Source: SAR86 cluster bacterium AG-422-E19 (GTDB taxonomy: Bacteria > Pseudomonadota > Gammaproteobacteria > Magnimaribacterales > AG-339-G14). Taken from it: 64,000 bases of DNA. Positions 1 through 64,000 of the stretch are shown here, in pieces; positions within the stretch are counted from its first letter, which is position 1, and each line of letters starts with the position of its first letter. The translations under genes were made by a program, and so were the position numbers. The notes beneath the pieces were generated by a model. That model saw nothing but the letters and a program-made list of their open reading frames with translations, was not told where the DNA came from and made no database searches. The DNA lies in contig QCMR01000002.1 of assembly GCA_003213595.1 (NCBI GenBank), forward strand, positions 254,015 to 318,014, read 5' to 3'.

Positions 1-764
1 ATACAAGGTGCTTGACGTTTAGCTTGTTCGAACATATCTCTTACTCTAGAAGCACCAACACCAACAAACATTTCTACAAAATCAGAACCTGAAATTGTAA
101 AAAATGGCACTTTGGCTTCTCCAGCTATTGCTCTTGCAAGCAAAGTTTTACCGGTTCCAGGAGAACCAACCATCAAAATACCTCGAGGAATCTTTCCTCC
201 TAGTTTTTGAAATTTTGAAGGATCTCTTAAAAAATCTACCAATTCTTGGACTTCTTCTTTTGCTTCTTCTACTCCAGCTACATCTCTAAATGTTGTTTTG
301 ACTTTCCCGCCTTCCAACATTCTTGCTTTGCTTTTACCGAATGACATTGGGCCACCACGACCTCCCATGCCTCCTTGCATTTGACGCATGAAGAAAAAGA
401 AGATGGCTAAAATTATGAGAATCGGAAAACTAGCTACTAAAAGTTGTGTCCAAATGCTTTCTCTTTGAGGTTCTTCACCTAAAACTTCTACTCTGTGCTC
501 AAAAAGATCTGTCATTAATTGATCGTCTTGAACGTATATAGGACGGGTTGTTGTAAAAGAGTTTCCTTCTTGAGTAATCCCTTCGATGGTATAACCGTCA
601 CCTTTAAAAGATACTTGGGAAATCTGATCTTTATTAACCAAAGAGACAAATTCAGAATAATTCATATTCTGTGAGGGACTTTGATTGTAAATGTTTTGGA
701 TAGCAACAAAGGTAATACCTGAAATTGCGAGCCAAACTAAAATATTTCTCATTAATTGCGACAT
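1..764 (-). CDS. ftsH: ATP-dependent zinc metalloprotease FtsH, N-terminal part (runs off window start)
   Basis: Reverse-strand reading from ATG at 764: [24 protein letters not shown]..., [29 protein letters not shown], Walker [19 protein letters not shown]; absent from the ORF track because it is open at the window edge. Confidence 0.95.
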
Positions 765-769
765 AATTC

Positions 770-1351
770 TTACTTTTTAAATTTTCCTAATAAATAACAT
801 TCCTTTGAACTTGTTCTGGATGCTTCTGGTTTTATTCTTACTACCTCTTTGAAATTTTCTTTCATAAATTCTTTTAAATAATCAAAAGAACTACCTTGAA
901 AACATTTTGCTAGAAAAGAACCTCCTTTTACAAGATATTTATTTATTAGATATATCTCTATATTCAAAAGTTCAATCATATTTTCAGAGTCAGTAATACT
1001 TATACCACTTATATTGGGGGCAATATCAGATAAAACAAGGTCAAAATGGTCATTCAGGTCATCGTCGTTAACTTCCAATAAGTCCTTTTGCAGAAAGGTA
1101 ATTCCCTCAATTTTAGCCATGGAAAGTATATCTATGCCTGTAATTGATGCTTTTCCTTTTGTAAGCTCTTTTACCACTTGAATCCAACTACCTGGAGCGC
1201 AGCCGATATCCAAAATATTTTGATTTTGTTTAATTAAATTGTGCGACTTATTGATCTGTTTTAATTTGTAGGCTGCTCTTGATCGATAGCCGTCTTTTTT
1301 TGAAAGCTTATTGAACCTTTCTCCGCCGGTATAATTGGGATTTTTGCTCAA
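770..1351 (-). CDS. rlmE: 23S rRNA (uridine-2'-O-)methyltransferase RlmE/FtsJ
   Basis: [49 protein letters not shown]; next to ftsH. Confidence 0.95.
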
Positions 1352-1352
1352 A

Positions 1353-1832
1353 TCAAATGTGCTTAATAGCTACTATTTCGTATTCTTGAGGACCGGCAGG
1401 ACTTTCAAACTTAGCGATATCACCCTCACCCTTACCTATAAGCGCTCTGGCTAAAGGAGAGGAGAAAGAGATTTTGCCCTCATTTACATTTGCCTCATCT
1501 TCACCAACAATTTTGAAAATCACTTCTTCATCTTTTCCTAAGTCATAAAGATCCAACGTGACGCCAAAAATTACTTTGCCGGAAGGTGCTATAGCGGTTA
1601 CATCTATAACCTGCGAATTTGTTAATTTAGACTCTATCTCTCTGATTCTTGCTTCTGTCAGCCCTTGTTGTTCTTTAGCTGCGTGGTATTCGGCATTTTC
1701 CTTCAAATCACCAAGCTCTCTGGCTGCAGCGATTTCTTTGGACAATTGAATTCTTACGTTTTTTGTAAGGTGCTCGTGTTCGGCGCGTAAGGCTTTCTCG
1801 CCTTCTACGGTCATTGGGGCTTTGTCAGTCAT
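1353..1832 (-). CDS. greA: Transcription elongation factor GreA
   Basis: ARELGDLKENAEYHAAKEQQ and SPLARALIGKGEGD motifs. Confidence 0.96.
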   Translation of the reverse strand: MTDKAPMTVEGEKALRAEHEHLTKNVRIQLSKEIAAARELGDLKENAEYHAAKEQQGLTEARIREIESKLTNSQVIDVTAIAPSGKVIFGVTLDLYDLGKDEEVIFKIVGEDEANVNEGKISFSSPLARALIGKGEGDIAKFESPAGPQEYEIVAIKHI

Positions 1833-1836
1833 ATCC

Positions 1837-4800
1837 TCAATGGATATCTTGAAGTTTTTTTACCCTCCAATCAACCTGATTTTCTATTACCTTGCAGATC
1901 GCTCTTGCTCCTTCAATAGTGGTAGAACTACAAATCTTCTGATCCAAAGCGGTTCTTCTTATTGATGCAGAATCCGTAATTGATTCTCTGCCTTCGGTGG
2001 TATTGACCACAAGACTGATTTCTTTGTTTTTCATCAAATCAACGATGTGCGGTCTGCCTTCCAAAACTTTATTTATTTTCTTTACTTTAAAGCCCATGTT
2101 TTCGAGATCTCTGGCAGTTCCTCTGGTAGCTACTAACTTAAAGCCTGAATTGGTTAAGCTTTTGGCAAGTTCTTCTAGATAAGTTTTGTCTGTATTTCTG
2201 ACGCTCAAGAACGCAGATCCCTTCAAAGGAATCGATACCCCAGCGGCTATTTCAGCCTTTTCAAATGCTTCGACAAATGACGGTGCTATTCCCATGACCT
2301 CACCAGTGGATCGCATTTCCGGACCCAAAATGGGATCAACTGCTTGGAATTTTTCAAAAGGAAGCACTGCCTCTTTTACCGAATAAAATTTGGGTTTTTT
2401 GAATTTAGTGATCCCTAAATTTTTTAAACTTTTGCCGGACATAACTTGAGCGGCAATTTTCGCCAATGGAGAGCCAATAGCTTTTGAAACAAAGGGAATG
2501 GTTCGGGAGGCTCTAGGATTGACTTCCAAAAGATATATTTTTTCATTTGCATAAGCTAATTGAATATTGACCAAACCAGAAATTTTCATATTCTTGATGA
2601 CTTTAATTGCGGTGGCTTCAATTTCTACAAGCAGTTTTTTATTAATACTGTAAGGAGGAATGGAACAAGCCGAATCTCCAGAGTGGACTCCTGCCTGCTC
2701 GATGTGTTGAAGTACACCACAAATAATATGATTTCTGCCATCGCTTATTGCTTCGACATCAAACTCAATCGCCAAGTCCAAGAACTTATCAATCAAAACC
2801 GGATTTTTTGTATCAACGTCCAAAGCTTCGGTTAAGTATTTTTTGAGATCCTCATCGTCGTAGACAATTTCCATGGCTCGTCCACCCAAAACATAAGAAG
2901 GTCTTACGACGACTGGATAGCCAATTCGATTGGCAATTTTAATCGCTTGGGCATTGTTCGATGCCATGCCATTGGCTGGCTGAAGCAATTTGTTTTCTTT
3001 GACAAATTTTTGAAACCTAGAGCGATCTTCAGACAAATCGATTTGATCAGGAGAAGTACCTAAAATTGGAACGCCATTTTTTTCTAAATCTTTAGCAAGT
3101 TTGAGAGGCGTTTGTCCGCCGTATTGAATGATCAAGCCTTTGGGTTTTTCCACTTCGTAAATTTCTAAGACATCTTCTAAAGTGATTGGCTCAAAATAAA
3201 GTCTGTCAGAGGTATCGTAATCGGTCGAAACCGTCTCTGGATTGCAATTCACCATGATGGTTTCAAAACCCTCTTCTTTTAAAACTTGAGCTGCGTGCAC
3301 ACAGCAATAGTCAAATTCAATTCCTTGTCCGATTCTGTTGGGCCCGCCGCCAAGAACCATGATTTTTTTCTTCTTGGTGGGATTGGATTCACACTCATCT
3401 TGATAAGTTGAATACATGTATGCCGTCGAAGTTTCAAATTCAGCAGCACAAGTATCTACTCTTTTGAAGACTGGTTTGATTTTAAACCTTCTTCTTTTCG
3501 CTCTAATTTCCTTTTCAGACTTACTAGTTAACTCCGCAATTCTTTTGTCAGAGAAACCAATTTTTTTTGCTTCAAGGAATAAATCTCGAGAAGAGAGAAA
3601 TTTTTTAGATTTAATTATTTTTTCGTAATTAATGATTTCTTGGACTTCTTTTAAAAACCAAAGATCAATACCAGTAAAAGCTTGTATTTCATTGATATCC
3701 ATCCCTTTTCTAAAAGCCTCTCCAATAAACCAAAGTCTCTCAGGAGTCGGGGTAATCAGTCTTGGTTTGATGGCTTTGATATTATTGGCTTGTTCAGGTG
3801 ATTCAAAGCCTGAAGAGCCAATTTCCAAACCACGCATGGCTTTTTGTAATGATTCTTTAAAGTTAGAGCCAATGGCCATAACTTCTCCAACCGATTTCAT
3901 TTGCGAGGTCAGAGTAGGATTGGCGCCCGCAAATTTTTCAAAGTTAAATCTTGGAATTTTTGTGACTACATAATCAATCGTTGGCTCGAAAGAGGCAGGT
4001 ATGGAATCTTTACTGATATCGTTTTGCAATTCATCCAAAGTGAAACCAACGGCAAGTTTTGCTGCTATTTTGGCAATTGGAAAACCAGTAGCTTTGGATG
4101 CCAAGGCAGAAGATCTGGAAACTCTCGGATTCATTTCAATTACGACCATCTCCCCATCTTCTGGGTTGATGGCAAACTGAACATTGGATCCACCGGTTTC
4201 TACTCCGATTTCTCTTAGGATCGCCATTGAGGCATTTCGCATCATTTGGTATTCCTTATCGGTCAGTGTTTGTGCTGGCGCTACCGTAATCGAATCGCCA
4301 GTGTGAACTCCCATGGGATCAAAATTTTCTATGGAGCATATAATGATGCAGTTATCCGCTTTGTCTCTGACAACTTCCATCTCATATTCTTTCCAACCTG
4401 CAAGGTACTTATCAATGTAAAGCTCTGAAGTTGGTGATAAGTCCAAGCCTCTATGACAAATCTCTTCAAACTCATCGCTGTTGTAGGCAATTCCTCCGCC
4501 AGAACCACCCAAAGTAAAGTTGGGTCTAATGATGCATGGATAGCCAACCAACTGTTGAACCTCCCAACACTCCTCAATGTTGTGTGCCAGTTTAGCCAAA
4601 GGAACTTTAAGGCCAATTTTTTCCATTGCTGCAGCAAAGAGTTCTCGATCTTCGGCTTTATCGATAGCTTCCTTAGTCGCACCAATCAATTCAATGTTGT
4701 ATTTTTTGAGAATTCCTTTTTTATTCAGATCCAGAGCTACATTCAGTCCGGTTTGACCACCCATGGTCGGTAAAATTGCATCGGGTTTTTCGATCTTGAT

Positions 4801-5031
4801 AATCTTTTCCAAAGATTGCCAGGTAATGGGTTCAATGTAGGTGGCATCTGCCAAGCCAGGATCGGTCATAATTGTGGCTGGATTGGAATTAACCAAGATG
4901 ACTTTGTAACCCTCTTCTCTTAGAGCTTTACAAGCTTGGACTCCAGAATAATCAAATTCACAAGCCTGACCAATGATGATTGGCCCTGCGCCAATGATCA
5001 AAACGGATTTGATATCAGTTCTTTTTGGCAT
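1837..5031 (-). CDS. carB: Carbamoyl-phosphate synthase large subunit
   Basis: 1064 aa, duplicated ATP-grasp, [30 protein letters not shown]. Confidence 0.98.
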
Positions 5032-6139
5032 ATTTATTTACCTGGGTGATGAAAGTGTCAAAGAGCGATTGCAACTCTTGCGGTCCTGGACTTGCTTCTG
5101 GATGACCTTGAAAACCAAACACGCGATTTTTCTGAAAAGAAATTCCTTGAATGGAACCGTCGAATAAAGATCGGTGGGTAATAGAAATATCTTTTGATAA
5201 GGACTTTTCGGAAATCGTAAAGCCATGATTTTGACTGGTTATTGCCACTTCGTTGGTGATGAGATTTTTTACCGGATGATTAGCACCGTGGTGACCGAAT
5301 TTCATTTTTTCAGTTTTCATGCCCAACGCTAAGCCTAAAAGTTGGTGACCCAAACAAATACCAAATAAAGGTATTTTTGTTTCTCTAATTAATCTTGAAA
5401 TGGTTTCTATCGCTTGATGGCATGGTTCTGGATCTCCTGGCCCATTGGATAAAAATACACCATCTGGTTTTTTGCCAAGAATGGTTTCGAAGTCGGTATT
5501 GGCAGGCATAACCTCTACCTCGCATTCGCGATCCACCAACAAACGAAGAATGTTATGTTTGACACCAAAATCAAGAGCGATGATTTTGTATTTCAGTTTG
5601 GGTTTCTTTGTGCCGTAACTTGGCTTTTTCCATAAGTAAGATTTTGCGGTCGTTACCTTGGAAGCCAAATCTTTGCCCTTTAAGCTGCCGAATCTTTCAA
5701 ACAATTTTTCAATATCTTTTTTGGTCTTTTTCTTGTAAGAAATAAAGGCCGGTTGAGAGCCTTTGTTTCTTAAAACTCTAGTTAACTTTCTGGTATCGAT
5801 ATTTTTTATGCCTGGCACTTTATTGGCCTTTAAAAAATCAGCCAAAGAAAGTTCATTTCTCCAATTGCTTTCAACTCGCGTTAGGTCTCTGATTACCACA
5901 CCACTCGCACCGCCAACGACAGATTCGTGATCATCGATATTGGTCCCAACGTTTCCAATATGCGGATAAGTAAAGCAAATGAGTTGATCGGTATAAGACA
6001 AGTCGGTGATGATTTCTTGATAGCCGGTCATTGAAGTATTGAAAACCAGCTCGCCTACTTTTTCTTTGGTGTAACCAAATGCTTCGCCATCAAAGATTTC
6101 ACCTGATTTTAGGATGAGCTGAGCAGGTTTAGCTCTCAT
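5015..6139 (-). CDS. carA: Carbamoyl-phosphate synthase small subunit
   Basis: 374 aa, GATase motif [27 protein letters not shown]; overlaps carB start. Confidence 0.98.
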
Positions 6140-6224
6140 GAAACACCTGCTTCAAATGGGTAAAAAAAAACGCGAACAAAGTAGAAACTATGAATCGCGT
6201 TTTAAAATCTAATGCCGTTTGCAT
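6129..6224 (-). CDS. Putative 31-aa leader peptide ORF of carAB ([31 protein letters not shown])
   Basis: ATG at 6224 lies inside a hairpin strand; the ORF reads through the terminator hairpin and U-tract and its TAA (6129-6131) overlaps the carA start codon region. Confidence 0.4.
   Translation of the reverse strand: MQTALDFKTRFIVSTLFAFFFTHLKQVFHES
6162..6203 (-). terminator. Intrinsic-terminator-like hairpin in the carA leader (candidate attenuator)
   Basis: Minus strand AAAACGCGA-N19-TCGCGTTTT followed by five further T; only polar toward carA. Confidence 0.55.
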
Positions 6225-6242
6225 TAGAATGTGACTCTAATG
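6208..6242. promoter_or_regulatory. Triple inverted-repeat array between carA and map (CATTAGA / TCTAATGC / GCATTAGA)
   Basis: Minus strand CATTAGA-GTCACAT-TCTAATGC-AAACG-GCATTAGA; the middle element is complementary to both flanks. Confidence 0.55.
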
Positions 6243-6277
6243 AAATAACTCTGTAAAGTCCATTAAAAATTTAACTT

Positions 6278-7042
6278 ATGATTAAAAATTCGGAAGATAT
6301 AAAAGGGATGAGAGTTGCAGGAAAGCTTGCTGCTCAGACTTTGGAGATGATCAGCGAGCATGTAAAGCCAGGAATTTCCACTGGTGAACTGGACAAAATT
6401 TGTCACGAATTCATCGTGGATGAGATCGATTGCATCCCGGCACCCTTAAACTACAAAGGTTTTCCAAAATCGATTTGCACTTCCATCAATCAAGTGGTTT
6501 GTCATGGCATTCCAACTGAAAATAGAATTTTAAAAAGTAACGACATCATAAATATCGATGTCACCGTCATCAAAGACGGCTATCACGGCGATACCAGTAA
6601 AATGTTCATGGTTGGCAAAGCCCAACCGCATGCGCAACGCCTAGTTGATATCACTCAAGAATGCCTTTATCGCGGTATTGAACAAGTTAAGCCTGGAGCT
6701 AGATTGGGTGACATTGGTCATGCCATTCAAGTTCATGCCGAGGGCAATCATTATTCAGTCGTAAGAGAGTACTGCGGACATGGCATTGGCAAAGTCTTCC
6801 ATGAAGATCCACAAGTTTTGCATTACGGCCAACCCAATACCGGCATGTCCTTACAAGAAGGCATGTGCTTTACCATCGAGCCTATGATCAATTTGGGTAC
6901 TTACAAAACCAAGCTGTCCAAAACCGATGGTTGGACGGTCGAGACTGCAGATGGCAGATTATCTGCACAATGGGAACACACCATCTTGGTAACTCAAGAC
7001 GGCTTTGAAGTTCTTACCCAAAGAAGCGAAGAAAGTTTTTAG
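6278..7042 (+). CDS. map: Type I methionine aminopeptidase
   Basis: MIKNSEDIKGMRVAGKLAAQTLEMI, YCGHGIGKVFHEDPQVLHY, FTIEPMI. Confidence 0.97.
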   Translation: MIKNSEDIKGMRVAGKLAAQTLEMISEHVKPGISTGELDKICHEFIVDEIDCIPAPLNYKGFPKSICTSINQVVCHGIPTENRILKSNDIINIDVTVIKDGYHGDTSKMFMVGKAQPHAQRLVDITQECLYRGIEQVKPGARLGDIGHAIQVHAEGNHYSVVREYCGHGIGKVFHEDPQVLHYGQPNTGMSLQEGMCFTIEPMINLGTYKTKLSKTDGWTVETADGRLSAQWEHTILVTQDGFEVLTQRSEESF

Positions 7043-7045
7043 GCT

Positions 7046-8215
7046 ATGAATAATTTAATTGCTGAGATTCAATCTTATCCCTTTGAAAGATTGAGAAAAC
7101 TCATTAGCCCAAAAAAATCTCCAGCGGAGATTAATTTATCCATTGGCGAGCCAAAGCATCCAGCCAGTCCAAAAATTTTAGATGCGATCAATCAGAACAA
7201 AGAATTATTCAGTCACTACCCTCCAATGGCGATGGTGCCTGAACTGAAAAAAAGCTACCAAAATTACCTAGCCAACAATTTCAATCTGAAGGCTGTTAAA
7301 GATGAAGAAATCTTTTTGGTTGGCGGGACCAGAGAAGGTACTTTCTCTGCCATTCAAACCATGGTCAATAGAGAAGTAGTTAGTGAGAAACCTTATGTTT
7401 GTATGCCGAACCCTTTTTATCAAATTTACGGTGGTGCAACTTTGTTTGCCGGAGCCAAACCTCATTTTTTAAATTGCTCTGAAGAAATTAATTTCCAAAT
7501 GGACTTGGAAAATGTCGCGCAAGAAGTTTGGGAGAAATGTCAGCTGCTTGTGCTCTGCTCGCCTTCCAATCCTACCGGTAAAGTAATGAGTAAAGCTGAG
7601 CTTTGCAAAGTGGTAAAGCTCTCCAAAGAATATGGTTTCAAAGTTTTAAGCGATGAATGCTACATAGATATCTATTTTGGCGAAAAACCCACTTCCCTGT
7701 TGGAAGCTGCCATGGAAGTTAACGGCAGCTTGGAGAATGTTTTAGCACTGCACAGTCTTTCAAAGCGTTCCAACTTACCTGGCTTTAGATCCGGTTGTGC
7801 TACGGGAGATGCCAGTATCATTTCTGCCTTCTCAAAATATCGCATGTTCCATGGTGTCAGCGTGCCCTTGCCCATTCAAAATGCAAGTACTTTGGCTTGG
7901 GCAGACGACAAAACCGTTGAAGACAATAGAGCCGCCTATGCAGAAAAATTTAAATTGGCTGAAGAAATTTTAGCAAAAGACTCTTTAACCCCAGATGGAG
8001 CCTTCTATCTTTGGTTAAAAGTTAAGGATGCAGAAGCTTTTACCAAAAAACTTTACGACGAAGAGCAAGTCATAGTATTACCAGGTAAATATTTAGGCGC
8101 CGAAGACAATGGACAAAATCCTGCAGAGCAATATTTAAGAATTGCTTTGGTGCATGATATAGAATCAACAACAAAAGCATTAACGAGCATAAAAAAGGTT
8201 TTAGATAATGAGTAA
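7046..8215 (+). CDS. dapC: Succinyldiaminopimelate transaminase
   Basis: PLP class I/II aminotransferase (SLSKRSNLPGFRSG), located between map and dapD. Confidence 0.88.
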   Translation: MNNLIAEIQSYPFERLRKLISPKKSPAEINLSIGEPKHPASPKILDAINQNKELFSHYPPMAMVPELKKSYQNYLANNFNLKAVKDEEIFLVGGTREGTFSAIQTMVNREVVSEKPYVCMPNPFYQIYGGATLFAGAKPHFLNCSEEINFQMDLENVAQEVWEKCQLLVLCSPSNPTGKVMSKAELCKVVKLSKEYGFKVLSDECYIDIYFGEKPTSLLEAAMEVNGSLENVLALHSLSKRSNLPGFRSGCATGDASIISAFSKYRMFHGVSVPLPIQNASTLAWADDKTVEDNRAAYAEKFKLAEEILAKDSLTPDGAFYLWLKVKDAEAFTKKLYDEEQVIVLPGKYLGAEDNGQNPAEQYLRIALVHDIESTTKALTSIKKVLDNE

Positions 8216-9095
8216 TTGGACTGGCTTAGGCATTGGCACAAAAAACAGTGACGGTGACTGGATTGAAATGTTTTTTGCGGAAGAAAATATTTCCGCTGAA
8301 AATCTAGATTCATCTGATGCTGCTTTTGAAAAAGTCTCTGTCAGTGATGACAAAGCCCCTACTTCTGTACCCGAAGCTTATTTGAAACTGCATTTGCTTT
8401 CTTATCGGTTGGTCAAACCAAATGAAACCAATTTGGATGGTATTTTTGGAATTTTACAAAACGTCATTTGGACTTCTGAAGGTCCCTTCTCGATTGCTGA
8501 TTTCAAAAAAGCCCAACTCGAGGCAAGAAAAGAGAACCAACACATCTTGGTCCACAGCATTGATAAATTTCCACGCATGACCGATTACGTAACTTTATCC
8601 GATGTAAGAATTGCCGATGCCAATCGCGTGAGATTGGGAGCTTATCTCGGCTCTGGCACAACGATCATGCACGAGGGCTTTGTGAACTTTAATGCTGGTT
8701 CTTTGGGTGAAGCAATGATTGAAGGCAGAATTTCTCAAGGAGTTGTGATTGGCGATAAAACCGATATTGGTGGCGGCGCTTCAACCATGGGGACTTTATC
8801 CGGTGGTAACGATGTCCGAATTTCTCTTGGGAAAAATTGTCTGCTTGGTGCCAATTCCGGTTTAGGAATTCCTTTGGGTGATAGATGTACAGTTGAGGCT
8901 GGGCTTTATCTGACAGCTTCTTCAAAAGTAGAAGTTATCGATGACAAAGGTGAGATTTCTGAAACAGTGAAAGCTTCTGAACTTGCTTCTAAATCCGATC
9001 TTTTATTTATCAGAAATTCTTTAACGGGTTCCATTCAATGTCGCCCGAATAAAAAAGTCATAGAACTCAACGAAGAATTACATTCCAACGATTAA
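8208..9095 (+). CDS. dapD: 2,3,4,5-tetrahydropyridine-2,6-dicarboxylate N-succinyltransferase
   Basis: Left-handed beta-helix hexapeptides, DKTDIGGGASTMGTLSGGN, LLGANSGLGIPLGDRCTVEAGLYLTASSKV. Confidence 0.92.
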   Translation: MSNWTGLGIGTKNSDGDWIEMFFAEENISAENLDSSDAAFEKVSVSDDKAPTSVPEAYLKLHLLSYRLVKPNETNLDGIFGILQNVIWTSEGPFSIADFKKAQLEARKENQHILVHSIDKFPRMTDYVTLSDVRIADANRVRLGAYLGSGTTIMHEGFVNFNAGSLGEAMIEGRISQGVVIGDKTDIGGGASTMGTLSGGNDVRISLGKNCLLGANSGLGIPLGDRCTVEAGLYLTASSKVEVIDDKGEISETVKASELASKSDLLFIRNSLTGSIQCRPNKKVIELNEELHSND

Positions 9096-9114
9096 CTTAA
9101 TCGTATAGTCATCA

Positions 9115-9720
9115 ATGAAGGAAGCTTCTAATCCAATTCCTGCGGGTCGGCTGCAAAGAGCGGCTTCAAGTCAAGAAACTCATATCTCTCGATTTCGCCA
9201 GGTACTAGCCAGACATGGTTTAACCATGGCATCAATAGCGGTTATTTGTCTTTTGTTACCGTCCATTCAAACCGCCCTATTATCTTCGCTGGATAATTTA
9301 TTCAGAAATCCTTTGAAATATCTTCTGTGGAGTTTAGTAGTTGCAACTTTTATCTTTGGGTTTCTGAAATATACAAAAAGAGAAATTGATCTGCGTCAAT
9401 TAATCTGGGTTGGATATCTCTTCATGATTTCTGTGGTCGAAGAAATTTCTTTCAGACTTTCTCTGCCTCTTTTGATTACATCGGATGTTACCGGTATCAG
9501 TTTCTTTTGGATTGGAGTTTTTATAAGCAACCTTCTTTTTGCAATCATTCACTATTTCACTCTGCGTTGGAAACTCAATGCCTGTGTTTTTACTTTTCTA
9601 GGCGGAATGGGCTTTAGCAGAATGTTAGATACAACAGGTGATTTGACTGCCGTAATTCTTTTGCATTGGGCGATAACTTTTCTTAATACTCCCTCTGCTC
9701 CAAAAATCACTAATAATTAA
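9115..9720 (+). CDS. CPBP family intramembrane metalloprotease-like protein
   Basis: Multi-TM, VVEEISFRLSLPLL (EExxxR-type), NLLFAIIHY, ILLHWAITF. Confidence 0.7.
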   Translation: MKEASNPIPAGRLQRAASSQETHISRFRQVLARHGLTMASIAVICLLLPSIQTALLSSLDNLFRNPLKYLLWSLVVATFIFGFLKYTKREIDLRQLIWVGYLFMISVVEEISFRLSLPLLITSDVTGISFFWIGVFISNLLFAIIHYFTLRWKLNACVFTFLGGMGFSRMLDTTGDLTAVILLHWAITFLNTPSAPKITNN

Positions 9721-9764
9721 AATCTCAAAAAGCATGAACTAGATAATTTGATTATAATAATTGA

Positions 9765-10085
9765 ATGAAAAAAATATTTATTTACCTTGCTATTCTTTCT
9801 TTCCTTGCCTGTGCGAGCGTGAGTACAGCTCAAACAAACAAGTTGTCTCTTGGTATGACCAAAACAGAAGTCATAGAGCTATTAGGTGAGCCACAAAGAG
9901 TATCAGCCGTTTCTGGAAAAGAAATATTAGAATATGATTTAAGGGGTAAGGCTTATAAAGCTTGCCATGCTTTGATGGGAGTAGCTACTCTAGGCATAGC
10001 TAGTGGGGCTTGTAATAATAGAACGGACTTGTTTGAAGTTACTCTTATAAATGGAAAAGTTGATGGTTATAGGACATATGAATAA
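9765..10085 (+). CDS. Small exported protein with BamE/SmpA-like domain
   Basis: N-terminal signal peptide; LSLGMTKTEVIELLGEPQRVSAVSGKEILEYDL. Confidence 0.6.
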   Translation: MKKIFIYLAILSFLACASVSTAQTNKLSLGMTKTEVIELLGEPQRVSAVSGKEILEYDLRGKAYKACHALMGVATLGIASGACNNRTDLFEVTLINGKVDGYRTYE

Positions 10086-10329
10086 ATTAATTTTCTTATC
10101 ACTGATTCTCTTTTCTATTTTCTCTTTCACACAGCCCAAAGAACTCAGGGGAAAACTAGAAACTGATAAGTATGTTATTTGTTCTGCAGGTGATACAGAT
10201 AAACTTGTAAGATGTGTGAACATTGTCCTTCAGGCAGGGTATCAATTATATGGAGCGCCGATAAGAGGTCTCACTGGAAGTAATAACGGTAGAGGTATCA
10301 CTTATCAGGCTTTAGTAAGAATTAAATAA
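10078..10329 (+). CDS. Small secreted DUF1737-like protein
   Basis: Signal peptide MNKLIFLSLILFSIFSF; ...VNIVLQAGYQLYGAPIRGLTGSNNGRGITYQALVRIK resembles the DUF1737 pattern; start refined from 10051 to the ATG at 10078. Confidence 0.5.
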   Translation: MNKLIFLSLILFSIFSFTQPKELRGKLETDKYVICSAGDTDKLVRCVNIVLQAGYQLYGAPIRGLTGSNNGRGITYQALVRIK

Positions 10330-10363
10330 TTTTGAGTCTGAGAATAATATTTGATCTAAAAAT

Positions 10364-11851
10364 TTATGATCTACTAACTTTGCCTTTAATAAAGAAAGAG
10401 AGAACTATTAAGACCGCTGACAGGATCAAGTAGTAATAGATCAATTCAGAAAATATCGGAGTCATGCTACTCAAGCCAGACTCGGTTGCTTCTCCGCCAA
10501 ACAATCCCGCAAGTACTCCTCCTAAAGAGGAAGCCAAAAACCACAAGCCCATCATTTGACCAAGATATTTTTTTGGTGAGTATCTGGAAAATGCCGATAA
10601 ACCAACTGGGGACAAAGCCAGTTCACCAAAGGTATGTAGTAGGTAAGTTAAGAGCAACCACTGAACACCTACTGGTGCTTCAACCATCGCATACTGCACA
10701 GCGTAAAGCATTACGATGAAGCCAAGCCCCATAAAAATTAATCCAATGGCAAATTTAATGGGCGTATTAGGATTTAAATTTCTTTTCCCTAAAAAGACCC
10801 AAAGATAGGCAAAGAACGGCGCAAACATTACGACAAAAAGCGGGTTTAAAAATTGCGTCCAACTGACAGGCGCTTGAAAAGAACCAAAAGTAAGATTCAC
10901 ATAATCTCTGGTAAAAATTGATAACGAACCTGCCGACTGGTCAAAACCAGACCAAAAAGCAGCCGCTCCCACAAATAAGAGTAAAAGCATCAAAACGTTT
11001 TTCTTTTCAAAACTGGTAAGGCCTGCAAAGAAAAACAAGTAACCAAAATAGATAAACGAGATGACAACTAGAAAGTCTCGAAAACGCTCAGCAAAAAATA
11101 CTGGATCGATACTCCAAAGTCCAAGGACTCCTGAGACGACCACTGCAGCAAAAAATAAAACCGTAATGATGGTCCAAAGTCGCAGAGTGCTTCTGCGCCC
11201 TTCTGTCATCTCATTTGGATTTAAGCCAGCAGTTCCAAGCTGACTTCGAAAATAAACAAATTGAATGACGCCAAAGAGCATACCTATGCCTGCAGCACCA
11301 AAACCCCAATGCCAACCAATACGCTCACCTAAGTAACCGCAAACGGCAAAACCTAGCATGCTGCCAATATTTATCGACATGTAAAAAATGGTGAACCCAG
11401 AATCTCTGCGTTCGTCGTGATCCGCATATAGCTGTCCGACGATGGAGGAGATGTTGGGTTTTAGAAGACCGGTGCCAATAGCAACAAAAGCCAAGCCAAG
11501 GATAAAAGTCTCTTCCAAAGGAATGGCCAAGGTAAAGTGGCCCAACATGATAATGAGCGCACCATAAAGCACGGCTTTTTGATAACCCAATAAATTATCT
11601 GCAAGCCAACCGCCCGGTAAAGCTAAGAAATAAACCATCCCAGCATAAATGCCATAAATGGCATTGGCTTCAACATTTGACCAACCCAGTCCTGGATTGC
11701 CAACCACGCCAATGGTCATGTAGAGAACCAGCAAGCCGCGCATGCCGTAATAAGACATTCGCTCCCAGAGCTCGGTAAAGAATAAAGTTCTTAAGCCAAT
11801 GGGATGACCGAAGAAATTGCTTTGTGATAGATTAGCTTCTTGTTCAGACAT
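10364..11851 (-). CDS. POT/PTR family peptide MFS transporter
   Basis: FFTELWERMSYYGMRGLLVLYM, GGWLADNLLGYQKAV, FTIFYMSINIGSMLG. Confidence 0.95.
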   Translation of the reverse strand: MSEQEANLSQSNFFGHPIGLRTLFFTELWERMSYYGMRGLLVLYMTIGVVGNPGLGWSNVEANAIYGIYAGMVYFLALPGGWLADNLLGYQKAVLYGALIIMLGHFTLAIPLEETFILGLAFVAIGTGLLKPNISSIVGQLYADHDERRDSGFTIFYMSINIGSMLGFAVCGYLGERIGWHWGFGAAGIGMLFGVIQFVYFRSQLGTAGLNPNEMTEGRRSTLRLWTIITVLFFAAVVVSGVLGLWSIDPVFFAERFRDFLVVISFIYFGYLFFFAGLTSFEKKNVLMLLLLFVGAAAFWSGFDQSAGSLSIFTRDYVNLTFGSFQAPVSWTQFLNPLFVVMFAPFFAYLWVFLGKRNLNPNTPIKFAIGLIFMGLGFIVMLYAVQYAMVEAPVGVQWLLLTYLLHTFGELALSPVGLSAFSRYSPKKYLGQMMGLWFLASSLGGVLAGLFGGEATESGLSSMTPIFSELIYYYLILSAVLIVLSFFIKGKVSRS

Positions 11852-11854
11852 AAT

Positions 11855-12271
11855 ATGAATTCTACTTTAGATTATAAACCAGCAGGCTTCTTCAGGAGAA
11901 TGGTTGCTTTATTTTATGACTTGATTTTGATCATTGCTCTTTGTGTGGGTCTCACCCTCCTTGTTACCTACGCATTAAATACCGAAGTAGAAAGCCCTTT
12001 GATGTATTTGGCTTTTTTGGCTTTGAGTGTTGGTTTTTATTGTTACTTCTGGAAAAAAAACTCAGGACAAACTTTAGGTATGCAAGTTTGGAAGGTTCGC
12101 TTAGCTCAAGAAAATAATTCAGATATTAGTTTAATGAGGATGATCTATCGATGCTTATTGGGATTAGTCTTTAGCCTGCTCTTCGGCTTGAATTATCTCC
12201 CGATGCTCTTTCGCAAAGATAAAAAAACTTTAAACGATATTTTGTCAAAAACGTTTTTGATAAAAGTCTAA
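11855..12271 (+). CDS. RDD family membrane protein
   Basis: PAGFFRRMVALFYDLILIIAL, GQTLGMQVWKVRL; start refined from 11840 (TTG) to the ATG at 11855. Confidence 0.88.
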   Translation: MNSTLDYKPAGFFRRMVALFYDLILIIALCVGLTLLVTYALNTEVESPLMYLAFLALSVGFYCYFWKKNSGQTLGMQVWKVRLAQENNSDISLMRMIYRCLLGLVFSLLFGLNYLPMLFRKDKKTLNDILSKTFLIKV

Positions 12272-13308
12272 ACGCGTCGAATGATTCTTATGCCAAAGTA
12301 AAGCAGCAGCAAAGAAGACAACAGTATCCCCCAAAAAGCACTCCAACCTAGAATCAAAGAAATATTGCCGAAGATTTTAATTAAGAGATTAAAGCCAAAG
12401 GCAATTAAAATTCCCAAAACAAAACGATCCACGCTTTTGTTTCTGCCTATGGCTCTCAGCGAAATAGCTAAAGCAAAAATTATGAGACAGAGTAAAGAAA
12501 TGGGTTCGAGCATTTTCTTCCAAAATTCATAACCTACTTTGTTTCGATCAGCGACTTCATTGATGGATTGCCAGTAATAATAGTTATCCGTTAAAGACAT
12601 GTGTTTTAAACCTTTCATGGAATAATTCATAGCGAGCTTGGGTGCATCCTCCCAGATAAAATCAGACTTACTGATGTCTTCCTTATAATCTCTTACTTCT
12701 TTGATAACCCATTCATTTTCGGCGATTTCAATGTCTTTGGAGACGACAATGGTATCGACATTTCCTTTTTCATCGAGATCGTAAATTTTTACTTCCTTGC
12801 TGGTGCCTTTATCGGTAACTTTTGAGAATCGGTCGTTTTTAAATACCCACTGCTCTTTTTGTTCGGAGACATTTGATGTGGGTTCAAATTTCAAATTATT
12901 GGCAGCCTCTTGAAGATTGGGGATAAAAAATTGCCATGAAACGAGCATTAATATGATGCCAAAAATTACTGGCTTCAAAACCGCGAAAATAATTCTGGAT
13001 AATTTTTTTCCAGACACCCTGGCTGCTATCAATTCTCCTGAATCTGAAATTGCACCCATACAAATGATTGTCGAAACAATTGCGCTTAGCGGAAAAATAT
13101 CAAAAACTGCATCGACCGAAGTAAAAGCCAGAAAAAGCAAGATCTTATTGAATGAATAAAATTCACTTAAATCTTCAAATTCATTCAAGAATGAAAGAAT
13201 TAAATCCAATAAAAAAAATATCCCAACGATCAGAAAAAGAAAGCGCCAGGCATATCTCGTGAAAAGATTGTCTAAAGTATCGCCAAAAATAAGATTATAA
13301 AAAGACAT
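12268..13308 (-). CDS. lptG: LPS export ABC transporter permease LptG
   Basis: YjgP/YjgQ family, paired with lptF and divergent from pepA. Confidence 0.9.
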   Translation of the reverse strand: MSFYNLIFGDTLDNLFTRYAWRFLFLIVGIFFLLDLILSFLNEFEDLSEFYSFNKILLFLAFTSVDAVFDIFPLSAIVSTIICMGAISDSGELIAARVSGKKLSRIIFAVLKPVIFGIILMLVSWQFFIPNLQEAANNLKFEPTSNVSEQKEQWVFKNDRFSKVTDKGTSKEVKIYDLDEKGNVDTIVVSKDIEIAENEWVIKEVRDYKEDISKSDFIWEDAPKLAMNYSMKGLKHMSLTDNYYYWQSINEVADRNKVGYEFWKKMLEPISLLCLIIFALAISLRAIGRNKSVDRFVLGILIAFGFNLLIKIFGNISLILGWSAFWGILLSSLLLLYFGIRIIRRV

Positions 13309-14449
13309 AAAAAACCAAATAGGAAAATACTGTAGCGATTAAAAACAACACAAAGAGATTGGCCATGAAGTTTCTTGAATATTTTAAGCCGCCAAGATTG
13401 AAACTAAAATTTTGATAGCTTTGGTCGAGTGCCAACATGATGGCAGCGATCAAATAAATACCGTGAATGCTAAAAAATACGATCGTGGAGTTAAGAGAAA
13501 AATTACTAAAGACTTCCTGGGAAAGCGAAAGTCCATAATAAGACATAAATATGATTAGACCGGAAAGAAAAATATAAAAACGTCCCGAGTCTTTCAACCT
13601 CATGGTTAAAGATGCAGCTATCAAAGCTGAAATGATAATGATCAACGGCATGGAAGAACGTTTCAGTAATTCGATTCGCTCTAAATCTTTAGCCAAAAAC
13701 AATTCGTGAAAATATTTTCTCTTCAAGTCTTCAACATTGAGAATTGGTTTTTTTGGCAAAATCAAAAAGAATTCATCAAAGCTAAAATCCAGCGGCATGG
13801 CTTCGGACAAAATAGAAAATTTACCCGACTCAAAAGATATCCGGTTTTCTTTTTCGTTTAAGGGCTTGGAAATCAATTCATCAGCAGTTAAAACAAACTC
13901 CGAATCGTTGGTTTCAAAACTCGAAAATACATCTTGAAAGCCCCTATCTGAAGCTTCCTTTGCATAAAAAATTGCATTCAGATCGTCAAGCACATTGATC
14001 TTTTCGGCTCCCATTAATTTAAATCTGTCTGAAAATCTTTCAACATCGTTTAAAAAAGCAAGTTTGTTATTCGAAAGCGGAGTTAGATAAAAAGAGACCA
14101 AAGCCACAAAGAGCGCGAAAAATATCGCTGGGATACAAGAGATTAAAACGACCTTACGTTTACCAAGACCCATTTTAGAAAAAGCCAATAGCTCATTATT
14201 TTGATCCAGACGATAAATGGCAATGATGGTCCCAATAAAAACACTCAGTGGCAGCACAACCTCAACAATCTCGGACATGCTGTAAATCGAAACCAGTATC
14301 AGAAGTTCAGGATAAAGTTCGCCGCTTGAGACTTTTTCAAGATAGACCGTGAACTCATTTAGAAAAAAAACACTAAATAAAACGATTAAGGTAAGAAAAC
14401 TAATCTTAGTTACTTGGCCTATTAAATATAATGTAATAATTCTTGGCAT
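13295..14449 (-). CDS. lptF: LPS export ABC transporter permease LptF
   Basis: YjgP/YjgQ family, LPLSVFIGTIIAIYRLDQNNELLAFSKMGLGKRKV. Confidence 0.92.
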   Translation of the reverse strand: MPRIITLYLIGQVTKISFLTLIVLFSVFFLNEFTVYLEKVSSGELYPELLILVSIYSMSEIVEVVLPLSVFIGTIIAIYRLDQNNELLAFSKMGLGKRKVVLISCIPAIFFALFVALVSFYLTPLSNNKLAFLNDVERFSDRFKLMGAEKINVLDDLNAIFYAKEASDRGFQDVFSSFETNDSEFVLTADELISKPLNEKENRISFESGKFSILSEAMPLDFSFDEFFLILPKKPILNVEDLKRKYFHELFLAKDLERIELLKRSSMPLIIIISALIAASLTMRLKDSGRFYIFLSGLIIFMSYYGLSLSQEVFSNFSLNSTIVFFSIHGIYLIAAIMLALDQSYQNFSFNLGGLKYSRNFMANLFVLFLIATVFSYLVFYVFL

Positions 14450-14511
14450 TGCTATTATATTCTTAGGGTATTATCCCACATGTTTAACAGTAAATTTTGT
14501 ATGGAGAAGAA

Positions 14512-16008
14512 ATGAAGAAATTATTAAATCAATCAATATCATCAAATAAAAAGTTAAATTTCAAAAAAGACAAATTTCAAACTTTGATAATAGGTGTAAG
14601 CGAAGCCAAAACTCTCGATGGTGATTTAAAAGTAATCAATGAAGTCAGCAACGGCACTATAAAAAAACTTATTTCCAGGGAAGAAATTACCGGAAAAATT
14701 GGCAATAGCGTTTATCTGCCTGCCATCAGTGGGGTCAATGCGGAAAAATCTTATTTCGTCGGAACCGGCAAAAAAAATAAAAAGATTTCAGAAGTAGACT
14801 ATTTCAAAATTTGCCAATCAATTTCAAGCGCTGCGTTGGCTTCAAAATCCGCTTCGGTAAAAATAATCATTCCTGAAGTTTCCGTAGAAAATAGAGATAC
14901 CAGTTGGACGGTTGAAGTTTTGGGTAGACATCTTGAAGCTTCAAGCTATCAATACTTTTTTAAAGGTAAAAAGAATCAACCAAAAAATGTCTTAAAAAAA
15001 GTAGAAATATTTATGGATTCGAAAAAAGTAGGTCTGTCTGGAGCTCTTAAGAAAGGTCAAATCATTGGTGCGGGCAGCAATTTCAGTAAAGAGCTTGCGA
15101 ATACTCCTGCAAACATTTGCACCCCAACGCACCTTGCAAATCAAGCTCGAGCCTTGTCTAGAACTTTTTCTGCAGTGAAAACCAAAGTACTCGGCGAAAA
15201 AGAAATGAAAAAATTGGGTATGGACTGCCTCTTGTCAGTTGGCAACGGTAGCGTACAGGAATCAAAGCTAATCATCATGAACTATGCTGGAGGAAAAAAA
15301 GATGAACAGCCACATGTAATTGTTGGAAAAGGAATAACTTTTGACACTGGAGGGATAAGCATCAAACCTTCGCGTGCTATGGACGAAATGAAATATGATA
15401 TGTCCGGAGCTGCTAGTGTCTTAGGTACGATGCGGGCGATAGCAGAAATAAAACCGAAGAAAAATATTATCGGTGTCATTGCTTCAGCTGAAAACATGCC
15501 AAGTGGGACTGCTACTAAGCCCGGCGATGTTGTCAGCACCATGTCAGGTCAAACCGTAGAAATACTAAATACGGATGCCGAAGGTAGATTGGTACTGTGT
15601 GATGCACTTACTTATGTAGAAAGATTTAAGCCAGCAAGTGTTATTGATATCGCTACCCTAACGGGTGCTGTGATCGTTGCCCTTGGGCACGAAGCTACCG
15701 GGGTCATGTCAAATGATCAAAAATTGGCTGATAAAATTCTTAGCTCGGGAATAGCCAGTGGCGATAAAGCTTGGCAATTACCTCTTTGGGATGAGTACCA
15801 AGGTGGTTTAAAAAGCAGATATGCTGATATCGCAAATATTGGTGGTTCAGCCGGCACAATAACGGCCGCCTGTTTTCTTTCAAGATTCACTGAAAAGTAT
15901 AAGTGGGCACATTTAGATATAGCGGGAACGGCTTATGGAATTGGAGGACAAAAAGTTTCTTCAGGTAGGCCTGTCCCCCTCTTGTCTGAATATTTACTCA
16001 CTGCATGA
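14512..16008 (+). CDS. pepA: Leucyl aminopeptidase
   Basis: VGKGITFDTGGISIKPSRAMDEMKYDMSGAASV, NTDAEGRLVLCDAL; start refined to the ATG preceded by GGAGAAGAA. Confidence 0.96.
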   Translation: MKKLLNQSISSNKKLNFKKDKFQTLIIGVSEAKTLDGDLKVINEVSNGTIKKLISREEITGKIGNSVYLPAISGVNAEKSYFVGTGKKNKKISEVDYFKICQSISSAALASKSASVKIIIPEVSVENRDTSWTVEVLGRHLEASSYQYFFKGKKNQPKNVLKKVEIFMDSKKVGLSGALKKGQIIGAGSNFSKELANTPANICTPTHLANQARALSRTFSAVKTKVLGEKEMKKLGMDCLLSVGNGSVQESKLIIMNYAGGKKDEQPHVIVGKGITFDTGGISIKPSRAMDEMKYDMSGAASVLGTMRAIAEIKPKKNIIGVIASAENMPSGTATKPGDVVSTMSGQTVEILNTDAEGRLVLCDALTYVERFKPASVIDIATLTGAVIVALGHEATGVMSNDQKLADKILSSGIASGDKAWQLPLWDEYQGGLKSRYADIANIGGSAGTITAACFLSRFTEKYKWAHLDIAGTAYGIGGQKVSSGRPVPLLSEYLLTA

Positions 16009-16448
16009 CCCAAGAAATAAGTTTTATTTCTGCAGGAGAAGATGAAAAAGAAGCCATAAGTTTCTTACTTAAGTTTGTTGAAGAAAAATTTCTAGAACTT
16101 GGCTCTTCTCCTCAAAATAAAATTAATCTGAGGTGTAATGATGCTACTCAAGCTAATGAACTCGATCAAAAGCTTTGGGAAGATCTAAACGAGGTTTTTT
16201 TAGCTCATAAAATTTCTAACGATGCAAAAATACCCTCTTGTCCTGTCGAAATATCTTATCCTGGTATCAAGGTAAAAAATGATTTTTCAACTTTGATCAA
16301 TCTAAATCCAAAATTGCCTCCAGACTACCAGGACTACGATACTGTGTTTCAAATTGTCATAAAAGATAATGCCTCTTTGCAAAATCAGGCAAGGGAAAGC
16401 TTCAAACAATGTAAAATTGATGGATTGGATCCCACTTACATCAACTAA
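16005..16448 (+). CDS. holC: DNA polymerase III chi subunit (HolC-like)
   Basis: DUF-size protein between pepA and valS, CNDATQANELDQKLWE...FLAHKI, pattern of HolC. Confidence 0.75.
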   Translation: MTQEISFISAGEDEKEAISFLLKFVEEKFLELGSSPQNKINLRCNDATQANELDQKLWEDLNEVFLAHKISNDAKIPSCPVEISYPGIKVKNDFSTLINLNPKLPPDYQDYDTVFQIVIKDNASLQNQARESFKQCKIDGLDPTYIN

Positions 16449-16450
16449 AA

Positions 16451-19183
16451 GTGAAAAAGACTTACAACCCAAAAAATTTAGAAAAAAAATGGTATCGGTT
16501 TTGGGAAAAATCTGGTTTTTTTAAACCCACTTATAAAGCAAAAAAAACATTTTCAATTATGATTCCGCCACCCAATGTGACGGGCAGTTTGCATATGGGT
16601 CATGGCTTCCAAAATACCTTAATGGATATTATGACGCGGTTAAAAAGAATGCAGCAGTATGACGTCTTATGGCAAGTCGGTACGGACCATGCGGGCATCG
16701 CAACACAGTTGGTTGTCGAAAGAAAACTTGAAGGCGAAGGTAAGACAAGAGAATCTCTTGGTAGAAGTAAGTTTGAGAAAGAAATTTGGAAATGGAAAAA
16801 GTACTCTGGCAATACCATTACCAAACAACTTAGAAGACTTGGTTCTTCGGTAGATTGGTCAACTGAAAAATTTACTATGGATGCTGACTTCAGCGATGCA
16901 GTATCGGAAGTATTTTGTAAGCTCTACGATGAGGGTTTGATTTATAAAGGATACAGACTCGTTAATTGGGATCCCTCTTTACAAACTGCATTATCAGATC
17001 TTGAAGTTTCTAATGAAGAGGAAAGTTCTTTCATCTGGAATATCAAGTACGTTCACGATGCAGGTCACCTAACGGTAGCAACCACTCGGCCAGAAACTTT
17101 ATTGGGAGATATGGCTGTTGCTGTAAATCCCAAAGACAAAAGGTATAAAAAACTTATTGGCAAAACAGTTAAATTGCCGCTGACGGATAGAGAGATACCT
17201 GTAATTGCCGATGACTATGTTGACATGTCTTTTGGAACCGGTTGTCTGAAAGTAACTCCAGCGCATGACTTTAATGATTTTGAAATTGGCAAACGTCACA
17301 AACTTGAGTTTCTAAATATTTTAAACAAAGACGGCACTTTGAACGAAAACGCACCTGATAGATATCAGAATTTAAAAATGCTGGAAGCTAGGAAAATCAT
17401 CATCGAAGATTTAGATCAAGCAAATTTACTGGTGAGCAGTGAAAAGCACAAACTTGCTATTCCTCGTGGCGAAAGAACCGGAGAAATTTTAGAGCCCTAC
17501 TTGACCGAACAATGGTATTTGAAAACAAAAAATTTAGCTCAAGAGGCTTCGAAATTGGTTAGAAATGGGAAAGTTCAATTCGTGCCAAAAAATTGGGAAA
17601 AAACTTTTTTCAATTGGATGAAGGATATTGAAGATTGGTGCATCAGTCGTCAATTGTGGTGGGGACATAGAATCCCTGCTTGGTACGATGAAAATAAAAA
17701 AGTTTATGTGGGAAAGTCCGAAGCAGAAGTAAGAAAGAAGAACAAAGTTTCTGGAGCTTTGATAAGAGATGAAGATGTATTGGATACCTGGTTTTCCTCG
17801 CAGTTGTGGACTTTTGCGACCTTAGGTTGGCCAAAAAAAACAAAACAACTTGCTAAATTTCACCCTACTTCCATTTTGGTTACGGGTTTTGACATCATAT
17901 TTTTTTGGGTAGCTAGAATGATTATGATTTCGCAAAAATTTCTCAAAGAGCCGCCTTTTAAAAAGGTGTTTATTCATGGTTTGGTGAGAGATTCAGAAGG
18001 TCAAAAGATGTCCAAGTCAAAAGGAAACATTATTGATCCAATTGATGTTATTGATGGAATCCCTCTGAAAATCTTAATAGCAAAAAGAACTGAAAATCTA
18101 ATTGTGCCGAGTTTGAAAGAGAAAATTGAAAGAGCAACCAAGAAAGAATTTCCCTCCGGTATACCTTCTTTTGGGACAGATGCGCTTAGGCTTACTTTTG
18201 CATCTCTGGCATCGGGTAGCAGAGACATAAACTTTGATGTCAAACGAGTTGAAGGTTACAGAAACTTCTGTAACAAGTTATGGAATGCCTCAAGATTTAT
18301 TAAGCTGCAATGCAAAGGATATAAAAAAACAAAGAAACTAAGCGATGACCCAATCGATAAATGGATCAGATCAGAATTTAACAAAAGTTTAGAAGGTTAC
18401 GTTGATCATATCGATAACTCTAGATTCGACTTGGCTACGCAAGTTCTTTACGAATTCATTTGGGAAAAATTATGCGATTGGTACATAGAGTTTTGCAAAA
18501 TTAGACTCAATGACCAAAGCATCGCTAAAGCCGAGAAAGCCCAAATTAAAAATTCCTTATTGGATATTTTTGAAAAGACACTCAAATTAGCCCATCCCAT
18601 GATGCCTTTCATTACAGAAGAAATTTGGCAATCTTTCAAAGACACATTCAATGCAAAGGAAAAGAGTATTATGATTTCCGAACTTCCGAAAAAATATCTG
18701 GGAACTTCTAATCTGAAAAATATTGAGTCTTTGAGATCAGTCATCTCAGGCATCAGAAACATAAGATCTGAAATGCTTATCTCTCCTAAGAAAGACATCA
18801 CCATCATTGTCGAAAAAAATAAAGGCATTAAAAAATTACTGGAGCAAAATAAAAACTACTTGCTTAACTTAACAAGAGTTAAAAAGATCGATTTTTTAAA
18901 CAAAAACATTCCGCCTTCTGCAATCTCTCTTGTAGATGGCACGAAAATTCATATTCCACTTCAAGGTCTTATTGACCCTAAGTCTGAAATTGAAAGGAAC
19001 CACAAAAACCTAGAAAAATTCAATAAGTCTTTTCAAGGCTTGAAAAATCAACTCGATAATAAAAAATTTCTCTTGAATGCTCCAAAAGTACTGATTCAAG
19101 AAAGAAAACGAAATTTAAAAGAACTTTCCCAAAAAATTGTTACTACTGAAAAACAAATTAAAACTCTTGAAAAATTAAAGTAA
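16451..19183 (+). CDS. valS: Valyl-tRNA synthetase
   Basis: PPPNVTGSLHMGHG, KMSKSKGNIIDPID, C-terminal coiled coil; GTG start. Confidence 0.97.
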   Translation: MKKTYNPKNLEKKWYRFWEKSGFFKPTYKAKKTFSIMIPPPNVTGSLHMGHGFQNTLMDIMTRLKRMQQYDVLWQVGTDHAGIATQLVVERKLEGEGKTRESLGRSKFEKEIWKWKKYSGNTITKQLRRLGSSVDWSTEKFTMDADFSDAVSEVFCKLYDEGLIYKGYRLVNWDPSLQTALSDLEVSNEEESSFIWNIKYVHDAGHLTVATTRPETLLGDMAVAVNPKDKRYKKLIGKTVKLPLTDREIPVIADDYVDMSFGTGCLKVTPAHDFNDFEIGKRHKLEFLNILNKDGTLNENAPDRYQNLKMLEARKIIIEDLDQANLLVSSEKHKLAIPRGERTGEILEPYLTEQWYLKTKNLAQEASKLVRNGKVQFVPKNWEKTFFNWMKDIEDWCISRQLWWGHRIPAWYDENKKVYVGKSEAEVRKKNKVSGALIRDEDVLDTWFSSQLWTFATLGWPKKTKQLAKFHPTSILVTGFDIIFFWVARMIMISQKFLKEPPFKKVFIHGLVRDSEGQKMSKSKGNIIDPIDVIDGIPLKILIAKRTENLIVPSLKEKIERATKKEFPSGIPSFGTDALRLTFASLASGSRDINFDVKRVEGYRNFCNKLWNASRFIKLQCKGYKKTKKLSDDPIDKWIRSEFNKSLEGYVDHIDNSRFDLATQVLYEFIWEKLCDWYIEFCKIRLNDQSIAKAEKAQIKNSLLDIFEKTLKLAHPMMPFITEEIWQSFKDTFNAKEKSIMISELPKKYLGTSNLKNIESLRSVISGIRNIRSEMLISPKKDITIIVEKNKGIKKLLEQNKNYLLNLTRVKKIDFLNKNIPPSAISLVDGTKIHIPLQGLIDPKSEIERNHKNLEKFNKSFQGLKNQLDNKKFLLNAPKVLIQERKRNLKELSQKIVTTEKQIKTLEKLK

Positions 19184-19219
19184 TTTTTAGCTTTGTGACA
19201 TTAAAGTTATAATGCCTCC

Positions 19220-19618
19220 ATGTGGTTAAGGGGAGCAACTTCATCTTTATTGGTATCATTTTTATTTGCGTATGCTTATTTTTGGTTTGTTGAAAATCAA
19301 TCCTTTAGCCAAGCTTTTCAAGAAAATCTTATCTTCCTAGCCCTCTTCTTTTTTCTCGGTATTTATACTTCGAGCATGATTATTGTTTACGGAAAACAAA
19401 TAAAGAGAAGAATTAGAAGAGAAAAAGGTCAAATCAAGTGGTTTGATCCAAGTAAAGGTTATGGGTTTGTGGAAAGAGATAAAGGTGGAGATTTATTTAT
19501 TCATTTCGCCTCAGTAGAAATAAAAGATAGAAAGCTTCTCAAAGAAAGTACCAGAGTCAGTTACGTAGTAACCAATGGACTCAAGGGACCTCAAGCAAAA
19601 GACATAAGAATCATCTAA
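19220..19618 (+). CDS. Membrane-anchored cold-shock-domain protein
   Basis: Two N-terminal hydrophobic segments followed by KGQIKWFDPSKGYGFVERDKGGDLFIHFASVE (CSD RNP1/RNP2). Confidence 0.85.
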   Translation: MWLRGATSSLLVSFLFAYAYFWFVENQSFSQAFQENLIFLALFFFLGIYTSSMIIVYGKQIKRRIRREKGQIKWFDPSKGYGFVERDKGGDLFIHFASVEIKDRKLLKESTRVSYVVTNGLKGPQAKDIRII

Positions 19619-20802
19619 AAAACTAAAAAAGATCTCTCGATGATGAGATTTAAGCTATAGCCAAAAATTGATGCAGTAATGGCTATGGTGGCAAAGTTTC
19701 TTAGCTTTCCTAAGTTATAAAATTTTAAAACGTAGGCAAATACAGAAAAAATTCCAAAAATTAAAATTTGACCAATTTCAATGCCTAAGTTGAAAGCGAG
19801 AAGAATTTTTAACATGTCTTCTTTTGGTAAATAAATTTCATTTATAGCTCCTGCAAAACCTAGGCCATGAATGAAGCCAAACACAATGGTTATAAAAATG
19901 AGGTTTAAACTGCTTTGATAGTTTTCAGATAATCTCAAATAGCAAAACATCATGAGACCTAACGATAAAAAGAAAAGGGACTGCTTCGGGATAAAGATAT
20001 AAATAGCAAAAGTTAGAATTGCCCAAGCAACTAATAGAAGATTTGAAAACATCCCAAGCTGAGCAGTCTTTTTTCCCAAAACCTCTATCGAGCAAACTAA
20101 GATGGAAAATCCAATCATGATCTCAACCAAATTTGTTGAAGACACAATGAGACCCTGAACACTGGAGAAAAGGCTAGCCGAATGTCCTAAGGTAAAACCT
20201 GAAATTGCAAAAAAAAGGGTTTTTAAATTTGCACACAAAAAGATTATGAGTAATAAAAAAGCTATGTGATCTAAACCACTCAAAATGTGTTTGAAACCGA
20301 AAGACAAGAAGTTTAAGAAGGATAAATTAAGCTCAGCACTTTGATTCTCATCAAAAATAGAAATCTGTCTATTATCCGAGGAAATAATAAAGTCAGGGAG
20401 GAGTTGACCTGCCTTTTCTTGAGAAGAAAAATCCAGGTGAGAAAGATTCAAGTCAAAAAACAGGTTGAAGTTAAATCTAGGCTGCTCTGCGGAACAGACA
20501 AATTTATCCAGATATTTAACAAAGTCGCCCTGGTCTTGGATTAGCGGATTTTGTGAAAAGCAATCTTCAGAGCTTATTTTATTTTTAAAATAATTCTCAA
20601 GCTGATCTAAGCGATAGCCATTGTTTTGTAATTGATTAAATAAAACTGCTTTGCTGATTTTTGACGAAACGGAAACTACTAAGTCCGTTCCAACCACTTC
20701 TCCCTTCCAAGAGCTATAAGACTGACTTTTTTGATGAGATAAAATATTTCCTGAAAAAAAAAGGATTAAAAGAAAGCTAAAGAGAATATTTTTCAATTTC
20801 AT
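19615..20802 (-). CDS. HupE/UreJ-type membrane protein with N-terminal extracytoplasmic region
   Basis: Multi-TM C-terminus FGFKHILSGLDHIAFLLLIIFL, GFTLGHSASLF, FGFIHGLGFAGAI; signal peptide. Confidence 0.8.
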   Translation of the reverse strand: MKLKNILFSFLLILFFSGNILSHQKSQSYSSWKGEVVGTDLVVSVSSKISKAVLFNQLQNNGYRLDQLENYFKNKISSEDCFSQNPLIQDQGDFVKYLDKFVCSAEQPRFNFNLFFDLNLSHLDFSSQEKAGQLLPDFIISSDNRQISIFDENQSAELNLSFLNFLSFGFKHILSGLDHIAFLLLIIFLCANLKTLFFAISGFTLGHSASLFSSVQGLIVSSTNLVEIMIGFSILVCSIEVLGKKTAQLGMFSNLLLVAWAILTFAIYIFIPKQSLFFLSLGLMMFCYLRLSENYQSSLNLIFITIVFGFIHGLGFAGAINEIYLPKEDMLKILLAFNLGIEIGQILIFGIFSVFAYVLKFYNLGKLRNFATIAITASIFGYSLNLIIERSFLVF

Positions 20803-21610
20803 AAAAATTTCTTAAGTTTTCTATATACTCTTTGACGAGACTGTCTTCTTGATCTCTGATGAATTTGTTCTTGATTTCTTCAATGATTTCTTCGAATTTT
20901 GGATTGTTATCCAACAAAACATCAATACAAATAACGATGCTAGGTACTTGGTTTATTTCATAAATATTAGAAAAGCGCCCTTTTTCTAGACTTGGTAATT
21001 CTTCTAACACTTTGGGTCCTAAATAATCTCTTATTTTTTGTGGTGTGAGGAAAACGTTTGGCAAATCAATAGAATTTTCCGTTTCTACAAGTTTTAAAAA
21101 ACTTTCCAAATTGCCTTGGTTAAGCGAATTTCTTGCTGTTTCTGCATCACTCAAATTACGAAAAGTATAGTTCTTGAGTTTGTAACGCTTACCCGAAGAG
21201 AAGTAATTTTTTTCTTTGCTGAAATACTCTCTTAACTTAGCCTCTGAAGGTTCAGCCAAATCACTGGAATTAATAATGTATTGAAACATGGTCTGAATAA
21301 CATTCCCTTTTACCAAGGAGTCATTTCTTACCAAATCTAGCTCCATAGCTCTTTGTATTAAAAGTTCCTCATCAATTAGTCTTTCTCGAATCAAATTTTT
21401 CTTTTCCAAAGTCAATTCTGAATTGCTTTGATCGTCCAAAACTTTAATTATCTCTTCAAACTTTTGTCGGCTTATTTCTTTTTCGCCTACGCGGGCAATT
21501 GCTTGATCGAGTTGAAAATTGGTTTCAAAAATAACTGAATTTAAAGAAATAAATAAGGAAATAAAAAAAATAACGATTAACGCAATATTGACGTATATTT
21601 TTTTAATCAT
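20777..21610 (-). CDS. Membrane-anchored peptidyl-prolyl isomerase/foldase (PpiC/SurA-like)
   Basis: N-terminal TM, IARVGEKEISRQKFEEII, SEAKLREYFSKEKNYF, parvulin-like middle. Confidence 0.65.
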   Translation of the reverse strand: MIKKIYVNIALIVIFFISLFISLNSVIFETNFQLDQAIARVGEKEISRQKFEEIIKVLDDQSNSELTLEKKNLIRERLIDEELLIQRAMELDLVRNDSLVKGNVIQTMFQYIINSSDLAEPSEAKLREYFSKEKNYFSSGKRYKLKNYTFRNLSDAETARNSLNQGNLESFLKLVETENSIDLPNVFLTPQKIRDYLGPKVLEELPSLEKGRFSNIYEINQVPSIVICIDVLLDNNPKFEEIIEEIKNKFIRDQEDSLVKEYIENLRNFYEIEKYSL

Positions 21611-22043
21611 TTTTCAATAAAATAAAATGCTCAACTCCAGCCTCGTCAATGACCTTTTTATCCTCAATGAAATTATTTTTTTTATAAAAACTTAAGGTAG
21701 AAGCTAGGCTAGATACTTTTGTTATTTTATTGGAAAACAAAGCTTGTGATTTTTTACTCAGCTCATTTATCAAAGCTTTGCCAAAACCTTTTTTTCTAAA
21801 TTTTTCGGCAACGATGATTCTACTGAGGTAAGGATTAATAAATTCACCGTGAGGAGGAATCACTCTGCCGTATGCAACCAAATCAGAATCCATCAGTCCT
21901 AGAAGATGAAAACTCATTTCATCATATTCATCCTTTACCGGATCCTCTTTGTCTGCTTCAAAAAAAGATTTTCTTAACCCAGAAACATCTTTTAACTGTG
22001 ATTCATCCAAATCATGATATTGGTACCAAATCCATTTCATCAA
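21603..22043 (-). CDS. GNAT acetyltransferase, ElaA-like
   Basis: YGRVIPP...LSRIIVAEKFRKKGFGKALI. Confidence 0.7.
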   Translation of the reverse strand: MMKWIWYQYHDLDESQLKDVSGLRKSFFEADKEDPVKDEYDEMSFHLLGLMDSDLVAYGRVIPPHGEFINPYLSRIIVAEKFRKKGFGKALINELSKKSQALFSNKITKVSSLASTLSFYKKNNFIEDKKVIDEAGVEHFILLKND

Positions 22044-22044
22044 A

Positions 22045-23085
22045 TTAAGGACACGGATTAGGGCAAGCAGCGTGTACTTGATCCAAATAGGTCAGATTTT
22101 CTTCGCTCAGTTCAACTTCAAAGCTATCTATGGCTAATTTTAGTTGTTCCATTGTTGTAGCTCCGATGATATTGGATGTCACAAAATCTCTGGAATTAAC
22201 AAAAGCGTTAGCCATAACAGAAGGATCCATATTTATTTCTTTTGCGTAGTCAACATACTTTTTAATAGAATTTTCGGCAGATTCTGTTTCATATCTTTGA
22301 CCTCTGCCAAACAGTTGAGTTCTAGAACCCTTAGGTCTTGCACCATTTAAATACTTTCCGGATAAATATCCTTGAGCAAGTGGAGAGTATGCCAATAAGC
22401 CTACTTCGGATCTGAAATAAAATTCAGACATACCGTATTCGTATGTCCTGTTTAAAAGATTGTAAGCATTTTGGACTGACTGAACTCTTGGTAAATTCAT
22501 TTCATCTGCAATTCTTATAAATTCTGAAAGTCCCCAAGGGGTCTCATTAGATAAACCGATATATCTCACCTTGCCAGAATCTACTAGAGACTTTAGAACT
22601 TCCAATGTTTCAGAAATTGCGATGTTTTCCATATCGTAATGCTTGTAAAGACCTGCTCCTCCGCCAAACATTGGCAACGGTCTATCCGGCCAGTGAAGTT
22701 GATACAAATCTACATAATCGGTTTGCAGTCTTTTTAGGCTCCCTTCGATCGCAGCCTCTATATTTTTTTTATCGAGTCGAGTTTCTCCTCCTCTAAACCA
22801 ATCCATACCACTTCTGCCAGCAACCTTTGTGGCTAAAATAATTTTGTCTCGATTATTGTTTTTCTTAAACCAAGTTCCGATGATTGTTTCGGTGCTACCT
22901 TGTGTTTCTGCTTTTGGCGGAATTGAATAAAGTTCTGCGGTATCAAAAAAATTAACTCCTCTATCAACAGCATAATCCATTTGCTCATGGCCTTCTTCTT
23001 CAGTGTTTTGTTGGCCCCAAGTCATTGTCCCTAAACAAATGAGACTTACGTCTAAGTCGGTGTTACCTAATTTTTTGTATTTCAT
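22045..23085 (-). CDS. tas: Aldo/keto reductase, Tas-like
   Basis: 346 aa, MKYKKLGNTDLDVSLICLGTMTWGQQNTEEEGHEQMDYA, LQTDYVDLYQLHWPDRP. Confidence 0.9.
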   Translation of the reverse strand: MKYKKLGNTDLDVSLICLGTMTWGQQNTEEEGHEQMDYAVDRGVNFFDTAELYSIPPKAETQGSTETIIGTWFKKNNNRDKIILATKVAGRSGMDWFRGGETRLDKKNIEAAIEGSLKRLQTDYVDLYQLHWPDRPLPMFGGGAGLYKHYDMENIAISETLEVLKSLVDSGKVRYIGLSNETPWGLSEFIRIADEMNLPRVQSVQNAYNLLNRTYEYGMSEFYFRSEVGLLAYSPLAQGYLSGKYLNGARPKGSRTQLFGRGQRYETESAENSIKKYVDYAKEINMDPSVMANAFVNSRDFVTSNIIGATTMEQLKLAIDSFEVELSEENLTYLDQVHAACPNPCP

Positions 23086-23131
23086 TATTGCTCTCCCCGT
23101 TGATTAAAGTATTTATATTTTTTCTGATAAA

Positions 23132-23623
23132 ATGAAATTTATGAGCCAAACATTATATGACTTTTCAGTAAATGATAATGCAAATAATTCAGTATCATTG
23201 GAAAAATATAGAGGAAAAACCCTTTTAATTGTAAATACAGCTAGTAAATGTGGATTTACACCGCAATACGATGGTTTAGAAGAACTGCAAAAAAAATACT
23301 CAGAAAAAGATTTTTCTGTCTTAGCTTTTCCCTGTAATCAATTTGGTAATCAAGAGCCTGGAAGCAACGAAGAAATTCAAGAATTTTGTTCAATAAATTT
23401 CCAAACCAGTTTTCCTGTTATGGGAAAAATAGACGTCAATGGAAAAAATGCCGATCCTCTGTATGATTTTCTCAAATCAGAAAAGAAAGGCTTACTTGGA
23501 AGCAAAGCAATAAAATGGAATTTTACTAAGTTTTTGGTCAATAAAGATGGCGAGGTAATTAAACGATACTCACCGAATACGGAACCTAAAGATATTGCTC
23601 AAGACATAGAAAATCTGCTTTAA
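23132..23623 (+). CDS. Glutathione peroxidase (Cys type)
   Basis: VNTASKCGFTPQYDGLEELQKKY, FPCNQFGNQEPGSNEEI, KWNFTKFLVNKDGEV. Confidence 0.93.
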   Translation: MKFMSQTLYDFSVNDNANNSVSLEKYRGKTLLIVNTASKCGFTPQYDGLEELQKKYSEKDFSVLAFPCNQFGNQEPGSNEEIQEFCSINFQTSFPVMGKIDVNGKNADPLYDFLKSEKKGLLGSKAIKWNFTKFLVNKDGEVIKRYSPNTEPKDIAQDIENLL

Positions 23624-24079
23624 AGAGAAAGAATCATTTCTTAACTTCTTTGAAAAAATGAGGGCATCCTCTCTTCCATCATAAAGTTTATAGTAGTTTT
23701 TTCTCAATCCAATCTCTAAAAATTCGTTGGTTTTGTAAAAAGATATAGCTTCTTTGTTTGATTCTCTGACCTCTAAAAATATTTCTTTGATTCCAAATTT
23801 ATTGGCAATGGATTCAACTTTTTTTAAAAGTTCATTACCTATTCCCTGTCTTTTCATATTTGGCGCAACAGAAATATTCAGTAAGTGTCCTTCCAATAAG
23901 CTAAAACTAGCTATAAAAAAACCCTGAACCTTCTCATTTTCGAGACATACATAAAATTCATAATCTTTTCTCATGCAATCGAGAAAGCTGGAGTAGCTCC
24001 AAGGAGTAGAATTAGACAGCTGTTCAATTCCAAAGACTTGCTCAAGATAACGTTTTTTTATTTTTTCAATTTTTCTCAA
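23570..24079 (-). CDS. rimI: Ribosomal-protein-alanine N-acetyltransferase RimI
   Basis: HLLNISVAPNMKRQGIGNELLKKV, EVRESNKEAISFYKTNEF. Confidence 0.88.
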   Translation of the reverse strand: MRKIEKIKKRYLEQVFGIEQLSNSTPWSYSSFLDCMRKDYEFYVCLENEKVQGFFIASFSLLEGHLLNISVAPNMKRQGIGNELLKKVESIANKFGIKEIFLEVRESNKEAISFYKTNEFLEIGLRKNYYKLYDGREDALIFSKKLRNDSFSLKQIFYVLSNIFRFRIR

Positions 24080-24365
24080 TGTTTATCAAAAGCTCTTTTT
24101 TTTCTTTGGCAGACATGGTTTTCAAAAAATTGAGGTTGTCTATTTCGATTTTATTTTCAGACAGATAATCAATTATTTGCTCTGGATAATTCTCAGAAAA
24201 CTCTTGTCTAAAGGAAATGCTTAAAGACTTCAAAAATTTTAAATCTGCCGATGAGATATTTTTAACATCTTTTTTGGAGATATGTTTGCCATCGAACGAA
24301 AAATTTTTTTTCAAAGTCCAAGAAGAAATTCCCATTTCTTTCAAAAGCTTTTCCTCTGATTTCAT
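24066..24365 (-). CDS. holD: Putative DNA polymerase III psi subunit (HolD-like)
   Basis: N-terminus LLKEMGISSWTLKK resembles E. coli HolD LQQLGITQWSLRR; immediately upstream of rimI as in E. coli; start refined to ATG at 24365. Confidence 0.55.
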   Translation of the reverse strand: MKSEEKLLKEMGISSWTLKKNFSFDGKHISKKDVKNISSADLKFLKSLSISFRQEFSENYPEQIIDYLSENKIEIDNLNFLKTMSAKEKKELLINIEKN

Positions 24366-24410
24366 TGTAAATATCTTATATGATAAGCACACTTAAGTTA
24401 ATTTATAACC

Positions 24411-26081
24411 ATGAAGAAAATAGATAACAGCGCTATTTCCAAGTACTCATCTTTTGAGAAAATTAAACTTAAAAATAGAAGCTGGCCAACAAACCAAATC
24501 ACGAATGCCCCCATCTGGTGTAGCGTTGACTTACGAGATGGAAATCAAGCTCTTATTGAACCAATGGGGATAGAAAAGAAGCTTAGATTTTTTGCAATGT
24601 TGATTGAGTTGGGTTTTAAGGAAATCGAAATAGGATTTCCATCGGCATCTGAAACGGAATTCAACTTCGTAAGAAAATTGATCGACGATAATTTAATTCC
24701 CTCTGATGTAAAAATCCAAGTTTTATCTCAAGCTCGAGAACACTTAATCCAAAGAACTTTTGAAGCTACAGAAGGTGCAAAAAACGTAATTTTTCATTTG
24801 TATAACTCTACTTCGACTCTCCAAAGAGAAGTTGTGTTCAAAAAGGACAAAGCAGGAATTACAAAAATTGCTACGGAAGGAGCTGAGCTTGTGCAACAAC
24901 TTTCTGAAGAATACAACAAGACGGATTGGCAATTTGAGTACAGTCCAGAGAGCTTCACTGGAACAGAACTAGACTATGCAGCCGAGGTTTGTAATGAGGT
25001 CAATAATATCTGGCACAAAGGTAACAAAAATAAAACAATTATTAACCTACCTGCAACAGTGGAACTCTCCACGCCAAATATTTATGCCGATCAAATTCAA
25101 TGGATGAACGAAAATTTAAAGAATAGAGACAAGATCATTCTTAGTCTCCATCCTCATAATGATAGAGGAACAGCAGTTGCTGCGGCTGAACTTGGTTTGA
25201 TGGCAGGTGCAGATAGAATTGAAGGTACTCTTTTCGGAAACGGTGAAAGAACAGGTAACGTAGATATTGTAACTTTGGGATTAAATTTGTTCACCCAAGG
25301 AATCGATCCTCAGCTAGATTTTTCAGATATCAATAAGACAATGCGTGAGGTTGAATATTGCAATCAACTTCCGGTTCATCCTCGACACCCATATGCGGGA
25401 GACTTGGTATTTACAGCTTTTTCAGGATCTCATCAAGATGCCATAAAAAAAGGATTTGATGAAATGCGAAATTCAAATGATTCCAAGTGGCGTGTGCCCT
25501 ATTTGCCTATAGACCCTGAAGATGTTGGCAGAACCTACGAAGCTGTTATCAGAATAAATAGCCAATCGGGAAAGGGAGGCATTTCCTACATTCTTGAACA
25601 AGACTATGGAGTTATTTTGCCAAGAAGAATGCAAATTGATTTCAGTCAAGTTATTCAGAAGCAAGCAGATGAAACTGGAAAAGAATTGAACTCTAAAGAA
25701 ATTTGGGAAAGTTTTGAAAGTTACTATCTAAGAAATAATACAAAAAAAATTTCTTACAATTCCCATGAAATTCAATCGTCAAAAGAAAAAGACGTCATTA
25801 AGCTTTCATTATTAGAAAAAAATAAAGAAATCCAAATTGAGGGAACTGGAAATGGACCTATAGACGCTTTCATTAATGCTTTGAATGATCACTTGTCCTC
25901 AGACTTCAAAGTTTCTGATTATCATCAACATTCAATCTCATCCGGTTCAGATGCCTCAGCTGCCGCATACATTGAAATACAAAATAAAAACTCCTCGGAT
26001 TGGGGTGCAGGCATAGATCAAAACACTACAGTAGCTTCTTACAAAGCAATTCTTAATTGCATCAATAAAATTTTAAGCTGA
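24411..26081 (+). CDS. leuA: 2-isopropylmalate synthase
   Basis: 556 aa, WCSVDLRDGNQALIEPM, HPHNDRGTAVAAAELG, C-terminal regulatory domain. Confidence 0.95.
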   Translation: MKKIDNSAISKYSSFEKIKLKNRSWPTNQITNAPIWCSVDLRDGNQALIEPMGIEKKLRFFAMLIELGFKEIEIGFPSASETEFNFVRKLIDDNLIPSDVKIQVLSQAREHLIQRTFEATEGAKNVIFHLYNSTSTLQREVVFKKDKAGITKIATEGAELVQQLSEEYNKTDWQFEYSPESFTGTELDYAAEVCNEVNNIWHKGNKNKTIINLPATVELSTPNIYADQIQWMNENLKNRDKIILSLHPHNDRGTAVAAAELGLMAGADRIEGTLFGNGERTGNVDIVTLGLNLFTQGIDPQLDFSDINKTMREVEYCNQLPVHPRHPYAGDLVFTAFSGSHQDAIKKGFDEMRNSNDSKWRVPYLPIDPEDVGRTYEAVIRINSQSGKGGISYILEQDYGVILPRRMQIDFSQVIQKQADETGKELNSKEIWESFESYYLRNNTKKISYNSHEIQSSKEKDVIKLSLLEKNKEIQIEGTGNGPIDAFINALNDHLSSDFKVSDYHQHSISSGSDASAAAYIEIQNKNSSDWGAGIDQNTTVASYKAILNCINKILS

Positions 26082-27044
26082 TAGTTCTGAAATTCTTAAC
26101 TCATTTGTATTTTTAGTAATACAAACCGAACCTTTTTTTGAAGCGGTACCCCATATGTATTTTGCTTTGGGCGTCTTTTCGTCTTTAAGAAATTTGTTAA
26201 AAAAAAGATTTATCACTCTAGCGCTAGGTTGATTTAACCCATTGAGGTTGATCCAAAATATAAAAACATTTTTTTGGCGAATTTTTGAAAGGCTAAGAAA
26301 TTTTTTCAGAGAAATAAGATTTTTTTTTAATTTCACCTCATTAAAGTCTTTTTCCGCATGAGTGAGAAGTAAATCACTCGATTCTTTTAGGTTTTCAATC
26401 AGCTGATTTAAATTTTTTCTGTATGACGGCCATCTATTCTCTATCTCGGGTAATACTTTGTTTCTCAAATAGTTTCTATCAAACGAAATATCTTTATTGG
26501 ATGGGTCTTTAATAAATTTCAATTTGTCTTTTTTTGCTTTAGCTAAAATTTCACTTTTAGGAATATTCAAGAAAGGTCTAATGAGCTTTCCTTTTCCCAC
26601 AGCCCTCTCTTTGGGAATTGAGCTTAAGCCCTCAATTCCACTGCCTCGCAAAGCTCTTAAAAAGAAAGTCTCAATAAGATCATCTAGATGATGGCCCATA
26701 AAAAGAATTGAGTTTTTTTCTAAGGTTTTTTCAAAAAATCTATATCTTTCGTCTCTTAGTTTTTTTTCAAGATTAGAAGACATATTCTTTTTCTGTTTTA
26801 GAGAATGAGCGATGAATTTAATTTCATTTTTTATACAAAAATTTTCACAAATAGTTTTCCATTTTTCGGAATCTTTTTGAACGTTGTGATTGATATGAAT
26901 TGCAATTAAATTGAGATCATTTTCATTTTGTAGCTTCTTTAGTTCATTCAGAAGTACTAGTGAATCTACTCCGCCACTTAAAGCAACATAATAAGTTTTG
27001 GTTTTTTTATTTAAATAAGGTTTAAGGTAGTCAGAAAAGTCCAT
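26073..27044 (-). CDS. tilS: tRNA(Ile)-lysidine synthetase
   Basis: VALSGGVDSLVLL, HINHNVQKDS, GHHLDDLIETFFLRALRGSG. Confidence 0.93.
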   Translation of the reverse strand: MDFSDYLKPYLNKKTKTYYVALSGGVDSLVLLNELKKLQNENDLNLIAIHINHNVQKDSEKWKTICENFCIKNEIKFIAHSLKQKKNMSSNLEKKLRDERYRFFEKTLEKNSILFMGHHLDDLIETFFLRALRGSGIEGLSSIPKERAVGKGKLIRPFLNIPKSEILAKAKKDKLKFIKDPSNKDISFDRNYLRNKVLPEIENRWPSYRKNLNQLIENLKESSDLLLTHAEKDFNEVKLKKNLISLKKFLSLSKIRQKNVFIFWINLNGLNQPSARVINLFFNKFLKDEKTPKAKYIWGTASKKGSVCITKNTNELRISELSA

Positions 27045-27998
27045 TCACTTCTGAATTGACCCATAAGACATGATTTTTTGATATCTCTTTTCGATCAGCT
27101 CATCGATTTCAATTTCTCTCAGACGCTTTAAATTGTCATCGATTTCTTGAGCAATTAGCGAAGATGCTTTTTTTGCATCTCTGTGCGCACCGCCTAAAGG
27201 CTCCTCAATTATGTTATCAATCAAGCCGAAATCCAGTAAATTTTTAGCGTCGAGTTTCATTGCTTCTGCTGCTTCTTGAGCTTTAGAATTGTCTCTCCAA
27301 ACAATAGACGCACAAGCTTCTGGGGATGCTACTGAATAAATTGAATATTGCAGCATGGAAATATGATCTCCTACTCCAATCGCTAATGCTCCTCCTGATC
27401 CACCCTCACCTGTAATAATGACGATTATTGGTACTTTAAGACCTGACATAATGCTTAAATTTTTAGCAATAGCTTCACTCATACCACGTTCTTCGCTCTC
27501 AATTCCAGGATAAGCGCCTGGCGTATCTATAAAAGTTATTATTGGAAGAGAAAAATCTTCAGCTAATTTCATTAATCTGGAAGCTTTCCGATAGCCTTCA
27601 GGTTGGGACATACCAAAGTTTCTAGAAATTTTGTCTTCAGTAGATTTGCCCTTTTCGTGACCAATGATTACAACCGAACTACCTTTAAATTTTGCTAATC
27701 CACCAATGATTGCTTGATCATCGCCAAACAATCGATCGCCATGCAACTCATCAAAATCAGTAAAAATATTTTCTATGTAGTCAGAAAAATGAGGTCGATG
27801 AGGGTGGCGAGCTACTTGAACTTTTTGCCAAATCGAAAGGCCCTCGTAAATTTCTTTAGTGAGATTTTCAATTCTATCGCTCAAGGAAGAAATTTCTTGA
27901 TGAACGCTTTCTTCGTTATCTTTGTTATCTCTAAGAGATTCAATCTTGTTTTCAAGATCGCTTATCGGTTTTTCAAATTCTAAATAGGTATAGGCCAT
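27045..27998 (-). CDS. accA: Acetyl-CoA carboxylase carboxyltransferase alpha subunit
   Basis: FADELHGDR-type motif (FDELHGDRLFGDDQAI), SEERGMSEAIAKNL, ASIVWRD. Confidence 0.96.
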   Translation of the reverse strand: MAYTYLEFEKPISDLENKIESLRDNKDNEESVHQEISSLSDRIENLTKEIYEGLSIWQKVQVARHPHRPHFSDYIENIFTDFDELHGDRLFGDDQAIIGGLAKFKGSSVVIIGHEKGKSTEDKISRNFGMSQPEGYRKASRLMKLAEDFSLPIITFIDTPGAYPGIESEERGMSEAIAKNLSIMSGLKVPIIVIITGEGGSGGALAIGVGDHISMLQYSIYSVASPEACASIVWRDNSKAQEAAEAMKLDAKNLLDFGLIDNIIEEPLGGAHRDAKKASSLIAQEIDDNLKRLREIEIDELIEKRYQKIMSYGSIQK

Positions 27999-28000
27999 CT

Positions 28001-31000
28001 TTATCTCGCACGATACTGGAAATCAATATTTTCTTTCCCGCAATTTTCAACAAGTTTATCCATATTATCGTCATTTAAAAGAATTCTAAAATCTTTATCT
28101 AACTCAATATTAGCTGAACCTGAATTGAGATTGTATTGCATCTCAATTTGACTACCTTGAGTATTATTTTCTATCAAAGCTATTGCCTTTAAATTTTCCA
28201 CAATATCCAAAACGTCTTTTTTTTCTTGACCTTCAATATTTATTTTTAACTTCGTTACTGATTTCATTCTTGCTTCTTCAAGAGACTTTATATCTGTAAC
28301 TCTCATCTTCTTTTGTAAACCAATATTTTTCTTTTGCGTATCTTTTTCAAAAGTAACGTCTCCACTTGCAATATAAATTGTTTGTGGATTTAAATTACCT
28401 TCGAAACTATCAAGAACTTCAGAGGAAATAACGAGCTCTATCCTATCTGTTCCATCATCTAAAGTTGCAAAAACTAGAGGACCTCTTCTGGTTAGAATTC
28501 TATTTTGCCGGATTATGACTCCTGAAATTGTATTCACCCTTTCTTCCATAACATTCTCAATAGAACCAGTTCCTAGTTTTTTTAATTCCCAGTAATGCTC
28601 TTTAACTGGATGAGTCTCTAAATAAAAGCCAAGAGCAGAAAATTCAAATTTAGAATTAGCAAAGTCATCATACTTATCTTTCTTAACAGGAATGAAATCA
28701 TTGCTTTCACTAATTCCGCCAAATAGATCTGAAATACCACTTTCTTGAGTAATGGTATTTTGTTTTGCGTACTTCATTGCATCTTCTAAACTCTCCAACA
28801 TCTCTTTTCGAGACAAATTGAAAGAGTCCATTGCGCCACATTTAATCAATGGCTCTATACCTCTTTTATCAACCTTGCTTAAATCTACTCTTGCACAAAA
28901 GTCATATAAATTTTCAAAAGGTTTTTGTTCTCGTTCGCTAATGATGTTTTCAATGGCTGCTTTACCGAGACCTTTCACGGCCCCCAAGCCATATAAAATT
29001 TCATTATCGCCCTGATTTACAAAGTTTAATTGACTTTTATTTATATCCGGTTTGAGAATGTCTATTTCAAAATTCTTACAATCATCCAGTAGCAGCCTGA
29101 CTCTATCTGAGTCATCCATATCTGAGGATAAGGCCGCACTCAAAAACTCTACAGGATAATGAGCCTTCAGCCATGCCGTTTGAAATGCAATAAGCCCATA
29201 ACCTGCTGAATGTGCCTTGTTGAAACCATATCCTGCAAAAGTTTGAATCTGATCAAATAGTCCTTCAGCAGCTCTTTCAATTTTTCCTTTTTTCAAAGCT
29301 CCTTTTATAAATTCAGGTCTCTGTCTTTCCATTTCTTCAGGAATTTTTTTACCCATAGCCCTTCTAAGCAGATCTGCTTGCCCTAACGAAAAGCCTGAAT
29401 ATTCTTGAGCTAGTTGCATGACTTGTTCCTGATAAACTATTACTCCGTAAGTATTTTTTAAGACCTTTTCAATATCCTTATCTCCTAGATAATCTGTTTT
29501 TTCAGATCCATGCTTTCTCTTAATGAAGGTGTCTACCATTCCTGCGTCCAAAGGCCCAGGACGATATAAAGCAACAACTGAAATAATGTCTTCAAAAGAT
29601 GACGGTTTTATCTTTACCAAATATTCTTTTAAGCCCCTAGATTCTAATTGAAAGACTGCAGTCGTAAGGCCATTTTGTAAAAGATCAAAAGTCAATCTGT
29701 CTTCAAGATCTATTTCCTCTAAATCGATTGCATCTAGATTTAGCTTTTCTCTTTTTGTATTAATAAGATCTAGAGCATCTTTTATGATGGTAAGTGTCCT
29801 TAAGCCTAAAAAATCAAATTTTTGTAAGCCTACTGATTCTATATCTTTCATATCGAATTGCGTTGCTAAAGTGTTTGTTGCCTCATCAAGATAAAGAGGA
29901 GAAAAATCATTTATCTCTGACGGTGCTATAACTACTCCTGCTGCATGTTTTCCAACATTTCTAATGATGCCTTCCAATTTCCTTGCCATATCAAATATTT
30001 CTTCTGCCTGTTCATCCGTTTTTAATGCTCTTTTTAAATCATTATTATCTAAGGCCTTTTCAAGAGTCATATCTGGAGAAAAAGGAATCATTTTTGCTAA
30101 CCTATCTGCTAAGCCATACGATTTTCCTTGAGCCCTTGCGACATCTCTAACTACTGCTCGAGCAGCCATAGTTCCAAAAGTACAGATTTGCGCAACAGCA
30201 TCTTTACCGTACTTTTGAGTGACATAATCAATTACTTTATCTCTTCCGTCTTTGCAAAAATCTATATCAAAATCAGGATTACTTATCCTATCGGGATTTA
30301 AAAATCTCTCAAAAAGCAAACCATACTTCAAAGGATCTATACCTGTAATGCCTAGACAATAAGCTACCAACGAGGCTGCTCCTGATCCTCTGCCTGGTCC
30401 AACAGGTACATTGTTTTCTTGCGCCCAATTAACAAAATCGGATACAACTAAGAAATAACCGGCATAGCCCATCTTAGAAATAACATCTAATTCAAAATCC
30501 AGTCTGTCAGCATATTTAACTTTGTCATTATCAGAAAGATCTTTAGTTTTTTCCTTTAGATTGTTTTTAGAAATTTCAATCAAGTGATCTGCAGCTGACT
30601 TATTAAAAGGAGTTTTGAAATCAGGTAATACGTAAATACCAGTCTCTATTTCCAAATTGCATTTTTTTCCTAATTCATAAGCATTGGAAAGAACTTCTGG
30701 AATGTCTTTGAACTTTTCATACATTTCTTCAGGAGAAAGAAAATATTGATCTTCAAAATAGCTTCTTGTTCTACTGGCATCGCTTAATACTTCACCTTTT
30801 TGAATGCAGACTCTAGTCTCATGTGCCTCATAATCCTCTTTATCTATAAATCTAACTTCGTTTGATGCAACCACGGGCAATCCCAATTCTCCTGCTTTAG
30901 AAAGTATATAGTCGTTGTATAAATCTTCTTGTGGCCTATTGATTCGAGAGATTTCTAGGATGAAATCTTCTTTAAATATTTTTTGAAAGTACTTAATTCT

Positions 31001-31462
31001 TTTTAAAAAAAGATCATGATTTGTATCCAAAACAGCCTTTCCTATATGCCCCCTAAAACCCCCAGAAAGAGCAATTAGTCCATCAGAGTGTTCAGCTAGC
31101 CACTCAGTTTCTATAACCGGAATACCTGATGTCTTTCCAACTATTTGAGATTTTGAAATTAGCTTTATTAAATTTTTATACCCTATTTGATTTTTAGCAA
31201 TGAGCGTCAAATTAGCTTGTTCGTTATGAGAAGAACTATCTCTGACGTGGTTTATCTCTGCCCCTGCAATGGGTTTAATCCCCTTTGATCTAACCGACTT
31301 ATAAAATTTTAAAAAACCAAAGAGATTTGCAGAATCAGTGATAGCTATACTCTCATAGTTGTACTGTTGTGCTTTTTCAGAGAGTTGATCAATTTTGACA
31401 ATGCTATCGACAATAGAATATTCGCTATGAATATTTAAGTGTGTAAATTTCTTATCTAGCAT
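28001..31462 (-). CDS. dnaE: DNA polymerase III alpha subunit
   Basis: 1153 aa, PHP domain, [51 protein letters not shown]. Confidence 0.97.
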   Translation of the reverse strand: [1153 protein letters not shown]

Positions 31463-32012
31463 CTAAAACCGGCTTAAAACTCTTCCTATGATAATTAGTC
31501 GGACCTAAAGATTTTAAAATATTTAAGTGCTCTTTTGTTGGATATCCTTTATTTTTTTCCAGAGAAAAATCAGGATATTTTTTGCTAAAAGCAATCATTA
31601 AATTATCTCTATGAACTTTTGCAACAATGGAAGCAGCCATTACCTCGGGAATTTTATCGTCAGCTTTAATGATTGCTTTGCAAGGATAATTTATTTTTGG
31701 GATGTCTATGCCATCGACAATTATCTCTATATTACTAACCTTTAATCCCAGGATTGCCCTTTTCATGGCTAGAAGACTAGCTTCTTTTATATTTAAGGAA
31801 TCTATTTCCTTGACAGATGCTTTACCAATAGAAATTTTGATTGCATTTCTTTCTATTTCGCTGAGTAGTATGATTCTTTTTTTTTCAGAAAGCTTTTTCG
31901 AATCCTTTAATTCAAAATTATTGTTGTTTCCTAAGATAACTGCTGCAGCTACAACAGGACCAAACAAGCAGCCTCTTCCAACCTCATCTGCCCCAACAAG
32001 GTATTTTTTCAT
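31452..32012 (-). CDS. rnhB: Ribonuclease HII
   Basis: VGADEVGRGCLFGPVVAAAVIL, KNKGYPTKEH. Confidence 0.95.
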   Translation of the reverse strand: MKKYLVGADEVGRGCLFGPVVAAAVILGNNNNFELKDSKKLSEKKRIILLSEIERNAIKISIGKASVKEIDSLNIKEASLLAMKRAILGLKVSNIEIIVDGIDIPKINYPCKAIIKADDKIPEVMAASIVAKVHRDNLMIAFSKKYPDFSLEKNKGYPTKEHLNILKSLGPTNYHRKSFKPVLDAR

Positions 32013-33124
32013 TTTGCAAGAATTTCTCTTAGAGCGATTGAAAACTTATTTGAATCTGTAACTAATAAGCTATCTCTTATTAAACTCAACTTGTTTGAAA
32101 TAACTTCTTGATTTTCAAAAGTAAGTTCAACTTTTTCACTGATTTCTTTTCCAGTGACTCGATTTTGTCTTAGTTCAAAAACAATCTTCTCTTGAGAAAG
32201 AATATTTGGAAGAGATATAAATTTTGTTTTTAGAAAAAAATTGGACAAGATAAAATTACTTAATTTATTGCTCTTATAAATTACTACCATCGGCTTAGCT
32301 AAAATTGCGGCCTCTAATGTTGCTGTTCCGGATGCCACAATAGCCATGTTGCAAGAGGCTAAAACCTTTTGAGTGGAATCAAAAATAACACTTATTTTTT
32401 TTGATAATTGTTTTAACTCACCAAAAAGATCAGACTCTTTATTCAAGGCTAATATAATTTCTACATCAGCATTTTGCTTTTTATATGTATTAATGAAGTC
32501 TGCTAGTGGTTTTGAATGATGATATATTTCGGATTTTCTACTGCCAGGTAAGATCGCGATCACCTTTTTATCTAATGGGATATCTAGGTTTTTTCTCAAT
32601 TCCTCTTCATTTGAGTCTAGTGATAAATTTTTAGCAAGGGGGTGGCCTACATAAGAAAAATTAACACCATGTTTCTTTAATAATTGAGATTCAAAGGGAA
32701 ATAGTGAGAAAACCCTATGATACAAAGAATTGAACTTATGCACTCTTCCATATCGCCATGCCCAAAACTGTGGACATACATATTGAACAGTTTTGATATT
32801 TGTATCTCTTCTTAAAGCTTTACAAATGCCGCTATTAAAAGACGGACTATCTATTCCAATAAAAACATCAGGATTCTCTTTTTTAAGAAAATTTATAAAA
32901 TTTTTTCTTAATTTTAAAATTTTTCTTAAATTTAATAATGGATCAATTAAACCCATATAGGAAATTTCTTTAATAGGAAAAAAACTTTTTAACCCCTCGC
33001 CTTCCATGAGTGGTCCTCCAACGCCAATAACTTCTAAGTTTTCGATATTGTCTTTTAAATCAACAAGGAGTTCATGTCCGAGAGAGTCTCCAGATTTTTC
33101 GCCTGCACAAACTGCAATTTTCAA
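32009..33124 (-). CDS. lpxB: Lipid-A-disaccharide synthase
   Basis: AGEKSGDSLG, CPQFWAWRYGR, LPGSRKSEI. Confidence 0.95.
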   Translation of the reverse strand: MKIAVCAGEKSGDSLGHELLVDLKDNIENLEVIGVGGPLMEGEGLKSFFPIKEISYMGLIDPLLNLRKILKLRKNFINFLKKENPDVFIGIDSPSFNSGICKALRRDTNIKTVQYVCPQFWAWRYGRVHKFNSLYHRVFSLFPFESQLLKKHGVNFSYVGHPLAKNLSLDSNEEELRKNLDIPLDKKVIAILPGSRKSEIYHHSKPLADFINTYKKQNADVEIILALNKESDLFGELKQLSKKISVIFDSTQKVLASCNMAIVASGTATLEAAILAKPMVVIYKSNKLSNFILSNFFLKTKFISLPNILSQEKIVFELRQNRVTGKEISEKVELTFENQEVISNKLSLIRDSLLVTDSNKFSIALREILAK

Positions 33125-33136
33125 AATTTCAAACCT

Positions 33137-33907
33137 TTAACGAACTATACTTCTATCAGTATTTGAAATACTTTTAATAAAAGGATCCATTTCTTTGATA
33201 TCTTTAAATTTCGAAATGATTTCCTTTTTTGCGTCTTTAAGTTTGTTTTTTCTGAGGTACAAAATTTTATAAGACTCCTTTAATGCATCACTAGCTTCTT
33301 TTGAAAGATCCTGTCTTTGAATACCAACAGTGTTCAAGCCTCTTGGAATTGCAGGATTGCCGCTTACTCTTACATAAGCGGGCACGTCTTTGGTAATAAT
33401 AGTTCCTAGTGCGCTGAAACTATAACTTCCTATATTGCAGAATTGGTGAACTAGTGTAAAACCGCTTAACCTTGCTCCCTTTCCGACATTAACAACTCCA
33501 GCTACGCCTGCGTTATTTGTCATAACTATATCGTCTTCTAAAGTACAATCGTGAGCTACATGAGTATAAGCCATAAATAAATTATTATTACCAATTATGG
33601 TTTTTCCATTTTCTTGAACAGTGCCTCTATTGATCGTTGATCCTTCTCTAATTTCATTGTTATCACCAATCTCTAGAAAAGTGTCTTCTCCTTTGTATTT
33701 AAGATCTTGAGGATCTCCACCGACACTTGCAAAGGGGTAAATAAGATTATCTTTGCCTATGAGTGTATTCTTATGAACAAATGCGTTACCCTCGATGACG
33801 GTCCCAGATTTTATTTTTACATTAGGACCTATTACAGTATAAGGACCTATAGAAACACCATCATCTATTTCAGCAGATGAATCAATTTGAGCTGAAGAAT
33901 GAATCAT
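33137..33907 (-). CDS. lpxA: UDP-N-acetylglucosamine acyltransferase
   Basis: Hexapeptide repeats, [31 protein letters not shown]. Confidence 0.95.
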
Positions 33908-34341
33908 TTAGGACGATCGGCACAAAGAACAATTGCCGAACAAATAAATTTTTCTCCAACAGTTGCCTTACAATCAAATTTCCAAATCCCTGCCTTTTCT
34001 GAAATTTTAGTTGATTCTAGGGTCAACCTATCTCCAGGTATCACTGGGTTTTTGAACCGTAATTTATCAGCACCTACAAAATAGTACATTGAGCCCTCTT
34101 GAGGAGTTTTATTCATAGAGACAAAACCCAAAACACCTGAAGCTTGGGCAAGAGCTTCAAGAATTAAAACGCCCGGCATTACAGATCTATTGGGAAAGTG
34201 GCCAAGAAAAAAGGGTTCGCTATTAGTGATATTTTTATAGGCCTTGATATATTTATGCTCTTCTAATTCTTCAACTCTATCCACTAGCAAAAAAGGATAA
34301 CGGTGAGGTAATAACGTTTTAATTTTCTCTATATCAATCAT
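33904..34341 (-). CDS. fabZ: 3-hydroxyacyl-ACP dehydratase FabZ
   Basis: [34 protein letters not shown]. Confidence 0.96.
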
Positions 34342-35308
34342 CGAAATGTTTTTTTTGAATTGTAATATGTTTCAACCATTTTGCGTGTTCTAAAACTACA
34401 GAGCCGCCAGAATAAATTCCAGATTTTTTAATGGATTTAGTTAAATAAGTCATTGGATTTATTCTTACATTATTTTCCACTTTTATATTATCGACAATTC
34501 CACATCCTCCACCAATTAAACAATCATCACCAATAATTGTACTTCCTGCAATTGCCGTTTTAGCCCCAATAATTGTGTTTTTTCCAATGCTGCAATTGTG
34601 TGCAATATGTACTTGATTATCTAATTTTACACCCTTATCAATTAAGGTAACTCCCAGAGAAGCCCTATCGATAGTACAGGAAGCACCTATTTCAACATCA
34701 TCTTTAAGCTCTACATGCCCCAAATGCTCTATCTTTTCCCAAGAATCTTTCTTTTTGGCGAAGCCAAGCCCATCAGAACCTATGACAGAGTTTGCGTGGA
34801 TAATATTATTTCTTCCAATAACGGTTAGTGGATATAAACATACATTAGGGTGTATATAAGTATCATTTCCTACGATTGAATCGTCGCCTATAAAGCATCC
34901 TGAATTTATTCGCACACCTTTGCCTAATTTTACATTTTCACCTATGAAAACATTCTTACCTATTTGAATATCTTCGTTTTCTGAAAATTTATGAGAATGG
35001 TCATATGAAAGATTTTTTCTATTATCTTCAAAAAAGAGTTGAGTTAATTTCGCATAAGCTGCGTGCACGTTAGATACAAGAATATAGTTAGTGTTGCAAT
35101 AATCTGCAAAGTCCTTTGAAACTAGGATTGCGCCAGCGCCAGTGTTTTTTAGGTCTTTTAAAAACTTTTTATTATAAAAGAACGAAATACTTTCATTTGT
35201 TGCGTCTTTTAAGGAACTTATCTCAGAAATTTTTAATGAACCACTACCTACTAACTTTCCGTCTAGGAAATTTGAAATCTCCGACAGTTTGAAGGTTTTT
35301 TTTGACAA
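34334..35308 (-). CDS. lpxD: UDP-3-O-(3-hydroxyacyl)glucosamine N-acyltransferase
   Basis: Hexapeptide repeats, [32 protein letters not shown]. Confidence 0.95.
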
Positions 35309-35314
35309 ACTTAT

Positions 35315-35842
35315 TTATTTCTTTTGATCTTTATTAATTAAATCTACAACTTCAGGGGTAATGTTAATTTTTTCGTCAGATCTATCAAAAGCCAAAAGAG
35401 CTTGAGAGTTTAAAAGCATTTTTATTTTTTTTGCCTTTATAAGTTCATTTACTACTTTTTGTACAGATTCAGCTTGATCTGCCTGAAGCTTTTGAGTGAC
35501 TTCTTGCTCTTTGGCTTGAATTTGTTGAGAGAGAAGTTGAATGCTCTGATATAAAGTTTGAATTTTCTTTAAAATTTCTTCTTTTTCATTATCCGATAAA
35601 GTTGACTCTTCCTTTTTTAACTTTTCCGCAAGTTTTATTCTTTCACTATCTTTCGATTGAGCTTCGTCTGTTAAGTCTTTATAGTCAGAGGAGTCTCTTA
35701 AGTCATCGATACGCTCTCTTGCAAGATCTGTTCCTAAAAATATTGCGTTGTAATCAATAACAGCTATGCCTTCTAAAAGAAATGCAAAGTTTGTGAAACT
35801 AATTAGAGCTGAGAAAATAAATATTTTTCTTATGTAGTTCAT
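35315..35842 (-). CDS. skp: OmpH/Skp periplasmic chaperone
   Basis: Signal peptide, coiled-coil OmpH family, between bamA and lpxD. Confidence 0.85.
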   Translation of the reverse strand: MNYIRKIFIFSALISFTNFAFLLEGIAVIDYNAIFLGTDLARERIDDLRDSSDYKDLTDEAQSKDSERIKLAEKLKKEESTLSDNEKEEILKKIQTLYQSIQLLSQQIQAKEQEVTQKLQADQAESVQKVVNELIKAKKIKMLLNSQALLAFDRSDEKINITPEVVDLINKDQKK

Positions 35843-35924
35843 CTTTAAAATCTCCCTTTTCAGTAAAAATAATTATAAAGGAATTGAAGTTTACCTTTTT
35901 GACAAAGAAAATTCCTATTTTTTT

Positions 35925-38249
35925 TTAAAATTGTGTTCCTATTTCAAATTGAAAGGTTTCTGTTCTGTCTTCAGGTGAGTCGTTAAAGACTGAAGCTAAA
36001 GCAAATGACAATGGTCCCAAAGCGGTAATCCATGTAACTCCAACTCCTATAGAATATCTCAGTTCAGATAGATCAAACTCATAACAATTGGTTTCATATG
36101 CTCGACAACCATCGCTGAAAACGTTTCCATAATCTAAGAAAACAGAGCCTCTTAATGATCTTGGATCTGGGACAAAATCCAGAGGAATTATAAGATCAAA
36201 ACCTCCTGAAATACTATAAGGTCCTCCAATAGGTCTTGCATATCTTGGACTATATCCCGAAGAATAAATTGCTTTTGGCCCAAGATAATTCTGTTTAAAT
36301 CCTCTTACTGACCTCATACCCCCTGCATAGAAGTGCTGATATGGAGGAGCAGTTTCTGTATCGTCATAGGTAAATAAAATTCCAATTCTTGATCTATAAC
36401 TAAAGATTAAATTTAGTGGAAGAGGCCTGAAAATTTTAAAGTCATGATTAAATCGTCCATAATTTATATTACTACCTGGAAGAGTCACAGTTAAAGATAA
36501 TTGGTTACTCATCCCATTTGTAGGAAATAGCCCTCTATCTAGAGTTATTTGAGACCAGGTAACTCCAGCAGAATAAGTATTAAAATCAAACCCTTCAGAA
36601 TTATAAAAATCAACTAATTGCCTTGAACTAAATGCATTTGTTTTGATTTGTGTATTGTCGAAAGATAAGTTCAAGCCCAGTCGCTCTATTTCACTAATTG
36701 GAAGCTGGAAAGAAACATTGCCTCCATAAGAATCAGTATTGTATGCTGCAATATTAAAGTTACCGTAATCTGTTTTTCTGTAAAAAGCTCCATATCCAAG
36801 ACCTATCCCATCAATTGTGAAATATGGGTCAAAAAAGTTAAACGATACATCTTGTCTCCATTCGCTATAGTTAATACCTACGGAAACAGAATTACCTGTT
36901 CCAAATGCATTTTTTTCAGAATAATTAGCTCCCAAACTAAGTCCATAAGCTCCATATCCTATCGAACCGCCAATAGAGCCAGAGTATTGCTCTTCTACTT
37001 TAAAAATTACATCGACTTCATCTGGTGAACCAGGTACAGCTTTCTTCTCATAGTCAACTTTTTTAAAAAAACCAAGTCTATCAAGTCTCAACTTTGATGT
37101 TTCAAGTAAATTATTTGAAACCCAACTTTTTTCCATTTGTCTCATTTCTCGTCTAAGCACAACGTCATGAGTTCTTTCATTTCCCTCAAAGGAGATTCGA
37201 TTGAGCATCGTCCTTTGACCTGGATCAACATAGATTGTTAGGGCAACCGATTTTTCTTCTTCGTTGACCTCCTTCGATGTAGAGACATCAACATTTGTGT
37301 AACCAAAGTTTTCTAGAAAGTTACTTATTGAATCTTCTGTAAACTTGAGCAAGCCTTCAACATATGTTTCTTGAACAGGAATATTAATAAAGCTTCTTAT
37401 AAAAATTTCCTCTTCATCCAAATCCCCAGCAAGCTTCACTTCACTTACTTTATAAACATCTCCCTCATTTATTTTAATTGTTATGTATATGTCCTTCTTA
37501 TTTTCTGAAATCGAAACCATTGTTGAGACAACATCAAATTTCAAATAGCCATTGTTTTTGTACATTGACTCTAAAGTTTCCAAATCTCCTTTTAGATTTT
37601 CTCTTGAGTAAGATGATCCTCTACTGAAAACCGACAACCAGTTTGTTTCTTTCAGTTTGAAACCATCCAGAATCTCCTGATCTGAATATAGTTTATTTCC
37701 AACGATATTTATTTTTTTTAGTGAAGCAGATTCTCCTTCATCTATTTCTACTGATAGCTTTACCCTATTTTTAGGAAGATCATCTGTTCTGACTTCTACT
37801 TCTGCGGAATATTTACCTTGAGAAGAATACTGTCTCTCTAGCTCAACGCTTAAACTTTCAAAAACAGACCTTTTGTATAATGCACCTTCAAAGATTCCTG
37901 ATTTTTTTAAACCATCTAGTAAAGCATCGGTTTTTATTTGCTTATTTCCTTCAATTGAGATTTCATCAATAGTTGGTCTTTCTTCTAAATCTATTAATAA
38001 AGCGTTTCCATCCCTGCCTAACTTAACATCATCAAATTTTCCAGTTTGAAAAATTGAGGAAGCAATTTCTTTAAATAATTCTTGATCAATCTCTTCTCCC
38101 AAGCCAACTGGCATTACAGCAAAAACACTTCCTGCAGAAACTCTTTGTAACCCTGAAATTCTAATGTCATCAATTATCCAGGAGTCCTTCTCTTGTAACA
38201 CAAGACAACTGGGGAAAAAAATAAAACTTATAAGTAATAAGCGAATCAT
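35925..38249 (-). CDS. bamA: Outer membrane protein assembly factor BamA
   Basis: POTRA repeats and Omp85 barrel, GGMRSVRGFKQNYLGP, terminal F. Confidence 0.95.
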   Translation of the reverse strand: MIRLLLISFIFFPSCLVLQEKDSWIIDDIRISGLQRVSAGSVFAVMPVGLGEEIDQELFKEIASSIFQTGKFDDVKLGRDGNALLIDLEERPTIDEISIEGNKQIKTDALLDGLKKSGIFEGALYKRSVFESLSVELERQYSSQGKYSAEVEVRTDDLPKNRVKLSVEIDEGESASLKKINIVGNKLYSDQEILDGFKLKETNWLSVFSRGSSYSRENLKGDLETLESMYKNNGYLKFDVVSTMVSISENKKDIYITIKINEGDVYKVSEVKLAGDLDEEEIFIRSFINIPVQETYVEGLLKFTEDSISNFLENFGYTNVDVSTSKEVNEEEKSVALTIYVDPGQRTMLNRISFEGNERTHDVVLRREMRQMEKSWVSNNLLETSKLRLDRLGFFKKVDYEKKAVPGSPDEVDVIFKVEEQYSGSIGGSIGYGAYGLSLGANYSEKNAFGTGNSVSVGINYSEWRQDVSFNFFDPYFTIDGIGLGYGAFYRKTDYGNFNIAAYNTDSYGGNVSFQLPISEIERLGLNLSFDNTQIKTNAFSSRQLVDFYNSEGFDFNTYSAGVTWSQITLDRGLFPTNGMSNQLSLTVTLPGSNINYGRFNHDFKIFRPLPLNLIFSYRSRIGILFTYDDTETAPPYQHFYAGGMRSVRGFKQNYLGPKAIYSSGYSPRYARPIGGPYSISGGFDLIIPLDFVPDPRSLRGSVFLDYGNVFSDGCRAYETNCYEFDLSELRYSIGVGVTWITALGPLSFALASVFNDSPEDRTETFQFEIGTQF

Positions 38250-38256
38250 TAATTTC

Positions 38257-39588
38257 TTAGCCTAAGATCCTAAAAATATCATTAAAAAAAACAAAAACAA
38301 AAAGAAAGATCAAAAAGGCAGTTCCTAATCTATAAAAGAAATTGAGCATTTTATCAGGTAATTCTCTCCCAATTATTTTTTCTATGGTGAGGATAAGTGC
38401 TTGTCCTCCATCTAAAACTGGCAGTGGAAATAAATTGACAATACCAAGACTTATACTAATTAAAGCAATTAGATAAAAGAAAGAATACAAGCCTCCATAA
38501 ATTACTGACTCTCCAGCATATTGACCTATCATAACTGGGCCGCCTAAGTTTTTTGCTGAAACTTGCCCTAAAATAATCTTACCTATAAAAAATATTGAAT
38601 TTTCAATAACTTTATAAGTTTGCAAAATAGAGTTTTTTAATGAGTCTATTACAGAAAATTTTTCCAAAACTCTAGCATTATCACTTAGTTCAAATGAAGA
38701 ACTTATTCCAATTTGCCAATTAAAAGTATTTTCAGAAAGATTTGGTTTAATGAGTAATGTATTAATCCTATTTTCTCTGAGGATTTTTACTGAAATTTCA
38801 TTCCCGCTAGACTTATTTATTTCCTGTCTGATGTCTCCCCAGTAAAGAATTGATTTGTCTTCAATTTCAAGAATTTTATCTCCGGGTTCCATTCCCCCAA
38901 ATTCTGCAGGACTTGCCTTTGAAACTGAGCCGATGACTGGTTTTAAGGGTGGGAAAATTCCTAATTCGTATAAGAGGTTTGAAGGCTCTTTAGTACTTAG
39001 CCAATTATTAATTGGCAAATAAAACTCATAAAAATTTTCATCTCTAAGAATCTGGATTTCTAGATATCCGGATTCGCCTAATCTTTTCGAAAGAGCTAGT
39101 TGAGCATCGGAAAAAGAAGATATTTCAGCATTATCAATTTTTGTAATTAAATCTCCTTTCTCAATACCTTTTTCGTTTGCAATTGAATTTAAAAGGACAT
39201 CACCTACTATTGGCATAGTTTTATAAGTTCCAAAAAGATTAATAATAAAAAAAATTGCAATAGCCAGAATAAAGTTAAAGATTGGCCCTCCTAAAGTAAT
39301 CAATAATTTTTGGTAATATTTTTTAGAAGAATAGGAGTCATTGGATGGAGACTTCTCTGAGATTTCTTCTCCGTTCATTTTTACATACCCTCCAAAGGGT
39401 AGTAATCTAAGATTAAAGATAGTTTTAGATTTTGTCTCCCAACTTTTAATTGATCGACCAAACCCTATAGAAAAGTCCAATACTCTTACTCCAAAAAGTC
39501 GGGCGAAGGAAAAATGCCCTAGTTCATGGATAAAGACAATTATCGAAATAAGTACTAAAAAAGAAAAAATATATATAAGAAAAGTCAT
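38257..39588 (-). CDS. rseP: Sigma-E regulating site-2 protease RseP
   Basis: IVFIHELGHFSFARLFGV, two PDZ, NLFPLPVLDGGQ. Confidence 0.95.
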   Translation of the reverse strand: MTFLIYIFSFLVLISIIVFIHELGHFSFARLFGVRVLDFSIGFGRSIKSWETKSKTIFNLRLLPFGGYVKMNGEEISEKSPSNDSYSSKKYYQKLLITLGGPIFNFILAIAIFFIINLFGTYKTMPIVGDVLLNSIANEKGIEKGDLITKIDNAEISSFSDAQLALSKRLGESGYLEIQILRDENFYEFYLPINNWLSTKEPSNLLYELGIFPPLKPVIGSVSKASPAEFGGMEPGDKILEIEDKSILYWGDIRQEINKSSGNEISVKILRENRINTLLIKPNLSENTFNWQIGISSSFELSDNARVLEKFSVIDSLKNSILQTYKVIENSIFFIGKIILGQVSAKNLGGPVMIGQYAGESVIYGGLYSFFYLIALISISLGIVNLFPLPVLDGGQALILTIEKIIGRELPDKMLNFFYRLGTAFLIFLFVFVFFNDIFRILG

Positions 39589-40730
39589 TTAATATTCTTG
39601 GCTGCAAAATTCAATGCAATTTCTTTTGCCTTTTCATTAAATTCTAGAATTGACTCCAATGATACAGAAGTTAGATGCATATTACTCTTAAATGCATAAT
39701 TAAGAGTAGTTGAAATTAGGTTATATATGTTTAAAAAGCTTATTTTGTTTTTCATAAATAATTCAACTGCTACCTCATTTGCTGCATTTAAAATAATTGG
39801 CATCCCTTTTTCATGATTTAAGGCAAAGTATGCAAAATCTATAGAAGGAAACTTAAAAGGATCTATTGTTTTGAAACTAAGATTTTTTAAATGTTGCAAA
39901 TTAATTTTATTTGTATGACTTTCGACTGTATCTGGATAACTTAAACCGTAAGAAATTGGAATTTTCATATCTGGTATAGCCATGGCTGCTAGAATTGTTC
40001 CATCACAAAACTCAACAAAGGAGTGAATAAGTCCTTCAGGATGAATAATAGCCTCAATCTTGTCAGGGTCTTCATTAAACAAATATTTTGCTTCTATTAT
40101 TTCTAGCGCCTTATTCATTAGAGTTGAAGAATCAATGGTGATTTTTTGTCCCATCTGCCAAATTGGATGTTTCAAAGCTTGCTTTAATGAGATGTTTTTA
40201 AATTTTGACTTAGATAATTTATAGAAAGGACCGCCAGAACAAGTAAGTGTAATTTTTGATATAGAATTTTCTTTTTTACCTTGAATACTTTGATGAACTG
40301 AACAATGTTCAGAATCAATAGGAATGATTTGAGCTCCATGTTCTTTTGCTTCATTTACTAAAAGTTCACCAGCCATGACCAATGGTTCTTTATTAGCTAT
40401 TAAGACTTTCTTTCCCGATAAGATGGAATGATGAATTAGATCTAAACCATCCGAGCCTGATATCGCTGCTATCACCGTATCTACATCATTACTCGAAATT
40501 AATTTTAGAAGTTCATTTCTATTTATGAATCTTTTAGAAGCAAATTTATTTCCTGATTTTTCTATGTATATTTTTGCTTTCTTATGCCTTTTTGCTTGCG
40601 CCTTTATCGACTCTATATTAGAAAGAGCAACTAAGCAGGCAACTTCATATTTTTCTTTATTTTTTTCAATAACTTCTAGTGAGGATTTTCCAACCGATCC
40701 TGTGGATCCAAGTAATACTACTTTTTGCAT
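39585..40730 (-). CDS. dxr: 1-deoxy-D-xylulose 5-phosphate reductoisomerase
   Basis: LLGSTGSVGKSSLEVI, ANKEPLVMAGE, TCSGGPF. Confidence 0.96.
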   Translation of the reverse strand: MQKVVLLGSTGSVGKSSLEVIEKNKEKYEVACLVALSNIESIKAQAKRHKKAKIYIEKSGNKFASKRFINRNELLKLISSNDVDTVIAAISGSDGLDLIHHSILSGKKVLIANKEPLVMAGELLVNEAKEHGAQIIPIDSEHCSVHQSIQGKKENSISKITLTCSGGPFYKLSKSKFKNISLKQALKHPIWQMGQKITIDSSTLMNKALEIIEAKYLFNEDPDKIEAIIHPEGLIHSFVEFCDGTILAAMAIPDMKIPISYGLSYPDTVESHTNKINLQHLKNLSFKTIDPFKFPSIDFAYFALNHEKGMPIILNAANEVAVELFMKNKISFLNIYNLISTTLNYAFKSNMHLTSVSLESILEFNEKAKEIALNFAAKNIK

Positions 40731-41408
40731 TAAATAAAACTATAAAAGATAAAAAAAACAGGTATGCACATAATGTGACTATCTATTCTGTCAAGAATAC
40801 CACCATGTCCAGGTAATAAATTTCCAAAATCTTTAATACCAATTAATCTTTTTGATTTACTTGCTAAAAGATCTCCAGAAACACTAGCTAAAGAGGAAAT
40901 CATTATTATCAAAAAGGTTATCAGATAACCTAATGAATCTATAAATTGCGATATCACTAGAAGTTCTGAGAAAACCTCTGATCCTGATATTTCTTGCTCG
41001 ATGAATAAATATCCTAAGAAAAGAAACAAAAAACTTGGAATCACCAATCCTAAGAGAGTTCCTTCTAAGGTCTTGTTTGGACTAATAGAAGGATAGACAA
41101 ACCTTTTACCTAAAAGTTTCCCGAATACCAAAGCAAAGATATCCGTAAATACGGAAATTAATAATGCGGTAAAAAAAAAGCTCCTACCGGATGAGTTCGT
41201 TATAGGAAAGATTAAAAACACATTTATAAGAACTAAAATAAAAATTATCCAAACATAGATATTTTTTTTTCCTTTTATTTTAAACAATTCAAATAAGGAA
41301 TATCCTAATATGCCAACCAAGATTATTTGAAAGAGAAAATCGCTGGAGAAAAAAACAAAAAAAAAGCACAAAGAGGCCTAAAATCAGTCCTGTGATGGTT
41401 CTTTTCAT
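40730..41408 (-). CDS. cdsA: Phosphatidate cytidylyltransferase, with apparent N-terminal frameshift in a T9 tract
   Basis: SVSGDLLASKSKRLIGIKDFGNLLPGHGGILDRIDS signature; ATG at 41408 gives MKRTITGLILGLFVL in a different frame from the ORF-track CDS 40730..41371. Confidence 0.88.
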
Positions 41409-41410
41409 AT

Positions 41411-42103
41411 TTATCCTGTTTCAACTCCAAATTTTCTTTTTCTGGATCGGAAGTCCTCGAGTGCAATATCAAAATCTTTTACATTGAAATCAGGCCAAAG
41501 TTTGTCTGAAAAAAATAGCTCAGAATATGATGATTGCCAAAGGTAGAAATTACTCAGTCTTTTTTCCCCTCCTGATCTTATTATTAAATCTGGATTAGGA
41601 AAGCTTTTTGTTTCTAAATAATTTTCAAGAGAATTTTCATTTAATTCTTTATTTTTTTTGTCTGCATGAAATTTTTTGATCGCATTTATTATGTCCCACT
41701 TTCCTCCGTAGCTAGCAGCAATTATTAAATTAAGCTTCGGATCATATTCTTCAGTAAGTTTTTTTGATTTTTCAATTTGTTTTATCAATTTTTTATTAAA
41801 CCTTGAAATATCTCCAATAAAATTTAGCTTAACTTTTTCTTCCCTAAGTTCAGGAGTCTGTTCTTCTAATGCATCAAAGAATAAAGTAATTAAATCTCTT
41901 ACTTCTCCTTCCTCTCTCAGCCAATTTTCTGTGCTGAAAGCAAACAGAGTAAGATAATCAATTTTTTTTTCTAAGGCATACTCAACTGCTAATCTAGCTT
42001 TTTTTACACCTTCTTTATGCCCAGCTTTTGAAGGAAGGTTTCTGTTTGACGCCCACCTACTATTTCCATCCATAATTACCGCAAGATGGTTGAGATTTTT
42101 CAT
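41411..42103 (-). CDS. uppS: Isoprenyl (undecaprenyl diphosphate) synthase
   Basis: LAVIMDGNSRWASNRNLP, LIIRSGGEKRLSNFYLWQSSYSELFF. Confidence 0.96.
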   Translation of the reverse strand: MKNLNHLAVIMDGNSRWASNRNLPSKAGHKEGVKKARLAVEYALEKKIDYLTLFAFSTENWLREEGEVRDLITLFFDALEEQTPELREEKVKLNFIGDISRFNKKLIKQIEKSKKLTEEYDPKLNLIIAASYGGKWDIINAIKKFHADKKNKELNENSLENYLETKSFPNPDLIIRSGGEKRLSNFYLWQSSYSELFFSDKLWPDFNVKDFDIALEDFRSRKRKFGVETG

Positions 42104-42105
42104 TT

Positions 42106-42663
42106 TTAAATTTCTAAAAGATCTTTTTCTTTTTTCTCCAGAAGCAAGTCTATCTTGGTTACATAGTCATCAGTGAGTTTCTGAATAATTTCTTCGCCAC
42201 GTCTTAAATCATCTTGAGAGATTTCTTTTTCATTGTGGAATTCTTTTAACATAGCATTTGCATCTCTTCTTTGATTTCTTATAGCAACTTTTGAGTTTTC
42301 TGCTTCAGATTTAGCGACTTTAATTAAATCTTTTCTAGTCTCTTCAGTTAACTCAGGAACAATAACTCTAATGACGTCTCCTGAAGTAGCAGGCTGAAGT
42401 CCAATATCTGATGACTGGATAGCTTTTTCAATATTTTGTACCTGATCTTTTTCCCATGGAACTATTGATAAAGTTCGAGCATCTTCAACTGAAATATTAC
42501 TCATCTGACTTATTGGGGTGCTTGATCCATAGTAATCAACTTCAACTGAATCCAGAAGTGATGGATTAGCTCTTCCCGTTCTTATCCTTTGGAGTTTTTT
42601 TTCTAAAGATAAAATGGTTTTATCCATTTGCTCTTCAGTTTCAGATTTAGTTTCATCAATCAT
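42106..42663 (-). CDS. frr: Ribosome recycling factor
   Basis: KKLQRIRTGRANPSLLDSVEVDYYGSSTPISQ. Confidence 0.97.
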   Translation of the reverse strand: MIDETKSETEEQMDKTILSLEKKLQRIRTGRANPSLLDSVEVDYYGSSTPISQMSNISVEDARTLSIVPWEKDQVQNIEKAIQSSDIGLQPATSGDVIRVIVPELTEETRKDLIKVAKSEAENSKVAIRNQRRDANAMLKEFHNEKEISQDDLRRGEEIIQKLTDDYVTKIDLLLEKKEKDLLEI

Positions 42664-42688
42664 TACAATTATCTACAAGAAAAGATTT

Positions 42689-43543
42689 TTAACCCTCAAG
42701 TTGAGACTGAACCTCTTCTGCAAAATCCTTTTTTTCAACTTCTATACCCTCGCCAACTTCAATCCTTATGAAGGAAGAAATTTTTGTATTCGACTCAGAA
42801 AGAAATGCTTCCACACTCTTAGAAGGGTCTTTGACAAAAGGTTGCTTCAGTAAGCTAACATCTGCAAGTTGTTTGTTTAATTTACCCTGAATCATTTTTT
42901 CCTTTATTTCTTCAGGTTTATCTTCCTTTTCGACCTGTGACCTAAAAATTTCTCGTTCCGAATTTATATAAGATTCATCTAAATCTTCAGGAGACAAAAC
43001 AATTGGATTACTTGCGGCAATATGCATGGCAACTTCTTTTGCAATTTCGGGACTTCCTTGATCTAAAGAAACTCCAGCAGCTATTTTTTTATTTGAATGG
43101 ATATATGATTCTAGAACTTCTCCAGTAATTTTTTTTACCTTTCTAATAATTATGTTTTCGCCAATTTTTTGAACCAAAGACATTCTTTGCTTTTCCATAC
43201 TTTCAGAAACTTCATCTAACAAATTTTCTTCAGAAGATGTGTCAACAGCAACTTTCAGCGCTTCTTCACAAAAGTTTATAAAATTTTCATCTTTAGCAAC
43301 AAAGTCAGTTTCACAGTTAACTTCTACAAAAGTAATTTCTTTGTCAGATATTTTAGAAGTTATTATCCCTTCAACAGCAGTTCTCGAAGCTTTTTTTTCA
43401 GCTTTCAGAGCGCTACTTTTTCGTAAATTTTTTATTGCCTCCTCTAAATTTCCATTTGCTTCTTCAAGAGCTTTTTTGCATTCCATCATGCCCAGGCCTG
43501 TTTTCTCCCTGAGCTCTTTCACATCTTGTGCTTTTATTGTCAT
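42689..43543 (-). CDS. tsf: Elongation factor Ts
   Basis: VKELREKTGLGMMECKKALEEANGNLEEAI. Confidence 0.97.
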   Translation of the reverse strand: MTIKAQDVKELREKTGLGMMECKKALEEANGNLEEAIKNLRKSSALKAEKKASRTAVEGIITSKISDKEITFVEVNCETDFVAKDENFINFCEEALKVAVDTSSEENLLDEVSESMEKQRMSLVQKIGENIIIRKVKKITGEVLESYIHSNKKIAAGVSLDQGSPEIAKEVAMHIAASNPIVLSPEDLDESYINSEREIFRSQVEKEDKPEEIKEKMIQGKLNKQLADVSLLKQPFVKDPSKSVEAFLSESNTKISSFIRIEVGEGIEVEKKDFAEEVQSQLEG

Positions 43544-44344
43544 TTATTCTTCCTCAGATTTTTTTGTTTCTTCTTGATTGCTGCTTTCGGTTTGAACTTC
43601 CTGTTCTTCCTGAGAAGCTTTTTTAACAACTACAGGGCCATCTTTTGAGGTTCTTGTTGCTCCTGACATCTCCGCCCCTTCGAGGCAGGCGTTTGAAATT
43701 ATTCTTGAAATCAAAGAAATTGACCTAATGGCATCATCATTACCTGGAATAATAAAATCCACATCATCAGGATTTGAATTAGTATCAACTATTCCTATTA
43801 TGGGAATACCCATTTTCTTTGCTTCAGCTATTGCTATCTTTTCATTTTCTACATCAACAACAAAAAGAGCTTCGGGAAGACCTCCAATATTTTTTATTCC
43901 ACCAATTGAACGATCTAACTTTTCCATTTCTCTTCTAATGCCTAAAACTTCTTTCTTGGTTAAATCAGCGAACTTTCCCTCTTCTTCTTGGGTGTTTAAA
44001 ATTTCAAGCCTTCTGATAGAAGATCTTACAGTTTTATAGTTTGTGAGCATTCCACCAAGCCATCTATAATTAATAAAAGGCATGTTGCATCTTTCAGCTT
44101 CTTCTTTTATGACTCTTCTGGCGGCTCTTTTGGTTCCAACGAATAGAATTCTATTATTTGAGGCTGAGAGCTTTTTACAAAACTCAACTGCAGGACTTAA
44201 GCACTCTAAAGTTTTTTCTAGATTAATAATGTGAACTTTGTTTCTGTCTCCAAAAATGAACTTTTCCATTTTAGGATTCCAAAACCTTGTTTGATGACCG
44301 AAATGAACACCGGCTTTTAACATTTGTTCTATGGAAATATCCAT
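43544..44344 (-). CDS. rpsB: 30S ribosomal protein S2
   Basis: [32 protein letters not shown]. Confidence 0.98.
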
Positions 44345-44450
44345 AAATTGCTCCTTTTTTATAGCCTTTAGGCTGGGTTATTCCTCCTCGAGGCTAAGTA
44401 TTAAACTGACATTGAGCCATGACAGCACCCTAATACTCAATCCATACGAG
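44345..44450 (-). promoter_or_regulatory. Structured rpsB 5' leader (candidate S2 autoregulatory leader, pseudoknot-capable)
   Basis: Minus strand ATTGAGTATTA-GGGTGCTGTCATGG-CTCAAT-GTCAGTT-TAATACTTAGCCTCGAGG...AGCCTAAAGGCT...GGAG-ATG; interleaved complementary segments. Confidence 0.6.
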
Positions 44451-44518
44451 TGTGTATTTTCTTCTCTATTTCAAAGAGAAAACGAATTAGAACATATTCC
44501 AAAATAAGAATAAAGAAA

Positions 44519-45280
44519 TTAATTATCTTCCTTTAAAAGATCTTCCACGGTATAAAAACCTGGTTTTTTTTGGCGCAAAATATGACTAAGCCTTGCGCCT
44601 TCTCCAAAAATGTCTCTGCTAAGTGCGTTGTGAGTGACAAGAATTTCCTCATTATCAAAACCAAATATGACTTCATGTCTGCCTACAGAAGATTTATCTC
44701 GAAGAGATTCAATATTTATATTGATATTTTGATCAAGATGAAATTCTATGAATTTTTTTATATCTAGAGCTGTACCAGAAGGAGCATCTTTCTTTTTTTT
44801 ATGGTGAGTTTCTATAATCTTTATAGAGATTTTAGTTTGAGAATTATTAATTAGGTTTTGATTAACATCATCAATAATGGTTTTAAGAATCTTCAACTTG
44901 AAAAAAGCTATTCCTCTACTTAAATTTGGAGCGTGAAGTATTGCTACATCTTCAGACAAACTTTTTAAATTTTCTATTTGTTCAGAACTATGTCCTGTAG
45001 AAGCCAGCACCAAAGGAATTTTATTAGAAAGACAAAATTCATGAATATTTGAAAGATTTTCTGGATATGATGCATCGATTACTACAGGATTCTTCAATTT
45101 GTCTTTTGGTATTTCTAAAAGAGAACCTAATAATGGATAAGACAAGTTATCTATTTTTTTTCCTTGATGTGGATTTTCTGAGGAACAAATGCCATAAGAT
45201 ATTGAGTTAGTTTTCAAAATAGATGAACCTAATCTTCCAGTTGCACCGACAAGAATTAAGTCATTTTGTAAGTTAGTCAT
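44519..45280 (-). CDS. dapB: 4-hydroxy-tetrahydrodipicolinate reductase
   Basis: [31 protein letters not shown]. Confidence 0.92.
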
Positions 45281-46353
45281 AAATTTTTAAAAAAAGCTTT
45301 AGCGGAATTTAGCCAGGAACTCATTAATGGAGAATTGTTTTCATGAGACATGTTTTCTTTAAATTTATTCAAAAGATTTTTTTGTTCTGTATTCAAGTTT
45401 ACTGGAACTTCAACTATTACCCTAACTAGAATATCTCCAACAGATCCACCTCTCAGAGGTTTTATGCCTTTACCATTCAACCTAAAAATTTTGTGGCTCT
45501 GAGTTCCTGATGGTATTTTTATTTTAGCCTTGCCTACAAGAGTAGGAACTTCTATTGAACCACCGAGTGCAGCGTCTACAAAGTCTAAAGGAACTTCACA
45601 ATAGAGATGTCTTCCATCTCTCTCAAAAATAGAATGCTCTTTAACGTTTATGGAAATATAAAGATCGCCTCGATTACCTCCCCGGCCTAACTCTCCCTCT
45701 CCGGAAAGCCTGATTCTATCGCCATCATCTACTCCCGCCGGAATCTTAACTGATAGTTTTTTATTATTACTTGTAAAGCCAGATCCGTTACATTTAGAAC
45801 AATTTTTATCATGAATTTCCCCTTCCCCTCTACAATGAGGACAAGTTTGCTGCATGGAGAAAAAACCTTGTTGCTGTCTTATTACGCCAGCTCCTCCACA
45901 ATAGGAACATCGATTCCAGAGTCCACCACATCTCTCCTTTGAGGGAATTTCTATATTAAGTGATTTGCCAAAAACTGCTTCCTCAAGGGAAACTTCTAAG
46001 TTGTAACTTAAGTCAGCGCCCCTAGATGAGGCCCTTCCTCCTGAGGATCCTCCAAAAATATCCGAGAATATGTCACCAAAAATATCGCTAAAAGCATCTG
46101 CAGCACCTTGAGAACTTGAAAAAGATGAATTTACTCCTTCGTGACCAAAATTGTCATAAGTTTGTCTTTTTTGATCATCAGATAAAATCTCATACGCTTC
46201 GGAGAGTTCTTTAAATTTCTCAGCAGCTTGGGAATCATCTGGATTTCTATCCGGATGATATTTCATTGCTAATTTTCTATAAGCCTTTTTTAATTCATCC
46301 TTGTTAGCAGATTTGCTAACTCCAAGAACATCATAATAATCTTTCTTGCTCAT
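45277..46353 (-). CDS. dnaJ: Chaperone DnaJ (degenerate zinc centre I)
   Basis: [35 protein letters not shown]; zinc region [16 protein letters not shown]...CPHCRGEG...CSKCNGSG. Confidence 0.95.
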
Positions 46354-46370
46354 GATGTTTTAGAGAGGAA

Positions 46371-48290
46371 CTAACTTTTCTCTTCTTTTACTTCTTCAAA
46401 GTCGGCATCTACAACCTCATCACTGGAAGTCGCATTCTCAGATTCAGAATTATTTTGATTTTCTTGTTGGGCTTGCTGTTGCTCAGCGTAAAGTCTTTGT
46501 GCTAACGAGGAAGAGGCATCAGCAAGAGCTTTTGTTTTTTCTTCAATATCACTCTTATCTTCTCCTTTCAAAGCCTCTTCAAGAACGGATATGGCACTCT
46601 CTATACTTTCCTTTTCAGAAGCCTCAACTTTATCTGCAGACTCTTCTAAGGTTTTTTTACAACCATGAATTAAAGTATCTGCGGCATTTTTAGCTTGGAC
46701 AAGTTCTTCAAATTTCTTATCGTCTTCAGCATTTGCTTCAGCATCCTGCACCATTTTTTCAATCTCCTCATCAGACAAACCACTTGAAGCTTGAATGGTT
46801 ATGGATTGTTCTTTATTGGTAGCCTTATCTTTCGCTGATACATTAAGTATTCCATTTGCATCTATGTCGAAGGAGACTTCTATTTGTGGCATTCCTCTTG
46901 GTGCCGCAGGTATTCCATCAAGATTAAATAAACCTAGTTGCTTATTATCTTTGGCTTGTTTTCTTTCTCCTTGAACAACATTCACAGTAACTGCTGTCTG
47001 ATTATCTTCAGCCGTTGAGAAAATTTGGGATTTGTTTGTAGGAATAGTTGTATTTTTTTCAATTAGGGGAGTCATTACTCCTCCCATTGTTTCAATTCCA
47101 AGAGTTAAAGGAGTTACGTCTAGCAGAAGAATGTCAGTTACATCACCTGCAAGAACTGCTCCTTGAATTGCTGCTCCGGCAGCGACAGCCTCATCAGGAT
47201 TGATATCTTTTCTGGGATCTTTTCCGAAAAATTCTTTAACTTTTTCTTGAACAAGAGGCATTCTAGTTTGACCCCCTACCAAAATAACATCACTAATTTC
47301 TGATGTTGAGAGCTTGGCATCATTAAGAGCAGTCTTAACTGGCTCTAAAGTTTTTGAGACCAGATCAGCAACCAAAGACTCTAATTTTGCCCTAGTAAGT
47401 TTTAAAAGTAGGTGTTTTGGCCCAGAAGAATCAGCAGTAATATAGGGGAGGTTAATCTCGGTCTGTTGATTAGAAGAAAGCTCTATTTTTGCTTTTTCAG
47501 CTGCCTCTTTTAGTCTTTGTATAGCTGAGGAGTCTTGAGTTAAGTCAAAATTCTGTTCTTTTTTAAATTCCGAAACCAGATGATCTATCAAAACGTTATC
47601 GAAATCTTCCCCTCCTAAAGAGGTATCTCCATTTGTAGATAGAACTTCAAACTGTTTTTCTCCATCAATTTCCGCTAATTCAATGATAGAAATATCAAAA
47701 GTTCCTCCGCCTAAGTCATAGACTGCAACTTTTTGGTCTCCGGTTTTTTTATCCATGCCAAATGCTAAAGCTGCTGCAGTAGGTTCATTTATTATTCTTT
47801 TAACTTCAAGGCCAGCAATTTTTCCTGCATCTTTTGTAGCCTGCCTTTGAGAATCATTAAAATATGCTGGAACTGTTATGACAGCCTCCTTGATCTCGTG
47901 GCCCAAATAATCTTCTGCAGATTTCTTCATTTTTGTGAGGACTTGAGCTGAAATTTGCTGAGGTGCTAATTTTTCTCCTTTAACTTCAACCCATGCATCG
48001 CCATTTTCTGCCTTAATTATTTTGAAGGGGGTAGACTCTGCCTCTTTTTTTATCTCTCCATCAAACTTTCTTCCGATTAATCTTTTGATTGCATAAAGAG
48101 TATTTTCTGGATTAGTTACTGCTTGGCGCTTAGCACTTTGTCCGACAATGGTTTCGTTTTCGGTATAAGCCACTACAGAGGGTGTAGTCCTGTCCCCTTC
48201 AGAATTTTCAATTATTTTAGGCTTTCCACTTTCTAAAATAGCTACACAAGAGTTTGTTGTACCTAAGTCTATTCCTATAATTTTTGACAT
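46371..48290 (-). CDS. dnaK: Chaperone DnaK (Hsp70)
   Basis: [35 protein letters not shown]. Confidence 0.98.
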
Positions 48291-48322
48291 TTTTTTAACT
48301 CCTTTACACTTTCTATCTCTTT

Positions 48323-48349
48323 AGTGGGGGTAAAGAGTAAAAAAACAAG
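48323..48349 (-). promoter_or_regulatory. Candidate sigma-32-type promoter upstream of dnaK
   Basis: Minus strand CTTGTTT-N12-CCCCCACT in the grpE-dnaK gap, similar to CTTGAAA-N11-16-CCCCATNT. Confidence 0.4.
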
Positions 48350-48356
48350 GAAAATA

Positions 48357-48908
48357 CTAAATTTTATTAACTATTACTAGTGCCGGTCGGATGACCCTTT
48401 CTTGAATTTTATAACCTTTTTGAACTACTTCTAAGATTTCCTCTGGTTGCTTGGACTTATCTTCTTTTATTGACAAAGCCTCATGAAAATTAGGATCAAA
48501 TTTATCCCCCAAAGGATCAATTTCTTCAACATTATTATTTGACAGGGCTTGTGAAATTTCTTTTGTAACGAGTTCTATCAGACTTCTTGGAATTTCCTCT
48601 TCGGAATGCTGTAAAGCCCTTGTCAAATTATCTATTGGTGAAAGAAGATCTTTGGCAATTAGTTCAGCTGAAAACACTCTTGCTTTAAGAATTTCTTTTT
48701 GAGAAGTTCTTCTAACATTTTCAACTTCTGCATGTGCTCTTAAAACCTTTTCCTCAAGAGCCGTTATCATCTCTGAAGAAATTTTACTTTCAACTTCATT
48801 TTCAGATGATTTTTCCTCCGAAAGCAGTTCTTCTCTTTCAAAAGACTCTTCTTGAGAATTCTTATCGGCTAACTTTGTATTTGTATTCTTTTTTTTATTT
48901 TTCGCCAT
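48357..48908 (-). CDS. grpE: Nucleotide exchange factor GrpE
   Basis: EVENVRRTSQKEILKARVFSAELIAKDLLSPIDNLTRAL. Confidence 0.95.
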   Translation of the reverse strand: MAKNKKKNTNTKLADKNSQEESFEREELLSEEKSSENEVESKISSEMITALEEKVLRAHAEVENVRRTSQKEILKARVFSAELIAKDLLSPIDNLTRALQHSEEEIPRSLIELVTKEISQALSNNNVEEIDPLGDKFDPNFHEALSIKEDKSKQPEEILEVVQKGYKIQERVIRPALVIVNKI

Positions 48909-49308
48909 CTATTGGTTTCACATAAAGGACTAGCTTATGGTCGACAATTTCATATCCATGTTCTTTTGCTATTTTTTCCTGTTCATCTTCAATCAAGTCA
49001 TTTTTAAATTCAATTACTGCTCCCGAATCTATACAAACCATATGATCATGGTGATCTTCTGAAACAAGCTCGTAAACAGAGTAATTATCTTCAAAATTTT
49101 GCTTCATGAGAATTCCTGCAGATTCAAATTGAGTCAGTACCCTGTATACGGTTGCTAGTCCTACTTCGTCACCTGCTTCCCTAATTTTATTGTAAATGTC
49201 TTCAGCACTAAGATGTCTTTCTGAGGACTGTTCAAAAATTTCTAATATCCTGACTCTTGGTAAGGTAACTTTCAGACCGGCCTTTCTTAAATTTTTATCT
49301 TCGCTCAT
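48895..49308 (-). CDS. fur: Ferric uptake regulator Fur
   Basis: LRKAGLKVTLPRVRILEIFE, GLATVYRVLTQFESAGI, HHDHMVCIDSGAVIEF. Confidence 0.95.
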   Translation of the reverse strand: MSEDKNLRKAGLKVTLPRVRILEIFEQSSERHLSAEDIYNKIREAGDEVGLATVYRVLTQFESAGILMKQNFEDNYSVYELVSEDHHDHMVCIDSGAVIEFKNDLIEDEQEKIAKEHGYEIVDHKLVLYVKPIDGEK

Positions 49309-49335
49309 CTTTAAAAAATATGGTTAAATCTCGTT

Positions 49336-49710
49336 GTGAAAATCACGTTTATCCTTACTATTATAACTATTTTTTTTCTTAATTCTTGCGCGAGTAACTT
49401 TTATCAAGTTCCAGTTGCTCAAGGAAATATCATAAGCGTAAGCATGCTCTCTAAACTTGAGACTGGTTTAAGTAAAGCCCAGGTTCAATACATTATGGGA
49501 ACTCCATCAATTAATGATCCTTTTGATTCAAATAAGTGGGATTATGTGGGCTTTGAAATAGTTGGTGATGAGGTTTTCAGAGAAGTTCACCACTCCTTAA
49601 TTTTTAAAGATGATAAGTTAGTTTCTTGGGTGAAAAAAAAGGGTGAGGCAGCTAACCAAAGTTTTGAAGAAGAAGCTAAAAAATTGAATAAAGAAAAATC
49701 AGAACAATAG
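49336..49710 (+). CDS. bamE: Outer membrane assembly lipoprotein BamE
   Basis: Lipobox LNSC, LETGLSKAQVQYIMGTPSINDPFDSNKWDYV; GTG start; divergent from fur. Confidence 0.92.
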   Translation: MKITFILTIITIFFLNSCASNFYQVPVAQGNIISVSMLSKLETGLSKAQVQYIMGTPSINDPFDSNKWDYVGFEIVGDEVFREVHHSLIFKDDKLVSWVKKKGEAANQSFEEEAKKLNKEKSEQ

Positions 49711-51013
49711 AACTAGTACAAACATACCTTAAAAAGAAATAAAAAATCTTAAAATTAAATTCATTAAAATTTAAATTTTGCTTTAAAAAGTTATAAGGCA
49801 TAAACCATCCAATTAACAAGACAACAAAAAAGCCACCTAAAGGCAACATAAGATTGTTAGTCAGGTAATCCAATAACTCTAAAAAGTTTAATCCAAACAA
49901 TTTTACATCCGACCAGATGTTAAACGAAAGGATGTTGGCAAGCCCTAAAAACCAAATTAGTGAGCCTAAAAAAACAACAATTATCGTTCTTGAATATTTT
50001 TTTTTCTCCTCCATCCAAGCGGTAAAGGGTTCTAAAAGCGATATTGAAGAACTTAATGCTGCAATTGATATTAATAAAAAAAAGATAATGGAAAATAAGT
50101 TTCCATAAGGGAGAAAATAAAATGCAACTGGTAAAGTCTCAAATAAAAGCCCTGGACCTGCAGTTACTTCTAATGAGGCATTGCTAAATACAATTGGAAA
50201 AATAGCTATTCCAGCAGCAAGTGCAACAAAAGTATCTAATAAGATAATTGTTAGGACAGTTTTGCCTATGAGCTGTTTTTCAGGCATGTAGGCCCCGTAA
50301 GCCATAATTGCTCCCATTCCAATAGATAAGGAAAAAAAAGCTTGACCCATAGCACTTATGACTACGTCGGGCGTAATGGCGGAAAAATCTGGATTAAATA
50401 AAAACCTTAAAGTGCTTTTTAAGTCTCCAACATAAGATGAATATAATGAAATCAAGATAATGAATATAAATAGGAAAGGCATTAAAAAATTGACAGATTT
50501 ACCTATTCCTTTGATAACGCCAAGCCCTACGATTAAACATGTAGTAATGAGAAAAAGAGAATGCCAAAAAATTAATTTTCCGGGAGAGGAAGTAAAATCT
50601 AAAAAGTATTTAGATGAATAATTAGAAGGATTTTCAAGTCCTGATGGAAACAAGTTAAAAATGTAAGAAAAGGCCATTCCGGCAAAAACACTATAATAAG
50701 AAAGTATGAGAATCCCTGCTAAAGCTCCTAATACTCCTAAATATTTCCAATTGATATTGAGTTCATATTCTTGTGATATTTTTTTTAATGAATTCACAGG
50801 GCTTTTCCGACCGTATTTTCCAATTATTATTTCAGAAACCATGACCGGCAATCCGATAGCAAATATACAAATCAGATAAATTAGGACAAACGCACTTCCT
50901 CCATTCGAACCAACCATATAAGGAAATTTCCAAATATTACCCAATCCAACAGCTGATCCTGCTGCGGCCAAGATGAATGTTGAATTTCCTTGCCAAATTT
51001 TTGAAGTACTCAT
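49676..51013 (-). CDS. Sodium-dependent neurotransmitter:sodium symporter (NSS/SNF) family transporter
   Basis: AAAGSAVGLGNIWKFPYMVGSNGGSAFVLIYL. Confidence 0.95.
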   Translation of the reverse strand: MSTSKIWQGNSTFILAAAGSAVGLGNIWKFPYMVGSNGGSAFVLIYLICIFAIGLPVMVSEIIIGKYGRKSPVNSLKKISQEYELNINWKYLGVLGALAGILILSYYSVFAGMAFSYIFNLFPSGLENPSNYSSKYFLDFTSSPGKLIFWHSLFLITTCLIVGLGVIKGIGKSVNFLMPFLFIFIILISLYSSYVGDLKSTLRFLFNPDFSAITPDVVISAMGQAFFSLSIGMGAIMAYGAYMPEKQLIGKTVLTIILLDTFVALAAGIAIFPIVFSNASLEVTAGPGLLFETLPVAFYFLPYGNLFSIIFFLLISIAALSSSISLLEPFTAWMEEKKKYSRTIIVVFLGSLIWFLGLANILSFNIWSDVKLFGLNFLELLDYLTNNLMLPLGGFFVVLLIGWFMPYNFLKQNLNFNEFNFKIFYFFLRYVCTSSIVLIFLYSIF

Positions 51014-51056
51014 TTCAAATAATTTTATAGGACTTTTAACAAGTTATACTAATCCA

Positions 51057-51530
51057 ATGGGCCAAGATAAAAAAATTAATAGAAAACCTATCATTGAAAA
51101 TAGACAAGCTAAGTTCAATTATGAATTGGGTGAAAATTTTGAAGCTGGGATATCCTTGTTAGGTTGGGAAGTTAAGTCTATTAGATCATCAAGAGTAGAT
51201 ATCAAGGATAGTTACATTTTGATGAAACAGGGAGAAGCATGGATTATTGGGATGTCCATTTCTCCCCTACAAGAAGTCACTCATGACGTTGACCCTTTAA
51301 GGACAAGAAAATTGTTACTTACCAAGTCAGAATTATCGAAAATTTTTAAAGGAACACAAGAAAAAGGGCTTACTTGTCTACCAATAAGAATTTTTTGGAA
51401 AGAAAATTTAGTGAAATTAAAAATTAGTTTAGGGAAAGGAAAATCAAAGTTCGATAAAAGAGAGAGCATCAAGCAAAAAGAATGGAGAAAGGAAAAAGCT
51501 AAAAATTTAAAACTTAATAGCAAGTTTTAA
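51057..51530 (+). CDS. smpB: SsrA-binding protein SmpB
   Basis: IENRQAKFNYELGENFEAGISLLGWEVKSIRSSRVDIKDSY; start refined from 50973 to the ATG at 51057. Confidence 0.97.
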   Translation: MGQDKKINRKPIIENRQAKFNYELGENFEAGISLLGWEVKSIRSSRVDIKDSYILMKQGEAWIIGMSISPLQEVTHDVDPLRTRKLLLTKSELSKIFKGTQEKGLTCLPIRIFWKENLVKLKISLGKGKSKFDKRESIKQKEWRKEKAKNLKLNSKF

Positions 51531-51557
51531 AAATTTGATTAAAATGGTCGTCCATTT

Positions 51558-51909
51558 GGGGGCGAAATGGATTAGACATCTGTTTTTGAACTTAATGTGC
51601 ATGTCGAGAATGTAACTAACTCGTTAAATGAAGTTACAAAAAAATTAGTTGGCAATAAAGCAAACTACGCTCTAGCCGCATAATCTGGCTAGCTTTCTTT
51701 ATCTAATACCTATTAGGGTAAAAGAAAGTCAATTAATAGGTTGCTCAGAAAAATATTTCTGTGATTTTTCTGATAAGTTTTAACAGAATACTTTTTATCT
51801 ATCCTGCTCATCGGAGAGTTAAAAAAGGAATTTAAAAGATGAATCTAAGCATGTAGAGCTGATAGGGATAAATTGATGGACGCGGGTTCGATACCCGCCG
51901 CCTCCACCA
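51558..51909 (+). ncRNA. ssrA: Transfer-messenger RNA (tmRNA)
   Basis: 5' GGGGGCGAAATGGATTAGACATC pairs with 3' CGCCTCCACCA; T-arm GCGGGTTCGATACCCGC; tag frame GGC AAT AAA GCA AAC TAC GCT CTA GCC GCA TAA; directly after smpB. Confidence 0.96.
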
Positions 51910-51919
51910 ATGTATAATT

Positions 51920-52693
51920 GTGAATGTGATTGCCTACTTAATAAATTTAAAAAGAGCAAACGATAGACTGATTTCCGCAAAAGAAGTATTTGATAAAGTA
52001 GGTATAAATTTTAATCTTGAGATTGCTGTAGATGGGAAAGAATTATTACTTCCTCATAAAAATTACTCAGAAATAAAATATAACTTGTTGCAAGGCAAAA
52101 GAACGAATCTTGGAGAATTAGGCTGTTATTTTAGTCACTTAAATGTTCTAAAAAAATTTCTTAGTACAAATGAAGACTTTGCTCTCGTCTGCGAAGATGA
52201 TATTGAGTTCAATAAGGACATAATTCAGATTATCAATGGAGCTCTTAATTCCAGCATACATTTTGATTTATTAAGGTTGAGTGGAGGAAGTGATAGAAAT
52301 AAAGAAAAAGGCACCCCAATAAAATTACAAAAAATCTATAAGGACTTCTATTTGTCCCTGAACTTAGGATTTAAATCTGGAACAGGCTGTTATTTAATCA
52401 ACAGGCATGCAGCTAAGAATATACTAAACAAACTTAATAAAATGAGTCTTCCTATCGATCATGCAATGGATAGAGATTGGCTTTTGTCTTTAAGATCCTT
52501 AAGTATTTCGCCAGCGCCTGTATATCTTAAAGAAGAGTTACATGAAGGAAACTCATACATCCAAGCAAAAAGTAAATTCAAATATTCTTTTTATAGAAGA
52601 TATTGGATAATGATTCCTTATAGATTAGTCAACGAATTTACAAGATTAATTTACAAGTTATGTTTATTTATAAAAATTAAAATAGAAAGTTGA
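51920..52693 (+). CDS. Glycosyltransferase family 25 (LPS-type)
   Basis: AYLINLKRANDRLISAKEVF, LGELGCYFSHLNVLKKFL, LVCEDDIEF, GTGCYLINRHAA. Confidence 0.88.
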   Translation: MNVIAYLINLKRANDRLISAKEVFDKVGINFNLEIAVDGKELLLPHKNYSEIKYNLLQGKRTNLGELGCYFSHLNVLKKFLSTNEDFALVCEDDIEFNKDIIQIINGALNSSIHFDLLRLSGGSDRNKEKGTPIKLQKIYKDFYLSLNLGFKSGTGCYLINRHAAKNILNKLNKMSLPIDHAMDRDWLLSLRSLSISPAPVYLKEELHEGNSYIQAKSKFKYSFYRRYWIMIPYRLVNEFTRLIYKLCLFIKIKIES

Positions 52694-52726
52694 CATTAAT
52701 CCAAATTCTCTTCATCATCGCCACCT

Positions 52727-52990
52727 ATGGCAAATATTCAATCAGCGAAAAAAAGGTCTAGGCAAGCTAATACTAGAAATTCTTTAAAGAGTTCTCAAAG
52801 GGCATCCATGAGAACAATGATAAAAAATGTTGAAGACGCCATCAAAGAAAATGATGCAACTAAGGCTAAGGACTTGTTTATTTCAACTCAAAAAGTCCTA
52901 GATAAATTAGCTAACAAGAAAGTTCTTCCTAAAAATGCGGTTGCTCGTCAAAAGTCTAGATTAATTAAATCTATTAAGAAATTAGGCTAA
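52727..52990 (+). CDS. rpsT: 30S ribosomal protein S20
   Basis: MANIQSAKKRSRQANTRNSLKSSQRASMRTMIK. Confidence 0.98.
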   Translation: MANIQSAKKRSRQANTRNSLKSSQRASMRTMIKNVEDAIKENDATKAKDLFISTQKVLDKLANKKVLPKNAVARQKSRLIKSIKKLG

Positions 52991-53767
52991 ATATATTTTT
53001 GTTCCGAAAGTTTTTTTTAGAATTGCCTTTTCTAAGATTCCTTTTTGATTGCCATTAAGTATCCAAACTTCATTAGTCTTGTTGAGGAAATCTCTTGCAG
53101 CTTTTATCTTAGTTGTCATCCCCCCTCTTCCTAAAATACCTGAGTTTCCAAAAGATACTTTCTTAAAGTCAAACTTATTGAGGTTAATTTTTCCAATTAG
53201 TTTTGCGTCGGAATTTTGATCAGGATTTTTATCATAGAGTCCATTTTGATCTGTCAAAATAAATAGTTTTTTTGAGTTTAATAATGTTGCAACTTTTCCA
53301 CTCAGCCTATCATTATCCCCATTTAAAATTTCTTCTGTGGATATTGAATCGTTTTCATTGATGATCGGGATGGCGCCTAACTTTATAAGATTAGAAATAC
53401 TATTTTTAGCATTTTCAGAACGGTTTTTAACACCGAAATCAGAATGACTTAACAAAACTTGTGCGGCGATTAAATTAAATCTTTTGAACTCTTTTTGATA
53501 GTTATTTATAAGTCCAATCTGACCTGACGCAGATAAAGCTTGGAGAAAATCAACTGACTTGGGCTTAGAAGTTAAATTCCATATTTTCATTCCTTGAGCA
53601 ATTGCACCTGAAGAAACCAAAACGATATGAAATCCCTTTTTATAAAGTCTAAAAATTTGCTCAGAAATTGACTTTATAAATTTCAAATTAGGCATCCCTG
53701 ATGACAAAGTTGTTAGACTTGAGCCCGCTTTAATTACAATTAGTTTTTTAGGATTAATTTTTTTCAT
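52982..53767 (-). CDS. proB: Glutamate 5-kinase, kinase domain only
   Basis: LIVIKAGSSLTT, VSSGAIAQGMKIW, NENDSISTEEI.GDND.LSGKVA, GRGGMTTKIKAA; no C-terminal PUA domain. Confidence 0.93.
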   Translation of the reverse strand: MKKINPKKLIVIKAGSSLTTLSSGMPNLKFIKSISEQIFRLYKKGFHIVLVSSGAIAQGMKIWNLTSKPKSVDFLQALSASGQIGLINNYQKEFKRFNLIAAQVLLSHSDFGVKNRSENAKNSISNLIKLGAIPIINENDSISTEEILNGDNDRLSGKVATLLNSKKLFILTDQNGLYDKNPDQNSDAKLIGKINLNKFDFKKVSFGNSGILGRGGMTTKIKAARDFLNKTNEVWILNGNQKGILEKAILKKTFGTKIYLA

Positions 53768-54764
53768 TAGCCAATCTACTTCCAATACTTTGAGTAATTT
53801 TCTCTAAACCTGATCCAGAAATTGATGATACATAAAAGACATTTTTGTTGCTGAAAAGTTTTTTTGATTCCTTTTCTATCTGCTTTCTTTTGTCTTCAGA
53901 GATTTTATCTATTTTACTGATCACGACCCATTGTTCTTTTTGTTTCAGCTCTTCGCTAAATTCTTCTAATTCTTTATTAATGTCATCAAAATCTTTTCTC
54001 ATCTTTTCAGAATCCCCTTCCTCAACATCAATGAGGTGTAAAAGTATTTCAACTCTAGAAAGATGCTTCAAAAATTCTATTCCAAGCCCAATCCCTTCTG
54101 AAGCTCCCGGAATCAATCCTGGAATGTCAGCTACAACAAAACTTGAATAGCTATTTATCTTAACCACACCTAAATTAGGGCTTAAGGTTGTAAAAGGATA
54201 ATCAGCAATTTTGGGTTTAGCAGAAGATATTTTTGAGATTAAAGTTGATTTTCCTGCATTAGGCTTACCCAAAAGCCCTACATCTGCTAAAACTTTTAGC
54301 TCTAGTCTTATTTTTACTATTTCCCCTAATTTTCCTTCAGTTGTTTTTCTTGGAGCCCGATTAGTTGAGGTCTTAAACCTTGCATTACCAAGGCCTCCTT
54401 TCCCTCCTGTTACAGCTGTATATACCTGATTTGATTTAGTTAGATCACAAAGAAGTTCATCTGTTTCGTCGTTTATCAATATGGTTCCCAAGGGCACCTC
54501 TAGGATAGTGTCTTCACCATCCTTTCCGTGCATATTTTTGCCTTTTCCCTGCCGGCCATTTTGAGCTTTGTATTTTCTTTTGAGTTTAAAATCTTGCAAA
54601 GTATGCAAAGATTCGTTCGCGATAAAATTTATATTGCCACCTTTTCCGCCATCGCCGCCATCGGGTCCTCCTTTAGGGATAAATTTCTCACGACGGAAAC
54701 TAAGACAGCCGTTACCACCGTCTCCCGAAGATATTTCAATTACTGCTTCATCGATGAAGCGCAT
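53754..54764 (-). CDS. obgE: GTPase ObgE/CgtA
   Basis: MRFIDEAVIEISSGDGGNGCLSFRREKFIPKGGPDGGDGG, VGLLGKPNAGKSTLI. Confidence 0.97.
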   Translation of the reverse strand: MRFIDEAVIEISSGDGGNGCLSFRREKFIPKGGPDGGDGGKGGNINFIANESLHTLQDFKLKRKYKAQNGRQGKGKNMHGKDGEDTILEVPLGTILINDETDELLCDLTKSNQVYTAVTGGKGGLGNARFKTSTNRAPRKTTEGKLGEIVKIRLELKVLADVGLLGKPNAGKSTLISKISSAKPKIADYPFTTLSPNLGVVKINSYSSFVVADIPGLIPGASEGIGLGIEFLKHLSRVEILLHLIDVEEGDSEKMRKDFDDINKELEEFSEELKQKEQWVVISKIDKISEDKRKQIEKESKKLFSNKNVFYVSSISGSGLEKITQSIGSRLANEKN

Positions 54765-54768
54765 GACA

Positions 54769-55029
54769 TTATGAAGTAGATTCTATATTGACAAATTTCT
54801 TGAGGTTTTTTCCTTTTTTATTAAAGAAAACTTTTCCATCACATTTTGCGAAAAGCGTATGATCTTTTCCAATACCCACATTTTGTCCAGGATGAAATTT
54901 TGTTCCTCTTTGTCTTACGAGTATTTCTCCGGCAGAAACTGCTTGGCCACCATACCTTTTGATACCAAGTCTTTTTGACTCAGAATCTCTTCCATTTCTA
55001 GAACTTCCGCCTGCTTTTTTATGTGCCAT
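54769..55029 (-). CDS. rpmA: 50S ribosomal protein L27
   Basis: [29 protein letters not shown]. Confidence 0.98.
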
Positions 55030-55336
55030 AACTTATAGATTCAATTTTTACTTTTGTTAAATTCTGTCTATGTCCTTGTTTTTTTCTGTAATCTTTTCTT
55101 CTTTTCATTTTAATGACTGTAATTTTTTTTGTCTTGAGATGGTTTATTACCTTACCTTTTACGACAGCTCCCTCTAAGAGAGGTTTGCCAACATTTAAAT
55201 TACCGTCTTTGTTTACAGCTAAAACTTCAGAGAACTCTATAACCTCTCCTTCATCTAAAGAAAGCTTTTCAAGAAGAATTTCCTCTCCTTCTGAAACTTT
55301 ATGTTGCTTTCCTCCGCTTTTTATTACTGCATACAT
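55019..55336 (-). CDS. rplU: 50S ribosomal protein L21
   Basis: [39 protein letters not shown]. Confidence 0.98.
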
Positions 55337-55422
55337 CTTTACAAATTACAAAATAGAAGCGAATAGTATAGGATAAAGTCTTTCCTCGCAATCTTTAAGA
55401 AAGGTAAGGTAATTGTTAAGAA

Positions 55423-55944
55423 ATGGATTTAAAAAATAAACATAATTTTTCTAAAGACGAGCTAATAGCTTGTTCAAATGGTGATTTGTTTGGATCGGGA
55501 AATGGAAGATTGCCTAATAATGAAATGTTGATGATGGATAGGATTGTTGAAATAAATGATTCTAAAGGTGATTACAACATTGGTGAAATTCAAGGCGAGT
55601 TGGATATAACTCCTGAGCTATGGTTTTTTGACTGTCACTTTTCAACAGATCCAGTGATGCCAGGTTGTCTTGGACTTGACGCAATGTGGCAATTATTGGG
55701 TTTTTATCTTTTGTGGGAAGGTAATAGCGGTATTGGAAGAGCCTTGGGTTCGGGACAAGTAAAATTTTATGGACAAGTACTGCCAAAAGCTAAACTAGTT
55801 GAATATAAAATCAGTATCAAAAGGATTAGGAAACAAAAGCTCGTTATTGGATTTGCTGATGGACTAATGTTTGTTGATGGAAAAGAAATCTATTCCGCCA
55901 AAGATTTAAGAGTTGGTTTATTCGAAGATCCACAAAATTTCTAA
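55423..55944 (+). CDS. fabA: 3-hydroxydecanoyl-ACP dehydratase/isomerase FabA
   Basis: [43 protein letters not shown]. Confidence 0.96.
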
Positions 55945-55945
55945 A

Positions 55946-57169
55946 ATGACAAAAAAAAGAGCAGTTATTACAGGAATGGGTTCAATTTCCTGCATTGGAA
56001 ATAACTTAGAAGAAATATCTAATTCCTTGAGACAAGGAATTTCGGGAATATCAAAAAATGATGAATACAATGATTTAGGATTTAGAAGTAAAGTTTCCGG
56101 ATCAATTTTAATTGATCTTAAAGATTTAATAGACAGAAAATTATTTAGATTCATGGGAGAAGCTGCAGCTTATTCCTATTTAAGTGCTCTGGATGCATTA
56201 AGAGATTCAAAATTATCAGAAAGTATCTTTGAAACAGACAGAATTGGAGTCATCGCGGGTTCTGGTGGAGCATCTTCCCGAAGTCAAGTTGATGCAGCAG
56301 ATATTTTAAGAGAAAAAGGAGTTAAAAGAGTCGGTCCTTACCGTGTGACGCAAACTATGGGAAGTACAGTTTCAGCTTGTCTAGCTACTTCCTTAAAAAT
56401 AAAAGGAGTAAATTTCTCGATCTCATCAGCTTGCTCAACCAGTGCTCACTGTATAGGTTCGGCATGGGAGCAAATCCAACTTGGTAATCAAGATGTAATT
56501 ATTGCAGGTGGAGCAGAAGATGAACATTGGACGCAATCTGGATTGTTCGATGCTATGGGAGCTTTATCAAGTAATTACAATGAAAACCCTACAGCTGCCT
56601 CAAGACCTTTTGACGAAAATAGAGATGGTTTTGTGATTTCAGGAGGAGGAGGAATTCTGATAGTTGAAGAGTTGGAACATGCCTTATCAAGAAAAGCGAA
56701 AATTTATGCTGAAATAAAAGGATACTCGGCAACATCCGATGGGGATGATATGGTTGCTCCATCTGGTGAAGGAGCAAAAAATTGCATGAAAAAGTCCCTA
56801 GAAATGAGCGGTTTAAAATCTGTTGATTATCTTAATGCCCATGGAACTTCAACTCCTGCTGGAGATCCTATTGAGTTGAATGCTATAAAATCAGTATTCA
56901 AAGATGATATTCCAATAGTAAGCTCAACAAAATCCCTTACTGGACATACATTAGGGGCCGCAGGTGTACAGGAATGCATTTACAGCATACTTATGATGAA
57001 TGGAAATTTCATAGCTGGAAATAAAAATTTGACTGATCCTATTCCTGAGGCAGATGGCATAAATATTCCTGAAAAATCTTTACAAAAAGAATTTGATTCT
57101 TTTATGAGTAACAGTTTTGGCTTTGGTGGAACCAATGTAAGTTTGGTTCTTTCAAAATTTAAGAATTAA
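55946..57169 (+). CDS. fabB: 3-oxoacyl-ACP synthase I FabB
   Basis: [47 protein letters not shown]; start refined to ATG at 55946. Confidence 0.96.
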
Positions 57170-57609
57170 AACGGTATATCTTCATCGTCCCAAGGTACGC
57201 TTTCTTCCTGAGAATTTTGGGAAGACTGATCAAATCCTGAATCCTGATTCTGCTGACTCATCTCTCCTCTAGAACTAAGCATTTGCATTTCTCTTGCAAC
57301 AATTTCAGTTCTGAATTTTTTTTCTCCAGTATTTTTATCTTCCCAGGAGTTGGTTCTTAATTGCCCTTCTACGTATATTTTTGAACCTTTTTTAAGATAT
57401 TGCTCAACTATTTCTGCAAGACGATTAAAGAAAACAATTCTGTGCCACTCTGTTTGTTCAACAGTCTCTCCAGAGTTTTTGTCTTTCCAACTGTTTGAAG
57501 TAGCAATAGATACATTTGCTATAGGCACGCCTCCGGCGGTGTATCTTACTTCAGGATCCTGTCCTAAATTTCCAAGTAATATAACCTTATTTATTCCGCT
57601 TTGAGCCAT
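57166..57609 (-). CDS. ssb: Single-stranded DNA-binding protein
   Basis: [23 protein letters not shown], acidic tail ending WDDEDIPF. Confidence 0.97.
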
Positions 57610-57656
57610 AATTGTTATCTGATAAGTTAGTCTAATCTAAAAGAAAAATTAAATAA

Positions 57657-60458
57657 ATGAAATTTATCCATGTCAAAGGAGCTAAGCAGCATAATCTTAA
57701 GAATATCGATTTAGATATACCTAGAGATAAATTAACAGTAATAACTGGCCTTTCTGGCTCAGGAAAATCCTCACTTGCATTTGATACCTTATATGCTGAA
57801 GGTCAAAGAAGATACGTAGAGTCCCTTTCTGCTTATGCTAGACAATTTCTTTCGGTCATGGATAAACCTGAGGTTGATACTATAGAAGGACTATCTCCTG
57901 CGATATCCATTGAGCAAAAATCAACTTCTCATAATCCAAGGTCAACAGTAGGGACTGTGACAGAAATTTATGATTATCTTAGATTGCTTTATGCACGATC
58001 AGGAACTGCAAAATGCTTGGACCACAATATCTCTCTTGAAGGTCAGACCATTGATCAAATAGGTAAAAAAATACTAAAAACTTTTAACAAAAAAAGAGTT
58101 TTCATTTTAGCTCCTGTGATTAAAGAGCAAAAAGGAGAGCATTTGAACTTATTTAATGATCTCCTTATGAAAGGATATGTGAGAGTAACCGTAAATGGAG
58201 CAGTTTACGATTTAAGCGATCAAATCAAGCTAGATAAAAATAAAAAACACTCAATATCTATTGTGATTGACAGACTGACCATTGACTCAAAAAACAATAG
58301 TCGTCTCATACAGTCTTTAGAGACTTGTGTATCTGAGTCTAATGGGTTGGTAGAAATTCAGGATATGGATGATGAAAAAAGTTTTGATGCATTTTCAACG
58401 AAAATGGCCTGCCCTAAATGTGGCTTTAGCATTCAAGAATTAGAGCCGAGATTGTTTTCGTTTAATAGTCCATCTGGCGCTTGTCCATCTTGTGATGGTT
58501 TGGGATATAAATCAAAAATAGATTTATCAAAATTAATTGTTAGACCGGAGCTTAGTCTTAATCAGGGAGCTATTAAGGATTGGGATGCTAGTCACACTTA
58601 TCACAACAGATATTTGTTAAATAGAGTTAGTCAAACTTTTGGTTTTTCTCTAGATACACCTTTCGAAGATCTATTAGAAAAAGAAAAAGATATCGTCTTG
58701 TATGGAAGCGATGATGAAGTTGACTTTAGTTATGTTTCTAAAAGAGGTTTTAAGAGAGAGATTTTTAAGCCTTTTGAAGGTGTTGTAAGAAATATTGAAA
58801 GAAGACTTGGAGATACTGATTCGAATTTTAGAAGAGAATATTATGCAAAGTTTATGACGAATACCCTCTGTGATGAGTGCAACGGAACTAGATTAAACTT
58901 AGAAGCAAGAAGCGTCTTTATAAATAAATTTTCATTACCTGAAATTGTAGGCATGACAATTGGTGATGCTCTTAGATTTTTTAAAAAACTAACTTTGACA
59001 GGAGTCAAGGGAGAAATTGCAATAAAAATAATTAAAGAAATTAAAGAGCGCTTAACATTCCTATCTGATGTTGGTCTTAACTACCTTACTCTTTCTAGAA
59101 GCGCTGAAACTTTAAGTGGAGGTGAAGCCCAAAGAATAAGGCTTGCTTCGCAAATTGGTGCCGGCTTAGTGGGAGTTACCTACATTCTTGATGAACCTTC
59201 TATAGGCTTACATCAAAGAGATAACAAAAAACTTTTATCTACTCTGAAAAGACTCAAAGAACTAGGTAATACCGTAATCGTTGTAGAACATGATCAAGAA
59301 ACAATTGAAGAGGCAGACCACATTATAGATATAGGTCCAAAAGCAGGAATTCATGGAGGAGAAGTTTGTTTCTCTGGGAATGTTGAATCTCTTAAGAAAG
59401 CCAAAAATTCTCTTACTTCTCAATATGTTTTTGGAAAAAAGAGAATTCAAATAGAAAAAAAGAAAAAAATTACAGATAAAGGAAAAATCAAGTTATCAGG
59501 ATGTACAGGAAATAACCTAAAAAATGTAGATTTGGAAATTCCTTTGGGTAATATAATTTCTATTACAGGAGTCTCTGGTTCTGGAAAATCTACTTTGATA
59601 AATCAAACGCTCTATCCTGCCCTGTCGAATATTTTAAGTAAAAGTTCCATGAAAGCTGAGGCTTTTGAAAAAATAGAAGGAACTGAACTTGTCGATAAAG
59701 TTATTGAAATAAGTCAAAGTCCCATCGGCAGAACCCCGCGATCTAACCCAGTAACTTATACAGGTATTTTCACTCCAATAAGAGAACTTTTTGCTGGAAC
59801 TCAAGAGGCTAGAGCCAAAGGATACAAACCCGGAAGGTTTAGCTTTAATGTCAGAGGAGGAAGGTGTGAAGCCTGTGAGGGAGATGGAATGATAAAAGTA
59901 GAAATGCACTTTCTCCCAGATGTTTATGTTAAATGTGACGTATGTAATGGAAAGAGATACAACAACGAAACCCTAACTGTTAAATATAAAGGTAAGAATA
60001 TCTCAGAAGTTTTAAATATGACTGTCGAGCAAGCTTCTATATTTTTTGAAGCCGTTCCAAAAATCAAGAAAAAACTCGATACTTTAAATCAAGTAGGGCT
60101 TGGCTATTTGAGGTTAGGACAGCCAGCTACAACTTTGTCAGGGGGAGAGGCTCAAAGAGTTAAGCTAGCTAAAGAACTTTCTAAAACTTCTACAGGTAAA
60201 ACTATCTATTTATTAGACGAACCGACAACAGGTTTACACTTTCATGATGTCCAACTGCTAATGGATGTTTTACAAAAATTAAACTCTCAAGGAAACACAA
60301 TTGTTGTGATTGAACATAACTTAGATGTAATCAGAAACTCTGATTGGATTATTGATATTGGACCCGAAGGTGGAAATGGTGGAGGAGAAATAGTTGCCGC
60401 AGGAAATACTAGTCATCTAGCTAAATGCAAGAAGTCCTATACTGGAAAGTTTTTATAA
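57657..60458 (+). CDS. uvrA: Excinuclease ABC subunit A
   Basis: [65 protein letters not shown], paired ABC and Zn modules. Confidence 0.98.
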
Positions 60459-60468
60459 AAATTACGTC

Positions 60469-60876
60469 TTAAGCCTTTTCAGGCTCTGCTGGAGTATCGA
60501 CTAAAGTTTCGTCTTCGATAGTTCTGTCTACGAGTTCAATAAAAGCAATTGGAGCAGCATCTCCTTTTCTAAAACCGATCTTAATAATTCTGGAATAGCC
60601 TCCAGGCCTATCTTTAAATCTTGGACCTAAGTCAGAAAAAAGTTTCCCTACTGCAGACTTATTTCTTATCTTTGAAAAAGCTAGTCTTCGATTGCTGACA
60701 GAATCGTCTTTAGCAAGAGTTATTAATGGCTCAATAAATGACCTTAATTCTTTAGCTTTAGGTAAAGTTGTTTTAATCCCTTCATGTTCTATTAAAGAAA
60801 TAGCTAAAGCTTGAAACAGCGCCTTTCTTCTGGAGCTATTTCTTCCAAAGGTTCTGCCTCTTTTTAAATTACTCAT
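60469..60876 (-). CDS. rplQ: 50S ribosomal protein L17
   Basis: [40 protein letters not shown]. Confidence 0.97.
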
Positions 60877-61868
60877 TAACTTTCTATATTTGAAGGTGGC
60901 CAGTTATCTAGTTCCAATCCCAAAGATAATCCTCTAGCTGCTAATACATCTTTAATTTCATTCAAAGACTTTCTTCCAAGGTTTGGTGTTTTTAATAGAT
61001 CTGATTCTTTTCTAGTAACAAGGTCGCCAATGTAATAAATTTTTTCTACTTTCAAACAATTTGCCGATCTAACAGTTAGCTCTAATTCATCAACAGGACG
61101 AAGCATAATTGGATCTACTGGAGGAATCTCTTCTTCTTCTTCCTCTTCGGTTTCAAACCCTAGTTCAGCAAATGCAATCAATTGTCTTTGTAAAATAGTT
61201 GCTGCTAGTCTCAAAATTTCTTCCGGGTCAATTGTGCCATTAGTATGAACATCTAAAATAAGCTTATCGAGATCTGTCCTGTTTTCTACCCTTGTATTTT
61301 CAACTTGATATGCAACCTTTTCTATTGGTGAATAAGAAGCATCTAATCTTAACAATCCAACTTCTTTACTTTCTCCTTCCTCAGTAGCACTGATTATTAC
61401 TGGATCGTAACCTCTACCTTTTTTAACTTTGATAGACATTTTTATACTGCCATTATCAGCAAGAGTTGCAATCTGATGATCTGGGTTAATGATTTCTATA
61501 CCAGCAGGAAGTTCAAAATCTCCTGCAGTTAACTTACCCGTTCCGGATTTCTCAACAGATAGTTCTGCTTCTTCAACATCCATCATTCGTACGGCTATAC
61601 CTTTTAAATTTAAAAGTATGTTTATCACGTCTTCTGCAACCCCATCAATTGTTGAGAATTCATGCAACACCCCATCAATTTTTGCTTCAGCAACACATGA
61701 GCCGGGTATAGAAGATAGAATAATTCTTCTTAAAGCATTTCCTAATGTATGACCAAATCCTCTTTCCAAAGGCTCTAATATAATTTTTGAATGATTAGGA
61801 TTAACTTCCTCAACGATAATTTCTTTTGGAGTTAAAAAATCTTTGATAATGTCAAAATTGTCTGTCAT
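60876..61868 (-). CDS. rpoA: RNA polymerase alpha subunit
   Basis: [29 protein letters not shown], alpha[27 protein letters not shown]. Confidence 0.98.
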
Positions 61869-61889
61869 ATGAACCTCAAATTTAGATTT

Positions 61890-62510
61890 TTACCTTGAGT
61901 AAAGCTCTACTATGTAGTTTTCGTTTATTTCACTACTTAGCAACTCTCTCGTAGGTAAATTTTTAAAAGTACCGGTAAATTTAGATTTATCTACTGATAC
62001 CCATTCACATTCTTCTCTTTGTTCGCTTAAAGATAAAGCCTGTGTAATTCTTTTTTGTGACTGCGATTTTTCCGCTATTGAAATCTCATCGCCTTCAGCA
62101 ACCTGATAGGACGGAATATTTACTGTTTTTCCATTCACTAAGACTGATTTATGACTGACTAGTTGTCTTGCCTCGGCTCTAGTTGATGCAAAACCAAGTC
62201 TGTAAAGAACGTTATCAAGTCTTTTCTCTAAAAAAAGTAATAAATTAGTACCGGTTTCGCCCTTCTGACGAGCTGCTCTTTTGTAATAATTTCTAAACTG
62301 TTTTTCAAGGACGCCATACATTCTTTTTACTTTCTGCTTTTCTCTTAATTGCATACCATAATCTGAAAGCCTAACTCTTCTTAATCCATGGACGCCAGGA
62401 GGGTTTTCTGACCTAGCCTTAGACTCATAAGATCTATATCCGCTTTTAAGTTGAAGATCGGTACCTTCTCTTCTAGAAAGCTTAATTTTTGGTCCTCTAT
62501 ATCTTGCCAT
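61890..62510 (-). CDS. rpsD: 30S ribosomal protein S4
   Basis: [47 protein letters not shown]. Confidence 0.98.
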
Positions 62511-62512
62511 GA

Positions 62513-62902
62513 TTACACTCTTCTCTTTTTAGGCGGCCTACAGCCATTATGAGGAATTGGCGTCACGTCTGAAATTTTTGTAATTTTCAGACCACAACCA
62601 TTTAAAGCTCTTACCGCTGACTCTCTACCAGATCCTGGGCCTGAAACTTCCACTTCCACTTCTGACAAGCCTAAATTCATGGCTTGTTCTCCTGCTTTAG
62701 TTGCAGCGATTTGAGCAGCAAAAGGAGTACTTTTTCTTGAGCCTTTAAATCCATTTGCGCCTGAACTTGACCAAGAGATCGTATTACCTTTTTTATCGGT
62801 AATATTAATAATAGTATTATTAAAGGTTGCAAGAATGTGAGCTACCCCTTCGCTTGCAACTGACTTAGAACTTTTTGTTTTCTTTCCTTTTTCTTTTGCC
62901 AT
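62513..62902 (-). CDS. rpsK: 30S ribosomal protein S11
   Basis: [43 protein letters not shown]. Confidence 0.98.
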
Positions 62903-62904
62903 TA

Positions 62905-63261
62905 TTATCTTCTAATTGGTTTTCTAGGTCCTTTTCTAGTCCTAGCATTTGTCTTTGTTCTTTGACCTCTTACAGGTAGTCTTTTTCTGTGCCTGATGCC
63001 CCTTAAAGTACCGAGGTCCATTAATCTTTTGATGTTAGTGCTAACCTCTCTTCTTAAGTCTCCTTCTACGAGAAAGTTACCTACTTCTTTTCTCAACTTC
63101 TCTAATTCTTGTTCGTTTAACGCAGAAATCTTTGTATCAAACTTAATACCTGTCGTTTCACAAATTTTCAAGGCAGTTGTTCTACCTATTCCGAAAATAT
63201 GTGTTAAAGATATCCAAGCCTGCTTTTTGTCAGGTATATTTACTCCAGCTACCCTTGCCAT
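62905..63261 (-). CDS. rpsM: 30S ribosomal protein S13
   Basis: [51 protein letters not shown]. Confidence 0.98.
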
Positions 63262-63377
63262 TATCCTTGCCTCTGTTTGTGTTTTTGATCAGTTTTACAG
63301 ATCACATAAACTGTGCCTCTTCTCTTAACAAGCTTGCAATCTTTGCATATTTTTTTTACTGATGCTCTTACTTTCAT
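63261..63377 (-). CDS. rpmJ: 50S ribosomal protein L36
   Basis: Below the ORF-track cutoff; minus strand reads [38 protein letters not shown] (38 aa). Confidence 0.97.
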
Positions 63378-63378
63378 T

Positions 63379-64000
63379 TTATCTTTTAAACCCTTTCAAG
63401 TTAGCTTTCTTCATCAAAGACTGATACTGACTCGATAAAAGGTGTGATTGTACCTGAGCCATGAAGTCCATTACCACTACTACTGCAATTAAAAGTGAAG
63501 TTCCTCCCAAGTAAAAAGGAACGTTTGCAGAAACAATTAAAAATTGAGGTAATAAACAAATCATTATCATATAAATGGACCCCCAGACTGTCAGTCTAGA
63601 CATAACATTATCAATGTATTCTTCCGTATGACCTCCTGGTCTAATTCCTGGAAGGAAGCCACCAGACCTTTTCAAATTATCTGAAATATCTTTTGCTGGA
63701 AACTGTATCGCAGTGTAAAAAAAGCAGAAATAAGCTATCAAAATAGAAAACACAACTACATATAAAGGTTGTCCGGGACTTAATGCCAAAGATACTTCTT
63801 GCAGCCACTCCATCCCTTCACTTTGTCCAAACCAAGAACTAATTGACGCTGGAAAAAGGACTATACTGCTTGCAAAAATAGCGGGAATCACTCCTGACAT
63901 ATTAACTTTTAAAGGAACATGCGAAGCTTGTCCCATAGCCATTTGATTAGGATTTCTTCTTGCATAATTTACAGTAACTCTTCTCTGAGCTCTTTCTACC
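63379..64000 (-). CDS. secY: Preprotein translocase SecY, C-terminal part (runs off window end)
   Basis: [45 protein letters not shown]...[17 protein letters not shown]. Confidence 0.96.

Follow-up and report, generated by a model that had tools for sequence, protein, structure and literature searches.

A leader ORF that ends on the carA start codon in SAR86 bacteria: a candidate translation-coupled attenuator of carAB

In three families of the SAR86 order (f1, f2 and f3), carA or its operon is preceded by a short leader that is probably a cis-acting attenuator of carAB, one that would sense pyrimidines through translation of a leader open reading frame (ORF); of the explanations weighed below, this one accounts best for the sequences. 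Comparison of leaders across these families establishes, at the level of sequence, the terminator, the leader ORF, the overlap of that ORF with the downstream start, a 5' hairpin and the promoter spacing. CarAB makes carbamoyl phosphate, which serves the synthesis of both pyrimidines and arginine, and SAR86 are ocean bacteria, abundant and streamlined and for the most part uncultured. If the reading is correct, promoter, RNA and ribosome would together form a complete element that regulates the supply of pyrimidines and arginine and needs no dedicated regulator protein, and the order would offer an evolutionary series in which the terminator is present, the terminator is absent, the element stands before pyrF, or the leader is absent.

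Results

The carAB locus and the sample of leaders

The window, by which we mean the whole stretch of 64,000 nucleotides that was analyzed, comes from a SAR86 genome of 1.1 Mb. The leader, carA, carB and greA follow one another in consecutive order on the minus strand. carA (5015-6139) encodes the small subunit of carbamoyl-phosphate synthase (PF00988 and PF00117; TIGR01368, 460 bits), carB (1837-5031; Pfam CPSase_L domains) encodes the large subunit and overlaps carA by 17 nt, and greA (1353-1832; PF03449 and PF01272) lies 3' of carB. The closest named relatives of the window carA are SAR86 isolates with 97-99% identity. The divergent gene upstream of carA is map, and a promoter-like site for it (TTTAAA-18-TAGAAT, 6201-6230, plus strand) overlaps the carA leader hairpin. 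A tmRNA gene (Rfam RF00023) is found at 51558-51909 on the plus strand of the window; at the leader itself, Rfam gave no match above the gathering score.

carA leaders were gathered order-wide with the pattern TA.A[G/A]T, 8 nt, AATG[C/T], which yielded 117 leaders with the element from families f1, f2 and f3. Conservation at the positions named in the pattern is by construction, and positions 5-8, counted from the -10 box, were left free. One chance match outside SAR86 (L045, Psychrosphaera) was excluded before statistics, and many of the compared genomes are incomplete assemblies. The element was present in every f1 and f3 carA locus examined that had enough upstream sequence. In f2 it stands before carA or, in genera with an inserted pyrF, before pyrF (5/5 checked): at five loci (L212-L216, in genomes G040, G049, G046, G189 and G058) pyrF lies between leader and carA as a pyrF-carA operon, and promoter, hairpin, terminator and ORF all precede pyrF. 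This placement ties the element to pyrimidine synthesis. The leader was absent from the carA loci of a further family, f4 (L134-L141), where a TATAGT box is found approximately 13 nt before the carA start, so that carA itself may be nearly leaderless there. In the f2 genus g8 (e.g. G049, G043 and G055), several carA matches carry one internal TAG, which probably reflects read-through past the gene end.

A terminator maintained by compensatory changes

The window leader contains an intrinsic terminator (6162-6203, minus strand) whose stem arms, AAAACGCGA (6203-6195) and TCGCGTTTT (6175-6167), enclose a loop of 19 nt, 11 of them T, and are accompanied by a T9 tract (6170-6162); 22 nt separate the T-run from the carA ATG (6139). 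The earlier note on this DNA had the leader ORF, stem, loop, T tract and distances correct to the base. The terminator region folds with a dG of -13.5 versus -3.9 in shuffles (z -4.8). A terminator scan of the window, limited to loops of 3-8 nt, did not list it.

Related leaders carry the same structure in different letters. A terminator with 8-9 T was present in 16/16 f1 and 9-10/10 f2 leaders, ending approximately 53-57 nt after the leader ATG whatever the stem sequence, and the stem variants in these families include ACGCGA/TCGCGT, TCGCGATA/TGTCGCGA, ACGCG/CGCGT, ACGGAC/GTCCGT, AAAGCGAAT/GTTCGCTTT and GCGAACT/GGTTCGC. When structure was aligned explicitly (alignment A2), 90.5% of cells were paired versus 31-50% in slid registers, and five pairs, four in the terminator and one in the 5' hairpin, had changed on both sides (28 cells versus 7.7 in column shuffles). 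RNAalifold applied to the whole leader alignment returned only five core pairs, as the helices vary and are not in perfect register there.

None of 13 inspected f3 leaders has a terminator, and this family (e.g. L126-L133, L165-L205) nevertheless keeps the 5' hairpin and the overlap of ORF and carA. Termination therefore cannot be the sole output of the element, and regulation in f3 must act via coupling or another route.

The earlier note had likened the leader to E. coli pyrBI with its UTP-dependent pausing. Under a strict pyrBI/pyrL model, RNA polymerase would pause at U-rich sequence when UTP is low, the leader ribosome would catch up and melt the terminator, and the 5' hairpin would be incidental. 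The anatomy, with an ORF running through the terminator, is indeed the same, and the terminator loop of genus g1 is U-rich. That loop composition is not conserved, however: in g3, which belongs to the same family as the window genus, loops such as AGACTAGAAATTTAGTAC occur, and no conserved U-run lies between ORF start and terminator across f1 genera. This lack of conservation makes the pause model less likely; the model also leaves the most conserved part of the leader, the 5' hairpin, without a role and has no terminator to act on in f3. We rate it as unlikely, and the pausing step of the earlier proposal does not hold up in the comparison.

A leader ORF that ends on the start of the next gene

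The leader ORF of the window (6129-6224, minus strand; ATG 6224-6222, TAA 6131-6129) has 31 codons, and its TAA coincides with nt 9-11 of carA. No Shine-Dalgarno sequence was seen before it or before the other leader ORFs, and its 31-residue peptide has no Pfam match.

Judged from the window genome alone, the open frame could be a chance ORF lying across an ordinary terminator, since it is open no more often than chance would allow (P ~0.54 in shuffles). The order-wide comparison tells otherwise. Among 23 lineages less than 72% identical to one another, 20 have an ORF whose end falls from -16 to +3 nt relative to the carA start, versus 6.4 expected from shuffles in which 5' hairpin and carA start were left intact (P ~1e-11), and openness of the ORF alone, with 8.8 expected, has P ~7e-7, both values taking the lineages as independent despite their shared ancestry. 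The other two frames end on the carA start in 0 and 1 lineages. This comparison argues that the leader ORF is real, and coincidence is scarcely credible as an explanation.

Stop and start overlap as TAATG, TAGTG or TGATG in 58 leaders, nearly all from f3, and in genera g1, g2 and g4 the overlap is mostly in the same register, NTGNNNNNTAA, within otherwise different sequence. At the pyrF-carA loci the leader ORF ends on the start of pyrF rather than that of carA (offsets -3, -10, +4, -10 and -7). Exceptions are g3, in which the ORF stops within the loop of the terminator or immediately ahead of its stem (ahead of the stem in L031 and L113), and L018 and L119, in which it stops shortly before carA; a run in L018 is short by one T, which may be a sequencing error.

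The peptide itself is free to drift. Differences are spread evenly over codon positions (45/53/45), and codon changes comprise 19 synonymous and 90 non-synonymous ones, so that it is translation of the ORF, not its peptide, that is maintained. The ORF, the terminator hairpin (in f1 and f2) and the T-run (8-9 T) are conserved in related leaders, a comparison that the earlier note had proposed. These comparisons indicate that selection preserves the act of translating as far as the next gene rather than any product, and a leader ORF that stays open with its peptide changing freely would be a clean example of this.

CarAB also serves arginine synthesis, and attenuation through Arg codons of the leader peptide would be a familiar way to regulate it. 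Arg nonetheless amounts to 3% of leader residues, with none in 11 of the 23 lineages and no runs, and the element moves with pyrF; arginine attenuation accordingly has a negligible probability.

A different view is that the leader responds to growth rate or to the general capacity for translation, or is under hardly any control, leader translation serving only to get past a constitutive terminator and bring ribosomes to a poorly initiated carA. An AGG resembling a Shine-Dalgarno sequence (6146-6148, minus strand; AGGTG match) lies upstream of the window carA, and such a site is present in g1 and absent in g2, g3, most of g4 and most of f2, where coupling alone could explain the overlap. It would be costly, however, to keep a terminator by compensatory changes merely to pass it; most f3 leaders do have a Shine-Dalgarno sequence for carA and still keep hairpin and ORF; and the parallel carAB leader of Pseudomonas responds to pyrimidine. 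We consider this view improbable.

Promoter and predicted transcription start

The carA promoter, which like the 5' hairpin does not figure in the earlier note, is sigma-70-like, with a -35 box TGGACT (6257-6262, minus strand) and a -10 box TAGAGT (6234-6239, minus strand) separated by 17 bp. The -35 box follows TRGACW at 17 bp before the -10 box in 97/117 leaders, and the remaining leaders have other -35 sequences containing GAC. The -10 box reads TA[A/T/G]AGT in 117/117 leaders, partly fixed by the collecting pattern, and the leader ATG lies exactly 9 nt after it in all sampled f1, f2 and f3 leaders, a spacing likewise set by that pattern. Each f1 genome has essentially a single copy of the promoter-spacing motif, the one at carA. 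A promoter scan of the window did not list the carA promoter because it is weak relative to the E. coli consensus (8/12 match).

Among the positions left free during collection, position 7 is a pyrimidine in 117/117 leaders (C 29, T 88), position 8 is T in 117/117, and positions 5 and 6 are T in 116/117 each. In the window, the predicted start region comprises C7 (6227), T8 (6226), A9 (6225) and A10 (6224), on the minus strand. Transcription start sites prefer purines. Bacterial transcription starts 6-9 nt after the -10 box, mostly at 7 nt (PMC5730371). Given this spacing and the purine preference, the transcript is predicted to begin 0-4 nt before the leader ATG, which would leave no room for a Shine-Dalgarno sequence and make the leader ORF effectively leaderless. 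Reiterative initiation of the kind found at codBA or pyrBI was also considered and is not supported, as T5-T8 lie too near the -10 box for a preceding purine start.

A hairpin over the leader start codon

The 5' hairpin P1, TCTAATGC-AAACG-GCATTAGA (6208-6228, minus strand), includes the leader ATG and is conserved in f1 and f2. In the window it is a perfect inverted repeat with arms at 6228-6221 and 6215-6208 (dG -7.7, z -5.9 versus shuffles). Across 78 distinct leaders, positions 8, 9, 10 and 12 are paired in all, and position 7 is paired as C-G in 18, U-G in 7 and U-A in 52, with one exception. By this comparison, the 5' hairpin holding the leader start codon is the most invariant part of the element. 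It is stronger than shuffles in f1 and most of f2 (z -2.7 to -5.9; one f2 lineage -1.4); the f3 hairpin is no stronger than shuffles (z -0.6 to -2.0). The loop measures 4-6 nt in f1 and f2 and is much longer in f3.

A perfect dyad over the carA start region, between divergent map and carA, might equally be expected of a DNA operator, with TCTAATGC-N5-GCATTAGA binding a repressor at the start site instead of folding as RNA. The change in loop length between families argues for RNA, as the spacer between the arms of a dimer operator would not be expected to grow in this way. U-G pairs occur, moreover, and a genome search allowing up to 3 mismatches found only the carA site with fewer than 2. An operator is therefore very improbable.

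The stability of P1 would depend on where the transcript begins. Folding of the g1 leader from alternative starts gave -7.7 (position 7), -3.4 (A9) and -1.9 (A10) kcal/mol. For f3 the in silico probability that the AUG is unpaired was ~0.01, 0.24 and 0.75 for starts at position 7, 9 and 10; in f1, a start at A9 leaves five P1 pairs, and the AUG is unpaired with a predicted probability of 0.02 at A9 and 0.17 at A10.

Discussion

How the leader might work

Terminator, translated ORF and overlap very likely form an attenuator with translational coupling, where we infer the coupling between ribosome and terminator from their arrangement. Transcription would begin a few nucleotides before the leader ATG, and a ribosome initiating on the leaderless ORF would trail RNA polymerase and cover the 5' arm of the terminator, so that transcription could continue into carA. 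Finishing on the carA start, the same ribosome would couple carA translation to that of the leader. With the leader ORF untranslated, RNA polymerase would stop at the T tract. The earlier note's proposal of an attenuator coupled to the leader ORF at carAB is to this extent well supported, by the conserved terminator with its compensatory changes, by the ORF that ends on the downstream start order-wide and by the single conserved promoter.

Whether the leader ORF is translated would be decided by the 5' hairpin that holds its AUG, and the signal would most plausibly be pyrimidine nucleotides. We think pyrimidines likely because of the Pseudomonas precedent, the pyrF-carA operons of f2 and the absence of Arg codons. 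How they might be sensed is a more tentative matter. When UTP or CTP is plentiful, a start at pyrimidine 7 would yield the full hairpin and mask the AUG; a start at A9 or A10 would shorten the hairpin and free it. Such a start-site switch is a possibility worth considering, given that position 7 is always a pyrimidine, that A9 and A10 are fixed and that the hairpin relies on the intervening bases, in parallel with pyrC and pyrD. One point speaks against it: in f1, what remains of the hairpin when transcription begins at A9 is still predicted to cover the AUG. Joined into a single scheme, nucleotide-dependent start choice would let the hairpin hide the leader AUG, a pyrC-like sensor, and leader translation would then control termination and coupling to carA or pyrF, a pyrBI-like output, with f3 keeping the coupling without the terminator; we regard this full combination as somewhat doubtful. 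If its start-site step were true, two textbook pyrimidine mechanisms would be joined in less than 100 nt.

Comparison with known systems

Terminator-like hairpins within 140 nt upstream of carA were found in 15/52 non-SAR86 loci (L039-L110, mostly proteobacterial), including those of Alteromonas, Halomonas and Moraxellaceae, versus 0.8 expected, and carA leaders of this kind thus appear widespread. In four other marine proteobacteria (L098, L101, L104 and L108) we observed two chained mini-ORFs upstream of carA: a 9-codon GTG ORF lies in a 5' hairpin, its TGA overlaps the ATG of a second ORF of 16-17 codons, and the latter traverses a terminator to finish at the TTG of carA.

E. coli carAB has the same genes under pyrimidine control, which for SAR86 is our inference; to our knowledge, no such leader-ORF attenuator has been described there. 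The E. coli operon is instead reported to use two promoters (tandem P1 and P2) with PepA, PurR, PyrH, ArgR and reiterative transcription (PMC6245113). E. coli pyrBI (pyrL) and pyrE are closer in design, as in both a leader ORF extends into or up to an intrinsic terminator that its translation would prevent. The SAR86 leader differs from these in lacking a conserved U-rich pause stretch, in its leaderless ORF, in the 5' hairpin over the start codon and in the end of the ORF on the start codon of the structural gene.

At pyrC and pyrD, a start with CTP yields a hairpin that blocks ribosomes (PMC7818426). The SAR86 hairpin resembles these E. coli and Salmonella leaders in being 5'-terminal and masking translation initiation, with possible pyrimidine and purine starts, spaced by 2 nt, that would determine how stable it is, and it is likewise placed to block initiation, with a predicted strength that is high in f1 and f2 and low in f3. 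Unlike at pyrC and pyrD, it masks a leader ORF rather than the enzyme gene, and the proposed output in f1 and f2 is termination.

The nearest relative in description is the carAB leader of Pseudomonas. P. aeruginosa carAB is reported to have one promoter, a leader peptide and a leader stem-loop on which the pyrimidine response depends (PMC4997734, citing Kwon et al. 1994), and the same source mentions a short RNA, P32, from the carA 5' UTR of P. syringae. A pyrimidine-responsive carAB leader with a leader peptide has therefore already been reported. Compared by description only, the leaders of P. aeruginosa and P. stutzeri share with SAR86 the single promoter, the carA leader stem-loop, the leader peptide and greA in the operon, and attenuation was proposed there. 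Unlike the Pseudomonas leader as described in these accounts, that of SAR86 is very short, with no room for a Shine-Dalgarno sequence and an ORF start inside the 5' hairpin, lacks the terminator in f3 and is also found before pyrF. As far as the sequences and these accounts go, three features are new in SAR86: an effectively leaderless ORF that starts inside a 5' hairpin, a series across the order that extends to f3 without a terminator, and the placement before pyrF.
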